DNA of 64,000 nt from Schizochytrium sp. TIO01 (Eukaryota; Sar; Bigyra; Thraustochytrida; Thraustochytriidae): the NCBI GenBank assembly GCA_004764695.1, contig SMSO01000025.1, positions 5,724,862 through 5,788,861 of the forward strand, given 5' to 3'. Of the stretch, positions 1 through 64,000 are shown in pieces (the first letter of the stretch is position 1; every line of letters starts with the position of its first letter). Under the pieces are notes generated by a model. That model had not been told where the DNA came from. It worked only from the letters and a program-made list of their open reading frames with translations, and made no database searches. The translations under genes and the position numbers were made by a program.

Positions 1-1664
1 CAGAGGTAGTTTATGTTTCTCTAAGGAGCAAAATCCTGATGATGAGTCACGGGTGGTGTGGATTTAAGACAGATAATACCTTGCAAGAAAGAAGCACTTG
101 AGGTGACAAGATGATTAAGTTTCGAGTTTATCGATGTCTTTCGCAGAGCTCCTCCAGAACTCTGAACACAAAAAAAGAGCCCCACAAAAAAAGAGCTCCC
201 GGACAAGGAGCCCGTCTTGGAAAGGCTTGCCTTTCGGGGTTTGTTTGTCAATATTTTCTTCTTTTCCTTTTTCTTCTTTAAAAATCGGAGCACTACGTAG
301 CATTTACCTATTGATAACTAGCTCCATACCAGAGTACTTTTTAGATATTGAATTTAAAGCACATATTGGCATTATATTGTAATATACCCTCTTTCGGAAG
401 AGCCAGGCAAGGTACTGCCTTGCCAAAAAGGGTGTAGTAAAGGAAACATTGTCGTTGTCGATATTGAGGTAAAAAGAAAATGATGGGTGTTTTCAATTTC
501 CGAGGACCCCAGCATATCTTCATGTCCACGACATATCAAGTAGAGTACCTAGGGATTGATTACCTCAGCTGTACTCAAGAATCTTTGCGATAAACTCAAC
601 AAGTAGAGATCTAGCTAATGCTTGTGCCAGAATTGGGAGTCGACAATGGCTCCAGGATTATAATAAATGATGGCCAAATTTCACGCACGTTTCAGAGTAT
701 CTATAAAGCATGTATTTTCTGAAAATAATCCAAGCTCATTTTATGTTAGCAAACGTAGTATGATCCCGTTAGGATGTCAAGCCGAACAGTGTCTTTACTC
801 TTGAAGATATGCCTGTCGAGTGAAATAAGAGCACAAGGGTGTTCTTTATTTAACCTTCACAAGCGATGTTCTATGTTTGTGTTCTTAGATGCACTTTAAA
901 AAGCTTGGTTTTAATCGATATGAAGTCAGATGTTTTAAATTCTTCTCCTGTGGGCATTAATTTCCTTTTGCGAAGTCGCTCATTCCACAAATTCTAGATA
1001 ATTAGAAATTAGTGAAGCCACATCAACTACAAGCATCACTAAATCTTACACGACGTTGTGTTTTCAGCGAATACGCTCAAATGCATCGCATCGGTCTTGT
1101 TGTCCTTGGTGATTACCACCAAACCTTCACAGTCGTACCTAGAACCTGCTCATGAGATAGTGAGAAAGAAAGAAAGCAATGCGTCCACGGTCATCTTAGA
1201 TCTACTGCTATGGTACCTTAGTTGATACCTACCACACAAAATGTCAAAATTGTTCTTTATTTTCTTTCAAGTTCTCAAGTTGACACTATGTAGAGACTAG
1301 TAGTACTGTTCCTCGTGCTTTTCAATAGAACAATGGAGTGGATAAGTTAACAATAATTTGTTTATGTTATGATTTATAGGGCAAAGGAGAGGCTTGGTTG
1401 GTGGTGGAGTTTGAGCAAACGAAGAACTCTGCTCTCTAGAGCCCTGCCTGCACCTTCGTGAGGGCAGCTGGTTGTGTTGGTAGAGGCCGCAACTGTGTCG
1501 TTGTGGTGTCGCTGGCCTTTGGGGAGCAGCGAAGGCTGAGCTCGCGCCTTGGTTCACTAGGCGTTCTTGATAAACTTCTTCATCTTCGCTATTGCGGTCA
1601 ACGCCGCGGCGCTCCCAGTCCGTCGTTAACTTTCTAATCGACAGGTTAAACCTGTGCGAAAACC
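1..1664. other. gene-free stretch, left end
   Basis: No reading frame here has a recognisable domain or convincing coding character. The longest open frames (up to about 140 codons) overlap each other on both strands and end in low-complexity sequence. The last few hundred bases presumably hold the promoter and 5' UTR of the exonuclease gene that starts at 1665; no clear TATA box was seen. Confidence 0.5.
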
Positions 1665-2666
1665 ATGGCCCCGAAAGACAAAAACAAATCCCGTAAAAAG
1701 GTGAACGGGGATGCTGTGAAGAAGTCAACTAAACCTGCGGACTCTGCTAGGAAAGCAGAAAAGAAGGTGCTGGTGTCTCCAGATGCGAACTGGAAAGCTC
1801 TTTTGTCCAAGGGCACGGTAGGCGACAAGCCTACTGCTGCGAAACGCAAACAACAAAAACGTGAAAGGCCAGGGTCTTCGTCTTCATCCTCCAAGTCTTC
1901 AATTGATTGGACTCGCAAACTGACCACATCCAAGGACACCCGTATGGTGGCTTTGGATTGTGAGATGGTTGGTGTTGGTGTAAAGAACGAGAGCAGGCTC
2001 GCTCGTGTGTGTGTAATCAATGAACGTGGTGAGGTGATGTTAGATAAATACTCGAAACCTATGGAAGCTATTACCGATTACCGCACGCAGTGGAGTGGTA
2101 TCAGACCGAGTGACCTCGTAAACGCACCCTCGTTCTGGGACGTCCAGGTGGAGGTGGCCGACCTGGTGCGTGGCAAAATGCTCGTGGGCCACTCGCTAAA
2201 GAGTGATTTGGAAGTGCTCATGTTGAAACATCCGCGGTCTCTGATCCGCGATACAGCTATGTACGCTCCGCTGCGCCGCGTGAACCCGAATACCGGCCGC
2301 CGGCATGCAGCTAAACTCCGTGACCTCTGCTTGCAAGAGCTCGGCAAGGTCATTCAGGATGGTGAGCATGACCCTTACGTTGATGCACGTGCGGCCCTTG
2401 AAGTCTACAAGAAACATGCAAGTGATTGGGAGAAGCGTATCCTCGACATGCGCGCTTCACGTCGTTTAATTCGTGACAAAAAGCGCAGCCGTGGCGTTCC
2501 AGATGACGAGGGCGAGACCAAGATTGTGGATATGACCACGTCGAGTTTGAAGCGCCCTCGATCTGAGTCCGTCAACTCAGAAGGCAAATCTAGCCAGTCA
2601 GGCAAGAGCAGTAGCAACGATGTGTTCTCAAATCGGACACGTCCGCGGAAACACAAGCGTGCCTGA
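1665..2666 (+). CDS. REXO4/REX4-like 3'-5' RNA exonuclease (DEDDh family)
   Basis: A single uninterrupted frame of 333 codons. The basic, Ser/Lys-rich N-terminus (residues 1-85) looks like a nuclear or nucleolar targeting region. The exonuclease domain spans about residues 92-255: LDCEMVG at 97-103 (Exo I; D98 and E100), GHSLKSDL at 175-182 (Exo II; D181), then KLRDLC at 217-222 and HDPYVDARA at 235-243 (Exo III; H235 and D240). All four acidic residues and the histidine of the DEDDh class are present. REX4 proteins act in pre-rRNA and ribosome maturation, and the length fits the family. The Ser/Lys/Arg-rich tail is disordered. The ATG lies in a good context (aaaaccATGG). Other DEDDh relatives (REXO1, ISG20) are possible, but the length and layout favour REXO4. 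Confidence 0.9.
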   Translation: MAPKDKNKSRKKVNGDAVKKSTKPADSARKAEKKVLVSPDANWKALLSKGTVGDKPTAAKRKQQKRERPGSSSSSSKSSIDWTRKLTTSKDTRMVALDCEMVGVGVKNESRLARVCVINERGEVMLDKYSKPMEAITDYRTQWSGIRPSDLVNAPSFWDVQVEVADLVRGKMLVGHSLKSDLEVLMLKHPRSLIRDTAMYAPLRRVNPNTGRRHAAKLRDLCLQELGKVIQDGEHDPYVDARAALEVYKKHASDWEKRILDMRASRRLIRDKKRSRGVPDDEGETKIVDMTTSSLKRPRSESVNSEGKSSQSGKSSSNDVFSNRTRPRKHKRA

Positions 2667-3137
2667 GTGAACTGAGAAGTAGGAGAATGTGAACAAAAAC
2701 AGACATCAAACAACGCCTATCGATAGTTTCATCTTTCAAGGCTTTATGGCAGGCACAAGCACGTTAGAATCCGTGTGTCAAGTTGACTCCAATGTTCTTG
2801 AGCGTATCAAATCACCCAACAGTAGTAAGAGGAAGTGCTCTTTGATAAAGATGAAGTATTTTTTCATGTTTTTTTAATATGCTATTTTGTATTGTTATTT
2901 TTTGTGTTATTTTTTGGTATAATTTGGACATGGGACGGGAGAAACCTAGTAGTTTTGTATCTCATTGTGGGAGGTAATGGGCTAGCCAATTTCACACTCG
3001 GCGGTTATGCTATCTCCCTATTACACTGATCGAAACTGATCAAACCAAGGCTTAAGAGCACGATGTTCGCCGCGTGAAAGAGGACGCCCTACCCATGCTT
3101 CCTCAGAATAAGGCCCTGCGTTGAGACCTGGATCAAG
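2667..3137. other. convergent intergenic spacer
   Basis: This lies between the 3' ends of the exonuclease gene (plus strand) and the methyltransferase gene (minus strand). A T-rich run at about 2858-2930 would suit polyadenylation of the plus-strand transcript. No gene was recognised. Confidence 0.5.
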
Positions 3138-3977
3138 CTACAAGTGTTGCTCCACCATCGAAGAGAAAAAATAGAAACCAGTCATGATAATGCCGATCGC
3201 GTAAATACCAGCCGGCACTGATACTGCAGAGGCACAGAGGAAGACACCACCCCAGATGGACACAGTGGCACCAAGGTACTGAGGGTGCGGAACCACGCTA
3301 AATGGGAAGCCAAAGACCCAAGGTACTTGCTTGCCAAGTCGGCAACCGTAGTAAACGCCGGCTTCACCAATCGATTGATAAACACCTCCATTAAAGAGCT
3401 GGCCAAGCATAAAGAGCTCACCTGCAAGAATAAGTTGTGCATCCCCACGCGACGCAAAGAACTCAATGGTCTGCTCTGGCAGTGCCATGATGTTCTCTTT
3501 CGACATCCAAAAGTCAAAACCAAAGTACCAAACGGCGAGAGCGCACATTTGGAAGAGCTTGATGGCGTGTGCAGCAAGTGCAAAGACCTCGAATGGCTCA
3601 CCAAAGGGCTTGAAAATTTTGTAGAATACGCTCGCGTTAGTCCACACGAACAGGTAAAACACGTGCGGTGTCGAGAGTGCCGCTACGATGTACCAGAACC
3701 TCGGGTCGTCCAAGAAGGTACGTTCATTGGCAGCTTCTTCAAGACGCAGGTCTTGGACGAGGCTACGTCCGATGTCTTGCGGACTTGCCTTAGACATGGC
3801 CATGTATATCGCCCAAGGTGCTGCGAGGATGAGTAGAATCAAGCCTTGCAGTTTGCGATCCGTGTGCGGTCCCTTGGCAACTTCATTCTTGCTTGTGGTT
3901 GTCTCTACTGCGTCTTCGCCTCCTTTCACAGGCCTGCTATCCTTGTTGGCCACGTTCTTGCGCTGGGTCACCGCCAT
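3138..3977 (-). CDS. phospholipid N-methyltransferase (PLMT/OPI3/PEMT family)
   Basis: 279 codons from the chosen ATG (M-A-V-T-Q). The frame is open 39 codons further upstream, but that stretch is only the translated TTCG/TTTG repeat of the leader, so I reject the earlier start. After a charged N-terminus come several hydrophobic segments, the first about 20 residues long and rich in Leu/Ala, near residues 46-65. The C-terminal half carries the family signature: a GVYYG element, a conserved LGKQVPW, then GFPFSVVPHPQYLG, and a final membrane segment ending in a Glu close to the C-terminus. Family members methylate phosphatidyl-monomethylethanolamine and dimethylethanolamine to phosphatidylcholine in the ER, using S-adenosylmethionine. 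The closest style is the plant/protist PLMT. The broader isoprenylcysteine methyltransferase superfamily is a weaker alternative. Confidence 0.82.
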   Translation of the reverse strand: MAVTQRKNVANKDSRPVKGGEDAVETTTSKNEVAKGPHTDRKLQGLILLILAAPWAIYMAMSKASPQDIGRSLVQDLRLEEAANERTFLDDPRFWYIVAALSTPHVFYLFVWTNASVFYKIFKPFGEPFEVFALAAHAIKLFQMCALAVWYFGFDFWMSKENIMALPEQTIEFFASRGDAQLILAGELFMLGQLFNGGVYQSIGEAGVYYGCRLGKQVPWVFGFPFSVVPHPQYLGATVSIWGGVFLCASAVSVPAGIYAIGIIMTGFYFFSSMVEQHL

Positions 3978-3990
3978 CTTAGTCTCTTTG

Positions 3991-4028
3991 AACAAACAAA
4001 CAAACAAACGAACGAACGAACGAACGAA
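3991..4028. repeat. AAAC/GAAC tetranucleotide repeat in the 5' leader of the methyltransferase gene
   Basis: Alternating AAAC and then GAAC units begin 14 bp upstream of the start codon of the minus-strand methyltransferase. On the coding strand this reads (GTTC)n(GTTT)n. It is open in the coding frame and creates a false N-terminal extension. Confidence 0.85.
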
Positions 4029-7000
4029 CTTCCAGCTCTTCGGATCAACTCCCAGTCGCTGCCTTCTTGTGCAGCCCTTTGCACGTGTCTCCAAGCGTAA
4101 CTGCAGAGATTCAATTTTGTGTATGCCGGTGATCTCGAAGCCGCTGTGGCTGATCTGAGGATGAGGATGATAAATGATGATAATAATGAGGATGAAGATG
4201 ATGATACATAATGCAATCTAAGAGCACAAGATTCAATATTGGGAATAGAACTCAATTACAATGTGGTAGACAGTAAGTGCTACTAGGTAGGTAGGTAGCG
4301 AGTGACGCAGGTTGGGCTCATCTCTGGCTACGCTTTGAGTACAGAAAACCATATGGGTAGTACTTCTCCAGATAGGTATTTAATTCGCAGGAAACATTCC
4401 ATCAACCTCTGATAAGTATCATGTACATACCTCAGTACACCTATCTAGCTATGTATAGGGTTTTCGAGGTTACGCACTTCATGCTTCCACGTCAGCGAAG
4501 TGGTTGGTACCCAGAACGAGACGATGCTGGCTTGACCCGGCTACACGATCTTGCCCAGTTACGAAGTTTATGATTTCTCTTTTGAAAATTCGGAATGTGG
4601 CTGGGTAGCGTTTTGACATTGAAGGTATACAGATTGGAGACGAGTCTGAGAAAGAGTGGGGATAAGAAGGCTTCTTCTACGCAGTGGAAGAAAGGCTGCA
4701 AATTAAAAAAAGCTGCCTGTCGAGGGAGAGCTCAGAACCAATCAATCCCACAGACGGACATACACAGAAGTGGTGTACCTGATGAGCAACAACGAAATGC
4801 TTAGAGGGCTCGCCAATGCAATGCCATCAAATGTAGATATTTTCTACAAATGCCCAGACAACTGTACATGTACGACAAGTCTCTACTTATACGGATTGGA
4901 AATCTGAGTTTCTCGCAGAAGAATCGAAGTTTCCTCATTCTTCGATAACTTTCTAAAGAAGTTAGAGGGCCTATTTCTTTCAACCGTACTGTTGTAGTAT
5001 AAAACGGCAAAAAAGAACTGTTTTTCCTTTCAAAGGTTGGCAGGATATTTAATCTCTTATCACCACTGAACTGTTTGAATGCTAGACCTTCATTTTTTAA
5101 TGTAACCCTTGTTGGAGAATGAATTTGATGCGTTGTTAAAATGCAACAGCAGATGAATTTTGACAAAAACGATCTTTCCATGAACTCAAACCACAAAAAG
5201 GAGAACATAGCAGATTGGTCAGTCTGGAGCACCCTTGAGCAATATATCTTTAACGAAACCGTTATCCTCAAATATCATTCAAGCTAGTCTTCAGGTGTTA
5301 GGTGTCACCTGCGCCATCATCATCGAGTGCAAGTATTTGACATATGTTTGGAGACGAAATATCTTCAGATCAAGCTAGGTGCGATGGCCCTTGACTCAAA
5401 CACAGGACTAGGTAATTATTTTTCAGCCCAGATCTCTTGAAGAAATGCTTGGATCTGGTTCTAGCGGCTTCTTCGCAAACTGTAATGAAAAAATTAAAAG
5501 TGTAGTGTTTTTTTGTGTGTAATCCTTTGCAGTATAAAGTATATTTGTGAACTTTGACAGGCTATATTCAAAGGTATAACAATGATGGCAGATAGTATGC
5601 CTTGGCTCCAAAACTTAGCTATTGTCTCATGAACTTTGCTTTACTTTAACGAGGATATAGCCATAGCATACCGGGCGACAATTAAAGTTAAGAGCTTCTT
5701 CACTCAAGTTTGGTTTCACTCTCTTGATCCGTTCACTATTGTTCAAATTTATTGCAAGTTAGTGTGACATGCATGGCCTATCACTATTGAAGAGAACGAG
5801 TAGAAGATAAACACTTCTTGAACAAGCAAAAAAAAAAAGAATTAAAAAAGAATTAAAAGGCATCTAAAATAAAAGGTTAAAATAATGCGATGTTTAATAA
5901 GAATGGTAATAAATTTTAACAATATATATTACATTTATTCTAATATAGTTTAATTAAAAGTTGTTGTATCTTTACAAGGGCAATCCTGCTTGTTAACTAA
6001 TACATATATATTTTTAAACTTATATTATATGTTTTACTCTGTTTTTTTTCTTTTCTTTTTTTTTCTATATTTTTTTTTTTTTAAAGAGTAAAATAGAAAC
6101 TTTTTTTTTTAAAAAAAAATAATATATAAAATAAGAAATCGTTTTGAATTTTTATAATTCGAGTGTTTTTATTTTTGTTGTTTTTTTCTATGGAAAAGGT
6201 CGAAGTTTCACTCTAAATTGTATAAACGAAAGAAGTTTGGACACCTGCAAAACCATCATGGCGGCCACCCGAGAAAGCTGTACCCATACAAAGTATGTGA
6301 GGTTGTGTCTTGGTCTCAAACAAGTAAGTAATGTTCGTTTGTTTCGTAAGAAGAGGGTGCCGAAGGTCAATATGGAGAATTTGAGTCAGCACATGAGGAA
6401 AAAATCGCTACTGGTCACAATTCACTACCGAACGCATATGGGTTGCGCAGTCTACCTGAGCTCGGATGAAAGAAGATCGTCCCGAGAGACCTAAGAACTG
6501 TGACAGCATGTCGGGTTCTCTCATTGATGCCGATGCCAACACCGACACAGTCAAGTTGAAGCCGAGAGGCACGTACCATTTCAATTTGAGGTCTTGTTCG
6601 TTTGACCTGTATATTGTTCCATACGAATGAAAACAAGAAGAAAGACAAGTTTCGCCTGGCCTCCGAACAGTTCGACGAGTATTCCCACATCCACTTTACT
6701 TTTACAGCGCGAGACCTTGAAAGAAGGTCTCCATAAGGGTGGGTCACTTGCGGAGACGAGACGATAAATAAACCCACGGTACCAGCAATAAATAGACTAC
6801 GAAGAGGCATAAAGGCGCGCAGTTTCGCCACACAGAATACCTTGCTCATCAAGAAGCACAAAATAGCCTTCTGGGCTGTGGTTTTCATTCGAATGCCGGG
6901 GTACTCCTTCTCCATCACCTCTTGGCGAAGGGCAGATGTAGTACCTAATGGCAGTAGCGCTCAGAGCCAAATATGCATGAACGGTGTATTCTAAGTCAAC

Positions 7001-10000
7001 GTTCTATCGTAATGTAGCAACTAAGTGGTAGGTTCTTACCCTCTCAAAGTGTATCCAGACAGGCGCAGGAACGAGGATGCTGCCCGGGAACTGTCATTTG
7101 CGGAATAGCTGTTATCATTTGAGGTGGCAGAATGCTATTTGTCCATAGTTTTGCATAGAGAGTGTGGAGTGAGCGAGCAGGGCGAATTTGTGCTGCGCGG
7201 CGAATTCCCATTCCATTTCACGGCATCTTCCTCCACTTCGATGTGTTGCTCCGCCTTGCAAGATTTGCCGTTCAGCCAGCCACTATGAAACTATTTCCCA
7301 TGATGGATGGGGCCGAGAATGAGTTGGAGTATCATAGTCAGTCAGCGACCGCTCTTCGATTCGCCTTTTGGTTGAGGTGAGTGACAGTAGTCGCTGATGT
7401 AGTGTCTGCTCGACGGCAGCAGTTCTTGCTGACCCACTTCTGTGTGGTAATCGAAGAAGCAGCACTACCTGCTGTGGAACGATTCTCACCTGGCTATTCT
7501 ATGGTTCAACAATCCAGCATCAATGCTTCACAATCTAAATGGCGTCAAACCTGTCCAGTGTCAAAGTAGGCAATCGTAGAGTAGGCGAGTTCGGCCAGTG
7601 AGCTCTCGGTGCTGTTGATATTCATAAAATAAATAAGTAAATAAGTAAATAAATAAAAATCTTTAGAAGTTAATGAACGGACCTCCCCAAGCAAAGAACT
7701 CGCCATTCTCGTTCTCAGGCTCATCGTTGCTTCCGTTCATGCTCCCACGAAGATCAAGGTTTTGCCTTGGACCACTCTCCCATCGCTGTCGCTCCTGCTC
7801 CTTAGATACAGCTTCGTGGTTCCCGAATGATGCACATCATCTGCACGATAACCATGATGGCCAAGAACCGAGATGACGGTGAGTTTGATGCATCACAAAT
7901 CGTAACTTGAAGGTAACTAACTAACCAACTAACTAACTAACCACTGCCTAACTAACAAGAATATACATTCCCTATCATTTGTATGCAAGGCCCCCCAAAT
8001 GGACGGCTGCGACGCGGGAACTGTCCGTGTCCACAATTCGGTACAGTACCAAACATTTGGGCCCCTTTTAGTCCTCCCCTGCCCCGGCTCCTGGCTCTTA
8101 GGCCTCTTTATAAATGGCAAACCTTTGCGGGGCAGGTGTTACAGGGGACACAGGAGAGGGTCACAGTAGGAGTTCAGGCGCATTAAAGATACTGCTCGCG
8201 CGCATAGGGGGCGAGGAGGGACTTCCTTGCCTATTCTGATAGGCCGCCAGGTGGAGCGTTCAAGGCGTGCCTCAGAGGCGGGTTCGGCAGAGGGAGGGTC
8301 CCGGCGAGTGTGTATGCGCGTGCTTGCGGCTTAGCGAGCCGGCTTGGAGGGCGGCTGCCCGCTTAGCGAGCGATGATATTACAGGTTTGGGCGGTGCTTT
8401 TTTTATTTTATATTGTTTTATTTTATTTTATTTTACTTTTACTTTTTGAGCCAAAACATGGAATGAAAACTTGTTCGATTGCCCTTATTATATCTAGGCC
8501 CGCTTTTTTCATTTTAAAGTTTAAAAATTAGTTTAAAATAGCAATTTTATAGTAAACAAGCAAAGAAGAAGAAGAAGAACTTATAAAACTAAAAGAACAT
8601 ATTTGTTCTCTTCATAGTAGTGGAACGACTAGGAGGAGTTGAGATCACAATTTTATCGTTTCCAACATTTCTCGACAACAAACTTCTTTGAAAGAAACAA
8701 ATCAAATGCGTGCTCAAAGCTGATAAAGCACCGTCCGCAAGATTGCTTGTTTGCTGTCGCTGGCGTTGCTGCTGTGGCGCTCTGGACCTTGGGCTGCATG
8801 TAGCGAGGATCTTCGAGAGTGCAGGCTGACCTGCCCTCGATGCAGAAGAACATTGCCGAGGAGGTGCTCACTCCCGACTTCCGAAGATCGATTCACGAAC
8901 CATTCACGAACCATCGGAAGGAAAGCCATCTCTGCTGTATCCATCAGTTTACTATTTTAGCTTCGCTCACCGTTTGTTTATTCATGGACTGCATTGACAA
9001 CTAACTCAGAGAGTTCAAGAAGTGCAATCTCTCTCCCTTACTTTCACATCTCGCCGTCATAATCTCTACAGAAGAATAGAACGAACGAAAGCAAAATACG
9101 CTCAATTGAATTGAATTGAATTGAAATGAATTGAGATGAATTGAATTGAATTCGACTTGAATTTAATTTATTTTTAATTTTAAAATAAATGAAAAGAAAA
9201 CTTATTGTTGAATACCTAAATTCAATGGTATGGAGATCGAATTGACCAAAGTCTCGAATTCCGGAGGATTACAAAAACAGCAGCTTGAAAAAGAAGATCT
9301 TCGGCGCTGCGATGATGCCTGTGCACCAGTACAGGAGAACACGATCTCTTGCTTGCTTGCTTGTGCGTGCATGCAGGTTTGTCAAAACAAAGGGGCTGCT
9401 GAGAGCCGGCTGAGAAAGTTTGGCGCTTGCGGGTGGAATTTCTTGCTCGATGGCCAAGACAACTAATTAATTAATTAATCACCTTTATTTGTTCCTTTAC
9501 AGCACAAATAGTCGAGAAAAGAAGAGGAATACAAATTTGAGCAAACTTTTATATGTATAGTAAATATATCCTTAAGTAGCCACTAAAGTTACATAAAAAC
9601 TTCTCAAAAGCTCAGAGGGAAAAGAGTGAGAGAGAGAGTGACAGAGAGAGAGTGAGAGAGAGAGAGAGGGAAACAAAACAAAAGTGGCCTGAGACAAGGC
9701 GAACTAAGCTTGAAGAAGAGCAGCACTTTTGCTAAAAGCCCGTGTCGCGGCTGCTTCGTTCCAGGTATGTACCTGGTACTAGGCACGGGCTGCGCTGCCT
9801 TTGCTGAGGAGACCCCGACCAGCGCCGCCTTTGAGTTCGTCCTGCTCTGCCTCGAGGTAATCTGATCTTTTAACTACCGTCGTTGAGTGATCAATCTCAT
9901 AGATACCGAGCTACTTCATGATTAACAGTTTTTATTATGGTTAAATGATTGTAGTTCAAAACTTTCATGCTTCAGTGTCCGCAATAGTAAAGAGGGAGGG

Positions 10001-10147
10001 AAGTAAGTAAGTACCTATTGTAAAGAGTTTTAAAGTTCTATCGTAGATGTTTGTATATTCCTACTGTGATTTTAAACATAACAAGATCACGATAAAAAGG
10101 TAACTTCGCTGCTCAGCCATCCACAGATAATATAGATGGATAGATAA
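4029..10147. other. long gene-free stretch
   Basis: About 6 kb without a supported gene. It contains a strongly AT-rich tract (about 5820-6140), AAATAAGT-type repeats near 7627-7660, ACTA repeats near 7917-7945, TTTTA repeats near 8398-8445, and a TTAA run near 9466. A minus-strand frame of 167 codons at 6415-6918 has a hydrophobic segment but no recognisable domain, and I do not call it. One or more genes with introns could be hidden here. Confidence 0.4.
9104..9152. repeat. ATTGA pentanucleotide tandem repeat
   Basis: About ten units of AATTG/ATTGA, with two units changed (one to AAATG, one to AGATG). It lies in non-coding DNA next to an AT-rich stretch. Confidence 0.85.
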
Positions 10148-10361
10148 GGGAGAGAGAGAGAGAGATACAGAGAGAGAGAGAAGTAAATATGTAGATATAT
10201 GTATGTATGTATGGATGTATGTATGTATATACGGGAGATACAGACAGAGAGAGATATAGACATACAGACCTGAATTGACATCGCTCAGAGTGATCGCCGG
10301 TCGATCCTCTCTTCGCTCTCTCGCTCGAACTCCACGCACGCACACACACACACACACACAC
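10148..10361. repeat. GA, GTAT and CA microsatellites before the dapA start
   Basis: GA-rich runs (10148-10182), a GTAT/GGAT tract (10196-10232) and a CA run (10340-10361) lie within 270 bp of the dihydrodipicolinate synthase start codon, so they are in its promoter or 5' UTR. Confidence 0.8.
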
Positions 10362-10417
10362 GCTCTCGCAAGCAGCCAGCCTCCGTCGCAGACACACCGC
10401 CACACATCGTCTATATC

Positions 10418-11335
10418 ATGGGTCGCTTGGAGCTCGCAGGCGTCTTCCCGGCGCTCATTACGCCCTTCTCCGAGGACGGCACTGAGGTGGACTACGAAGC
10501 CCTCGAGAAGTTGATCGATGCCCAGATCGCCGCTGGCGTCGCCGGCCTTGTCCCCATCGGCACCACCGGTGAGTCCCCTACCCTGAGCAGCGAGGAGAAG
10601 GACAAGATCATCGCCCTCTGCGTGGAGAAGGCCGCCGGCAAGTGCAAGGTCATCGCTGGCACAGGCTCCAACAACACTGCTTCCACCGTCGCCGCCACCA
10701 AGAAGGCCAAGGAGGCTGGCGTTGATGCTGTTCTCATCGTCAACCCCTACTACAACAAGCCTAGCCAGGAGGGTCTCTTCCAGCACGTCAAGGCCGTCAA
10801 CGAGGTTGGCGTGCCCATCGTGCTCTACAACATCCCCGGCCGCACCGGAATCTCCCTCACCGCCGACACCGTGGCGCGCATGTACAGCGAGCTCGACCAG
10901 GTTTGTGCCGTGAAGGAGGCCACTGGTTCCCTCGACATGGCCTCTGAGATTCGCTCCAAGTGCGACATCACAGTGCTCTCTGGTGACGACTCCTTGACTC
11001 TCCCCCTCATGGCCGTTGGCGGCTCCGGTGTTGTGTCCGTTCTCAGCAACCTCGCCCCCGAGGCTGTCGTCAAGATGGTCAAGACTGCCGCTGAGGGCGA
11101 CTTCGCCAGTGCCACCAAGCAGCACATCGAGCTCTTCCCTCTCTTCAAGGGTATGTTCTGCGAGACCAACCCGGTGCCCTGCAAGTACGCCATGTCCCTT
11201 GCTGGCATGTGCAACCCTAGCGTGCGTCTTCCCCTCGCCCCCCTCGCAGAGTCATCCAAGGCATCCGTTGAGTCAATTTGTGACACCGCTGGCATCGTCA
11301 GCGCTGAGAACGGCGCCAAGAAGGCCAAGGCCTAA
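10418..11335 (+). CDS. dapA: 4-hydroxy-tetrahydrodipicolinate synthase (DHDPS)
   Basis: 305 codons with no intron. It condenses pyruvate with aspartate-semialdehyde in the diaminopimelate route to lysine. The whole (beta/alpha)8 fold is present. Key sites by analogy with the bacterial enzyme: GTTGES (48-53, substrate threonines T49/T50), NPYYNKP (109-115, tyrosines of the catalytic network), VLYNIPGRTG (135-144; Y137 and R142) and AVKEATG (164-170; Schiff-base lysine K166). There is no N-terminal extension, so a cytosolic enzyme is likely. Codon use is strongly biased to C/G third positions (GCC, CTC, AAG), unlike most neighbours. This fits high expression, or a bacterial origin long ago. Related aldolase-class-I lyases (for example N-acetylneuraminate lyase) are less likely because the DHDPS triad is complete. 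Confidence 0.95.
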   Translation: MGRLELAGVFPALITPFSEDGTEVDYEALEKLIDAQIAAGVAGLVPIGTTGESPTLSSEEKDKIIALCVEKAAGKCKVIAGTGSNNTASTVAATKKAKEAGVDAVLIVNPYYNKPSQEGLFQHVKAVNEVGVPIVLYNIPGRTGISLTADTVARMYSELDQVCAVKEATGSLDMASEIRSKCDITVLSGDDSLTLPLMAVGGSGVVSVLSNLAPEAVVKMVKTAAEGDFASATKQHIELFPLFKGMFCETNPVPCKYAMSLAGMCNPSVRLPLAPLAESSKASVESICDTAGIVSAENGAKKAKA

Positions 11336-13160
11336 GTAACATTCATTACGTACCTGCGTACCTTTCGTTTGCTCGACTGTCTCACTTTTTAACAATCGGT
11401 CGATCAATCAACCAAATTGCTCACCCGGCTTTGCAACCAAATCAACGAAATTAACTACCTACTTACCCTACCACCCACCCACTCCTTCATTCATCTTTTT
11501 AAATTTACTACCTCATTTCCAACATTCATTTCTACTCCTCCATCCTTTCCCATACATTCCGCTGCTTCTAGGTAGTATATAGGAGGTGCATGTGTGTGCT
11601 TTTCACCAAATATGACTTTGGATGAATTCAGAGTAAGTGGTTAGTTAATTAACCTCCACTTCTTCTTTCCTTTCTTCAGGAATCAGGATGTTCAATTAGT
11701 CCTTGACTCGGTTTGCTTTGAATATTTCGCCATGTATAGCTAGCTGGCTAACTTTTCCATGATTTTTTTTTTTTTTTTTTCTCTAAACAGAACTACGAAT
11801 CTCATGAGTAACAACATTGAACGGTAGGCTTGATTCATAAAGCACATATATGCGTGCGTACTTTGAATTAACGAACCTCGAAGGTGGATTCTTGCTCTCG
11901 ATATCGCCACCGCTCCATCATCATCAACAAAAAGAAACTGACTTGAACCATTGCGCAGGCGGATCGTACAAAATTTCAAATCTACCGCTGGTGTATAAAC
12001 AAGTGTAACAATATGGCAATTTCATTATGTTTGCTATCTTCGCGTCATTAACACCTATACAAATGGATAACATGAACAAAAAATAATTCAGTAAAACATC
12101 AAATAGGAAAGGTAGTCGAATTCAACCTCTGTATGCTCACCAACTTGCCCCGCACCGGCTTTTTCCTTTAACAAAATGAAATAAAATGTTCAGTCTGGAC
12201 GTTGTTGCTTCGAGCGAATGCTTTGTGCTGGAAATGAAATACGCTCTCTAAAAATCACTTTATCGCAGATAGTATGCAGGACAAGAATGCAATTGCATGG
12301 TAAATTGCAGTCCTTGTATATACAGCGTTGCTCGATTACAACGAACACGAAACAAGAGATGAGTGCGTGGAAAGGGTCTGGCTCTACTCACAATGATCTG
12401 AAAGTCAAGAGAAAAGCAAAAACTTAAAACGTAACGAAATCGGGCATTAGTACAACATTGTCTGTGTATTTTTAAAAGTTTGTCTAGGAACAAATTTGAG
12501 TGATTTTATTGTTTGCTGGCACCAACAAGCAGAGTTGAAATCTTGCCACTACTGTTTTACATTGCAGCTTTTTGTTCACTTTCCTTTTCGTGGTTTGTAT
12601 ATAATGGCCACGCGATTGAATATAATTAACCAGCCTAAAGGAAAGCGGCAGATCCCAAGTTTGTGCGCGCAAAGGCAATAAACAGCACACGGTCAGATTT
12701 TCCCTAGTATATGTCGTTTTGGCTAATTGATGCGCAGGCACAAGATTCATGAGCTTCACGTGCATGATGTCTGAGCCTCCTAAATTCTTCATTCCCTACC
12801 TAATTGAGGGTTCATAAAATGTGAGTATGCGTCGCTCTTAAGTCCAACAAGCAAGCTATCCTGATATGCCATTCGCTTGCATGCAGAAAACTCTCTTAGA
12901 TACTTGGCCCACTCCCCAGGCCTTGCCTGGCCTGCATGCATGCACCTGCACTAACACTTGTGCGAGCTAAAACCATTCGCAATACCCCTGGCTGCCTACG
13001 ACCATTACATTGGTTGATTAAGTAGCCTTTGAAAATAGTAGGAGCATCAGAACAGTAGTAGCGAATAGTAAGAGTACACGCGAGACGAGGCAGGGCAAGA
13101 TATAACACGGCAAACTGGGAAGCAAGTTGAAGCGAGATAGGGCGTGACGCTTGACGGTAC
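11336..13160. other. gene-free stretch between dapA and the prenyl synthase gene
   Basis: This is the 3' flank of two convergent genes, with a T-rich run at 11762-11780. No frame with a recognisable domain was seen. The remaining short open frames overlap on opposite strands. Confidence 0.5.
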
Positions 13161-14420
13161 TTAAGAGCTGCGGTTGACAATCTTGAGCGCCATGCGAATG
13201 AGGGAGTCACGCGCCGGCGACGGGTGGAGTTGAAGTGCACAGGAGATGGCCTTCTCAACGTACGCAGTTGCAAGTGCACGTGTCTGCACGATGGACTGCG
13301 ATGAGTGCACAGCGGAGGCGGCAATGTCGATGTCCTCCGGGTAAGAGAACTTGCGCTCGATAAGAGGGCGGAGCTCCGGGTGCGACTCCTGTGCAATGAG
13401 CACCGGTGCGGTCGCGAGGCCCTGCTTAAGATCCGCCAGGGCCGGTTTTCCGAGGGTCGCAAGGCTTCCCTCAAAGTCAAGCGCATCATCTATTAATTGG
13501 AATGCGTGTCCACAGCTCTCTCCGTACTGAAACGCAATAAGCTGAAGATCCTTTGGCGCGCCCATGAGCACCGTCGACGCGAGGATGCTGTTTGCCATGA
13601 GGCTGCCGGTTTTGTAGTAGTTTTTGCGGAGGTACATTTCAAATGCCGCATTCCCGCGGAGGTCGGGCTTCATCTGCATGACCTCTCCCTTCACGAGGTG
13701 CTCAATCGACGTACTGATAATTTCCACAACCTCCACGTTACGGAGCCGTGCCAGGCAGATGGAGGCTCTAGCCAGCAAAAAGTCTCCGGCCAGAATCGCG
13801 AGTTTGTTGCCAAACATCGAGTTCACAGACTTCACGCCGCGACGCGTGTCGGCCACATCAATGACATCATCGTGAAGCAGTGAGGCGGTGTGAATCTGCT
13901 CAGTGATGGCTGCCAGGCGTACCTGTTGTGCGTACATGGCAGCGACTTCTTCTGTGGGACGGGCCTGGCCTTGCTCAATGTCCATATGGGCCTGGAGGGC
14001 CTTGGACATGAGCAGCACGAGTGTGGGGCGAACCTTTTTGCCAGCTTCCTGGTTGAAGAAGTACTGGGCGACGGTCTCGAGCACGGGGTGGTCGCTGCCG
14101 AGAAGCTCCTTAATATTGGAGCTGAGGGCGTTGACGTCGTTCTTAACGAGAGCGAACGGGTCGACATCAGCGACGGATTGGAGCAGCGAGGCATCAACAG
14201 AGGTCGCGGAGGCACGTTGGCGAAGAGATTCACAGTCAGTGAAGTCCGGCTGTGGCATCCAGGTTGTGGGCTCGTCCAGGGCAAGGTCGTCGATGACGCT
14301 GTTCATGCTGCGCATGAGCAGATGCTCTTGAAGCGTCGCCAAACCGCGACCCTGCTGCGAGAGCACAGAGCGGCTCCGGGTGACCAGCGGAAGGCCATTA
14401 TTCAAGGCGCGACGCCACAT
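13161..14420 (-). CDS. long-chain polyprenyl diphosphate synthase, COQ1-like
   Basis: 419 codons from the second in-frame ATG. I prefer it because the protein then starts M-W-R-R and runs into an Arg/Ser/Leu-rich, acid-free stretch of about 30 residues, a typical mitochondrial presequence. The trans-prenyltransferase domain shows GKKVRP (127-132), the first Asp-rich motif LLHDDVID (181-188), a conserved GD(F/Y)LLARA, and the second Asp-rich motif QLIDDALD (308-315). These enzymes build the solanesyl/decaprenyl tail of ubiquinone from isopentenyl diphosphate. The length and targeting favour the ubiquinone enzyme over a GGPP synthase. Small residues upstream of the first Asp-rich motif fit a long product, but chain length cannot be fixed from sequence alone. 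Confidence 0.88.
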   Translation of the reverse strand: MWRRALNNGLPLVTRSRSVLSQQGRGLATLQEHLLMRSMNSVIDDLALDEPTTWMPQPDFTDCESLRQRASATSVDASLLQSVADVDPFALVKNDVNALSSNIKELLGSDHPVLETVAQYFFNQEAGKKVRPTLVLLMSKALQAHMDIEQGQARPTEEVAAMYAQQVRLAAITEQIHTASLLHDDVIDVADTRRGVKSVNSMFGNKLAILAGDFLLARASICLARLRNVEVVEIISTSIEHLVKGEVMQMKPDLRGNAAFEMYLRKNYYKTGSLMANSILASTVLMGAPKDLQLIAFQYGESCGHAFQLIDDALDFEGSLATLGKPALADLKQGLATAPVLIAQESHPELRPLIERKFSYPEDIDIAASAVHSSQSIVQTRALATAYVEKAISCALQLHPSPARDSLIRMALKIVNRSS

Positions 14421-15090
14421 TTTAGAAAAAGGGACGGTGCAAGCAGGCCTCCGCGCCTCAGAACGCAATCACAATCCCAGTCTGGGCGTATCGCTCTGTG
14501 CAGCTCCTCGCTTGCTTGCTTGCTTGAATGAAATCCGCTTTGATCAATGATTTGATTGCCTCTTATTACGTAGTAGGTAGTACTGCTACTACTAACTAAC
14601 CTAAACCATAATTGTTTCCTTAATTATTTCCTTGTTCATTCAATCATTCATTCATTCATTTATTCATTTTTGTTATTACTAAATCTGCTAATTATCACCT
14701 GGGCACCTAGTGCTCAGTTACCTGCCTGCCTAGTAGTCCCTCATGATCGATTGTCATTGTTATAGTATTGTCATTCTTTTCTTTTCTTTTCTTTTCTTTT
14801 CTTCTCTCCCTTTTCTGTTCTTTTCTTTTTCATAAATTGATTGATCAGATTGTCAGCATCGCAGTAATTGCAGGGCGTGACGATGGGAACGGCGACGGAG
14901 CGACGCTGCCAAGGCGGTCTTTCTGCTCTTCTTTTCGCCACGATGTCCAGCACCACGAGAGCGGTCACGAAATACCCAGCCCAGTGCCTCGCCAACGACC
15001 GATGGCGGTCGATCGTCGCCTAACTTCAACGCAGCATAGCATCGATCGCAGCATCACCACTGCAATGTTTGTTTACAACTTATACATTAT

Positions 15091-15150
15091 AAACAAACAA
15101 ACAAACAAACAAACAAACAAACAAACAAACAAACAAACAAACAAACAAAC
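15091..15150. repeat. (AAAC)15 tetranucleotide array
   Basis: An uninterrupted AAAC repeat of 60 bp. It is the same motif family as the TTTG array at 43 kb and the repeat before the methyltransferase gene. Confidence 0.95.
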
Positions 15151-15260
15151 AGCTTAAGCTCGTTAGCTATTATTACTTACTTTCTATTCTTTCCATTTCG
15201 CTTTGGAACTAACTAACTCACTCTGATCATGTCGAGCGAAGTAAATGGTGAACGCAATGG

Positions 15261-15299
15261 ATGAATGAATGAATCAATCAATCAATCAATCAATCAATG
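15261..15299. repeat. ATGA/TCAA tetranucleotide array
   Basis: Three ATGA units pass directly into about seven TCAA units. Confidence 0.85.
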
Positions 15300-15645
15300 A
15301 AAGCCATCGATCGCTAAGTTCAACGCAGACCATCTGCGGGTGCGACCGGCACCGGTTCGCAGCGCCTTTGGCATTGTGTATATGTATATATAAATATATA
15401 TACACCCATGTGCTCAGTACGCACGCGCGTCAATGGTGAGCGCTGAGAACAGAAATATCGACGATTTAGTCAAATACGTGCATAACTTACTGCTTCAAGA
15501 GCTCCTTTTCGGCTTTGGGTCTCTCACGGTTTGCGCAGTGCCCACGAACGAACACATCAACAACTGCAGTGAAACTCGGCTTTCGCAAGAATATCCATCG
15601 TCTTCTGAGGTCTGCAATCATCGCAGTGACAAAGCTGCAACGAAT

Positions 15646-15711
15646 TGATGTAATGTGATGTGATGTAATGTGATGTGATGTGATGTGATGTGATGTGATG
15701 TGATGTGATGT
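15646..15711. repeat. TGATG/TAATG pentanucleotide array
   Basis: About thirteen TGATG units, two of them changed to TAATG, over 66 bp. Confidence 0.9.
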
Positions 15712-18700
15712 CCATTCGTGCTGTGTTTGTCCATGCACGATTGAATGAATCAACGAATGAGTGAATGATTGAGTGTATGTATATTCATGCATCCCCACTC
15801 CTTTGGCGTCTTTGAGGGCGGCGATGATCGCGCTGCTGTAATTGACATTCACGGCCGATGAAAAGCCACGAATCGAACCATGTCCGCAGAACAGAAAACT
15901 CCGTCGGCAGCCCCATTTTCCCGCAGACGCCGAGGGAGCGTTGCAGCTCCTGCCAGCGCTGAGAGGCCTCGGCCCAGCTCGCACGCGAGGCAAAGAAACG
16001 GGCAGGCAAGGCAAGCGAAGCGTCGAAGAGGAGGCGAACAACAGCAATTTCAACCCATTCCGCATCAGAACTCTACAAATTTCAACGCAATGAGGACAAT
16101 TACGCGCCGCGCTGCCCTCACAAAACTCGTATCAACTTTGTGGGGCTCTGCAGCGCAGCAAAGCCCCTTCGATAGCCCTGCTCCCATCTCAGACTGAGGC
16201 CTGCTCGAGGCCTGCGAAGGCCTCCAAGGGCTGCTCGAAGCAGGTGCCTGCGAGGGCCTGCGAGGGCCTGAGAGGGTCTACGAGGGCTCGAGAGGGTCTG
16301 GCAATGCCCTGCGCCAGGCCAGACGAGGTTTTCCAGGTCCACGGCCGCGGTTTGCCTGCGCAGTCGATTGTGCGGGGCAAAAGGCGCGAGCAGGGCGAAA
16401 GGCGCTGCCTAAGGCATGATACGAACTTTATAGGGGAGAATGCGGGGAGCGATTAATGAAGGGAAAAGCTGCGAGACAGAAATTCCGAATGTAATGGTGT
16501 TCTTTGTTCTGTGTTCTCTTTTGAGGGTAGGAAGTGCATAGTACCCATAGAACTCTGCCGCGGCTCGCGTTCTTTGTCCTCTTCAAAGGATTATGATAAG
16601 CTCTGTCTTTTATTGTTTTTGTTATTATTATTGTTATTGTTATTTGAAGTCGCGGTACTAAAAGTAAGTAAAATCTTTGGAACAATTTAATTTAATTAAA
16701 AAAAACTAAACAAAAAAAAAACTTGATGATCAATTTTATAATAATATGTTTTTAAAGTTGTCCCGCTTCGTTGTTGGTTTGGGTGTATTTTTATTTTGGA
16801 TTGCGTCTGTCCAAGTCGTTGGAGCTCTTCGCTTGATCGACGAAGAGAAAGGCGTCGAGGCAGCGAAGTAAACAATCACAGATCGATCAAATTAGTTGCC
16901 ATGGTATCTTCTGAGTGCATGATCCCCTTGATCCACATGCTCTGAATTGAGTAATAACTGCGTGCATGATGCAGACGCTGTAAGCATCGTCATCAATCGC
17001 AGAATCTTTATTAAAACAGCCCTCTGCTATCAAGAAAGCAAATAACATGGACCTATTCATCACTTATGCCTAGGGAGGTACTGCGTATTTTTGTTTAAAG
17101 TCTCTTAGGTTATGTACCCAATTCTAACTTGTGATTGTTGTCGAGTATGCTACAGGATTAGGCTATTTCTTTCTTTGAAGATTGTGCCAACTCGCTACAA
17201 ACGACTCTGCGCGAGAGCCCTAACTTTAACCCGCTGCGGAGTGTTAGTACGACACATGGATCAAAAACCCAATGAACGAAACAGAGCAAACAATCCGCGT
17301 TCTTTATCATCAATGATTAATGATTGCAATTCGTCTTTAATTGTACGTACCCTACATACCTAGCGCACATACGCACTATCTATGGTAAACACTAAGTGGG
17401 CACCTGCGTAGTCGCAAATCTCATCGCCATAATAATAATCCCAACTTGCAGCCTTTGCAAAGTGCGCCAAGGTCGTAGATATCAATTACTCAGGTGCGCA
17501 CTATCATGAACTCAAATCGCCAGGACTGGTTCAACGGTTCATGATTAAACAGCACTAGCCGTCCCTCCAATTTGTTGCAAGGACAAACACAATCTCCGAT
17601 AGAGCCATCTTTACATCCATGATGACGACCCAATGTAAATACCATTCTGTGCAATATCCACTAACTTGAAGAATAATATTATATTATGCAGGACTAGTGC
17701 TCCAATGCCTGTCTAGAGGAAATAGTAGAGAGAGGTACCTACTGCACGTTCTTCATCAATCACTGATTCCATCATGGTCGAAGATAGTTGCGAAAGCCAT
17801 GATACTACTTCACGATCCCTCAAGTTCATCGTAGTACCTAGCTAGATAGAGTCTATTGTAGAGCTGCAAATGCAGCGCTGCCCAAAGAAAGCCGTGGGTG
17901 GCTCTAAGTAAAAGATAAGTGGAGATGTTCACAATAGTGTTCACAATAGGACGGACGGCTCTCAGAGCTCGCCAAGTTGGCTGCAGATCATGACCAGGCA
18001 AAGTCGCCAGCAAATCCATAACTGCAGTTCGCTGCAAGATAAAAACACCTCTTGGTGTCACAGCACTGCGCTTGCAGGAGCACGGTGCTGCAGCCATGGA
18101 GGCCTCTTGAGCTCACCTGAGCTGTATAGCCTTAGTCACGCTGTGATGAACTTAAGCATCAAGAAGCAGAGCTGAGCTTTCAGCTAGAGTCTGAAAGGCT
18201 TCGAGATACCCTATTCCTCTATCCATGTACAGGATGGAGTATGGAAGCCAAAGGCCATTCGTGCTGAAGAGATAAGAAAGCGCTTGTGCTTTCTCTCTAG
18301 ATCAGCTACACGAAAGGGTCAATGCGCTGGAGGGATTTCCTCGAAAAGACAATGCTCTTGATTGAATGATTTGTATCTCCTTACTCTAAGTGTAAGTACA
18401 GCATGAAATAGACAGGCTCGCTTGGTTGATTGGTAGGTCGAAAGAATACAGAAGCAAAAGTTAGACGGGCATGGTAGTTGTAAAAAAAAAAGTGTCGTTT
18501 GTATAGGGCAATGATCGAAAAAACAGCTCCCTCTTCTGATGGCTCGCTTTCAGAGTTCAGTGAAGAAAAACATTCACTCCGGAAATATGAATGTCTGAGC
18601 TCTCTACTCCGATAACTTTAGAAAACAACACCAAGCCTATGAATAACAACCTGCTCGTGTTTGGCCGCCTCATCGTGTAGCATGCCGTAGTGTACGATGA

Positions 18701-19912
18701 CTTGTTTTATAGTTCATCATTAACTGACCTCATTGGTTTCGTCCACGTTCTAATCATTGCAGACATAAGTGACTTGTGGAGGATAGTCAAGGTATAACAT
18801 TCACCCTTGGTCAGACAGACGGTAGCCCATCGTCCTACTACGAGCTTCTTAAATCTCTCTCAAGTACCTTTAACAATTCTTGATCGATGAGATAAGATCA
18901 CGTGACAGATCTGGATGGGGTCTGTCCATCACATGATCCCTTTGTCAAACTCACATCTACAAGACGTAGATAACAGGGGAATGAAGATGTAGGATTAGAA
19001 CCGCATCTCTCGAGTGCGGTCTCAATGTTGGTGCGGTCCCCCGCTTCCTGGCCAGAAAGTAGTTTTTTGTTGTTTTAATTTTTTTTAATAAATTGTTCAA
19101 GTCAACTTTTCTCTTCTTTTCACAATCATCAGCCTGTTGTAAAATCTCATCTTTCGCTAGACTTTTCTTACTCCGAACCGGTTGGTTAAACTTTGGTGTT
19201 TTGTGATGGAAAGCTAGCTCTTGATTGAGTGAGTGTTAATAATTATAAAAACGAGTGCTTAGGCAAGAATAGACAAACAGTTTTTTTTTTTTAATGGAGA
19301 AGCAAAGATACATCAGTAAGCCCAGGTATATAGCACAACTCTTTCAATGATTGGCCAAAGGACAATATGCTGTACTTGAGTGAAATATAAATCCATTGCA
19401 TCAGACCTCATGACTATGTAGAGGCATTCTTCGGCGTTAAGGGTTTTCTTTGCCAATGAACCAATCATTCCAAAACTAAGAACGCAAGGACATGCCAAAA
19501 GTATTTCCAGTGCTAGCAAGAATTTCGTTGCTCCTCTATTCGGCATAGACCATGGTGGAATGCGAAGTGAAAAGTTAAGTTGTTAAAATGATGGTTAAGC
19601 GAAGGAGAATGTTGACTATACTCGAGCTCTTTAATGAACCTGCGTCAGAGCTAAGCTGGTAGAACCTTTCAAGTATTGCAACTCAGAAATCAAGACAGCA
19701 CAACTAAATCACTTAGCATCCATATAGTTAAGAAGGACTGGAGTAGCGAACAAGTAACAAACTAGGAAATTCATTTGCAGATTTTGCGACTAGTTCTGCA
19801 GAATGCCACTCCTTTTCAATCGATAACCAGAGATTGCACAGCAAGGACCTATAGGCGTATCAAGGTCGTGGGCATGTACTTTAAAAGAAAGAAAAACTCT
19901 CAACTCTGTGTC

Positions 19913-20179
19913 TTAGCGCTTGATCTTGAAGGTGGACACTCTTGCAACATTTTCACTTGCAAACTCTTCGATGCGAAGAGTTCCTCTCCGTAATAAGAAT
20001 TCAATCGTTCTGAAGTCTTTGCGGTCCACATCCATTGCATCCTCTCTGAATTTGTTCTTGACAGTCTCAAAGTTCTTGCGCGATCCCGGCGTGTCCTTGG
20101 ACCGCGCCACCTTAAGTGCCTTGCGATACAACTTTAGCACATCCTTCTGCAGGCCGGAGTGTCTGATAATCTTATCCAT
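19913..20179 (-). CDS. LYR-motif protein, SDHAF1-like succinate dehydrogenase assembly factor
   Basis: 88 codons from the first ATG (the frame is open three codons further, but without an ATG). The Leu-Tyr-Arg motif is at residues 17-19, within LQKDVLKLYRKALKVA. A basic helical region follows, and then IEFLLRRG near residue 60, which matches the IEYLYRRG element of SDHAF1. SDHAF1 proteins help insert iron-sulfur clusters into the SDHB subunit of mitochondrial complex II and bind the Fe-S transfer machinery through the LYR tripeptide. The size fits (about 80-115 residues). Other LYR proteins of complex I or III are possible, but the spacing from LYR to the RRG element favours SDHAF1. Confidence 0.75.
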   Translation of the reverse strand: MDKIIRHSGLQKDVLKLYRKALKVARSKDTPGSRKNFETVKNKFREDAMDVDRKDFRTIEFLLRRGTLRIEEFASENVARVSTFKIKR

Positions 20180-20698
20180 CTTTGTCAACTACGCCACCCA
20201 AATAAGCGAGCTAGCTCCTCTGAGCTCCACGCCCTGCAAACGACAATGCCCCAGTCGTCTCCCCGGTGAATTAAGCAAATGAGTCGCGAAGTTGACGCTT
20301 TGCTTCACCAATTGCAAAATCCCTCATACTGTGAAATCTGCCATCGACTATCCTCCCTTAATGTCTCTTTCTTTCGCGGATGTCTATCGATTTACTCTTA
20401 AGTAGCAGTAGGTAGTCATAGATAGAATAGGGGCAACTTGAAAATAGGTAAATAGTTTACTCTTGGAGGGACAATAGGAAAAATATTATCGCGTCCCAGC
20501 TCCAGCTCAGTTCCCGATCTTGATTCCGCCAGGTCTCGAGCCGTTGCCGGAGGCGGCAACCTGCTCACCAGCCGTGGCCAGCAAACTGAGAACAAGGACC
20601 TCGCTAGTGTCCTGTACCGCAGAGCTCGAATACCACCCGAGCATCGAATAGTACCTACGGCCTGGGTCTGGACCTCAGGGAAGGGGAATTTTTCTTGG
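20180..20698. other. divergent promoter region (LYR gene / F-box gene)
   Basis: This lies between two divergent genes and probably contains both promoters. No other gene was seen. Confidence 0.5.
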
Positions 20699-20707
20699 TA
20701 TATAATA
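20699..20707 (+). promoter_or_regulatory. TATA-like box of the F-box gene
   Basis: The sequence TATATAATA ends 50 bp before the F-box start codon, a plausible position for a TATA element with a very short 5' leader. Confidence 0.5.
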
Positions 20708-20757
20708 AGGAGACTTTGAAAGCCCTGGTGTAAACAAATTAGTCTTGGCGCAAATCG

Positions 20758-21706
20758 ATGGCTGCACGGAAGCGAGGTCGAATGGGACTTGATGTTTATA
20801 AAGAAATGATATTTGGGAACATCCCGCCATGCGTGAGGCTTGAAGTCTGGACTTTCCTAGACGCTGAGGATCTCATCAGGTACGTGCATTATGCGAAATG
20901 CCCATGCTTGCCAGGGTTTCAATGTTATCGTGTACGCATGTATGAACATTTAGAGACTTTGATTACAAAAACAATCGACGTAGAAGAGTTGTCTTATCGT
21001 GTGTATTTCCAATATATTTTACTAAAAACGCTTGCTGATTAAGGTGAATGAGCTAACGGTTTCTCTTGATACTTTGGCTCTTCGAATTTTCGTATGTAGG
21101 CTCGGGCTTACGTGTAGATCGGTGTTTAAGGAAACTATCGGATCAGAGTACCTATGGGTGCAGCGTTGCCGAGAACTTTGGGCCGACAAAGCTTATGTAC
21201 CGAAGCAACTCCAAATGCATCCGAGCTTAGAGAGCTATTTCCACTCGAAACGCGCAGCGAACGATGCATCAGTTGAAACTCTTGAGAAGCTCCTACCGCA
21301 GGCGTGTTTTCATATGCGAATGGGAGCTGGAACAATGATGCTGTTTGGCTTCGAAGATGCAACAGGTAGAAAAGTACCAATGTTTCGCAGGTTCGCAGAA
21401 GGCGGTAAGTATGTACGATATCCTGACCAAGATGATGTACGGCGCAATCCGTATTCCCTTTCACCTGTCAAGGATCCGGTCGAGCGTCATGAGGAACTGC
21501 ATGGTCCACTCTTGCCTGGCCACGCGCTGGTCTGGAGCATCAATTACCAACACAATGGTATTAATCTGGCAAACCTTCCACCATTGCGCATATCCCGGCG
21601 CGCCGATAACTGGGCCTGGCGTCTCGAGAATGAATTTCTTGTGTACGAAACTTGCTCCAGGCTCACGTTGGAGGATCAAACACGCTTGGATCCATCTGAA
21701 CTCTAA
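20758..21706 (+). CDS. F-box protein, two exons
   Basis: Two exons: 20758-20879 and 21100-21706, giving 242 residues. The 220-bp intron (20880-21099) starts GTACGT and ends in TAG. It splits an Arg codon (AG|G), and the frame is kept exactly. Splicing rebuilds one F-box over about residues 19-62: I-P-P...W-x-F-L...D-L-I-R from exon 1, then L-G-L-T-C-R-S and Y-L-W-V-Q-R-C from exon 2. Neither half alone would be a domain, which is strong support for the intron. F-box proteins bind SKP1 in SCF ubiquitin ligases and choose substrates through the rest of the chain. Here the C-terminal 180 residues match no repeat class I recognise, so the substrate is unknown. Confidence 0.8.
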
Positions 21707-22399
21707 TAAAAGAAGGAGCTTTTTGGCAGAGAAGCTTTCATTGCGCAGCGAGCTCCAGCTCGCGCTCCACGTACTGCTACTCTGTAAGAATAAAGGGGTG
21801 TTTTGGCATACTTCATAAGTAGACCTTTGCGAACAACTTTCTGCTAGACTTTGCAATTTGCCTCATAGGTATAGAGCCCCTTTACTGTATGCATGTAAAA
21901 ATAAGCCCAAGAATAAGTAAACTTGCCTCGAAATTGCTTTTTCCTCTTTACTATACCTACTAACCTTCTGCATTGTAGATACTGCTCTCATCAGGCCCAA
22001 CTGTTTCTGGCCATTGTGTCCAAGCCTGTTCTAAAGTCCATTTACGGTAACCAATCTGTGAAGACTTTGCCGCTCTCAACATTAAATGTGAGACATTACG
22101 TAGGTACATAATGAATAATCAACTTTTCATCCTTCCAGGTATAATAAATATGGGTAGCCAAGCCACATAGTAGTCGGTACATAGGTGCCTACTATCGCTA
22201 GAGTGCCTCCAACGAGCGCGATAAGAAACAAACGACCTACGAGTAGAACAACTCTCCCCCACAATAGGTGCTGGTCTCGAAGGGCAATCTCCAAACGTCT
22301 ATTGCTGCAAGAGACACAACTGCGATTCACGTCTTAAAGGGTTCTTCTCAGTTGCAAATTGAGGGAGTTGTTTAAAGTTGGAAAAGCACAAGAGCGCGC
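21707..22399. other. intergenic spacer before the UBX gene
   Basis: A tandem head-to-tail spacer of 693 bp. It presumably carries the 3' end of the F-box transcript and the promoter of the UBX gene. No gene was seen. Confidence 0.5.
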
Positions 22400-23743
22400 A
22401 TGAGCTCCTCCTCCTCCTCCTCCTCGTCTTCTTCGACGACAAAGCACCGCAACGGCGAATGCGTCGTGGACTTAGTGGAAGACGACAGTTCGCGAGGAGG
22501 CGAAAACCCCCTCCCATCACCCTCTCCATCATCTTCGTCCATGCGCCGGAGCAGAGGTAGAGATAATAACAACGCCATGAGCCTCGATGGGAGCGACAAT
22601 AAGAGCAATAACATTACTCATGCAGGCTCCAAAAACAGTAAATCTGGAAAATCGAAACGCAGAACCAAATCATCCTTGCGGAACGACGGTGAGAGCTACG
22701 ATGGAGAAGTTGACAATCGACGACGTCGAAGGCAAAGGTCTGACGAAGACTTCGCGCAGGAGCAGGTGGAGCCTTCAAGGAAAAGAGCTCGTCGACAGGT
22801 TTTGCGTCGTGGCCGCGATCAACATGGGAAACGTGCAACCAATAGAAATTATGCCGAAAAAGACTTTATAGTTGACGATGAGGATGACGAAGACTACGTC
22901 GATGATGGTTTTCAACATGTTGGCGGAAGTATCTTGGAGGCAGCAGCTGCTGCTGCGAACATGTCATTTTCGAGGCGCCCGGGGTTCGCAGGTTTTCATC
23001 CAATCCAGCATGCTCAGCAAAACAACGAAGATGCTTTTGAAGCGGATCTTCAAAAGGCGATCCAGGCGTCTAAATCTCTGGAAGCGCAAAAGCTCAAACA
23101 GCAGCAGGATATTGCTTTTGAGCAGTCTTTGGCTGAAGATCAGGCCAAAGAACGGGAGAAGCGGGAACGTGAAGAGACCGAACGTCGAAATTTACAGAAT
23201 AAAGAAGAAATGAAACGTAGGAAACTTCAGGAAAAGGAAGCTTTGAAGGCCAAGCGCCTAGAAATGCTTCGTTCTTGGGAAGAAAATATGAACCCTGAAC
23301 CTCCTGCCGACAGTGCGGATACCGTCCATATTGCTTTACTGGTACCGGCAGGGCGCTTTCGTCGTAGGTTTCACAAACAAGAGACACTTCTTGATCTCAT
23401 GCGCTGGGTTGCAGTCACAGACCCACGCTGCAAGCTATCTCGTGGCTTTGAGATCGTTGTGCCACCTAATCTGCGTTTCTCTTCGGATTTAGATGAAAAT
23501 GAGATGCGGGCGCATACAATGGAGTCTCTCAATTTGCGCCGAGATAGTATTCGTGTGACGGTGGACGAAGACGACGAAGAAGAAGAAGAAGAAGAAGAAA
23601 ATCGAGAACAAGCAAGTGCATCCGGAGGCGCAACATCCTCCAACTCGGTCTCTGGTCATGCTGGACCTTCAAACACAATGGCAGGATCAAGAGCTGTAAG
23701 TATTGAAGATGACGACGACGACGATGTGCAGGAGGTTTTTTAA
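22400..23743 (+). CDS. UBX-domain protein with ubiquitin-interacting-type helices
   Basis: 447 codons. The order is: an N-terminal Ser run (from a TCC/TCG repeat), a long charged disordered region with basic clusters such as RRRRRQR, an acidic patch (IVDDEDDEDYVDDG), a helix with UIM-like spacing (EADLQKAIQASKS, near 212-224) and a second similar one (FEQSLAEDQ). A Glu/Lys/Arg-rich coiled coil follows (about 245-290), then a UBX beta-grasp domain (about 307-395) with the R-x-R-R-F-x-x-x-x-T-L-x-D-L core, and an acidic tail. UBX domains bind p97/CDC48. The plan resembles FAF1/FAF2 without the UAS domain or membrane hairpin. A role in p97-dependent handling of ubiquitinated proteins, probably nuclear, is inferred. 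Confidence 0.75.
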   Translation: MSSSSSSSSSSSTTKHRNGECVVDLVEDDSSRGGENPLPSPSPSSSSMRRSRGRDNNNAMSLDGSDNKSNNITHAGSKNSKSGKSKRRTKSSLRNDGESYDGEVDNRRRRRQRSDEDFAQEQVEPSRKRARRQVLRRGRDQHGKRATNRNYAEKDFIVDDEDDEDYVDDGFQHVGGSILEAAAAAANMSFSRRPGFAGFHPIQHAQQNNEDAFEADLQKAIQASKSLEAQKLKQQQDIAFEQSLAEDQAKEREKREREETERRNLQNKEEMKRRKLQEKEALKAKRLEMLRSWEENMNPEPPADSADTVHIALLVPAGRFRRRFHKQETLLDLMRWVAVTDPRCKLSRGFEIVVPPNLRFSSDLDENEMRAHTMESLNLRRDSIRVTVDEDDEEEEEEEENREQASASGGATSSNSVSGHAGPSNTMAGSRAVSIEDDDDDDVQEVF

Positions 23744-24585
23744 ATTCTTTGATCGGTGAGGGGTTTAGTAAATTCCTAAATTATAGGTGTTGTAGCTCGG
23801 AAAGAGGCAGGCATTGTTCACTTATTGGTGCAAACAAAGATTTTATTAGTAACATGTGTATACGCGTAGCCACAAACTCTTGGAAAATTAGATTACTATG
23901 GTAGAATATCTTTTGTGTTCAGGCCTCCTGTGGTTCCTCGCACAACAAAGACAGCCGTTTCACTGCAAATTTGTTGTATAGCTTTTGTGGGGCAAAATCA
24001 TGATGGAAAACAGCAAATAGTAGCGCGCAAATGTCGACAGCTTGTTTTCTAATTGAGATTCTGCGATCTAGTCTGATTGTTTGCAGTCACTTTTCTGTGG
24101 ACTTTGTTTTTAAATGTGGATGCGAACTTACGAAGCGTTTGCGGTTCTCATGTTTCTTATGTCGCGTGGGTTAAATTCGTGGGTTTATTGGAGGAGCTTA
24201 TTGCCTCTAGTAAGCTACTTGGTCTGTAAGCGATGTTTTGCATGATGGTCATTACGCCGATAGGTAGACAGTGAATCCGTTGACTCGACAAACTTTATTT
24301 CTACAAATGGCATCCTCTTATGATCGTGTAATATGATGCTCTGCGTTTTTAGAGTCTGGAATGCGTGTTCCATGGTGTGGTTTGTTCAGGCTCCTCATTA
24401 TGAATAGCGCATGTGTATCTATTCCGTAATTTTGCGTTGATGAATGAAGTTTGTGTGACAGTGTTATATTGAAAAGAATAAAAAATAACTTAAAAGTTCA
24501 TGGCTGTTGCTCGTCATTTGCAGCACGATCTGTGCAAGATTGTTTCTTGATACCCTGTCTGTATAAATATTGTGCTGCAAAGAGT
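23744..24585. other. convergent spacer between the UBX and fluoride channel genes
   Basis: An 842-bp AT-rich spacer between two converging genes. No open frame of note. Confidence 0.6.
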
Positions 24586-25986
24586 TCAAGGATAATAAAC
24601 TGAGACACACGAGTCACCGTTCTCAAAATCTGTGAGATCAGCGCCAGACCAAGTGTAGCCGCCGATGATGATGATCATGCATATTTGGGCTACAATCATT
24701 GATGCAAAACCATACACATAGGCATCTTTGCGGCCGAGACCCTTGAGCTCAGCAATAAAAGTGGACACTGTAGAAAGACTACCACAGTATCCTGTGATAA
24801 AGCCCTGTAATGCTTCACATTGAACTGTGTCCGCACGACTGACAGAAATTCCAAGCACGTAAGCCATTGCAAGCAATGCTGATGCGAACACATTAGCGAT
24901 GAAAGTACCGAGCGGAAAACCTTCAAGCTTGCTGTTAAAAAGACGACCGAGAAAGTATCGCGACCACGCACCAAACGGACCCCAGCACAACGCGAAGAGG
25001 AGCTCTGTATGGAAATACCCTGCAAGAAGTGCCACGAGTAATCCAATCAGCACCGCGAACGTGATACTACCAGCGTGGTAGAGAACTCTCGGGGCGCACA
25101 CGATGGTATCCGGTTCATTCTTAGGCGGCTTAAAAGGGTGAGTTTTGCCGATGTGGCGGCCAAAGTCATAAGCAATCAAGTCCACCGCGATACCCGCAAG
25201 CTGGACCTCAAACCACACGAAGGCCTTTTCACGACGATCAATCCCTAGAACTGTAGGGCCGACAAGAACCGCCCCTGCTTCTTGCCAGCTGGAGAACGAT
25301 GTGAGAGAACCACAAAATCCAGTACCAACACCTACGAAAAGTGGAGTCCACAATACATGTTTGAAATAACTCCAATACGCGAGCCACGCAGTGCCCACGA
25401 AGTTTGCGAAGATATAGTCCGAGAACGGATCCACAGATGTGAGCGAAAGTGCCACTCGAAGAGCTACACCTGCTATAGAACCTACTGCAATGAGAGCAAG
25501 AGTTGAGAGAGTCTCGTAGAACCATGGAATGTCGCGGTACTCCGGGGCCTCACGCTCAGCAGCTTCATACTCACTGGCCTCTTCACGGCCCGCAGTGGCA
25601 AGCAGCTCGTCATCGAGGACAATTTCCTCCTCACGAGCAGAGCTTCGAGACGTCGAGTGCTGCCGCAGCATAGGCTTGAGGTGGTTCGTAGGCGAAGACG
25701 GATTGGCCATGTTACTTTGGACATAGTTGGATCCATTTCCGTGGTTCATGTTGTTGTTGATGTTGATGCTGCTGTTATCGTTGTTGCCGTTAATAACAGC
25801 TTCAGGACGCTCTTCGAGAGCGCCTCCATCCTCGAGAGAACCGTGGTTGCGCATGGACCCGCTTTGCGGCTTGCAGGTGATCCCCTCGGGACCTGGCTGA
25901 GAGCTCGCGTCTGCTTGTCTGTTTGGAGGGTTGTGTGCCGAAGGAGTGCTGCGGTTCTCAAGGGATGAGCTCTGCGAATCCAGCAT
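24586..25986 (-). CDS. fluoride exporter, two-domain FEX/CrcB type
   Basis: 466 codons. Residues 1-150 are polar, Asn/Ser-rich and probably cytosolic. Two CrcB (Fluc) repeats follow, about 157-275 and 303-445, each with about four membrane segments, joined by a linker that may itself cross the membrane, as in fungal and plant FEX. The pore motifs occur twice: NFVGT (195-199) with GFCGSLTSFSSW (223-234) in repeat 1, and GTFIANVFAS (360-369) with GYCGSLSTVSTF (399-410) in repeat 2. These hold the Asn, Phe and Ser/Thr residues of the fluoride path. Bacterial CrcB is a dimer of single domains; the fused inverted pair is the eukaryotic form. It sits in the plasma membrane and lets fluoride leave the cell. 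No fluoride riboswitch was seen, as expected in a eukaryote. Confidence 0.92.
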   Translation of the reverse strand: MLDSQSSSLENRSTPSAHNPPNRQADASSQPGPEGITCKPQSGSMRNHGSLEDGGALEERPEAVINGNNDNSSININNNMNHGNGSNYVQSNMANPSSPTNHLKPMLRQHSTSRSSAREEEIVLDDELLATAGREEASEYEAAEREAPEYRDIPWFYETLSTLALIAVGSIAGVALRVALSLTSVDPFSDYIFANFVGTAWLAYWSYFKHVLWTPLFVGVGTGFCGSLTSFSSWQEAGAVLVGPTVLGIDRREKAFVWFEVQLAGIAVDLIAYDFGRHIGKTHPFKPPKNEPDTIVCAPRVLYHAGSITFAVLIGLLVALLAGYFHTELLFALCWGPFGAWSRYFLGRLFNSKLEGFPLGTFIANVFASALLAMAYVLGISVSRADTVQCEALQGFITGYCGSLSTVSTFIAELKGLGRKDAYVYGFASMIVAQICMIIIIGGYTWSGADLTDFENGDSCVSVYYP

Positions 25987-26764
25987 CGACTAGGAACGTC
26001 CCCAAAGAGAGGTAAGAAGCACCACGCTCACCAAAGCACGTTGCCAAACGCCCCTCCCAATGACCTCAATGCCGTTTCACGATTTGCCTGCCCCTCTGTT
26101 GACTGGCACTGCCAAAGTGGTAATGGTTGTTGGTGTGAATTGTTATGTCGAGTTTACCCACGTTCTAGGCACCTAGCTTCCTATAAATTATTAAACCTAA
26201 GTGTACTCTCTACAAATTTACCATGAGGACACCAACCCAGTTATCAGCAACCTCCCCTGCACAAGCTCTTGTGCAAGTATTCCCAAGTCAAGATCCCGCC
26301 CAAGAACGCTGACCTGCCGCGTCTTTTGGCTTTGCCTTCTGTTCAGGGTGGCTCCAAACTTCTTCTCAAGCTCAAGTCAGATCCGCTATTCCACTAGCTC
26401 CACCTAGCCTACTGCTACCGCTTTCCTCAGTCTGGTACTTCAAGTTCTTCTTCTACCATCTTGAACTCACTCTTGTCAGTCTTCGCAGCTCTCGGTGCGC
26501 CGGCGCTGTCTCCTCGCCTAATTTTGATGAGAAGCGCAGAGGGTTGAGAAGCGCAGAGGTCTTGAAGGAGGCGGCAGCTGGGGTTCGCGTGGAGCGTAGG
26601 AAGGGCCACGGTGCTGTGCATGGGTGGTTTCTGTGCCGTCTGGAGGACACGCGATGACGACAGCGATCTGAGGCATGCCGCTGAATTTACAGTGAATCTA
26701 TGAATCACAACTACTTCTTAAGGACTCACCCCCATCTGATGATGAAGTAGCTATCTATCTATGG

Positions 26765-26790
26765 CTATCTATGGCTATAGCCATAGATAG
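26765..26790. repeat. 26-bp perfect palindrome
   Basis: Two 13-bp arms (CTATCTATGGCTA and its reverse complement) meet with no spacer. A direct partial copy of the arm lies just to the left. Confidence 0.9.
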
Positions 26791-28077
26791 AAGGGCAGGC
26801 AATCAATCAATCAGCTCCCAGGAGGCGACATGAAGCACTCTTGAGTCAAGAAGTCCAAATGCAAGTGTTGTCTCTAATACTGCTGTCGCGTGCAAGATGG
26901 TGTCGAGCGAGGTGGTCTGCGATGCAGTTCATCGCTCGCGGGAGACCACTTGCAGCGGCATTGGAGTTTTCCAGCAGCATGTGCAAAGGAATTGCCCCTA
27001 TAAAGTGAGTAACTATGGGAGTACCAAGGAAGATTGACATTACAAGGGGGTAAATGGATGGATGGACGTAGAGCGCTCTTGATTCGGGCCACGAGACTCG
27101 GACTCTGCGGACTGCGGCTTGCCAGGCGATGTACAAAGCGATGGCAAAATTGAAGGTCACTCAGTTGTCAGCCATAATCTTGTTTGTTGCCAATTTAGAG
27201 CCTCGAGGACGCCTTGGTTGGCACACACCAGCTGGATGCCCCAAAGGTATCACCATTCGTCACGGTGGTGGTGATGGTGGTGGTTGCGACGGCGGTGGTG
27301 AAGATGCAGTGCAGGACGACTAAACCGAGGCGTCTTGCAAGAATGTGCCTCTTGAGGAGACGTGCGGAAGGAGCTCTTGGCTTTGGCTGCTGATGTTTGT
27401 TTGATTGTTTCAAGAGAGAAGATTTATTTATTCTTTTAAAGGAAAAAACAAGTACCATGAACTAACTATCAGTGGATCAGTTACAGATCTTAAGATTGAG
27501 GAAGATGGCGGTTCTGATTGACAACGGAGAAACGATCTCGAAGAGACCTCGCGTGAGCAGTCACGGTCGTCGCACGTTCCTTAGCGCACTTCGCGTTGTG
27601 GCGATTGTATATTATGCGATTGATTCGTGGGTTGCGTTGAACAATGATCGGCCTGAGCAAAGTGAAGACGACTCTGAATTCCACTCGTGCGAAATATAGA
27701 TCAGTGGCTCTCGCCAATTCACCATTGTTTTTCTGTAACAGGCCGTTTCGGCAAGCAGAAATGAGGGTTCCAGCTCATGGGATGTTTACAACATGTTGCG
27801 TCGCCTCATCTGGAAGTGCCACCTGCGTGTCCAAGGCCTTCAACAACGAAACTTCGAGGACGCAGCATTTGCTCGGCGTCAGAATTGCTGAGGCTATGAA
27901 CAGTCTTTCTTCCGTTTCCACAAACCTCATGCAGGACATAGTATGAAAGCACTCACGAAAATAAGGTAGGAAACGACTGTGAGACTCAGCATGAAGATCG
28001 GCAGCGCGTAGATTAACAAGTTGAGGTTCATAGAAGATAGTGCAACAGCCGTGCTAAGCAGGTGCTTGTTTTTTTTT

Positions 28078-28094
28078 GGGGGGGGGGGGGGGGG
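28078..28094. repeat. 17-base G run
   Basis: Seventeen consecutive G residues, preceded by a run of T and followed at short distance by a run of A. Such tracts slip easily, so the exact length is uncertain. Confidence 0.85.
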
Positions 28095-28533
28095 ATTTGG
28101 AAAGAAAAAAAAAACTGAGATGTGGGTACCAAAAGATCAAGAAGAGATAGTGCATACTACGGTACACCTTTAAAATATCGACCTGAAGAGATCGGAAAAT
28201 ATACTTGAGCTCTCAATATATAAAATTATGATATATTTTAAAAGGTCAACAATGCACACCTATTCAACTCTTCAATGATGCCATTGGGTCAATCTTTGCA
28301 CACAATTCAATGAAGTTTGTGGATAATTGCGTTCTTGTTCAGGAGGACATTAAAATAAGTGTCTAACTCTCAACACAAGGCTATATCTTGACTTTAATTT
28401 TAACCATCTGCTGTGAGGAGATAAATGCCCATAAGCCAGCTATTTAATGTTCAATAAAAGTAAGGCAGTGAAGCTCGGGATGATATTCTAAACGAAATTG
28501 CAGTGGAGGTAAATGCAGAGAGAAAGGATAAGT

Positions 28534-30270
28534 TCACGGTTTTGAATTTGACACAGGGCCATTGAAATAGTCAATTGGCTCGAACATTTCAACAGGAATA
28601 CCTGCTGAGCGCAATGCTTTAACTGTGGCAGGCTCGGCGGATCTCTGTGAAATTAAAGCAAGCAACCTCCAGACATAACAATAGATTTTATCCGGCCCGA
28701 GACGTGCCTTTAAAATGTTAAAAGCACGTTGAGCAACGGCCGAAGCTTCTTTTGCGATATGCGGCTGAAGCAGGCACTCTCTCATCGCGGGAAGCTCGCG
28801 CATACTTGTAGAGATAGGGATGTAGTGGTGCCAAGGGCGCAATTCGAGATAATAGAATTCCCGGTATGCGAAAATTGAAGTGACCCATAAAACCAGAGAT
28901 TTGGTTGTCATTTTCAGAGCAAGTCCAAATGAAGCTGTATTTCCATCACAATGCAGAATCATTTTGTTTTCTGCAAACTGGCGAGGTGATATCTTTTCGT
29001 ACCAATTACTTTGAAAAAGGGCTTCAAAAGATCCGCCAATTTTTGGCGCACCACCGATAAACCCTACGTCGAATCCCTCAAGATCAACAAAGCGCTCCAC
29101 AATATTCAAGCGAGGAAGATACTCAAAGGACTCAAGTGTATGTGGAACACCTGTGGAGCTGCCTCTCCACCACACCACATTTTTGCGAAGACTCCATGGC
29201 ACCTCCACAACGCGGCTCCTCGAAGGTGAGGATTGCATATCCTGTTGCAGACGCGAAAACTCTATAGGATTGTCAGAGAGTTGAATGAGGTTATGCATAG
29301 ATGCCTCCACGAAGGCTCCAGTCGGGAAGAGCAATGAATTATGCGCAGGAGTTCCAACATATCGCACAATGCCTGGCATAGGTTGAAGCCAGTCATGCGA
29401 AGAATCAGGCACGGCGAAATCAGAGTTTGAGAATGCATATAACACATCAGGTACTGTTGTTATCTGACAGAGCATCCAAAGCAGTTTTAATTTGGCATGC
29501 CAAAGTCGAGTTCCCGAGACGCGTGTTTTACAGTTGAGAATATGAGGTACATTTGATGTTACCCACACGAGGGCATCGACTTGCTGGGCTTGACAATAAC
29601 CCCAGATGCGTTTTAGTTCCACTTGGCGAAGCCAAAGAAGCTGGCCGGCTTGATCTAGCTCTGGCTCTGACCGTGGGCATTGAAGCTGGCACAGGAATTC
29701 TTCGGCTGTTAATCGATGCGGTTGGCGGAGCAAGGATGTCTGTTTTGCTTTCGCCAATGCAGGGCGACGTACATATATTTCAAGGAGCTCGTCTAAGCGT
29801 GCTCGTGGATCCACGCTGTCTGTAGAGCACTTTAGAAACTGTATATCAAACCCAGCTGTCGCCGTAAAGTCTATGTACGGAACCTCCTCATTCGCATTTA
29901 GATCTAACGAAGACGCTCGAAGAAGTTTGGTGTACACGCTTTCACAGTTGAGCACCGAGTCTTTGTTAGGCCATTTCTCTTGGGTGCGATGGTCCATAGA
30001 GTCCAAGTCAGCAAATAGGTTGTCGGCATCGTTATTGTTGTCGCTGTTGACGTTGTTGCCTACGTATCTCTTGTTCACGCTGCTGCTAGTGGTCCTTGCA
30101 TGGTCAATCTCTGGTCTTTGCACTGTGTCGTCGTTTTCGCGATCGAAGACTGCTGTGACGTACAGGCCCCAGGTCACAGATACCACACTTAAGATCAACA
30201 CAGCAAAGAGGATCCCAAGCAGTAGCAGCGCAACTCGCCCACGCTGACAAGACTTGAGCATGATCTTCAT
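28534..30270 (-). CDS. GT90 family glycosyltransferase (CAP10/POGLUT-like), type II membrane protein
   Basis: 578 codons. A short basic N-terminus and one membrane anchor (about 13-38) give a type II Golgi/ER topology. A low-complexity Asn/Asp stem (about 45-95) follows, then a lumenal domain. The C-terminal part carries the CAP10 signature: NVVWWRGSSTG (364-374), CDGNTASFGLAL (441-452), and EFYYLELRPWHHYIPI (471-486), in which the L-x-P-W-x-H-Y-(I/V)-P pattern is diagnostic. GT90 members move xylose or glucose: CAP10 and relatives act on capsule polysaccharide, POGLUT1 on EGF repeats. The donor and acceptor here are unknown. The start at the first ATG leaves three residues before another Met; either is possible. 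Confidence 0.82.
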   Translation of the reverse strand: MKIMLKSCQRGRVALLLLGILFAVLILSVVSVTWGLYVTAVFDRENDDTVQRPEIDHARTTSSSVNKRYVGNNVNSDNNNDADNLFADLDSMDHRTQEKWPNKDSVLNCESVYTKLLRASSLDLNANEEVPYIDFTATAGFDIQFLKCSTDSVDPRARLDELLEIYVRRPALAKAKQTSLLRQPHRLTAEEFLCQLQCPRSEPELDQAGQLLWLRQVELKRIWGYCQAQQVDALVWVTSNVPHILNCKTRVSGTRLWHAKLKLLWMLCQITTVPDVLYAFSNSDFAVPDSSHDWLQPMPGIVRYVGTPAHNSLLFPTGAFVEASMHNLIQLSDNPIEFSRLQQDMQSSPSRSRVVEVPWSLRKNVVWWRGSSTGVPHTLESFEYLPRLNIVERFVDLEGFDVGFIGGAPKIGGSFEALFQSNWYEKISPRQFAENKMILHCDGNTASFGLALKMTTKSLVLWVTSIFAYREFYYLELRPWHHYIPISTSMRELPAMRECLLQPHIAKEASAVAQRAFNILKARLGPDKIYCYVWRLLALISQRSAEPATVKALRSAGIPVEMFEPIDYFNGPVSNSKP

Positions 30271-30547
30271 TTTGGGGAGATTATTGGGATTCGGCTAGTT
30301 CATCATCTTATGTGCAATTACTAATCCTAAGATTATTTATAAGTACATAGAATACTCCACTAGGATCTACTATGTGGTAATCCATGTGGCGAAGTCAAAT
30401 ACCAAATACCACATTTGTGAGTAGTGAACCGTGAAGCTGTTTCTCTGAGGCAGCAAATTTGCCCTGTGTATATTTATTTCTTCGGTGCTCTTTCTTCTAT
30501 TAAGCAGCAGGTGCCTAGGTATGCGCATGTAGCATGTACAATGTAAT

Positions 30548-30590
30548 ATCCAGAAATCTATGATGCAAATAACATTATAGATTTCTGGAT
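30548..30590. repeat. perfect 14-bp inverted repeat
   Basis: ATCCAGAAATCTAT (30548-30561) and its exact reverse complement (30577-30590) are separated by 15 bases. It lies about 280 bp upstream of the GT90 gene. It could form a hairpin, bind a dimeric factor or be a relic of a small inverted-repeat element. Confidence 0.85.
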
Positions 30591-30709
30591 GAATCACTCG
30601 AGTCAAGAAGGCTTAAGTTGACTAGGTATGTGCTGTTGATGCGATGGAGGCCAGTTCAATTTGACAGGGGAAAATGATTAATGTATTTGTAACTATGCGT
30701 GCATAACAA

Positions 30710-30934
30710 CTACTTGTTCCGTGTGTTTCCGGCATTCTTGCGCTTGATGAGCTTCTTGCCATTGCGGGTTTTATCATTTGCATCCTTGGATTCAATCTTC
30801 TTGTACGTCTTGGGAAGTCCTAGGGCGAGGCGAAGTGCCTCCTCTGGATCCTCCAGAATAAGTTTCTCGTTGATGGGCTTGGCACGGGAAATCTTGCTGG
30901 AGTTAGACTGTCCCTTGGGTAGGATCTTGGCCAT
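30710..30934 (-). CDS. small basic protein of unknown function
   Basis: 74 codons from the first ATG. I do not recognise a family. The chain is hydrophilic: an N-terminal basic part, a central predicted amphipathic helix with EDPEEALRLALGLPK, and a Lys/Arg/Asn-rich tail (KKLIKRKN) that could serve as a nuclear or nucleolar signal. No overlapping frame competes strongly, and the amino acid composition is protein-like rather than repeat-derived. It could be a small ribosome-biogenesis factor, but that is only a guess from the composition. A chance frame is not excluded. Confidence 0.4.
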   Translation of the reverse strand: MAKILPKGQSNSSKISRAKPINEKLILEDPEEALRLALGLPKTYKKIESKDANDKTRNGKKLIKRKNAGNTRNK

Positions 30935-33900
30935 GCGCAGAGGTGTAGTTCCTTTGTGGTCTCTAGACAATTACTGCCTTTCCTGGTTGGCCAACTTTCG
31001 CTCAAGAAGGCACCTGACTGCTGCTTGCTGTCTGTCTGTCTGCCTTGGCTCTTTCTGGGTTTGCTGTCTAGTGCAGTTGTTGCTGTGTCTCTCGCTGTTG
31101 TAGAACGAAAGAAGTTTCGGGTCTGCTGCTGGCTGGTGCAGTCCTACGTGCTTGGGCGCTTGTTCTGCAAGTGGTATATTTTCGAGGGTCCTTGACCTGC
31201 TGCCAACTGCGCAGCTGACCTGCGTCGAAGTAGGCAGCTGTTCCCCAACTATTGATCCCATGTTCTACTGGCTCCTCAGTGCATCTGCATCTCTTCGTAT
31301 TGTTGATCTCACTTTCGCACCTTGAAGAATGGGACGTTCAAAGAGTCCCAGGTCGCCGGATCTACTAGTCGTAGCATGTCTTCGAGACGCACCTGCGGTT
31401 CGAGTGAAAAGGCGCCTCTTCCCTTACGACAATGCCACTGATGATGCCAAAGGGGACAGCGCAGTCGCAGTTTCAAAGGCTTGGCCGAACTTGTTGCGCT
31501 GTGCATTAGGGGTTCTGCCCTGGTTCCTCGTGTAAATGCAGTGGCGCCGATTCGTTAAAGAGACAAATAACTTTGAACGTTCACAAACAACTTGAACTGG
31601 AGACATACAAATTCAGAGTTCGTCGCGGTGATTCGTAACTGCGGCATATCTTTGATTGGACCAAAGTCAGCAATCTTGGAGATGACCACGATCTTGCCGC
31701 TTCGGGCTAGTCGCTGGCTTTAAGTTATTTCTGACCTTCATCGATGGGTGTGCGCTGACGGAAAATCAAAGACTTCATTTTCCTGGTGTGCCTCTAGAGG
31801 TAGCTAGCTACGTAGTGCTCTCTTCCTGGGGGCGCAGGAACTGGATTGACAAGTTATCAATGCCAATGCAAAGCTGTGTTCATAGCAGGCCCAAGTTGGC
31901 AGAGCAGGCGTCCAACAGTACTTATATCATGGAGAAGCAGACCTTCAAGAAGAGCGGAAAGGTGATAGTGCTTTGTCTTGGAAGCGCGGTGAGAAGACAG
32001 GTAAGTACAGAGGTAGTACATACATACCTAGGTAAGAAGGCATACTCCCTCACTATCACTAGGCAGAGTAAGAAGGCAGAGGTAGTACGTATTGGGAGGG
32101 CTCATAAAATTCATGCCAGAACAATCGTTTAACACGTCAACCTCGCTCACTATGGCTCCTATCAATCCCCGACTTGGGTGGTGAAACATATCAGCAATAC
32201 CTGTATTTTTCACGCATATGGCGAGGATTGCTTTGAAAAGAGAGCGGCGTGAGCTATCTCAGCAGGTTCAAATTGCGCACTTCCATGGAAGGTGGGAACC
32301 TTCTCACAAAAGGAGATGAGATGCTGTGATAAATTCCGTTCTTCAATTGGAAAGGAGAAGATCTTTGCTTCGAAGTTCTCACGGGTCGGGTCCTTCTCCT
32401 CGATCACGGCTTCCTTTTGCTGAAGTTGCTTTATCGGGAAATCAATCTCTGATTTAATGTAACTCTTCGCGAGCGCCAGACTCTGAAGAGTCGCTACGAT
32501 GATCCATAAAACCTCTTGCTGAGGCCATCAGGGCCCTGCTGCCGCAAGCTTTCAAGAAGGTGTCTGGGTACTAGTTTCCGGAGTTCTGCTGTGCCCAGGC
32601 CGCTCATGAGCGCATCAGAATTGAACCGAGCGCCGAGCGGGGGCAGAAAGAAAGAAGCCTTGGCTGCAATCTAGACCTGCTTCGAAAGCTAAAATTTCTG
32701 ACTTTTGCAGTCGCGACTTTGTCTGCGCTGAGGCCTAACTTCTAGCGGCATACGAGTAGGTATCATGATGTACCTGAAATTTCAGAAGGCTTGTCTGAGC
32801 CGATGATGTCGCGATCTTTCTTCAAGCCCTGCCAAAGCATACCAGAACTTTCTTTCGTAGAACTTTCTTTCGTAGCTATTGAGCCTCCCGTTGTCCAACT
32901 TCGACCCAAAAGCCGCCGCGGCTTCGGAGGATTGTAGGATGATGGTATTGACAATCTGACAACAGTCAGTTATCCAGGTACCATCATTCCCATCATTCTC
33001 ATCGTTCTTTCTAAGTGTTGTACCCAGTGCGCACCTCGAGAGCCACAATTCTCATGCATAGAATGAAAGACACCATGGCATAGTAGGGCGCCCTTTCTGA
33101 TAGACAGACCCAAGTCAGCGAAGATGTGCACATCATGATTGAGTTCCACTGCTAATTCGCAGCGGACTCGTGGTTCGCAGCATTGGTCAGAAATAAAGAG
33201 CCGCCCCGCGTGCCGCCAACGCCGCCAAAGCTGTCGGAGCTTGTGCACAGCGATTGATGAATTGATTGATTCATTGATTGATTGATTCATTGATTGATTG
33301 ATTCGCGACACGCTCTGGCGTAAGCGGGTCGAAGGAGAGAACTGTGCGCAGCGATCTGATTCCTCGCTGTCATCTTATGGTAGGTAGCCCTTGGGCAGAG
33401 ACCTCGAGCTTAGTTGGCAATGGATTGATTCAACAGCACTTATAATGCCGCCCGCGGACTGCATGGAGACCGAGTTCTGCCCGAGCGAGCGCGTTCCTGG
33501 AACATATTGAGACCGGCAAAGCAAAGGCCTGAACGCGATGATAACGAACTTGGGTGGGTGGTATACTGCCGCAATGGCATGAAGTAGTCGAGTTTTCTTG
33601 AGGGTTTTCCAATGTTCCTGTTCTTTTCGTTGGCTTTGGTTCTGGTTTGTTTGATTGTTTGTTTATTTGATTGTTTGTTTGTTTGTTTGAGCATGTGAAT
33701 GGCTTGGCACGATGAGGGATGATTCAGTTGGTCTTCGCACGCCGCCGCGCTGATCATTGCATAAGATGAGAAATCATTTTGCGCGGGTATTGCTTGATGG
33801 AAGCTCGTGGCTTTGGCCTGTTGCTACGAGTTTATGTTGATCTAGAACGCATAGGGTCGAACGAAAGGTTTTGACTTCAAGCTTTGCACGATGAGGGCCC

Positions 33901-36900
33901 AAGTGGAACTACGATGACAATTCGAGCTGCTTTTGTAGACAAAAAGACGGCATTGTTGAAGTTCCAAAATGAGGCACCCAACAACACAGAACTGCAACGA
34001 GAGAATTAGAAGCGAAAACCATAGGACTTTGTAGTACATAGGCGGCTCTTCGCCACACTGAAGTGAATCTGGACTTTTATAATTTGATAGCACTTGACTT
34101 TTGTACAACCTTATCGATACCTGGCAACAAAACGGTCTGAGTAGTAATAAGTAGCAGAAGTAAGGTTTTGCTCGACAGTGCTTTTGGTAGCACCCTTGAT
34201 GTCTGCGTTATTAATTTCCCTTTTCTTCTTTCGTTTTCAACACTTTTTATAGTTTATTTTATGGAAACTTTGGTATGAAAAGAAAAAAAAAGGAAAAAAA
34301 AAAAAAACTGAGCCTGGGGAACTACCCCCATTTTATTTTAACCAACATATTTTCAAAGATCGATTGGACAACTCATAGCGACAGTCTGCGCAGAAAATGG
34401 GATGGCAAACCTTGAGTAGGTTGCCGAGGTTCCCTGGGTTTTCATTTGTTAAAAGGCATGGGGGGCTCATAAGATCTGGGTGCATACAGTTTGTCACTTC
34501 CGTTATGTGCCTCCTTCATCAGTCGCAGGAGACATTTAAAGTTGTCCAATCTCAATTGGTCACCTTCTTTTTCCTCTTCTTCTTCTTTTCCAAACTTGAA
34601 AAGTTATGAAAATAAAAATAATAGAATAATTAATTATTTACAAGTATTTCTTTCTTTTTAAACAAACTTGAAAGATAAAATTAAAAATATTCAAGTTTTT
34701 ATATACCAAGATCTTGAATCAAAAACAACTGTCTTTCTTCTTTCACACAAACCTTTAGATTATACCTTTACTTGGGAAAGCCTTAACAAAGCACCAAGGC
34801 CAAACTTGTTTGGGCATTGCAGGGCAGTCAGCCCACTAGCTTCACTTAGAATCTTCTGCTGGGGCAAAGGAATCAATTAGGTTCAACACAGTACGTATTG
34901 CGGTGAATGAAAGCTCTTGATCCATGCAAACAGTGCGATCCCGGTCCATAACTTCTCGCTCGCCACAAACTGTGTAGTTCCCTGAATTCTCGCAATCTGC
35001 AGGTCAAACTCAAGATACACTTTGCAGTAGCCCCAATATACTGCAAAGATCGATGCGTAAAAGTGCAAAAAGAGAAAGCTCGAATGAGTTTTATCAAGTT
35101 GCAGGTATCTAAATTCAGCTGAAGCGAAAGTCTGAGATCTAAGACCTCCAAAGTTCGGGTTGTCCAATTTGCCCACTGTGTAACATACTCTATAGGTAGG
35201 TACTAGCTAGTGCACCTGAGGCGCCGGATGTAATTTCAACACGCAAGCTTTTGTTTATCAGGTGTGCAGACATTTCGTACAGGTTTCGCTTGCATCATAA
35301 GCGTCACCAAGACCCGCACAACTACAGGACTTATGATTGGAGCAGAACCATGGACAAAGAAAGCAGTTCTTCGTATGCCACTCTGCCGAGGTCGAAGATG
35401 TCGTGCTAAACCTCTACACAGATAGCTCGGTGGTCGCTGTAATCTTCACGAAGCGGCGACGCGAATTTGATCCTTGATGTTCACTCAGATCTAATATACG
35501 TGTGCCCATGAACTTTTACAGCACGCGAAGAGGACTTGCACCTGAATCTATATTTCTGGGACTTGTGCATATTACAGAACGTGGAGATAACCCGGGGCTA
35601 AAGAGATATGTGTCTATGGAAGAGACCTGGTGCCTTCATGTCGCGGAGCATGACACGGATCTATTTGTAGCATTGGCACACGGGGTCTTGGAGCGTTGTG
35701 CAGTGGATGCAAGAACACCCAAGCGCCGACACCTACTGACCTTTATACCTATAGCTCGTTCGATATTTATTGTGCTTGCTATTGTGTCGTCAGTACACAG
35801 CAGCAAAGACCGCTTTAAGAAATGTGGTTCTACAGATTATCAGCGCACACCAGGCAAAGTGAAAAGAAATGTGCAAAACAATGCACAATCTGTCCACATA
35901 TCTGTGCACAACCTCGAGAGCTCGTGAATTCCGAAGCTACTACCCCTGGTCATAAACCTTCCTGCTTCGTCAGAACAGTAACCAACGGTATCGGGCCGCG
36001 TAAAATGAATACATGAAGTCAGAGTTCGAGCCCGTCGCGACCTTGACTTGGCTTGGTGGGCCGAAGATCCAGTATTGCGTTTCAGAATTGCAATTACCGG
36101 CACTCCTAAGCAGTGCACTTTCGATCAAAACAGGCTATGGCTCCAGGATGGTGGCAGCGCCCAATGTCTATGTAGAACGTCGGAGACTTTTTAGCACCAA
36201 CCGTCGTGAACATATCTATTGTAAATACATGTGACAGTACTGGTGAACATGGTCTCTGTAACGTTTAAAGTGCATCGACATCTTGAATGATTTGCCTGAG
36301 TCAAAGTTTATTGGTGATCCCAGGCTCTTCAGCCCTCCAAGAGCGATTTGAGAACGCTTATTAAAGTACCTACCGACCGAGGTACTTTCGGCGAATAGAA
36401 AGCGAGCCAAAGTACCAGGCGACGATAACTCTACTACATCGATCAAAGATAACAACCTTGGTAACGCGGACTTCCTCAAAATCACGACGAACGCCAACGG
36501 CAATTAGTCCCAAGCTAGAGTTTCACCCTGTAAAAGCCCCAAACTCATAAGACTCAGGGAATGTATGAGCTGCACTTTCTTGGTCTAAACCGGCGGCTGC
36601 AGCACTTTGATCAAAAGCTGTCTGCCTGTATTTATTTAGGCCGGATTACTTCGAGGGTACTAGCAAACAAAGTGAAGTCGCATAGGATAAAGTGCAACTC
36701 AAAGTACCTAATTACTGATCGAGGAAGCGAGCCAGCGAGCAAGCTTGCGATCCACATCGGCCCCCTCAACATACAAACTGCCGCATGCAAGCGTGTTATC
36801 AGCCATACCTGTATCTGATTCAAAGTAGCAAGCACGCGTCCTGGGCCCTCTGGTGCATACGCGAGTAAATCGATAATTTCTTCTCTTTTTCCCCATTCAT

Positions 36901-39275
36901 TTTCAATTATTTTTTTTAATAAGTACTAACCAATGAAAGACTTCTGTTTAGTGAATTGTACTGACTGTTACATTGCGAGGAAAAGGAATCTCTGATCCCA
37001 CATAAGAAGAAAAGCCTGAAAGTGCTGCTGCTTTCCTTTCCTTACTTATCTCTTGTTTTCCTTTCTCTTCTTTTTCAACTGAGAAGAAGAATACCTGAAA
37101 ATAACTAGGTGTTGAAAAGAAAAGGAAAGAAAAGAAAAGAAATAAAAATTGCGTTTATCTTATCAAGTTGAAGACTTATTTTCAATTTCCATTTTTATTA
37201 ATTAATTAAAGTAAAATGAATACGTATGATGATAATAAATGCAGTACTATTTAAGTTGACCGACGGAATCCCATTTGAATAGACTGAGTTCAAGTTCGTT
37301 CAAAGCGTTTCAAGATGGTCAACGATTGAGTGAATTGCGAGCGCCGATTGGGACGGCTGTCCCGACTTGTCTGCGGCAGGCGGCAGAAACAAATCGAGGC
37401 GGCGAGCCAGAGAGACGAGCAGGCCAAAGAGCGGAAGAGCGTGTGGAAGAGCAGGCAGCCGGAGAGAGAGGGAGCGGAGTGAAGGCGAGGAAGAGAGGAA
37501 GGAGAGCAGCCCGAGTGCTTTCCATATTTTTCATTGCTTTGCATTGCATTGCATTGCAAAGCAAAGCGTTTCTTCGCGTTGCACGGTACTTTGGCCTGCG
37601 AAGGTCCCGCACACCCGGCAACGCAGGAGTGGTCGGTGGTCCAGTCGAGAGGGGTCTTGTTGGTAGGGTCTGTACCTGCAATTGCAGACGAAGTAGGCCG
37701 CCCAAGAGCAGAGCGAGCGTCGAACTTGGGTCGAGGATAGCGAGCGTCCATCGACGACTTTTCTTCTTTCTTCTATAAAGAAAGCGTATCGTTCTAAGAG
37801 CAAACAAACTCATTTTCTCTTACAACAGAACAGTACATCAAAAGAAACGCAGTGATCGATTCTCCGACTTGCGATTCTTCGCACGCGCGCTCAAGTTCGA
37901 GAGATTAGCTCTGCCCAAGCAAAGCCACGGCCTGAGGACACCCCGAGGTCGCACTGGCGCCTTTGGCTCAGCTTGCTTGAGCTTCCTACCTGCCGATTCT
38001 TGGTTTTGGAATCGATATTTATCTGTCAGGTTGAAGAGCAGGAGCTTGAGAAACAGACGGTGCGCCCCCGGTTGGTACCCGAAGAGGTCGTGCAGAGCAA
38101 GGTTGAGACCGGCGAAGATCCCGTCGAACTCGACTGGAGGTGGGTCACAACTTTTGACCTTGGTCTGGCTGCGTTTTCTTCAATCCTCTCCGGACATATC
38201 CATCGAGTGCACGGCAGCAGCAACCAGACCTCGCCAACTTCTCAACAGCAGCAGCAACAAAGGCAGCAGCTCCAAGAGCCACAGCAAGAACTGCGACAAA
38301 GGAGCGACATTACCCACCACCTGGAAGGGAAGACGGTCTGCACAGAGCTAGCTGGTCACGGTCTGGAGCAAGCCACTCTCATTTGCATCCTTGGGCACGG
38401 GCATCGGAGGGAAACCTTCGCGTGCAAGCACAAAGCAAGCAAAAGAACTCTTCGACGGTCTCTGCTGTTGTTCTGCTCATCACTCACTCTATAGTCAGCT
38501 AGGAGTGCGCTAGCTATAGCTAGGAGTGCGCTAGCCTTGGACTGCGATTCAGACAGAGCGGAGGCGAGGAGAAAGAGACCTTCGCAGGGGAGGAAGGACG
38601 GCCAAGTCGCAAGTTGGCTGCGTTTGGACCTGAGAGTGTAGACGAGAGCAGGTAGCGACAGCCAGTAAGTACTTGCCAAGTTTACCAGCAGAGGCAAGCA
38701 CGCGGCGAGGTCGCTGGCCTTGTGACAAGTCTGTCTTGTCTGGTCTGCTCAGGTCTTTGCTGGGAAGCGATTGATCTGACTTTGAGAGTGCGAGGGCCCA
38801 GAGGAGACGGAAGGGCTGTTGTCCACCACTGGCACTCCTAGGTAGCTAGCTAGCTAGCTGACTTGTTAGTTGGTTGGTTGGTTAGTTAGTTAGGTAGCTA
38901 GCTAGCTAGTTAGTTGGTTGCTTTCTTTTTATTATTTTGTGTACACCGTAATAAAAAGAAAAGCAAAGCGAAGTGAGCGACGGAAGTATCTAGGTAGCAG
39001 AAGCAGGTAGATAGGAGGGAACTTGAAGCGGCTGGTCTGAAAGAGAACAAGCAGTCCTATCTTATTTGTTGCTTCGAAGTTCCTGTACTAGGTAGGAGGA
39101 ACCTAGCCACCACTAAGTAGTAGTTGATTGAAGTCCTCCTGCTGCAAGTTGTCGGGAGGAGTTGGGAGCAGGGCTGAATTTGTCGATTGATAGTTCGATC
39201 ACTGTCCAAGATCATCCACCGCCTAGAACTTTTTACGACTACTATTAGGTATTGTTTATCTAGCACTCAACAGGC
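30935..39275. other. longest gene-free stretch (8.3 kb)
   Basis: No supported gene. Features seen: GATT/TCAT repeats (33,250-33,302), TTTG repeats (33,646-33,690), A-rich runs (34,279-34,307), AAAG repeats (37,115-37,142), TTGCA repeats (37,535-37,560) and mixed GCTA/GTTA repeats (38,840-38,925). Between 37,275 and 38,500 the G+C content rises and frames of up to 173 codons overlap on both strands. A segment at 38,031-38,128 begins after a pyrimidine-rich CAG and ends before GTGGGT, so it could be an exon, but no complete gene model could be built. Confidence 0.35.
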
Positions 39276-40841
39276 ATGAAAATGTCAACAGCAAATGGAA
39301 TTGCAAGCGCGGCGAGTGTAGCAAACCCGCAACTCGAGGAGCAGCGGCAAAGCAATAATACAGAACAAGACTTACACCAAACGGAGGAGTCGAAAAGCAA
39401 CCAAAACCCAAACGCAAGAGACCTCGCGAAATTGCCTTGGTTGAGACCCAAGAAGAAAATGAGCGTTGTAGAAAACCCTACAGCCCAAACGTGGGAGGAT
39501 CTCGAGGCAGTTCTTGCCAAGCAGCCAATTCGTCGTCCCCCCGCACTCTCGGATGTGAACCCATTGGTCATTGTGGCATCGTACAATGATTTCGGAGACC
39601 TTGCTCATGGCCCCCGCGGTACCGAGGCAATTTACACGCTCCGTACCTACCGTCTTGACGTGCAGGATGGCAGTATGACTCTTCTCAGTGTCGAGTCTGG
39701 CAACAAGAACCCTGCATTTACTCGTATGCACCCTGCCCGCAACGTCATGTACTCTTGCACTGAGAGTCTCTCCGAGAATGGTCGCGTCGTCTCTTACTAC
39801 GTGAACCCAACCACAGGTCGCATGACCAAGCTTGGCGATGTGGATGCGCAAGGTCGCTCCACGTGCTATCTTACCATCGACAAGGCGCAACGCTTCATGC
39901 TTGTGGTCAACTACTGGAGCTCCCAGGTTGTGTCCATGCCCATCAATCAAGAGACCGGAGCGCTCGAGAAGGCATGCAGCATCTACCACCCCAAGGGTCC
40001 CGCTGCTGCAGGCGCCGATGTCATGAACGTGTCTCACACCAAGCATGTTAACCACTCCCTGAATGACGAGGCCGCGCAGCGTGAACGTCAGAAAGACCCG
40101 CACACGCACGCTGTTGTGCTCGAGCCATTTTACGGATGCGTAGCCTATGTGCCCGATCTCGGTACTGATACCATCCACGAACTTCATTTCAACCGTGACA
40201 CTGGTGAGCTAACATGGCTTTCAGATATCCGCGTTGGTGCTGCAGGCCGTGCCCATGGACCTCGCTACATTGAGTTCCACCCGACTTTGCCCGTGTGCTA
40301 TGTGATCAACGAAATTGGCTCCGAGGTTGCGGTCTTCCGTGTTGATCGCGAGAAGCTAGGTCGCATTGCTGCGCTCCAGTCTGGCGAGGATGTCGTGGGA
40401 CAGGGCTTCCACTCGACACTCACACCATACCACAAAATTGCAACTATTCCGGAGGCATTCCCCAAGAGCCTCAACACGTGTGGCCGCATTGCCATCCACC
40501 CTTCGGGTCTCTATGTCATTGTCTCGAACCGTGGCCACAACAGTCTTGCTGTATTCCGCGTGAACCCGAAGCAGGGCGGTAAGCTCAGTCTCGTTGGATT
40601 TTTCCACACCCGTGGTGAGACCCCGCGTCACTACCAATACGATCCTACCGGTCAGTATCTTATTGTTGCCAACCAGGACAGTGATTCCCTCGCTGTCTTC
40701 CGCTTCAACCTTTCGGATGGAAAGCTCAAATTCACCAACAACTTGTACCACTGCCACTCCCCCAACTTTGTGGCTTTCGCTATGCAGGATAACCCTGAGG
40801 ACGAGGAGAACTTTGAAGACATTGACTCCGTCGCTTCTTAA
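39276..40841 (+). CDS. 6-phosphogluconolactonase-type lactonase (seven-bladed beta-propeller)
   Basis: 521 codons; a second ATG lies two codons in. Residues 1-85 are Gln/Asn/Ser-rich and polar with no clear signal. From about 95 to 505 the protein shows repeated propeller blades ending in patterns such as V-A-V-F-R-V and L-A-V-F-R-F. Conserved lactonase elements are present: a HGPRYIEFHP segment in the middle, GRIAIHPSGLYVIVSNRGHNS, and TPRHYQYDPTGQYLIVANQDSDS. This fits the YbhE/Pgl lactonase family, which hydrolyses 6-phosphogluconolactone in the oxidative pentose phosphate path; muconate-cyclase-like enzymes share the fold. An acidic tail follows. The N-terminal extension and an insertion near residue 250 make it longer than the bacterial enzyme (about 330 residues), so the exact substrate is uncertain. 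Confidence 0.75.
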   Translation: MKMSTANGIASAASVANPQLEEQRQSNNTEQDLHQTEESKSNQNPNARDLAKLPWLRPKKKMSVVENPTAQTWEDLEAVLAKQPIRRPPALSDVNPLVIVASYNDFGDLAHGPRGTEAIYTLRTYRLDVQDGSMTLLSVESGNKNPAFTRMHPARNVMYSCTESLSENGRVVSYYVNPTTGRMTKLGDVDAQGRSTCYLTIDKAQRFMLVVNYWSSQVVSMPINQETGALEKACSIYHPKGPAAAGADVMNVSHTKHVNHSLNDEAAQRERQKDPHTHAVVLEPFYGCVAYVPDLGTDTIHELHFNRDTGELTWLSDIRVGAAGRAHGPRYIEFHPTLPVCYVINEIGSEVAVFRVDREKLGRIAALQSGEDVVGQGFHSTLTPYHKIATIPEAFPKSLNTCGRIAIHPSGLYVIVSNRGHNSLAVFRVNPKQGGKLSLVGFFHTRGETPRHYQYDPTGQYLIVANQDSDSLAVFRFNLSDGKLKFTNNLYHCHSPNFVAFAMQDNPEDEENFEDIDSVAS

Positions 40842-42430
40842 GTTGAGAACAATTTCTCCAGTGCAACTTTGCACATGAATGATTGAATGTACTACACCGG
40901 CTAGCCAGGGTCCCTCTCTCTATATATCTATCTCTCTCAGAATAGTGGCAGTAGCAGACTTTACTACGATGAAAACTTCTATCTTTTAATTTTTCTTTGG
41001 ATTCTTCATTTCTTCTTGCTATTTTCTTGTTGTACCTAGGTACCCACCCACAAAGCATCATGGGGTGCGAAGTACTTCCTTGACAGTGCACCACTCCCCA
41101 CACTCAGAAGTCATTGCCAGAAACCACTCTTGAAATCCTCTTTGTTGAAGGTTTGAACTTAAGTCAAAACAAGACCGTCGTCATATGATGGAGAGTTGCT
41201 AGTCATTGAAGGAAGTCCCAAATAATCCTCAAGCTCGGGTGGCAAGCTAGGAATCAATTTGTATAGGCACCACTGTTCGTGTCTCTGGCATAACCTTTCT
41301 TCCTCACCTCTCAAACTCTTTACAGTTTGAATTGACTGAGCTTCGGAGCCCCACTGTCTTTGTTGCCGCTGCAAATTTAAAGCGTAGCATGCAAGATACT
41401 AGCGAATACGCACGCAAACTCTTGCATTGGTGTACCAACCTAGACAGAACATAAAGTTAACGTCTCTGATTGTATTCCAAGATTATCTGTCTTTTACGGA
41501 ATCACGAGCAACCAAGCAGTGATGATTTTGATTACATGGTAGATTTGCACATGATTATACTGTGTGCCTTTTATTCCCTCGCACTCATATTTCTTTTTTG
41601 TTTATTTGCCCAAAGCCGTGTTCTAGGATATTTATTTCATACAGGTACACAGACTGTTCCTTGTGTGTGGACAAACTTACTCTTTTAGACCTATGTGATA
41701 ACGACGTAAGAAAATCGAAGTGTTACGAGTCGATTCTATTTAGGTCACTGGATAACCTTCAGCTTCTCATAAATTTGGCAGATACATGAGTAGCACTTTA
41801 TATGATCACAAATCGGACTGCTGGAATTCTAACGTACTTGGAAATGCAGAAAACAACCACCTCAACCAGTTGAGTTGCATACTAGGACCCGCCATGATGC
41901 TAAACCTCTATAGTCCACAATGGTGAATGTGAAGTGTTACACCCCATGTTGGATTCGATCTTGCAGGACTACACCAATCACGAGGCTATCATGTCATCAT
42001 ACACATATGTTTTATTTTCAGCATTGACCAGTCGAATTTTCCGATCCATTACAATGCACGCGATACAGCGACCTTGAGCCTAGTACCTACTCTTCAACGT
42101 TTTATTTCAGCCTCGATGCCTCCTACTTAATTAATTAATGATGAGAGGCACAAAAACAGATGAGATGATTCACCACCTACCCAGGTACTAGATGGGGAAG
42201 TAGGTAGAAGCTGCCTCTTTCGCCTCTTCTCTCACATTAGTACAAGAAAGAAGGATTGGTTCAACGTTATGCCAGTGTCTTTTTGTCTCATCATTCTCTC
42301 TAGCAGGCACTAGTACCTGGGTAGTCTGCGCAACCCGAAGTAGTATCGTACATGTGTATTTGTATCTTCTTTTGTACTGGAACTACTTAGCAGCTGGAGA
42401 GGTACCGGATACATCACACACAACAGTGAG

Positions 42431-42550
42431 GTCTGTCTCTGTCTCTGTCTCTGTCACTGTCTCTGTCTCTGTCACTGTCTCTGACTCTTTCTCTATCTCT
42501 GTCTCTGACTCTGTCTCTGACTCTGACTCTAACTCTGACTCTGTCTCTGT
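42431..42550. repeat. GTCTCT-type hexanucleotide array
   Basis: About twenty CTGTCT units, with GTCACT, GACTCT and ATCTCT variants, over 120 bp. It is strictly pyrimidine-biased on one strand. Confidence 0.9.
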
Positions 42551-42996
42551 TTGGGACAGCGAGAGGCAGACAGTCAGATTTTCACAGCCCCATTGGAGCA
42601 TCGATACCTGGGACCACGTTTTCTCGTGGGTTTGTTTTGGTGATGAAGGCCACTCTGGCCGTTTGAAGAAGAAGATGTGCTGCAAAGTTGAAGTAAACAA
42701 ACAGTTTGAGAGGAATTGTCTTTAGCAATGGAGGTGAGGGTTGTTCTCAGAAGGCGCTTCAGGTGATAAGGACGGGACGCAAAAGAGGCCGGGTCGAGAC
42801 AGGAAGAACTCGAAAGGATGATGGAAGAAGCGAAGCGACGAAGCGACGGAACAACGAAACGTCGAAACGTCGAAGCCGATGAAGCAAAAACATCAGGCTT
42901 CAAGATTGAAGAGAATTCCGCCACGCTTTCAAGAAGAATCTGACACCTAGCAGTACCTACCTAATGAGTAGCAGGAGGTTAAAATCTTATAACCAA

Positions 42997-43283
42997 TTTG
43001 TTTGTTTGATTGTTTGTTCGTTTGTTTGTTTGATTGTTTGTTTGTTTGTTTGTTTGTTTGTTTGTTTGTTTGTTTGTTTGTTTGTTTGTTTGTTTGTTTG
43101 TTTGTTTGTTTGTTTGTTTGTTTGTTTGTTTGTTTGTTTGTTTGTTTGTTTGTTTGTTTGTTTGTTTGTTTGTTTGTTTGTTTGTTTGTTTGTTTGTTTG
43201 TTTGTTTGTTTGTTTGTTTGTTTGTTTGTTTGTTTGTTTGTTTGTTTGTTTGTTTGTTTGTTTGTTTGTTTGTTTGTTTGTTT
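42997..43283. repeat. (TTTG)n array of 287 bp
   Basis: About seventy TTTG units, almost perfect. Only a few units at the left end are changed to GATTG or TTCG. Reading frames through it give only F-V-C-L or N-K-Q-T repeats. Confidence 0.97.
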
Positions 43284-43794
43284 AGAGGGGATGAACAAAA
43301 GAAGCTATAGGAGTACAATGCAAGAGAAATGCACTGGCGTAATACCTGCAAGGATGCTCGTGCAGTCAAGCTATGTGCAAACAGCAGAGTCAGCTCGAGT
43401 CGATTTCTTTAAATCGATTCCTTTCTTCTTTCTTCTGCTTCTTCAAATTCGTTTCTCCTTTATTTCATTCAGTTTAATTAATTTTGAAAGTTTTCTCATG
43501 CATTAGTCAGTAAGAAACCTAGGTAGGTAGTATATAGTAGCAGTTGTTGTTTGTTATTTCATGCGCAGGTTTGAAGATTGAGCCAAATGTTATTATGTAT
43601 ATAGGTCACGCGCTGACGCTTACTGCATATACGTAGATTAGTGCTGAGGACAACCAAGGCATCACACGTTTAATTGCAACGAGAGAAGTGGCACCCGCTC
43701 GTCCTAAAGCCTCTTTCTGGAGTTTTTCAAGTTCTTGCCCCAAAAAGTTCTTCCCGGGATCTTCATTAGGTCGATGAAGCTTTTCCAGTTTTAA

Positions 43795-43809
43795 TAGTAG
43801 TAGTAGCTT

Positions 43810-43845
<36 letters not shown>

Positions 43846-43853
43846 GTAGGTAG
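43795..43853. repeat. TAG trinucleotide array
   Basis: About fifteen TAG units interrupted once by CTT. On the opposite strand it reads CTA. Confidence 0.85.
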
Positions 43854-44015
43854 TTCTTTGTTGTTGTTGAAGCGGACGGAAAAAAGATTCTTCGAATGGG
43901 ATGGATTTTGGGATCCAATTCAAACAGCTTTCAATTCCAAAACGTTTCGAGGCGCAAGGCTTGGTGGAAATAGAAGTCAAGGCGGCAGCAAGAACGAGCG
44001 CGATACGACAGCGCG

Positions 44016-45953
44016 ATGGCGAGGTAAGTAGGGAACTGCAAGCGAACGCAGCGATGCTTGCTACCGCCCGTAGGAGAGACCCTGGACGATGGAGATTAAT
44101 GAAACCAGCGCACGGCGAAGGAGACGATCTTGCACAAAGCACCTACAAAATAAAAGGAGAATCACGAGGAAAGTAGATGAAAGGAGGGGTGAGAATGTGA
44201 TTGGAAAAGGGTGCCGGGTTTAATCTCAGTAGTGTATATTCAAAACAGAAAACTGACGCGGAACGATTACTCTTGGAATGGTCTTCCCGATGGGACAAAA
44301 CCATGAAAAAAATATAAAACCACTAATCATGACTCATTGAAATCATATGTGTGCCCGGGACAATTGTATTGGACGCTGCCGATCGATTTGATGGGGATCA
44401 TTAAAAATATGCGCACATGATGGTCGCGAGATTTTCGTATTGGTTTTCGTTTTACATGACACATGACGCATGATGCATGACGCGTGGTAAACAGCAATGA
44501 TGAAGCACGGACCAAGCCCGTGGATGAGGTGATTATGAACACAATCCTCGACAACGTTGGCCGGACTCCTTTGGTACGACTCAACCGTGTAGGCCCAAAT
44601 GATGGTCTGAAGTGCGAGCTCCTTGCTAAGTGCGAGTTCTTCAACAGCGGAGGTTCGGTTAAGGATCGAATTGGACTGCGCATGATTGAAGATGCTGAAA
44701 AGAGCGGTCGTATTAAGCCAGGCGACACTCTGATCGAGCCTACCTCTGGAAATACTGGCATTGGCCTCGCTTTAGCAGCGGCGATCAAAGGATACAAAAT
44801 GATCATTACGTTGCCTGAGAAAATGAGCAAGGAGAAGGTCGATGTTCTCAGAGCCTTGGGCGCAGAGATCATTCGTACACCAACAGAGGCTGCGTATGAT
44901 TCTCCTGAATCCCATATTAGTGTAGCTCGCCGGCTCAACGAAGAAATTCCCAACTCGCACATCCTTGATCAATACGCGAACCCCTCCAACCCCCAAGCAC
45001 ATTATGATGGTACTGCTGAGGAGCTTATTTGTCAAACTGGTGGCAAAATTGACATGGCTGTCATTAGCGCTGGTACGGGAGGTACCATCACTGGCATTGC
45101 TCGAAAGCTCAAGGAGAAAATTCCTGGAATCAAGATTGTCGGTGTAGATCCGGTAGGTTCGATCCTTGCTGTGCCGGATTCTCTTAATGACAAAGATAGG
45201 CTTAAGTCATACAAGGTCGAAGGCATCGGTTATGATTTCATCCCAGATGTGTTGGACCGATCCTTGGTGGATGAGTGGATCAAGACTGAAGACAAGGAGT
45301 CCTTCTTGACAGCCCGCCGACTAATTCGTGAAGAAGGCCTTCTTTGCGGTGGGTCGTGTGGATCTGCCGTTGCTGCTGCTCTTCGCGCTGCGAAACAGCT
45401 CGGAGAAGGCCAGCGCTGTGTTGTCATCCTCCCTGACTCGGTCCGCAACTACATGACTAAATTTCTCGATGACGGATGGATGATCGAGAATGGATACATG
45501 TCTTCATCTGATACGGCGGATCAGAATGAATGGTGGTCACTTGACACCGTAGCTGAGCTCGAACCATCGACACCGTGCACCATTACTCCAGACGTCACTG
45601 TTCGCGAAGCTGTGGAGATTCTAGAGTCCAAAGCATTTGACCAACTCCCTGTTGTAGCCGAGAATGGTTCCATTCTTGGCGTTGTTACTGCCGGTAATAT
45701 GAACTCGATGCTCCTCCGCCACCAGGTGAACTCTGACGATAAGGTCGAAAAGGCGTTGTACAAGAATTTCAAACGTGTTACTAACGCCACAAAGCTGTGC
45801 GACCTATCTCATATCTTCAACAATGATCACTTTGCTTTAGTAGTACAGACCCAGACGTTGCACGGCCCTGCAGGTAAATCTGAGGAGCGTTCTTTCATCA
45901 CGGGTGTTGTGTCTCGTGTAGATCTTCTCAAGTACATCACTAACCGCAAGTAG
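44016..45953 (+). CDS. cystathionine beta-synthase, two exons
   Basis: The main exon has no ATG near its 5' end: the frame is closed by TGA at 44478, and its first ATG comes 17 residues into the conserved N-terminal region. A strong donor (AG|GTAAGTA) lies after ATGGCGAG at 44016-44023. Joining this to 44495 restores an AGC codon and the frame, and a stop lies in frame upstream (44971 minus 1000, i.e. 43971). The gene is therefore 44016-44023 plus 44495-45953, 488 residues. The PLP-dependent fold shows SGGSVKDR (K59 binds PLP), PTSGNTG (86-92), and SAGTGGT (194-200), which binds PLP phosphate. A C-terminal CBS-domain region (about 355-488) is the usual regulatory part. The N-terminal heme-binding region of animal CBS is absent. 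It condenses serine and homocysteine to cystathionine in trans-sulfuration. Confidence 0.88.
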
Positions 45954-46468
45954 ATATAGTCTTATATACATCATCCTGAAGATGTGATGTGCAAGAAGGC
46001 CCATATCGATGGGTTTCACATCCTCCTTTTCTTTTTTCTTTTCCAGAAAAGGTGTTTGAAGCTCCCCATCTTCTCTGTAGAGAAAACAAATAGGTATCAG
46101 CACAATCGCCCTGACAATTCCATGGCAGCTTAGTATCAAGATCAAGTTCCAGTTCTAGAAATCAACTCTCTTTTAATGGAAATCATTTTTATTTCCTTCT
46201 ATTCATTGGTGTTTTTCTTTTTTACCAAAACCTGTTCTTAGCTTTCTTACTTCAAGTTGTTAGAGGGAAAAAGTTTAAAGTAGGATGCACTTAGACAAAG
46301 GTTTGAATTTTATGTTTTAAAAACTTACAAATATATTGCTATATTTGATGCTTGCAACAATTGCCCCATGGTAAATTTATCTCGATCAATGCCATGTTTT
46401 GGTCCCTTACCTTCAAGGTTCTATCTTCAGTTTTCATCTTCATGAATAATTGTTTTTCGCATGTGTGA
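45954..46468. other. convergent spacer
   Basis: A 515-bp AT-rich spacer between the CBS gene and the armadillo-like gene, whose 3' ends face each other. No gene was seen. Confidence 0.6.
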
Positions 46469-48898
46469 CTAACTTTTGGTCATTTTCCCAGCACTTGCGG
46501 CCTTGAGCTGCATCAAGGCGAGACGCTGCCTTTGTTTGATTTCGATTCCATTATAAAATTCGTGGTCTTGACTCTCCAGAAGCTTCTCCTCGGCTTCGCA
46601 ATATAGTAGCTGAGCTTTTCGCGCACTGTCAGCTCTTTCCACAGCATCATTGATCTTCTTATCGATGACAACACGGTCATAGTAGATAGGGCGCACCCGT
46701 GCCTCTGACAATTTCTCTTGAAGTTTGAACCATTGTTCACCTTCCCTAAAGGCTTTGTATTGTTGCGCAAGAACAAGAATAACCCGTCGCTGGTTGGAAA
46801 GCTCATCGATAACCTGAGGATAATCCTCCAATGTGAGACTATCAAATATTGCGAAAATCCTCTCCCTGATGTCGATACTTTCTCCGGCACTAAGCACTTG
46901 CCTTTGATCTTGGGCTAACATGAGAGCCTGGGCATCGCGGAGAGCTTGCAGTAAGCGAGTGCGAGGTCCAGAAGAGCCCTGCTGTGAGCATCCTGGCTCC
47001 TGAAGAGGCTTCTGTAAATCAGTAATGAGAGCATCAGTACAAGACCCAGAAACCCAAAGATCAAGAATCAATGAAATTGCGTCAGTTTTACTTGCAGTTG
47101 ACTTGTAGTGCATAACAATTGGTACTGCATATGCATTATTAGCAAGAAGATCTGCAAGTAGAGCAAGTGCTTGAGCCTGAACCTGAATGACTGATCCATC
47201 AATAAGGTCCAGCAGACGTTCGATACCGTCAGCATCATCAATGAAGAGACGCTCTGAGAGTGGGTCATCAATAATGCAAGCGTGAGCACACGCTAAGCCA
47301 GCAATTACACAAGTCTCTTGATGATGAAGATCATTCCGATTCGGAGAGAGTAGCACATTGCTCACAGCATGTATACCATTACACTCACGCAAGAATTGGG
47401 AGACAGCTACACCCATCCGTGTTAGAGCTAGCGCGGCACTTTCACGAACTGACATGGAATTGGAGGTACATACAAGCCTTACCAATATATTTGCAACAAC
47501 ACTCAAATTATCTGGCATCTCTTTGCAGTGCAGTAAAATTTGAAGACAATCTACAATTAGTTTCTCCCGTGAGATTTCTTGAGCTTTTCCATCGCTTGTT
47601 CTATCCTCACCAGTTTGGTTTGAGACTGTGCAGCGAAGAACCTCAAGAACAGCCTCCTGGTCTTCCTTCACTGGTCCCAAAGATGCGAGAATGCGCAAAG
47701 CATGCGTACGCAGCAGACAGCGTTGGCTTAGCGAGTACGGGGATCCCTTGATACGCTGCGGCAATGGGTCTGGAACGATATAGCCCCGTAATGTTTCCAT
47801 ATAAAGTGCCTCGTTTATTACGGGGCGGCACTCGTCCGAGTTGGCCAAATAGCGCACAGCATACCAAGTAAGAAGCTTAAACTCCATGTCCAGAGGATCT
47901 GCGGTTGCAAAATGCCTGGTATCGCAACCTGTAGGAAGCTCATTTTCTGCTGCGGAAGCATATAACAGTACAAGAGATAACAACCCAGAAGACTTAAACA
48001 ATGCACGATTTGGGGCACGAGACGCCAATTGTGTTGCAATGATAAGAACCTCATTGCGAAGTCTCTTATCGTCAAGTCTATGACCTTCCAGCAACATTCG
48101 TTCAAGTAATGAACATAACATGCTGATAGCACTAAGATTCCCAAGGCGACACAAAGCGTTTGCATGGCGGAACTTGTCCAAGAGCTGCATTCGTGTTCCA
48201 GCCACACATCCGTCGAGTCTTTCAGAGGAATGCTCAAGTACACTCCAGAGAATTTGAACCATAAATCGTATTTCATCCTTGCGAAAGTCAACAACGCGAG
48301 AGACTACTTCAACGAGTAAGTTTGGCACATTCGCTCGAGTAAGGCTTAGAGCGTTCTCCCGGTGAATCGCAAGCACCTGGACCAGTTCCATTAGAGCAAC
48401 TACATCGCAAGCAGCATTGGATGACGCACGGGCTCTTTCATATTCCGCAGAGCTTATTCTCCCGTCTCCATCTACGTCGTTGCTTTTGATATTGTTTACC
48501 ACATGAGCTACAGCTGAATTGACGAGATTCATGGCATCATACCTTGTAAAAAGAGCTCCCACCCAACCATCGTCCTGCTGCACAAAGCGGGTAAGGACTT
48601 GTGCACTAGCTGTAGCAATGTCTTTGCACCCGCTTAGAAGCTCTGCCAAAACTACAAGAACCTTCCCTACAGATGCTTCGTATCGGGCCTTGGCGTGCGG
48701 AGTTCGAGCTTCTAAGACCTGGATACGTTGCAATGCTCGTGGAGCCTCACGAAGCTCTAGAAGAGGTAGCATGGCCACAAAGGCATCACATTCATCAAGG
48801 TACAACGAGGGCCCTACTGATCGTGCAATCTCTTCTTGTCTTCGCTCATACAAACCTTGGGTGAGCTCGTCATCCAGAAATTCCACGAGCGACTCCAT
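46469..48898 (-). CDS. large armadillo/HEAT-like helical protein with one EF-hand; possibly CFAP69-like
   Basis: 809 codons without intron. It is almost wholly alpha-helical, with repeated Leu/Ala-rich helix pairs of armadillo style (for example LALTRMGVAVSQFL and ALALLADLLANNAYAV). A single canonical EF-hand loop, DVDGDGRISSAE (141-152), lies between two repeats; all calcium ligands are present (D141, D143, D145, S149, E152). The last 120 residues are charged and coiled-coil-like, with a conserved-looking V-R-P-I-Y-Y-D stretch. The length and the helical-plus-coiled-coil plan recall the ciliary protein CFAP69, which would suit an organism with flagellate stages. I judge this resemblance from memory and rate it as tentative; a generic armadillo scaffold is the safe call. 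Confidence 0.6.
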   Translation of the reverse strand: MESLVEFLDDELTQGLYERRQEEIARSVGPSLYLDECDAFVAMLPLLELREAPRALQRIQVLEARTPHAKARYEASVGKVLVVLAELLSGCKDIATASAQVLTRFVQQDDGWVGALFTRYDAMNLVNSAVAHVVNNIKSNDVDGDGRISSAEYERARASSNAACDVVALMELVQVLAIHRENALSLTRANVPNLLVEVVSRVVDFRKDEIRFMVQILWSVLEHSSERLDGCVAGTRMQLLDKFRHANALCRLGNLSAISMLCSLLERMLLEGHRLDDKRLRNEVLIIATQLASRAPNRALFKSSGLLSLVLLYASAAENELPTGCDTRHFATADPLDMEFKLLTWYAVRYLANSDECRPVINEALYMETLRGYIVPDPLPQRIKGSPYSLSQRCLLRTHALRILASLGPVKEDQEAVLEVLRCTVSNQTGEDRTSDGKAQEISREKLIVDCLQILLHCKEMPDNLSVVANILVRLVCTSNSMSVRESAALALTRMGVAVSQFLRECNGIHAVSNVLLSPNRNDLHHQETCVIAGLACAHACIIDDPLSERLFIDDADGIERLLDLIDGSVIQVQAQALALLADLLANNAYAVPIVMHYKSTASKTDAISLILDLWVSGSCTDALITDLQKPLQEPGCSQQGSSGPRTRLLQALRDAQALMLAQDQRQVLSAGESIDIRERIFAIFDSLTLEDYPQVIDELSNQRRVILVLAQQYKAFREGEQWFKLQEKLSEARVRPIYYDRVVIDKKINDAVERADSARKAQLLYCEAEEKLLESQDHEFYNGIEIKQRQRLALMQLKAASAGKMTKS

Positions 48899-49258
48899 CG
48901 TAGAAGGAGCTCTTTACAATTTCAAGAATGTAACCTCAGCCTTACGCCAGAACCTCATAGCCTGTTTTATGAGTTTGTCCACTCTTCTACGTAACGCAGT
49001 TCCATAAACTCGTACCTTGAACGCTGTTCTTCAGGTAGCAAGCATCTACTTATCTTTGCACACAATAATGTTGAGACTAATTGGCATCCATTCTCTGAAC
49101 AAGACATATCTCATAACGGACTTTTTCTTAATTTTGTTTTTACCCCTTTTCATTCTCTATTTCTCTTCTCTTCTTCTCTGTCTTCGTGGGTGAGCTTAAT
49201 ACTAACAGAATATTTATATTAATCCACAACAATCCTCTGCTACATCCAACAAAAAGAA
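48899..49258. other. spacer between armadillo-like gene and first tRNA
   Basis: This contains the promoter of the minus-strand armadillo-like gene. It is T-rich at 49,120-49,180. No gene was seen. Confidence 0.5.
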
Positions 49259-49330
49259 GCTTCGATAGCACAGCGGCAGTGCGTGTGATTCGTAATCTCA
49301 AGGTCCCGGGTTCGATTCCCGGTCGAAGCT
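49259..49330 (+). tRNA. tRNA-Thr (anticodon CGT), copy 1
   Basis: 72 nt that fold as a cloverleaf. The acceptor stem GCTTCGA/TCGAAGC is perfect, with discriminator T. The D stem is GCAC/GTGC with G18-G19 in the loop. The anticodon loop is TTCGTAA, giving CGT, which reads ACG. The T stem is CCGGG/CCCGG with loop TTCGATT. The anticodon stem has one T-T mismatch (29:41). The internal Pol III promoters are exact: A box TAGCACAGCGG and B box GGTTCGATTCC. A T-rich stretch just downstream would end transcription. There is no encoded CCA and no intron, as expected for a nuclear gene. Confidence 0.95.
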
Positions 49331-49644
49331 TTTATTTTTTATTTTTAAAATTTGACTTTAGTACCTCACCTCATTATTGGAATTTTTTCACCCTAAATAA
49401 GCTCATAATCTAACTTTGTTTTGGCCCAAGTAAAAACTGCAGCCAACCTTGAATTTGAAAGGGTTTGCTACCTACCTTAGTGTTTAAATACAGAAAGTAC
49501 TTTGCTCGATTTGAGGTTGACATTGGAACTACTAGAGCCTCGCTTTTGAATTACTGGAAACATCGATTAAACATTTTGCTGTCACTCCTTAACGTTTTGG
49601 TTTTTGATGACGTTTCTATTTTCGTACTATGGTGCCACCATTCT

Positions 49645-49716
49645 GCTTCGATAGCACAGCGGTAGTGCGTGTGATTCGTAATCTCAAGGTCCCGGGTTCG
49701 ATTCCCGGTCGAAGCT
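49645..49716 (+). tRNA. tRNA-Thr (anticodon CGT), copy 2
   Basis: Identical to the copy at 49,259 except for one D-loop base (C to T). The flanks are unrelated apart from downstream T runs, which act as terminator. Both share the T-T mismatch in the anticodon stem, so it is a feature of the gene and not an error. Confidence 0.95.
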
Positions 49717-50868
49717 TGTGGGTTTTTAATTTTTGTGTTTTATTTTCGGTGTTCTTATTTTGGAGTTTTGACTGTTTTAGGGTCTGAGAATGAAATTATT
49801 GAACCCTGTAACAACACTCAGGGTCCCCAATTTGCAAGTTCGAATAGAATAGCCCTGAATATCGTAAAAAGGTGGTTACAAAAAGGTAGCCAGATCTATA
49901 CACCACAAATTTCTGATTTTCAGGCGCAGATTCTTGAAATTTCTGTGTCAGATTGCTAGTTCTAGCCTTGAAGAACATCATCTTCAAGCCCCGAGCTCTA
50001 AAATAAAGGTGATGATGAATAATTGGAATTTTCGATTCTAGCTTTGAACGAAATCAATCGGTCTAAGTCTGATTAAAAATAGCTCTTTTTTCTACGTTTT
50101 ATGTAGACAAAAATACCATGTTATCCTTAATTAGTTTCAAACTTGTATCGTGAAACGGTCGTACCGGGGATACTTAACAAAGCTTCGGGAGAATTGGATT
50201 CTACATAAATTTTACTATTTGACTTCTGGGAGCACCTTTAAAATTCCTTCAGAATGAAAAATGTACATTGGATATACACTTAGCCTCTAATTCGCGAAAT
50301 ATATCGAAGCGCTTTTTGCAGAATGCAGCAAATAGACCTGGATGTATCTCACAGCCTTTGCACTCCTTGGTAGTAGATCTCCCTCGTCGAGAGACGTGAT
50401 CCTGACTTTTCTCGCACCAACAATACATGTCCTCCTTGCCACAGGGGTACCATAAGCTTGATTGCGTGATAGAGTGTGCTTATTGTGTATATTGTTTTTC
50501 AAACCTTGAAGCAGGTTAAGTATGAACTGTTTTTGTTACGTATTTCGATGATTCTTCATAGTCTTCGCTTTGGGGTGATGATACAATCGCAGAATTGGGA
50601 TTCGCAGCAACAATAATACCATTTACGGAAAGCGGGAATTGATTATGCTCATAAAATCGATAACACATGCCTTTGTGCAAATCTTCTAAGAACACTACAA
50701 ATGATGTGGTGTTCTCCTAGCTGTCTGCCATGCATCAAAGGATTTTGCATATGGATTAGAAGCTTCAAGACGCGCAAGTTGATATACACGGAATGTATTA
50801 TATAGTGTGTAGTCGACGTAAGTAAGCCAGATTATAGCCGCAGGCTTCAGTTGACTAGTACGCTGCCT
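49717..50868. other. gene-free stretch after the tRNA pair
   Basis: AT-rich, with no frame of recognisable content. It leads into the decayed P-loop gene. Confidence 0.5.
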
Positions 50869-52440
50869 TCAACCTTCGACTATCTTCCGAACAATATCAA
50901 CATTTCCCATGTGGCGATTCCAAACACTGCATAACTTCGGTAATATTTTTTTACAGGGTGGCGGTGTCCCATTTGATAGTACATCATCATTGTGCCGCCG
51001 CCAGAGTTGCAAGCAAATGCCACCTGTAAGTTGTTCTCTAGCAAAACCATACGACGACGAGTAATCATCACCAAGATGGGGAGATCTCCCTAGATGCTCT
51101 TCATAGGCAAACTTCATGTACTCATTTGCGAGAGCACCTAAATAGCCTCTCCATTGCCTAGCGTGTGCGTCAAATGATCCTCTTGTGAGTGAGTCTCGAG
51201 GCAGAGCCTTGTTAGAATCTTTAATACCTCCGATTCTTCCATAGTGCTAACTTTGTCTTGAATCTTGTTGGAATACTGTTCGAACCCCAGACTGGGAGTG
51301 AACATTAACCACAAATATGGGCCAACTCTGGACTTACGTTTAAGAACCTGTGTTGGAGTAAAGTGCAAGCATTCAGCTAAAGATACAAGACTCGATCCCA
51401 TCGTAAGTCGTTCATTATGTGTTGGGCATGACACATAAAGCTGCTTTGCATCATAATGTTTACAAAACGCTTTGTAGCGCTGCGTATCTGGAGAGCAGGC
51501 AGCAACGCATGGTATTCCTCGAACTGCAGGTACTTCCTGCATCGAGGCCTCTGGGTCATAAATTTCTTTGTATATTACCATTATGAGAAACAGGCCTGAG
51601 CGCAGATACACTAATTGCGATGTCCCTCTCAACTCGACAAACTTGTCTTGAACCCACCTCTAGTGACAAGAAGAATGCGCCAACGCTGATGGCTGCTCCA
51701 TTCCACCAAAACGTGAAAATTTGTGGCTCTGGAAGCACTGATAGGTCTTCACCAAGAACACACCACACTTCTGGGTTAAATACCACCACTACGTACTTCC
51801 AAAGGTGCCAAGACTTTGAGATACCTGGATCGCCAATAACGACTGAATTTTCATATTTTCACCACGCCTTCATAAGACCAATATCTTCATTTCTAAAGAA
51901 TAAAATATTTGCTCCAGGACGATTAACCATTCCTGGAAAAGACCGTGGCAAGGTGACCACGTACATGGAGCTATCCACAGCAAATTCCTCTTCACTCTCC
52001 CACACCACCTTTGTCACCCCAATCTTGTCTGCCCTGGCCATATTGGGCCATTCCACAAATCCTGTTTCCTCATCCAGTGTTCAAGTTCCATGATTCACGA
52101 CCTCAGCGCCTGACACGCTCCGAAGCCACGTTTGCTCGCCCTCCGCAGCTTTTGGTCTGCATTCGATATAATTGGCGCATGCTCGCTGTAGCTTCTGAGC
52201 CATATCCTTGTCAAGCCCGTCCGTGTTGAAGAAGGAAGGTTGGTCAATATCAGCCGGATTCGTACTCATAGGCAACTTGGTCTCGCCAACATGTTTATGA
52301 TATAGAAAGTCACAGGCAGCTAAAGGAACACCTTCCTGACGCAAAATACTTAGAAATATCTTGTACTCACCTTGGCCAAGATGTAATGTGCAAGTATCAC
52401 AACCAGCATGGAAAAGATTCTAGAAAGCAGTCGTAACTAT
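50869..52440 (-). pseudogene. decayed P-loop gene resembling the Crinkler/RHS (retrotransposon hot spot) family
   Basis: Minus-strand fragments line up in one order. One frame is open from about 52,435, crosses a TGA at about 52,093 and another at about 51,858, and runs to about 51,556. The reading then moves to a second frame (51,632-51,138) and returns to the first at about 51,150 down to 50,869. Right after the second TGA comes VVIGDPGISKS, a P-loop (Walker A) with the G-x-P-G-I-x-K-S form seen in Crinkler/RHS proteins. Later come an S-P-x-x-x-R-Y-K-x-F element and, near the end, an E-Y-M-K-F-A-Y-E-E-H-L helix. The family name rests on memory of these patterns. Two stops and two frame changes mean the gene is dead; other genes here use TGA as a normal stop, so recoding is unlikely. 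Confidence 0.6.
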
Positions 52441-54430
52441 AGCTTCTCGAAGGCCGTAATTCAATAGCCTAGGGACAACTTCTTTTCCGAGAAAGCCTTT
52501 CCAAGAAATTTTACATGCGTTAGTACCCCGTCCATCCATCCATCTTCTCAAGGATCTTTTGGACACCTTCTCGGTCTGGTTTTCCAGGCGTTTCGATAGT
52601 CTTCTGACTAGTTCTTTGACCTGTCCTCATTTCATGATTAGTGGTGCTTCGGTGCCGTACGAAAAGACTTTGTGTCCCTGCCGCTCTGACTCGATGCTCC
52701 ATAAGAATTGTACTTCTGTCAGTAGTGGAGTTGCCCTCAAGAATAGGAGAAAGCTTAAAGCAACACCTTTCCATCATCAACTCTCTCTGTGCTGAGACTT
52801 CACAGCAGTCTTATTAATCAGTGTTGCGCAACAGATGCCCCGAGTGTACAAACCCAGTGACGCTTTCTTCAGCGTTTTGTAGAGAATTCCGTTTCTGAAC
52901 GATGAGAGAAGACCTCTCAAAAGCGGCGGCTGAGGCAGAGTTTTCAGCAGTGTTGAACAGGTAAGTTCTCAAGAAGGAGTCCAATCTCCTGAGTTCGAAG
53001 CAGCAGGGAAGAAGATAGACCGGCGACGAGGGGGGCTTGTACACACGGGCATTTCAGCAGGTCCTCCCACTCCCGACTTGCTTAACAATGAATAGAGTCC
53101 CATGTACCGCGCCAGAGTTTCACATGGACCAAACTCTTCATTCAAGATTTGCTTTGAGTACGCCTAATTATTGAACTAGTAGTAGACTTGCTAGAACAAC
53201 AGTACTAGGTACCCACTGACCTGTTTAAAGTGACGAACGAACCAAAGTATTTACTTAAGCAAATCATTTTCCGATTATGTATTGTTTTCGATGTTTTTTA
53301 GCGCAATAGCCTGACTTGAGAGAAAAACAGCACCGGAAAACATATTTGCTAAGTGAAAACTGAATGAGTCGTTAATATTTAAAGATCCCAGGAGCAGAGA
53401 TGCGAGTGCCCCGTAGTGTCGACAATTTCAAAGAATATTTTGGCATAAAAAATGGGAAGACTTTTCTTTTGGGGAAAGGCAAGAATCATTTTATTTTCTA
53501 CGTATAGAAAAGGCAAACAGCTTGTAAAAGGAGATAAATGCAATACTGAATATTGGATAGAAGCTGACTATAGCATGAGTGGTTGGTTTTGTCTGGAGTA
53601 TATAGCCCCAAAATATTGTTGAAAGCCACAGTAAAGCATCGCATTCAAAATGCTGCCACTCTCGCCGACCTTGCACCTTTGACTCCTACAATTGGTGATT
53701 GATATGCAAACTTTGCGATGCTGCGTGCAAATAATTAAGTTGAATTAAAACACACAATGTCAATCCCTTCAACGAGTGAGCAATCTTGCCGTCGTATGCG
53801 CTGGAGGAAATTTAGATACTCACCAAAACAAAACTGCAAAACAATATTGGTAACCTTGGAGTTGCTTTGTTGATAAGCAAAGGTAAAAAAATAAACGGAG
53901 GAAAAAACATTCAACACCGGGGCTTCGCATGCAGTCCCCTATCATACTACTGACCCGGCCCTACGCGACTTTACTTCTCAGTGCGAATGAGATGAGGTGT
54001 TACCCGCGTGGTATGATCGAATGTACTCTCAGAATGGTGCATACTGTATATATACATAGTATTCAATGGGTTGTTGTTTACTTCTTACTTCTATGACTAT
54101 CTAGTTCATAGTAGGTAGTACTAAGGGGTAGTACTGCTAGAACCTCTGGAGCAATATCACTGGAGAAGATATTCCAGTAGTAGGCTTTACGAAATAGTAA
54201 TAGTCTTGAAAGAGCGAGAAAGAAAGGAGGTCAAGCACCGAGGCTTAGTAGGTAAGGTTAAGTTCAAACTAGTAAATATCCTTTTACTTCGAGAGCACTA
54301 AAGAGTATCTCCTTCTTAAGGAGAACCATAGTAACTCAGTAAGTATAAGAAAAACTTTTTTTTTCTGGAGTATCCAAGATCATTAAAATTAATGATGTTA
54401 TTGATATCAACTTTATCTTTACATTTTCAA
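52441..54430. other. gene-free stretch between the pseudogene and the element
   Basis: AT-rich, with TAGTA-type repeats near 54,105-54,140. Short open frames at 52,520-53,044 have no recognisable content. They could be further remnants of the upstream part of the decayed gene. Confidence 0.4.
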
Positions 54431-54517
54431 AACAGGACCTTGAATGGTACAGTATTAAACATCTTTATTTGGCCAAAAAATGGACATTTTGGTGGTCGTT
54501 TGTGTCAAAATTTAAAA
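54431..54517 (+). repeat. 87-bp direct repeat, left copy
   Basis: Identical to 62418-62504 over the first 20 and the last 59 bases; the 8 bases between differ. The two copies start 7,987 bp apart and have the same orientation. It lies 147 bp before the first gene of the compact cluster. Confidence 0.9.
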
Positions 54518-54663
54518 ACCCTATAAGAAAAAAGTTTTTCTGTAGCTAATGATGCTTAAGTCGACCATGATAGACTTTTTTTGGTATCCCGTTTTGGGTA
54601 TTGGGGCGGTGGGTTGAAACCATAAGTTGAAAACCAAATGTCTGCCAAAACACCAAACATCAA

Positions 54664-55944
54664 ATGAAAAACTTCAACGAGTTATTCGCCAAGTCACACA
54701 GGAAGACAGCTTTTTCAAGCTACCACCAAGGTAAACCAAATGACACCATGAAAGAAATGCTGGCATGGGAGTCGACAAATCCATCACTCAAAGGGAAAAA
54801 ATGCACAACCTGCAAAATATTGTTTGCCCAAGCAATAGTTAAATTAAGGTACTGCTGCGGTGCAAGGAAATGTCGTCTAGAACAATCCAAGAAAGAATTT
54901 GAAAAATCGACATTTGAAAAACAAGCGTTATCGGTAAAGGCAAAGCAAAAGCACATGTCGCGATCAAAGCAAGAAAAACTTGGTATTTCAATAAACAAAG
55001 CAAAGGGTCAGAAACGCCGTTATGACACCATGTCGGAATCCGAAAGAATAACTTTGCGACAACGCCAAAAAGACGGTATTGATCGTGCATCAAAGGATCC
55101 TGTAAAAAAACAAAAGAGACTCAACAACAGGTACGACAGGTTGAAAAGTGGTTTTGTTGTGCACAAACACCTTGTACAAACATCATGTGGAAAGACCGTG
55201 AGAGTGTGGACAAGGGGGTGGGAATATAGAACAATTCAGTTCCTTGTCGATGTCTTTACTGAAAAGGTGTTGTTCAGAGATTTCAAATTGAAGAATGATG
55301 TTTACATAGTGAGATTTGACAACCACGGTGTCTTCCTTGGGCCACATGATACTAGGGGTATTGATCCCAGTATTTTAAAAGCAGAATCAATCTATTTCGA
55401 AGAGCATGGCGAACTTCGCCATGATCTTGACCATCACTTTAAACTCAATAATTCTCACCAACGAAAAACCTTTGTTGATACTCTTGTCAAGCACTTTGAG
55501 ATTGACAATGTCGATTACATGAAGAGCCTAATCGAAGGGAAAACTCAGGTTGCCATTGAAACGAAAAGTTTCAAAAGGGCAGCGGTTCAAAAGGGCGTTG
55601 AGTGGGTCGAAATGATGTTGGCCAATGCTATTGCAGCGCTGGTTGCAGAATCAAACATGGTCTACTTCGTGTTCTGCTGGACTGAATCGAGTTTAACATT
55701 TTACAATGTCGACAGGCAAACAGCATCGTTAAAGAAACTCGGAAAGACAATCATGTTTCCAGACACTGGAAAGGATTATCAGCAATTGATCAAGTACCAC
55801 AAAGCTGCTTTTGAAGGGACAAGTATCGCCTGTCCAGAAGCGTTCACCACAACAAATTTGAAGAGTGCAAAACCAATTAAAAATGGCCATGTCGATACGG
55901 TTGGTAAGGATAGACTCCATATTACAATAAAACAAGAGTTTTAA
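54664..55944 (+). CDS. unknown Lys-rich protein with N-terminal Cys cluster, part of the compact element
   Basis: 426 codons; no family recognised. Residues 40-66 hold a likely zinc site: CTTC, then a pair of adjacent Cys in RYCCGARKCR. Residues 65-165 are very basic and helical (many Lys, Arg and Gln), as in DNA-binding arms. The rest (about 170-426) looks like a folded alpha/beta domain with several W, Y and F residues, an EEHGELRHDLDHHF stretch (a run of acidic and His residues that might bind metal) and a V-Y-F-V-F-C-W strand. It is convergent with the minus-strand genes and ends 28 bp from the next frame. Lys codons are mostly AAA, unlike the C/G-biased host genes. It may be a nuclease or element-specific DNA-binding protein, but nothing visible proves either. 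Confidence 0.7.
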   Translation: MKNFNELFAKSHRKTAFSSYHQGKPNDTMKEMLAWESTNPSLKGKKCTTCKILFAQAIVKLRYCCGARKCRLEQSKKEFEKSTFEKQALSVKAKQKHMSRSKQEKLGISINKAKGQKRRYDTMSESERITLRQRQKDGIDRASKDPVKKQKRLNNRYDRLKSGFVVHKHLVQTSCGKTVRVWTRGWEYRTIQFLVDVFTEKVLFRDFKLKNDVYIVRFDNHGVFLGPHDTRGIDPSILKAESIYFEEHGELRHDLDHHFKLNNSHQRKTFVDTLVKHFEIDNVDYMKSLIEGKTQVAIETKSFKRAAVQKGVEWVEMMLANAIAALVAESNMVYFVFCWTESSLTFYNVDRQTASLKKLGKTIMFPDTGKDYQQLIKYHKAAFEGTSIACPEAFTTTNLKSAKPIKNGHVDTVGKDRLHITIKQEF

Positions 55945-55972
55945 AAGTATAAAAGATCTTTTTATGTTAATT

Positions 55973-56185
55973 TTACAGTCGCAACTGCGACATTCTTTCA
56001 AGTTCTTGTTCGACGGCAACAATGTCGTTGTTGGATAGCACACCTGTGTAAAAATGTCGTGCAGAGGTGAAGAATGATGGGTGATTGGATCGTTTAATCC
56101 ATGTTCGGTACTTGACCCTGTGATGTGCAAGGGCAACTGTACCTGATCTTGCCAACGTTGTTGTCGTACTCGTATCATTCATCAT
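55973..56185 (-). CDS. possible small protein of the compact element
   Basis: 70 codons from the first ATG (the frame opens one GTG earlier). No family recognised: Thr-rich start, then a mixed basic stretch with several His, ending in a short predicted helix. The case for it is position. It fills the space between two better-supported frames, starts 37 bp after the stop of the zinc-finger gene and stops 28 bp from the convergent gene. A chance frame remains possible. Confidence 0.35.
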   Translation of the reverse strand: MMNDTSTTTTLARSGTVALAHHRVKYRTWIKRSNHPSFFTSARHFYTGVLSNNDIVAVEQELERMSQLRL

Positions 56186-56222
56186 CACTGATTTGTATTT
56201 TCTAAAATACCAAAAACAGTTT

Positions 56223-56621
56223 CTACATATGATTCCTTTTTTCCTTCACCTTGTAAAACTTCAGGTTCAAGCACTCATCAAACGTCTTTGGGCTGATGAT
56301 CCGTTCGACTTTTTCCGGATTCGCAATGTCATTGATTTGAAGAATTGCCATGATGGTTTCTCTTTTAATTCCTGAAACAATCTGTCGATGGCCCAAGTAT
56401 TGTAATCTTCGCTTCAGTTTGGTGACAAGCCTGTTGATCACATCTAATTCTCCTCTGACCTTGCTGTTGTCAGCGCTACAAGCTTTGCATTGCCGTTGTT
56501 GTTTTTGGACCCATGACAAGAAGAATTCGTCCTCACCTTTGTATTCGTTGCACTTATTGCAGAAAACCTCGTCATCGACATTCCGAAAAGACGGCTTCGG
56601 AACAATCTTGCAGTGAATCAT
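56223..56621 (-). CDS. small CxxC-CxxC zinc-binding protein of the compact element
   Basis: 132 codons with an ATG start. An N-terminal treble-clef-like site: CNKC near residues 21-24 and CKAC near 46-49, with a K-x-x-x-x-F-F element between them, a pattern seen in many small phage and mobile-element proteins and in HNH-type zinc knuckles. No HNH catalytic residues were seen. The C-terminal 80 residues are helical and basic. It starts 37 bp after the recombinase stop on the same strand, which suggests co-expression. It may be a DNA-binding accessory factor for the recombinase; that is inference. Confidence 0.6.
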   Translation of the reverse strand: MIHCKIVPKPSFRNVDDEVFCNKCNEYKGEDEFFLSWVQKQQRQCKACSADNSKVRGELDVINRLVTKLKRRLQYLGHRQIVSGIKRETIMAILQINDIANPEKVERIISPKTFDECLNLKFYKVKEKRNHM

Positions 56622-56658
56622 CGTTCAATCTTTGGTAATTTCGAAAAATCAATATATG

Positions 56659-58617
56659 TTATTCTTGAGTTGTTGCTTTAAATGTGTTCCATGTCGACGT
56701 ATCGATTTGACGAAGCATCGGCAGCCTTTTGCGTTCACCATTTACAAATGAAAACCAGTTTTGATAGCTGCCTCTGTTTGGTTTGCTTGGTGCAATGGAA
56801 CCTAAAAGTAAAATTCGGATCAGGTCCTTTCCAGCGGCCGTCGATTGCTTTAAACAGAAGGAATTCTGTGCCCCATCTCCTGCATCAATCAGCCTGGCTA
56901 TTTCAGGAAAATGATCGGCACATACCTGTGGAAAGTCATCTCCGTGTTTTCTTTCCTTGAGCTTGGAAACTAATGCTTCCAAAAGTTCCTTCGGGTTGCC
57001 CTTTTGTTTAATTTCCACTCGGGCCACTTTCCTCTTTGCATCTTGCAATTCCCTCTCCAATTCTCTCACACGTTTCAGCAATAACTTTGGGTCAGACTTT
57101 TGTTGTGCCTTGTTGGCATTGATCATGTGCTGCTCCAACTCTTTTTGAAAGCCAGTGTCAATGGCAATGTCGACGCCACTTTGCACAAACCCAGCAGCTG
57201 TTGCCAAGTAATGAACACGTTCCCAGTAAGAAATTGTTGACGCATTTGGTATTTTTACCCAAAAGGACCACATTGAATGAGGAGAATCGTCTTTGTTTTG
57301 TCGACCAGACATGAGATATGGTGCAGTACTATTCAATGCACGGTGTTTCATCAAACTGTAGTTCTGTGCTTGTGTATCGTGTGCCCAGCCAATATATTCT
57401 TGTCGTTCCTTGGATGTTACACCAAGCCCACCAAGCACATTTTCGCAAATGACCCTGAAGATGTGCAATCGTTTTCCCCCCAGTCCGTCTTGCATTCCAC
57501 ACGCAATCGCTACCGCGTGGAGGACGGCAATGTATCGACGTTGGACCATTTTGCAAAAGTTTACTGGATCCTGACCAGACTTTCGGTTGAACCCTCTCGC
57601 AAATGGCTCCACTCTGCATGTTGGATTTTGTCGAACTGAGTTGAAGTATGTTGCCAAATGAACCAAGGTGCAAAGTTGCGGATCCTTGTGTGGTACAATT
57701 CGTACATAAACGACCTTTTCCACGTTCCTCACCGATCCGCACTTCTTTTCAATGCGTCTTAAAAGAAGGCCCCCGTCAGCTTGCTCCGTAAAGTCCTCAA
57801 AACAAACGTTTGCACCAGTGATTGAACGCATGCCAGTGTACCGCAACAGAGAAGAGTAGGCCAGTGTTCCCAGTAATATCTCCTTTAGCTCCTTGTCGTT
57901 CTTGTTGGCAATGACGGCCATTTCATTGAAAGACGAAATTGCAACAGTTGCATGACCTTTTCTGTTGTTACCCACGGACTCTAAATGCTGTCGAAACTCT
58001 TCTGGTGCTACTGTTGACATGTACCTGACAATGCTCTTCAATTTTGGTTCCAGCACTTCAAATTGTGTTGTTTTCACCTGTTGCAGTTTGTTAAGCCGTG
58101 ATACCTTTTTTGGTTGCCATTGTTCCTTTTCCAATCTTTGAATATGTTGTTTCATTCGATCAGAAATGTTGATCCCCCAAGTGCGCCAAATTTGGACATA
58201 CAGCCGAACCGTATGAAACGCAGATGCTTGATGGCCTTTCGCTTTGAGGTAGTTTGACATAAATGAGTTGGCATATCCATTCACAAGCTCTGTATTGTCA
58301 ATTGCCCATCGTCGAAATTGATTCCAAAAGATTTCTGACTCAATGACACCCTGTCGTTTGGCAACGAAATCTGACAAGTCTCTGACGCATCGAAGCAATC
58401 GTTTCTCGTGTTTGGTGCTGGCATGGTAAAAGTCGCGATCGTTCAACAATGCCTCGATTTCTTGTTCTGCTGTTAGAGTGGAATCATTACTCTCAGTGTC
58501 GCTTCTACTACTACAACTTTGGTGGTGCTGCATCGTGCCTTTTTGGGTTTTGATTTTGCTTGTTGAAACAACAACAACATGACTTGGAGCGACCATGATC
58601 GACCCATAACGCCACAT
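56659..58617 (-). CDS. tyrosine recombinase, Crypton-like
   Basis: 652 codons from the first ATG; the frame opens eight codons earlier only with GTG. After an N-terminal SAM-like helical region (about 60-170) comes the catalytic domain. The Arg is in YTGMRS (R264); the H-x-x-R box is in LHIFRV (H385, R388); then GWAHDTQAQNYSLM gives the Trp and the Tyr nucleophile (W411, Y420). So the R, H-x-x-R, H/W and Y residues are all present and in order. A Lys/Arg/Glu coiled coil follows (about 505-535), and the last 35 residues (W-F-x-F-V-N-G...W-x-x-F-K) recall the GCR1-type DNA-binding tail of Cryptons. These enzymes cut and paste a circular DNA intermediate. The frame is intact, so the element may be active. 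A captain-type or virus-like integrase is the alternative. Confidence 0.78.
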   Translation of the reverse strand: MWRYGSIMVAPSHVVVVSTSKIKTQKGTMQHHQSCSSRSDTESNDSTLTAEQEIEALLNDRDFYHASTKHEKRLLRCVRDLSDFVAKRQGVIESEIFWNQFRRWAIDNTELVNGYANSFMSNYLKAKGHQASAFHTVRLYVQIWRTWGINISDRMKQHIQRLEKEQWQPKKVSRLNKLQQVKTTQFEVLEPKLKSIVRYMSTVAPEEFRQHLESVGNNRKGHATVAISSFNEMAVIANKNDKELKEILLGTLAYSSLLRYTGMRSITGANVCFEDFTEQADGGLLLRRIEKKCGSVRNVEKVVYVRIVPHKDPQLCTLVHLATYFNSVRQNPTCRVEPFARGFNRKSGQDPVNFCKMVQRRYIAVLHAVAIACGMQDGLGGKRLHIFRVICENVLGGLGVTSKERQEYIGWAHDTQAQNYSLMKHRALNSTAPYLMSGRQNKDDSPHSMWSFWVKIPNASTISYWERVHYLATAAGFVQSGVDIAIDTGFQKELEQHMINANKAQQKSDPKLLLKRVRELERELQDAKRKVARVEIKQKGNPKELLEALVSKLKERKHGDDFPQVCADHFPEIARLIDAGDGAQNSFCLKQSTAAGKDLIRILLLGSIAPSKPNRGSYQNWFSFVNGERKRLPMLRQIDTSTWNTFKATTQE

Positions 58618-58653
58618 GGCAGAACCTTTACCAATCGCCACCTACCTGTTACA

Positions 58654-58838
58654 CCGTCACGCCTCTTTATTGTATGGCAATGCCCCGTGACAGCTTGGTT
58701 CAAAACCATCATTTGACGGTGACAATTGTCGAAATGACAGTCCCCACCTTAGATCACGCAAACTGTCACGCACCATTGAACCATCACGCTTTGACGGCGT
58801 AACGTCACGCTGTCATTCTGCATCATGGCAAAGTGTCA
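58654..58838. repeat. cluster of TGTCAC/CGTGACA-type motifs upstream of the recombinase gene
   Basis: About ten short motifs in both orientations within 185 bp: CCGTCACGCC, CCGTGACAG, GACGGTGACA, ATGACAG, ATCACGCA, CTGTCACGC, CATCACGC, ACGTCACGC, CTGTCATTC and GTGTCAC. The segment lies between the stop of the methyltransferase gene and the start of the recombinase gene. It suggests repeated binding sites for an element protein (recombinase, zinc-finger protein or regulator). Confidence 0.7.
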
Positions 58839-58841
58839 CTA

Positions 58842-59366
58842 TCATTCTGTTGGAAAGTTGATGTCACGAGTTAGTCCAAGTCCCACACAAATCCATGCGA
58901 CATCGAACGATGCTGACTTACCTGCCCTTCCTGTTCTTGGGTCCAGGAAAGCACACCTCTTGCTATGAATGACCAACTGAACAGGGTGCTCCATACAGTA
59001 CTCTCGAAAGTACTTGGTGAACAACACTGGAGCTGGCAACAAGAGAGCGACATCGTGCATGCCTAGTGACTCGAGATGGCTCAAGATTTGTCTCTTGATG
59101 CTGAACGGTGGATTGCTCACCAACACCACTTTCATTCCTGGCGGTGGCACTGGAACAGTCTGCTTGAAAAAGTCGGCATGGTTCCCGTTAGTCACTTTAA
59201 AGCCTTGGCTTTGCATATGTTTTGTACTGTGACCACTGCCCACGAACGGCTCCCAGATGTAGTGGGTCGATCGATCAAGATGCTCCAACATCATGTTCAA
59301 ACTTCTAACTGGTGTTTCGTAGAGATCGTTTTGCTTTGGCTGTGCAGCTCTTGTGTATATTGACAT
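58842..59366 (-). CDS. DNA N6-adenine methyltransferase (phage Dam-like)
   Basis: 174 codons. An N-D-L-Y-E-T-P element (13-19) leads into the SAM-binding motif I, EPFVGSG (39-45). Catalytic motif IV, SNPPFS (84-89), is of the (D/N)PPF type that methylates adenine in DNA. A PAPVLF stretch follows, where phage enzymes carry their PL-like motif V. The size equals stand-alone phage Dam enzymes, and no target-recognition domain or restriction endonuclease is next to it. It is on the same strand as the recombinase, whose ATG lies 224 bp further on. Such enzymes are rare in nuclear genes but frequent in viruses and some mobile elements, so I take it as element cargo. The target site is unknown. Confidence 0.75.
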   Translation of the reverse strand: MSIYTRAAQPKQNDLYETPVRSLNMMLEHLDRSTHYIWEPFVGSGHSTKHMQSQGFKVTNGNHADFFKQTVPVPPPGMKVVLVSNPPFSIKRQILSHLESLGMHDVALLLPAPVLFTKYFREYCMEHPVQLVIHSKRCAFLDPRTGRAGKSASFDVAWICVGLGLTRDINFPTE

Positions 59367-59592
59367 TTGAGCGTCTTCATGGTCGCTGGCTTGTTTTGGA
59401 TATATGTTTCTTTCGACTCACGTTGCCTTCCTTCACCCACCTCTTCATACTGTCGGGGCTTCGGTGGAACCTATGAGGAGTGTTCGGTGAAATTATTTCT
59501 CCGACGAGAGCCACGGTGAAGAAAGGAGAAGCTCGTGTGCAGAGGTGGAACGACGAGCAACAGTCAACAGTTCTCAAACACTAGCGGGGAGG

Positions 59593-61089
59593 ATGGGCAC
59601 AACACAATCAGGTACTGCCGCGGGAGAGGGAGGAGTTGGTGGCGATGCCGCACCAGAGCAACCACGGACGATGGAGTCGATGATGAAGGCACTGCATGGC
59701 GATCCTGAGGTCGAGCGCCAAAGGGTCATCAGCCTGCTCGGGCTGGACGTTGGTGAAGGCAAAGACGAAGTCATTTGGCTGGACAAGAGTCTTGGGCTAC
59801 AGTCAAGGTGCTTCCTTGTCCGCGGAGAGCGATGGAAGGGCCGCGGCAAGCAACCGGTGGTGGATCCAACAGTTGGCACTGCCTTCGTTAAAGTGTTGCC
59901 AAGGTGGAACATCAAGGACATGATTGCTGATATCAGGAGGGCTGCACGGGACGATGCAGAAAAGGCCGCTCGGGCGTTGGGCAAGACAGAGGAGGAGGTG
60001 AAGGCCGCTGGCGAACAAGCTAGCGAGGAGGTTGACGTGGTGGAGTTTACGGAGCCATCGCTTCAGATGGTCCGAGAGCGACATGTATTGCGCGCCTGGC
60101 AGGCAGCTGAAGAGGCTGGTGAGCTTAAGCTACCTGAGGATTCGTTGCTGGTCATTCCAAGATTGTTTGACAACGTTTTCACAGGACCGGATAGCACAAA
60201 GGAAGAGGACAAGCCGACGATGTTGGTCTTTGAAGACTTGGTAGCGGCAGGATTTGAGGTTCGTAGTTACAAAGAGGCTATTTCTGTGGAAGACGCCGTC
60301 GCCGTCAGCGGTGCTCTAGCAGATCTTCACGCGGCATTGTGGAGAATCCGAGAGCGGCTTGGTTTTGGTGACTCAGTACTAGACATTGGGACAGCAGCAA
60401 CAGCTACTCCATCTGCGATAGCAAATAGAGAAAGCGGTCCGGGAAAGTACGAGAGGATGCTGAGACAGAGCCTGGATAAGTTCCGGCAGGTGCAAGTGTA
60501 CAAAAAACTCGTAGAAATGGTGGAGCCTATTGTCCCCGATATCGTCGCTGCTGCTGGAGACAAGGACGTGAAACCCCAAATGCTCTGCCATGGAGACCCA
60601 TGGGCACACAATGTGATGCTGCGGCGCGACATAACTACCGGAAAGGTGAACGGCGTGGCATTTGTGGATCTAGGCAATGTCAGAATGGCTCACCCGTTGG
60701 AGGACTTTTTTTGTTTTGTTGGAACAATGTCAAGCAGAGAGGTTCTACAACGAAAGGTCTTGACAAAATCTGCTGCCGCTTCCGAGTACGATTCAAGGCT
60801 TTTGAGTCAACTACCTCTTTCGGATTTGGGCTTCGAAGACGGTGTCTATTGTGACATTTTTTCTCCTCGGGCAGTAGAGCATGCAAGGGCGACCATGTTG
60901 GTTTACTTTTTCGACTCAGACATTTGGTGGGTAGCGAACTCAACCGGGAACCCAGAGCCCTCTGAGCGTCAGGCCGCTGCGTTTATGGCAACTGCAACTG
61001 TCCTAGGTAGATCTCAAAACACGTGTGCTGAGGTCGACACTAGTCACAGCGATATTAAAACCATGCCGCTACGGCAACGAAAGTATTGA
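59593..61089 (+). CDS. APH/choline-kinase-like phosphotransferase (CHK/EcKinase type)
   Basis: 498 codons from the first ATG (the open frame continues 16 codons upstream to a GTG, rejected). The N-terminal 30 residues are Gly/Ala-rich. The N-lobe has a likely ATP-binding Lys (AFVKVLPRW; K100) and LVFEDL (211-216), the hinge seen in the choline-kinase-like family. The C-lobe has the Brenner box CHGDPWAHN (332-340; catalytic Asp and Asn) and FVDLGNVRMAHPLEDFF (357-373), which replaces DFG. The family phosphorylates small hydroxylated compounds (choline, aminoglycosides, ecdysteroids). The substrate here is unknown. It is divergent from the methyltransferase gene (226-bp spacer). Its C/G-richer codons look like host genes, so it may not belong to the element. 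Confidence 0.75.
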   Translation: MGTTQSGTAAGEGGVGGDAAPEQPRTMESMMKALHGDPEVERQRVISLLGLDVGEGKDEVIWLDKSLGLQSRCFLVRGERWKGRGKQPVVDPTVGTAFVKVLPRWNIKDMIADIRRAARDDAEKAARALGKTEEEVKAAGEQASEEVDVVEFTEPSLQMVRERHVLRAWQAAEEAGELKLPEDSLLVIPRLFDNVFTGPDSTKEEDKPTMLVFEDLVAAGFEVRSYKEAISVEDAVAVSGALADLHAALWRIRERLGFGDSVLDIGTAATATPSAIANRESGPGKYERMLRQSLDKFRQVQVYKKLVEMVEPIVPDIVAAAGDKDVKPQMLCHGDPWAHNVMLRRDITTGKVNGVAFVDLGNVRMAHPLEDFFCFVGTMSSREVLQRKVLTKSAAASEYDSRLLSQLPLSDLGFEDGVYCDIFSPRAVEHARATMLVYFFDSDIWWVANSTGNPEPSERQAAAFMATATVLGRSQNTCAEVDTSHSDIKTMPLRQRKY

Positions 61090-61145
61090 TTCTCTTTTGA
61101 TTACAAGCAATGTAAAATGATTTTTTTGTGCAATAATATCTATTC

Positions 61146-61388
61146 TTAGACCAAATCTTCTGCGATGGACTCAACCGATGGAGCATGCACTTGTCCATCT
61201 GAACTGTCCCGCACGAGTTGTGGTAGTTCCTGTCGAAAATTCCGCGCAGCCTCTGAGTTCAGGTCATCAGCAAAGTACTTTTTGTAGAGCGCATAAGCAC
61301 CAGCAGTCATCAGTCCCTTCAAGAGAATCGACGCGTGAACTGCCAAGTCGACCCCAGCCTTGGTCAACTCTTCTGAAGGAGAAGACAT
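61146..61388 (-). CDS. small protein with one hydrophobic segment, unknown
   Basis: 80 codons with an ATG start. No family recognised. Residues 12-35 form an Ala/Leu-rich helix (VDLAVHASILLKGLMTAGAY) that could cross or lie on a membrane, followed by a charged tail ending ESIAEDLV. It converges on the kinase gene (56 bp between stops) and shares a divergent promoter region with the dynamin fragment. Confidence 0.45.
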   Translation of the reverse strand: MSSPSEELTKAGVDLAVHASILLKGLMTAGAYALYKKYFADDLNSEAARNFRQELPQLVRDSSDGQVHAPSVESIAEDLV

Positions 61389-61846
61389 CTTCGCAACAGC
61401 GCCAGATTAAAAAAAACAAGCGTTGCCACGTCGCTCTTCACGATGCGCAAAATGGAACAGGTCCACAGAGCGGAAGGTCAATGTTCAACCAACCTACTTG
61501 TGATGATGCTGATGAAACCAACCTTCCAATCGATTTATTAGTCCCCAAACTTGTTCTGATGAGCTCAGCTATGGGCTTGCCCAACCACTTCGTGTCCGTC
61601 TCGTGGTCCTTGCCCGCTCACCCTCTCCGAAGCGCTGCCTGCTTACCTTCCCTTCCCTTCTTCGAGTTTTCGTGTGCACAACGTCGGCTTTTTCAGTTTT
61701 CCCGAAATTTTGGCATTAGTTACTCCGGAGTTGAGGAGAGGATGGACGGAGAGAAAGGCACTGCGACGGACGCTCAACGAGAGAGTGAGCGAGCGGAGGT
61801 GGCGACAGACACGCAGCGCGGCCAGTGAATAGAGACGAAAAACAAG
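61389..61846. other. divergent promoter region
   Basis: 458 bp between the small minus-strand gene and the dynamin-like frame. Open frames crossing it have no domain. Confidence 0.5.
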
Positions 61847-62158
61847 ATGGCCGCTCGTCCCGATGATGAGCTTTCCAAGAGGTTTGACGAGCACGTGAAG
61901 CCCCTTTTGGCAATCAACGACAAACTCCGAAAGCTAACAAAACTTGAGGATGATATCAACACGTCGACGATCGTGGCTGTTGGAGACCAGTCGCACGGAA
62001 AGAGCTCCGTGATCGAAGCCCTTAGCGGTGTTCTTTTGCCGCGTGGACAAGGTATGAAAACCAAGCTGCCCTTGAGTCTACATCTCCGTGATGCAGCAGA
62101 GGAGAAGGCAGTGATACGCTTTGCCGGCTGGCATACAAATTGCGCTGTGCTTTGTTAA
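61847..62158 (+). pseudogene. truncated dynamin-family GTPase (N-terminal fragment)
   Basis: 103 codons with an ATG start. Residues 1-94 match the start of a dynamin GTPase domain: a helix with F-x-x-x-V-x-P-L-L, then VAVGDQSHGKSSVIEALSG (P-loop G-D-Q-S-x-G-K-S-S), then LLPRGQGMKTKLPLSLHLRD with the switch-I Thr. After RFAG the frame leaves the family and stops at once. A full dynamin has 600-900 residues, and the DxPG, NKxD, middle and GED regions are all missing. A piece that looks like the next part of the domain lies immediately downstream on the other strand. So the gene was cut and partly inverted. An unrecognised intron is a weaker alternative. Confidence 0.65.
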
Positions 62159-62265
62159 TTTCCGCCGCAATTTCTTGACCGCTAGTGGTTTTGATCTGTT
62201 CTTCCATGTCCATGTTTCACAACGTTAGGTTCTGCCTCAACTTTAAGCTTCACGGTTTGTGGAGA
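62115..62265 (-). pseudogene. possible inverted dynamin fragment
   Basis: On the minus strand, KLKVEAEPNVVK and, one base out of frame, a stretch with EIAAEINKAQRNL resemble the segment that follows switch I in dynamins (E-I-x-x-x-I-x-x-A-Q). It is the part expected to follow the plus-strand fragment, but it points the other way. The join lies within TTTGCCGGCTGGCA, which contains the palindrome GCCGGC. The match is short and rests on pattern memory. Confidence 0.4.
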
Positions 62266-62417
62266 TTACTAGCAGGTTAAATTTTCATATTCCGATTACT
62301 AACTAACATGTAACGTATCATGTTTAATGAACATTTAGGAACATCTAGAAACATTAGTTGTTCTGAGATTACATTAGTGCGGTTCCCCTCGACATTGGTC
62401 GGTTCCCTTACAATGGG
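62266..62417. other. spacer before right direct repeat
   Basis: AT-rich, with no gene seen. A short imperfect duplication of AACAT-TAG-type words is visible near 62,326-62,356. Confidence 0.4.
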
Positions 62418-62504
62418 AACAGGACCTTGAATGGTACCATCAATGACATCTTTATTTGGCCAAAAAATGGACATTTTGGTGGTCGTTTGTGTCAAAATTT
62501 AAAA
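62418..62504 (+). repeat. 87-bp direct repeat, right copy
   Basis: The same sequence as 54431-54517 apart from an 8-base stretch. It lies between the broken dynamin gene and the leucine-rich-repeat gene. Confidence 0.9.
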
Positions 62505-62607
62505 TCAGACCATGGGCGCACCTCTGTCATCGACTTGCAGCTTTACGTCCAGCAGGTTCGAAACCTTCTGCAACGACTGGGGCTGCGCCACGAGCTTAGC
62601 TGAAGGG

Positions 62608-62614
62608 ATATAAG
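62608..62614 (+). promoter_or_regulatory. TATA-like box of the leucine-rich-repeat gene
   Basis: GGATATAAGC places a TATAA about 43 bp before the start codon at 62656. Confidence 0.45.
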
Positions 62615-62655
62615 CACGCGTACGCTGGTTCAGGTATAGATCTTTACTTGCTGCG

Positions 62656-62732
62656 ATGTCGGACCACCCAAGTGTTGTCGCTGCCCTTGAACAGCTTCAG
62701 AATGGTGCTACTATTTTAGAGTAAGTTAACAC

Positions 62733-62765
<33 letters not shown>

Positions 62766-63136
62766 ATTGCTTTGCACGGTGTTGCTTTTGTTGTTATTGT
62801 ATTGCAAGTTTATGCAATGGCTGGTTTGTTTGTTTGTTTGTTTGATGGATGGATGGATGGATGGATGGATGAATGGATAAGTTGTCTGTTTGAGTGAGTA
62901 TACATCCATCGAACAAAGAGCCAAATGACAACACAACAAAAATAAATCCTGAAACCCAACCTAGATCACTCACGTCCATGCATGCATGCGTGCATCTATT
63001 GCAATATGTAACGTGTAATATATTCCTTGCCATCATTCAATCAAATCGACAGTCTTGAAAGCAACTATATCGGCGACGAGGGCGCCAAGGCAGTGGCTGC
63101 TGCGCTGAAAGAGAACCGGTCGCTGACATCACTATC
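62656..63136 (+). CDS. leucine-rich-repeat (RNI-like) gene, first two exons; 3' end not found
   Basis: Exon 1 (62656-62720) encodes MSDHPSVVAALEQLQNGATIL plus two bases. Intron 1 (62721-63052) begins GTAAGT and ends CGACAG. Exon 2 (63053-63136) is exactly 84 bp, 28 codons, in phase 2 at both ends. It encodes one ribonuclease-inhibitor-type repeat (L-E-S-N-Y-I-G-D-E-G-A-K-A-V-A-A-A-L) and is followed by GTAAGT. So one exon equals one repeat, as in NLRC3/RNI-like proteins. No further repeat exon could be found up to the window end: the gene either continues beyond it with a long intron or is broken. The function is probably protein binding. Confidence 0.65.
62801..62953. repeat. duplicated intron block, copy A (with TTTG and GATG tandem repeats)
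   Basis: Inside intron 1. It shares with 63222-63337 the words TTGCAAGTTTATGCAAT, GTTGTCTGTTTGAGTGAG, TATACATCCATCGAACAAAG and AAATGACAACACAACAAA. Copy A is longer because its TTTG and GATG arrays have more units. Confidence 0.9.
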
Positions 63137-63221
63137 GTAAGTTGTCTACGCAACACCGCAGCTCGTGGACTTGTTTGTACATGATGGTTGGTTTCTTGTT
63201 TGGTGGGTCGGTCGGTGTTGT

Positions 63222-63337
63222 TTTGCAAGTTTATGCAATCACTTGTTTGTTTGATGGATGGATGCGTTGTCTGTTTGAGTGAGTATACATCCATCGAACA
63301 AAGATCAAAATGACAACACAACAAAGATAAATGCTGA
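63222..63337. repeat. duplicated intron block, copy B
   Basis: Inside the second intron of the leucine-rich-repeat gene, same orientation as copy A. The unique words match nearly exactly, and only the tandem-repeat lengths differ. Confidence 0.9.
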
Positions 63338-64000
63338 GGTATCAGTACTTGCATGATAGCTGATGTTTGACACCATGGCATAATCGCTGTTGTGGTGTAA
63401 CACTGCATGTGATGCACCCATGATAAGAAACGAAGTGAACAGAATAAAGCAAAGGCGACAGCAGTTCCGAATCAACCTGATTCGACCTACAAGATCACGA
63501 TCTGTCCAAAGACAAGAACCCACTCTAGCCTCAACACCAACTAAGAACAACTATCTCTGACATGATAATCTCTAGGTAATCGCAAACCATGTTTAAGTAA
63601 GTATAGAGACGTTTTCTATGTTTAAGTTCTTCAATGGAACAGAGCAGCTGAGGGAATGCGGCGTCTTGTAACGGTTGACGTATTTATGAAAGCGGTCTGA
63701 TGGTTAAAAACTTCATCTTATCCAAGGTGAGACCCTGAATGAAATATTTTCGTATGGGATATTATTGCAGATCATCAGAAAAATTGGAGATCATTTTTTT
63801 TGTATTGGTGTGGTTCTAGTTCAGAAAAGATTCATATAGGACATTCATTTATGTTAAAAAGAAAGATATAGGTAGGCATATAATCATAGCACTTTATTCT
63901 AACTTCAAGTCCATTAGTCCGACTGTGTAGGTCACAAAAGCTTCACTTAAAAAGATTCACAACCCATCCTTGTATACTGTACTTGCTTGCAAACCATTCT
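63338..64000. other. right end, no gene seen
   Basis: Probably intron or 3' flank of the leucine-rich-repeat gene. No further repeat exon or other frame is recognised. Confidence 0.4.

Follow-up and report, generated by a model that had tools for sequence, protein, structure and literature searches.

Cryptons are mobile elements with terminal direct repeats of 4-6 bp, and some members carry one extra gene, for a C48 peptidase, according to the parts of PMC3212892 available to us. In those same parts, GCR1_C is a trait of CryptonF, and it is also missing from CryptonS, CryptonA and CryptonI. Tyrosine-recombinase transposons that carry cargo have been described from Pezizomycotina fungi, as stated in the available sections of PMC12134995. 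Transposons that combine a transposase, a nuclease and a methyltransferase are already known, and the element described here is a further version of that pairing. The first-pass annotation of this locus knew of no described element with exactly its set of genes. The searches reported here did not contradict this statement, but Mariners with a transposase, an endonuclease and a methyltransferase (PMC3627910) and a polinton-like virus with an HNH nuclease and an adenine methyltransferase (PMC12220804) are known from the excerpts of these papers. We think it likely that the locus holds a mobile element with a tyrosine recombinase, 7,987 bp long and probably young and functional, which works like a Crypton and carries a methyltransferase and cargo.

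The window, which is the whole 64-kb stretch of DNA analysed, has 8,161 bp inserted at positions 54345-62505, and the flanks are directly joined in all ten informative paralogous loci, none of which contains the insert or its 87-bp repeat. These empty sites are paralogues, not alleles. They come from 13 loci inspected (9 + 4), either the best-scoring of 410 reported matches or picked because the match starts at the junction, and the remaining three are uninformative, aligning solely to window sequence from 63,338 on. The flanks meet at one and the same base in 7 of the 10, and the junction has a small indel or divergence in L062, L063 and L069. In the closest empty site, L067, the sequence adjoining the junction matches the window at 99.0% over 300 bp and 99.3% over 271 bp, and this identity suggests a recent insertion. 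The recency is uncertain, however, because L067 is only 88.8% identical over the longer left stretch of 818 bp. A host 5S rRNA gene lies outside the element, 320 bp from the insertion (53906..54024, minus strand; Rfam RF00001, 96.5 bits), and 5S genes are found in nine of the ten empty-site loci. A preference for insertion near 5S genes is not claimed; no 5S gene was found in the L013 stretch, the flank of the second copy.

That second copy, on contig C13, starts at the equivalent of 54513 and has unrelated sequence upstream. It is identical to the window over 478 bp from 54513, within a 481-bp match whose single mismatch, at 54512, lies outside the copy. After 478 bp it enters a run of N, which leaves its right end unseen, and one complete copy is readable in the genome. 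The genome search passes over very common words, and counts of rare sequences are thus counts of copies found. A 23,122-aa "open frame" at the C13 copy was discarded as an artefact of the N run. On C33, a possible decayed copy is limited to a 28-residue match to the C-terminal end of the recombinase. A weak match of the homologue P0013 on C31 (28% over about 110 residues of the coiled-coil part) was set aside by eye as coiled coil. The ten empty sites and the C13 copy bear out the proposal of the first-pass annotation that the DNA is mobile and encodes both a tyrosine recombinase and a methyltransferase of its own.

The core comprises five reading frames, with gaps of 28, 37, 37 and 224 bp, exactly as first described. 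The tyrosine recombinase (56659..58617, minus strand) lies mid-element and has 652 aa from ATG 58617, in a frame open as far as GTG 58641. At least 19 metagenomic homologues were found among 8000 candidates scored. With numbering from GTG 58641, R272, K300, H393, R396, W419 and Y428 occur in 19 of the 20 recombinases aligned, so the R, HxxR, W and Y set noted earlier is present together with a lysine. In the one exception, P0019, the protein is shorter and diverges from the rest of the family across this region. The match to NDC10_II, at 19.1 bits, is below the curated cut-off of 26.3, and the Phage_integrase profile covers the catalytic domain in 3 of the 20 recombinases at E 0.009-0.03, also below its cut-off. 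The Pfam scan of the 20 members at E 0.1 gave no match to GCR1_C, nor did Pfam scans match the recombinase to DUF3435, and PDB sequence searches matched no recombinase. No relatives of the recombinase were found in GTDB genomes, and neither it nor ORF1 has relatives in IMG/VR viral contigs. The earlier label "Crypton-like" fits how the element works rather than a demonstrated membership, as no Pfam family is above cut-off. Upstream of the recombinase, the spacer at 58618..58841 (minus strand) contains an array of GTCAC/GTGAC, with six sites in 224 nt against 0.26 expected, and the densest 224-nt stretch of the window for this motif (in steps of 10) overlaps it.

The DNA methyltransferase (58842..59366, minus strand, 174 aa) contains EPFVGSG and SNPPFS, confirming the EPF.GSG and SNPPFS motifs given before, and is by these motifs of the adenine type. 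It matches the phage DNA-methyltransferase family phrog_799 at E 9.9e-25 (rounded, 1e-24). There are 39 metagenomic homologues, and an alignment search gave 37 distant IMG/VR loci (20-33% identity); the three IMG/VR methyltransferases included in the tree cluster with P0058, apart from the family of the window. Two further occurrences of the methyltransferase family are present in the same genome, with no recombinase found by tblastn in about 10 kb around each. In the methyltransferase cluster on C31, two ORFs are without relatives in IMG/VR.

What is the function of the other core frames? ORF1 (54664..55944, plus strand, 426 aa) has a Cys-rich N-terminus and a C-terminal domain with a conserved D/E...ExK. 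ORF3 (56223..56621, minus strand, 132 aa) has a CxxC...CxxC pattern and weak PHROG matches, to a family of unknown function (E 1.7e-4), to an HNH endonuclease (E 2.1e-4) and to endonuclease VII (E 0.02), which weakly point to a zinc-finger protein of the HNH/endonuclease VII type. Between them is an open frame alone, of 70 aa (55973..56185, minus strand), with no Pfam match. The earlier call of two zinc-finger proteins goes back to clusters of cysteines, and only ORF3 has family matches, and those weak; ORF1 matches no family, nuclease families included, and neither do its cysteines. In metagenomes, contigs of equal size, 3415 and 3589, are common to recombinase and methyltransferase homologues, and a contig size of 15088 is common to recombinase and ORF1 homologues; under jittered lengths the chance of such coincidences is 0.003 and 0.002. 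These equal sizes suggest that relatives of the recombinase, methyltransferase and ORF1 are linked. The expectation that the genes recur together is supported to this extent, and the two methyltransferase loci without a nearby recombinase go against it.

Together with ORF1, and perhaps also ORF3, the methyltransferase might form a restriction-modification-like pair directed against rival DNA or stabilising the element, an alternative that we entertain tentatively and consider rather improbable. In its favor, E299 and K301 of ORF1 are invariant in all four sequences (ORF1 and its three metagenomic homologues), residue 281 is acidic throughout (D, D, D, E), and the ExK is on a predicted strand between helices, so that ORF1 is a candidate PD-(D/E)XK-type nuclease by sequence. 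However, it lacks a nuclease family match, the structure prediction has low confidence (mean pLDDT 54), and the order of strands in the model departs from what we take to be the textbook PD-(D/E)XK order. Furthermore, no contig size is common to the methyltransferase and ORF1. Precedents are the Mariner of PMC3627910 and a polinton-like virus with an HNH nuclease and an adenine methyltransferase (PMC12220804), both as presented in the text available from those sources.

The insertion would consist of two tandem units on the plus strand, O1 and then O2, with a common right terminus of 87 bp. O1 (54345..54517, 173 bp) is a short sibling unit with an 86-bp left part, starting with ATAAGAAAAAC, and the first copy of the 87-bp terminus (54431..54517, plus strand), which ends in TAAAA at 54513-54517. 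Its left edge is given by the empty sites and its right edge by the repeat that it has in common with the full element. O2, the full element (54518..62504, 7,987 bp), has TAAAA on both sides and ends in the second copy (62418..62504, plus strand; TAAAA at 62500-62504). The left edge of O2 is marked by the C13 copy, which meets its unrelated flank at 54513, and the right edge by the host flank TCAGACC, which adjoins the repeat end at 62504 and is seen in the empty sites (10/10 informative). The two 87-bp copies are 93% identical, with all differences in one stretch of about 9 bp, and a search of the 64-Mb genome at E ≤ 1 returned these two and no others. At the same threshold, 54340-54440 gave only its self match, and an exact 33-base piece of the terminus has no match in viral contigs. 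Comparison of the left 300 bp with the reverse-complemented right 300 bp showed no terminal inverted repeat beyond shuffles, no left-right direct repeat exceeded shuffles either, terminal hairpins are not clearly above shuffles (z -1.3 to +1.0), and no perfect target-site duplication was found. TAAAA is present at the left end, both in the C13 copy and at the tandem junction, and at the right end. The C24 target reads CAG-TAAG-TCAGACC, without TAAAA, so that the TAAAA core is seen on the element side alone. We rejected a target-site duplication as the origin of the 87-bp repeats, given that they differ within a single internal block in a recent-looking insertion and that no such repeat adjoins the C13 copy.

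Could the insertion instead be a single element of 8,161 bp? The 87-bp repeats would then be subterminal recombinase-binding arms, and the C13 copy would be one without the first 173 bp. We find this quite unlikely. In its favor, no separate occurrence of the 86-bp left part together with the 87-bp repeat was found, and the left ends of O1 and O2 are only weakly alike. Their likeness amounts to 17 aligned nucleotides, is equalled in 12 of 2000 shuffles and is no better than the scores of low-complexity stretches in other parts of the window. Because the left-end similarity is weak, the main support for two tandem units comes from the right termini and from the left end of the C13 copy. That copy, however, starts where the first 87-bp repeat ends, with the same TAAAA, and the two repeats diverge within a single internal stretch even though the insertion seems recent, as expected for two distinct units.

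The first-pass annotation had taken the five-gene block as the whole element. The insertion extends to 62504/62505, a further 3.1 kb to the right, and the 173-bp unit precedes the block; that description had also overlooked the direct repeat of 87 bp that lies at either end. The right third of the element, about 3 kb, is host-type cargo, comprising a kinase, a small ORF and a dynamin fragment. The EcKL/APH-like kinase (59545..61089, plus strand) has 514 aa from a GTG, with an in-frame ATG at 59593, and matches PF02958 (E 4e-18) and PF01636 (E 2e-7); no second copy was found in the genome at E ≤ 0.001. It is followed by an open frame of 80 aa (61146..61388, minus strand) with no Pfam match and by the 5' fragment of a dynamin gene (61847..62158, plus strand), which breaks off after about 95 codons. 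The fragment matches Dynamin_N (E 2e-11) and is 91% identical over 89 aa to the resident dynamin L070, with dN of 0.05-0.07 and a saturated dS of 1.7-4.4. The GC1 of the cargo is 0.62 against 0.44-0.51 in the core genes. The cargo was probably acquired in another host lineage.

A mobile unit consisting of the five-gene core alone (about 54.5-59.4 kb), with the kinase-dynamin segment as host DNA or a separate insertion, seems very unlikely to us. Core and cargo do differ in composition (GC 0.40-0.48 vs 0.50-0.53), and equal contig sizes were seen for core genes, the sole genes with homologue searches. However, the paralogous empty sites lack the entire 8,161 bp, the right terminus at 62504 is the same 87-bp repeat as that ending at 54517, and self-comparison of the window gave no terminus-like repeat near 59.4 kb. 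Finally, it is scarcely credible that these are ordinary, immobile host genes of a repeat-rich chromosomal island, as few genome copies (one complete, one partly visible) might suggest, since host genes at a fixed place are contradicted by the ten empty paralogous sites, the second copy with a different flank and the common termini, and this reading would require every empty site to have arisen by deletion at almost the same base.

Alongside the directly observed outer boundaries, empty sites, left end of the second copy, catalytic residues, cargo content and lack of inverted repeats, we suggest the following mechanism for the full element. The recombinase would cut at the short TAAAA core at both ends, and the element would leave as a circle, with the expected junction CAAAATT-TAAAA-ACCCTATAAG. 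Integration of the circle elsewhere would then create no true target-site duplication. At this locus, the full element may have entered the right end of the related 173-bp unit, giving the tandem pair. The methyltransferase may mark the DNA of the element, and such marking could serve for protection from its own or other nucleases, for control of the recombinase through the GTCAC array upstream of it, or for both. Both ends are known with a precision of a few bases, which makes the formation of the circle and its integration directly assayable. As a small, precisely bounded protist example with ten empty sites and a partial second copy, this is a tractable system for asking how such elements pick up genes, whether they cross between species and what role a DNA methyltransferase has in a transposon.

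How does this element compare with the known systems? In the portions of the cited papers that we draw on, polinton-like viruses with a YREC integrase (PMC12220804) similarly have a tyrosine recombinase without target-site duplication, and one member has an adenine methyltransferase and an HNH nuclease. They are 14-40 kb, whereas the present element is 8 kb, and no Pfam match to a polymerase, capsid, packaging ATPase or protease was seen in the eight ORFs of the element scanned. Virus-integrated Mariners (PMC3627910) are likewise small elements that encode a methyltransferase and a (putative) endonuclease beside the transposase. Their transposase is of the Mariner type, with no cargo described in that text, whereas here there are a tyrosine recombinase and cargo; the same eight ORFs contain no DDE transposase family of Pfam. 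With Cryptons, as covered in the available part of PMC3212892, the element has in common a tyrosine recombinase for mobility, the lack of terminal inverted repeats, no true target-site duplication seen, the existence of non-autonomous relatives and an extra gene in some members; TAAAA, seen on the element side, is a candidate for the short terminal direct repeat. It differs in having no GCR1_C and no recombinase family above cut-off, and in having a methyltransferase, ORF1, ORF3, host-type cargo and a conserved 87-bp right terminus. From Starships, in the consulted text of PMC12134995, it differs in size (15-700 kb there), in the lack of DUF3435 and in the mid-element position of the recombinase, whereas the captain is at the 5' edge. 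A full protist counterpart of Starships is, in our judgement, unlikely; it would have a methylation/cleavage pair of the methyltransferase and the PD-(D/E)XK-like ORF1, tandem accretion at its own att sites and between-species ferrying of whole host genes, with the saturated dynamin fragment as the trace of a previous host. Like Starships, nevertheless, it is a tyrosine-recombinase element with accessory host-type genes, here inside defined boundaries (PMC12134995, same text), and it may transfer genes from one microbial eukaryote to another in much the way of the giant transposons of fungi.

The first-pass annotation had described five frames separated by gaps of 28, 37, 37 and 224 bp, and these match the sequence exactly, so the five-gene block is confirmed. 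The genome is 64 Mb in 37 contigs, with the window at G000:C24:5724862-5788861. Searched against the whole genome, the block matched, besides itself, 481 bp on contig C13 and 87 bp at 62418-62504. A genome search that passed over very common words placed this 87-bp repeat at just two sites, 54431-54517 and 62418-62504. To the right of 62505 lies a large repeat family (410 genome matches reported for a 4.6-kb query), which by eye consists of leucine-rich-repeat arrays. A 5S rRNA gene at 53906-54024 adjoins these arrays of ~385-bp units (62505-64000), and many of the listed matches lie near contig ends.

The repeat family provided empty sites, paralogous loci in which both flanks are joined without the insert. 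Nine other loci were retrieved; in six, the left flank (up to 54344) abuts the right flank (from 62502 or 62517), and in the remaining three the match is confined to window sequence from 63,338 on. The flanks are likewise joined directly in four further loci, picked because their listed match starts at the junction, so that the count covers 13 of the 410 matches reported. All 10 informative loci are empty, seven at the same base and three where the junction shows a small indel or divergence; the 87-bp repeat is absent from all 10. The empty site reads CAGTAAG then TCAGACC, and at the window locus 8,161 bp (54345-62505, one T ambiguous) stand between these halves. The mobility of the element is shown by its anatomy. 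The closest empty site among those examined, L067, is 99.0% and 99.3% identical to the window over 300 and 271 bp at the junction, which suggests that the insertion is recent; the dating is loose, since identity is just 88.8% over 818 bp of left flank.

The C13 copy shows where the full element starts. It equals window 54513-54990 (478 bp) with zero mismatches, the sole mismatch of the 481-bp match being at 54512, and the C13 sequence upstream of 54513 is unrelated to the window. Therefore, the full element starts at 54513/54518, the end of the first 87-bp repeat; its right end is 62504, where the second repeat stops. This makes the segment 54345-54517 a 173-bp relative that shares the right terminus, and we read the insert as two units in tandem, the short relative followed by the full element. 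The two 87-bp copies are identical except for one block of ~9 bases, which fits two distinct units better than a decayed duplication. The left ends of the two units have only ATAAGAAAAA..TTTTT in common, and this likeness is suggestive but weak, as 12 of 2000 shuffles reach the same score and so do certain low-complexity parts of the window. The tandem junction, CAAAATT-TAAAA-ACCCTATAAG, has the form expected of a circle junction. The element ends carry no terminal inverted repeats, and no end hairpins stand clearly beyond shuffles. On C13, a run of N below 139,148 (L013 1-4648) starts within the second copy, so the size and cargo of that copy are unreadable; the run is ~69 kb if the reported frame length is taken at face value.

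Among 8000 candidates scored, the recombinase has 19 metagenomic homologues, with identity down to 34%. R272, K300, H393, R396, W419 and Y428 are conserved in 19 of the 20 sequences, the exception being P0019. Pfam matches are sub-threshold for NDC10_II in 5/20 (best E 5e-4) and for Phage_integrase in 3/20 (best E 0.009, spanning the catalytic domain); the coiled-coil family Striatin matches 11/20. PDB sequence searches returned no recombinase. On contig C33 (131896-134274, minus strand; L014 2597-4975), a Herpes_ori_bp-type helicase fragment (E 4e-12) has as neighbours ORFs judged primase-like by eye, and beside them 28 residues are 75% identical to the recombinase C-terminus. This region is perhaps a decayed relative, one with replication genes as well.

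In the 224-bp spacer (58618-58841) that lies upstream of the recombinase there are 6 GTCAC/GTGAC sites against 0.26 expected, along with variants, and the 10-nt unit AMYRTCACGC occurs four times. Across the 64-kb window, site density is highest in a 224-nt stretch with 7 sites that starts at 58651 and overlaps the spacer. The site was spotted first and counted afterward; it is the most enriched of all 5-mers (P 4e-7, uncorrected for the 512 5-mers). The site may be bound by an element protein or serve as the methylation target.

The methyltransferase matches phrog_799 (E 1e-24) and has 39 homologues. In the tree, it groups with P0023 and P0021 (95/88) within a metagenomic cluster, and the two other genome copies of the family are set apart on long branches. 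A tblastn search with the recombinase of ~10 kb fetched around these copies, on C31 and C13, gave no match, so this family can occur independently of recombinases. The C31 copy lies among dense uninterrupted ORFs (about 5919.3-5927.7 kb; L011 1299-9732). One of them encodes an astacin protease (E 4e-41), several others lack any clear match in Pfam, and the two that were searched against IMG/VR have no relatives there. The C13 copy (about 4867.2-4871.1 kb; L012 4661-8577) adjoins a 635-aa ORF whose C-terminal part weakly matches protein kinases (E 1.6e-5) and whose N-terminal part resembles, by eye, Crinkler-type nucleases.

ORF3 weakly resembles phage HNH/endonuclease VII zinc fingers. ORF1 has three homologues; E299-x-K301 and an acidic residue 281 (D, D, D, E) are conserved in 4/4 sequences, a pattern known from PD-(D/E)XK nucleases. 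Family libraries gave no support for such a nuclease in ORF1. Its structure model has a mean pLDDT of 54, with 58-88 by block across residues 261-400. Recurrence of the core genes was judged indirectly, through metagenomic contigs of equal size. Recombinase and methyltransferase homologues share sizes 3415 and 3589 (0.08 shared expected with jittered sizes; P for two or more, 0.003), recombinase and ORF1 homologues share 15088 (P for one or more, 0.002), and methyltransferase and ORF1 homologues have no contig size in common.

The stretch from the methyltransferase to the right terminus carries cargo. It comprises a gene for an EcKL/APH-like kinase (PF02958, E 4e-18), of which no second genome copy was found, an ORF of 80 aa, and a dynamin gene cut down to its first ~95 codons. 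GC at first codon positions is 0.62 in the cargo, which resembles ten host ORFs in the window (0.55-0.63) but differs from the core genes (0.44-0.51). The dynamin fragment is 91% identical in amino acids to the resident C13 dynamin over 89 residues; dynamin-like sequences at three more genomic places are less similar. Synonymous sites are saturated (dN 0.05-0.07, dS 1.7-4.4), and third positions hold 46 of the 60 differences. Because the amino acids were kept while synonymous sites saturated, the fragment must have evolved within a functional gene before it was broken off. Its source is either an old paralogue or, more probably, another species.

Cryptons are elements without inverted repeats, with terminal direct repeats of 4-6 bp and a proposed circular intermediate (PMC3212892). 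Our element works like a Crypton and may be one, but its recombinase scores below every family cut-off. Starships, which span 15-700 kb, have a DUF3435 captain at the 5' side plus cargo as their defining features (PMC12134995). Methyltransferases are described in sets with transposase and endonuclease in virus-integrated Mariners (PMC3627910), and with HNH in a polinton-like virus, for which the authors suggest restriction-modification (PMC12220804). Passages of a survey of eukaryotic adenine methylation (PMC12695648) lack the words Crypton and tyrosine recombinase. Among titles and abstract starts, chiefly of non-subscription literature, on tyrosine-recombinase elements with a methyltransferase, on cargo in Starships, Cryptons or other tyrosine-recombinase elements, on diatom Cryptons and on thraustochytrid transposons (for the last, the best 15 of 292), none describes this set. 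With its recombinase, methyltransferase, possible nuclease and cargo, this protist element is a novel variation on a known type.
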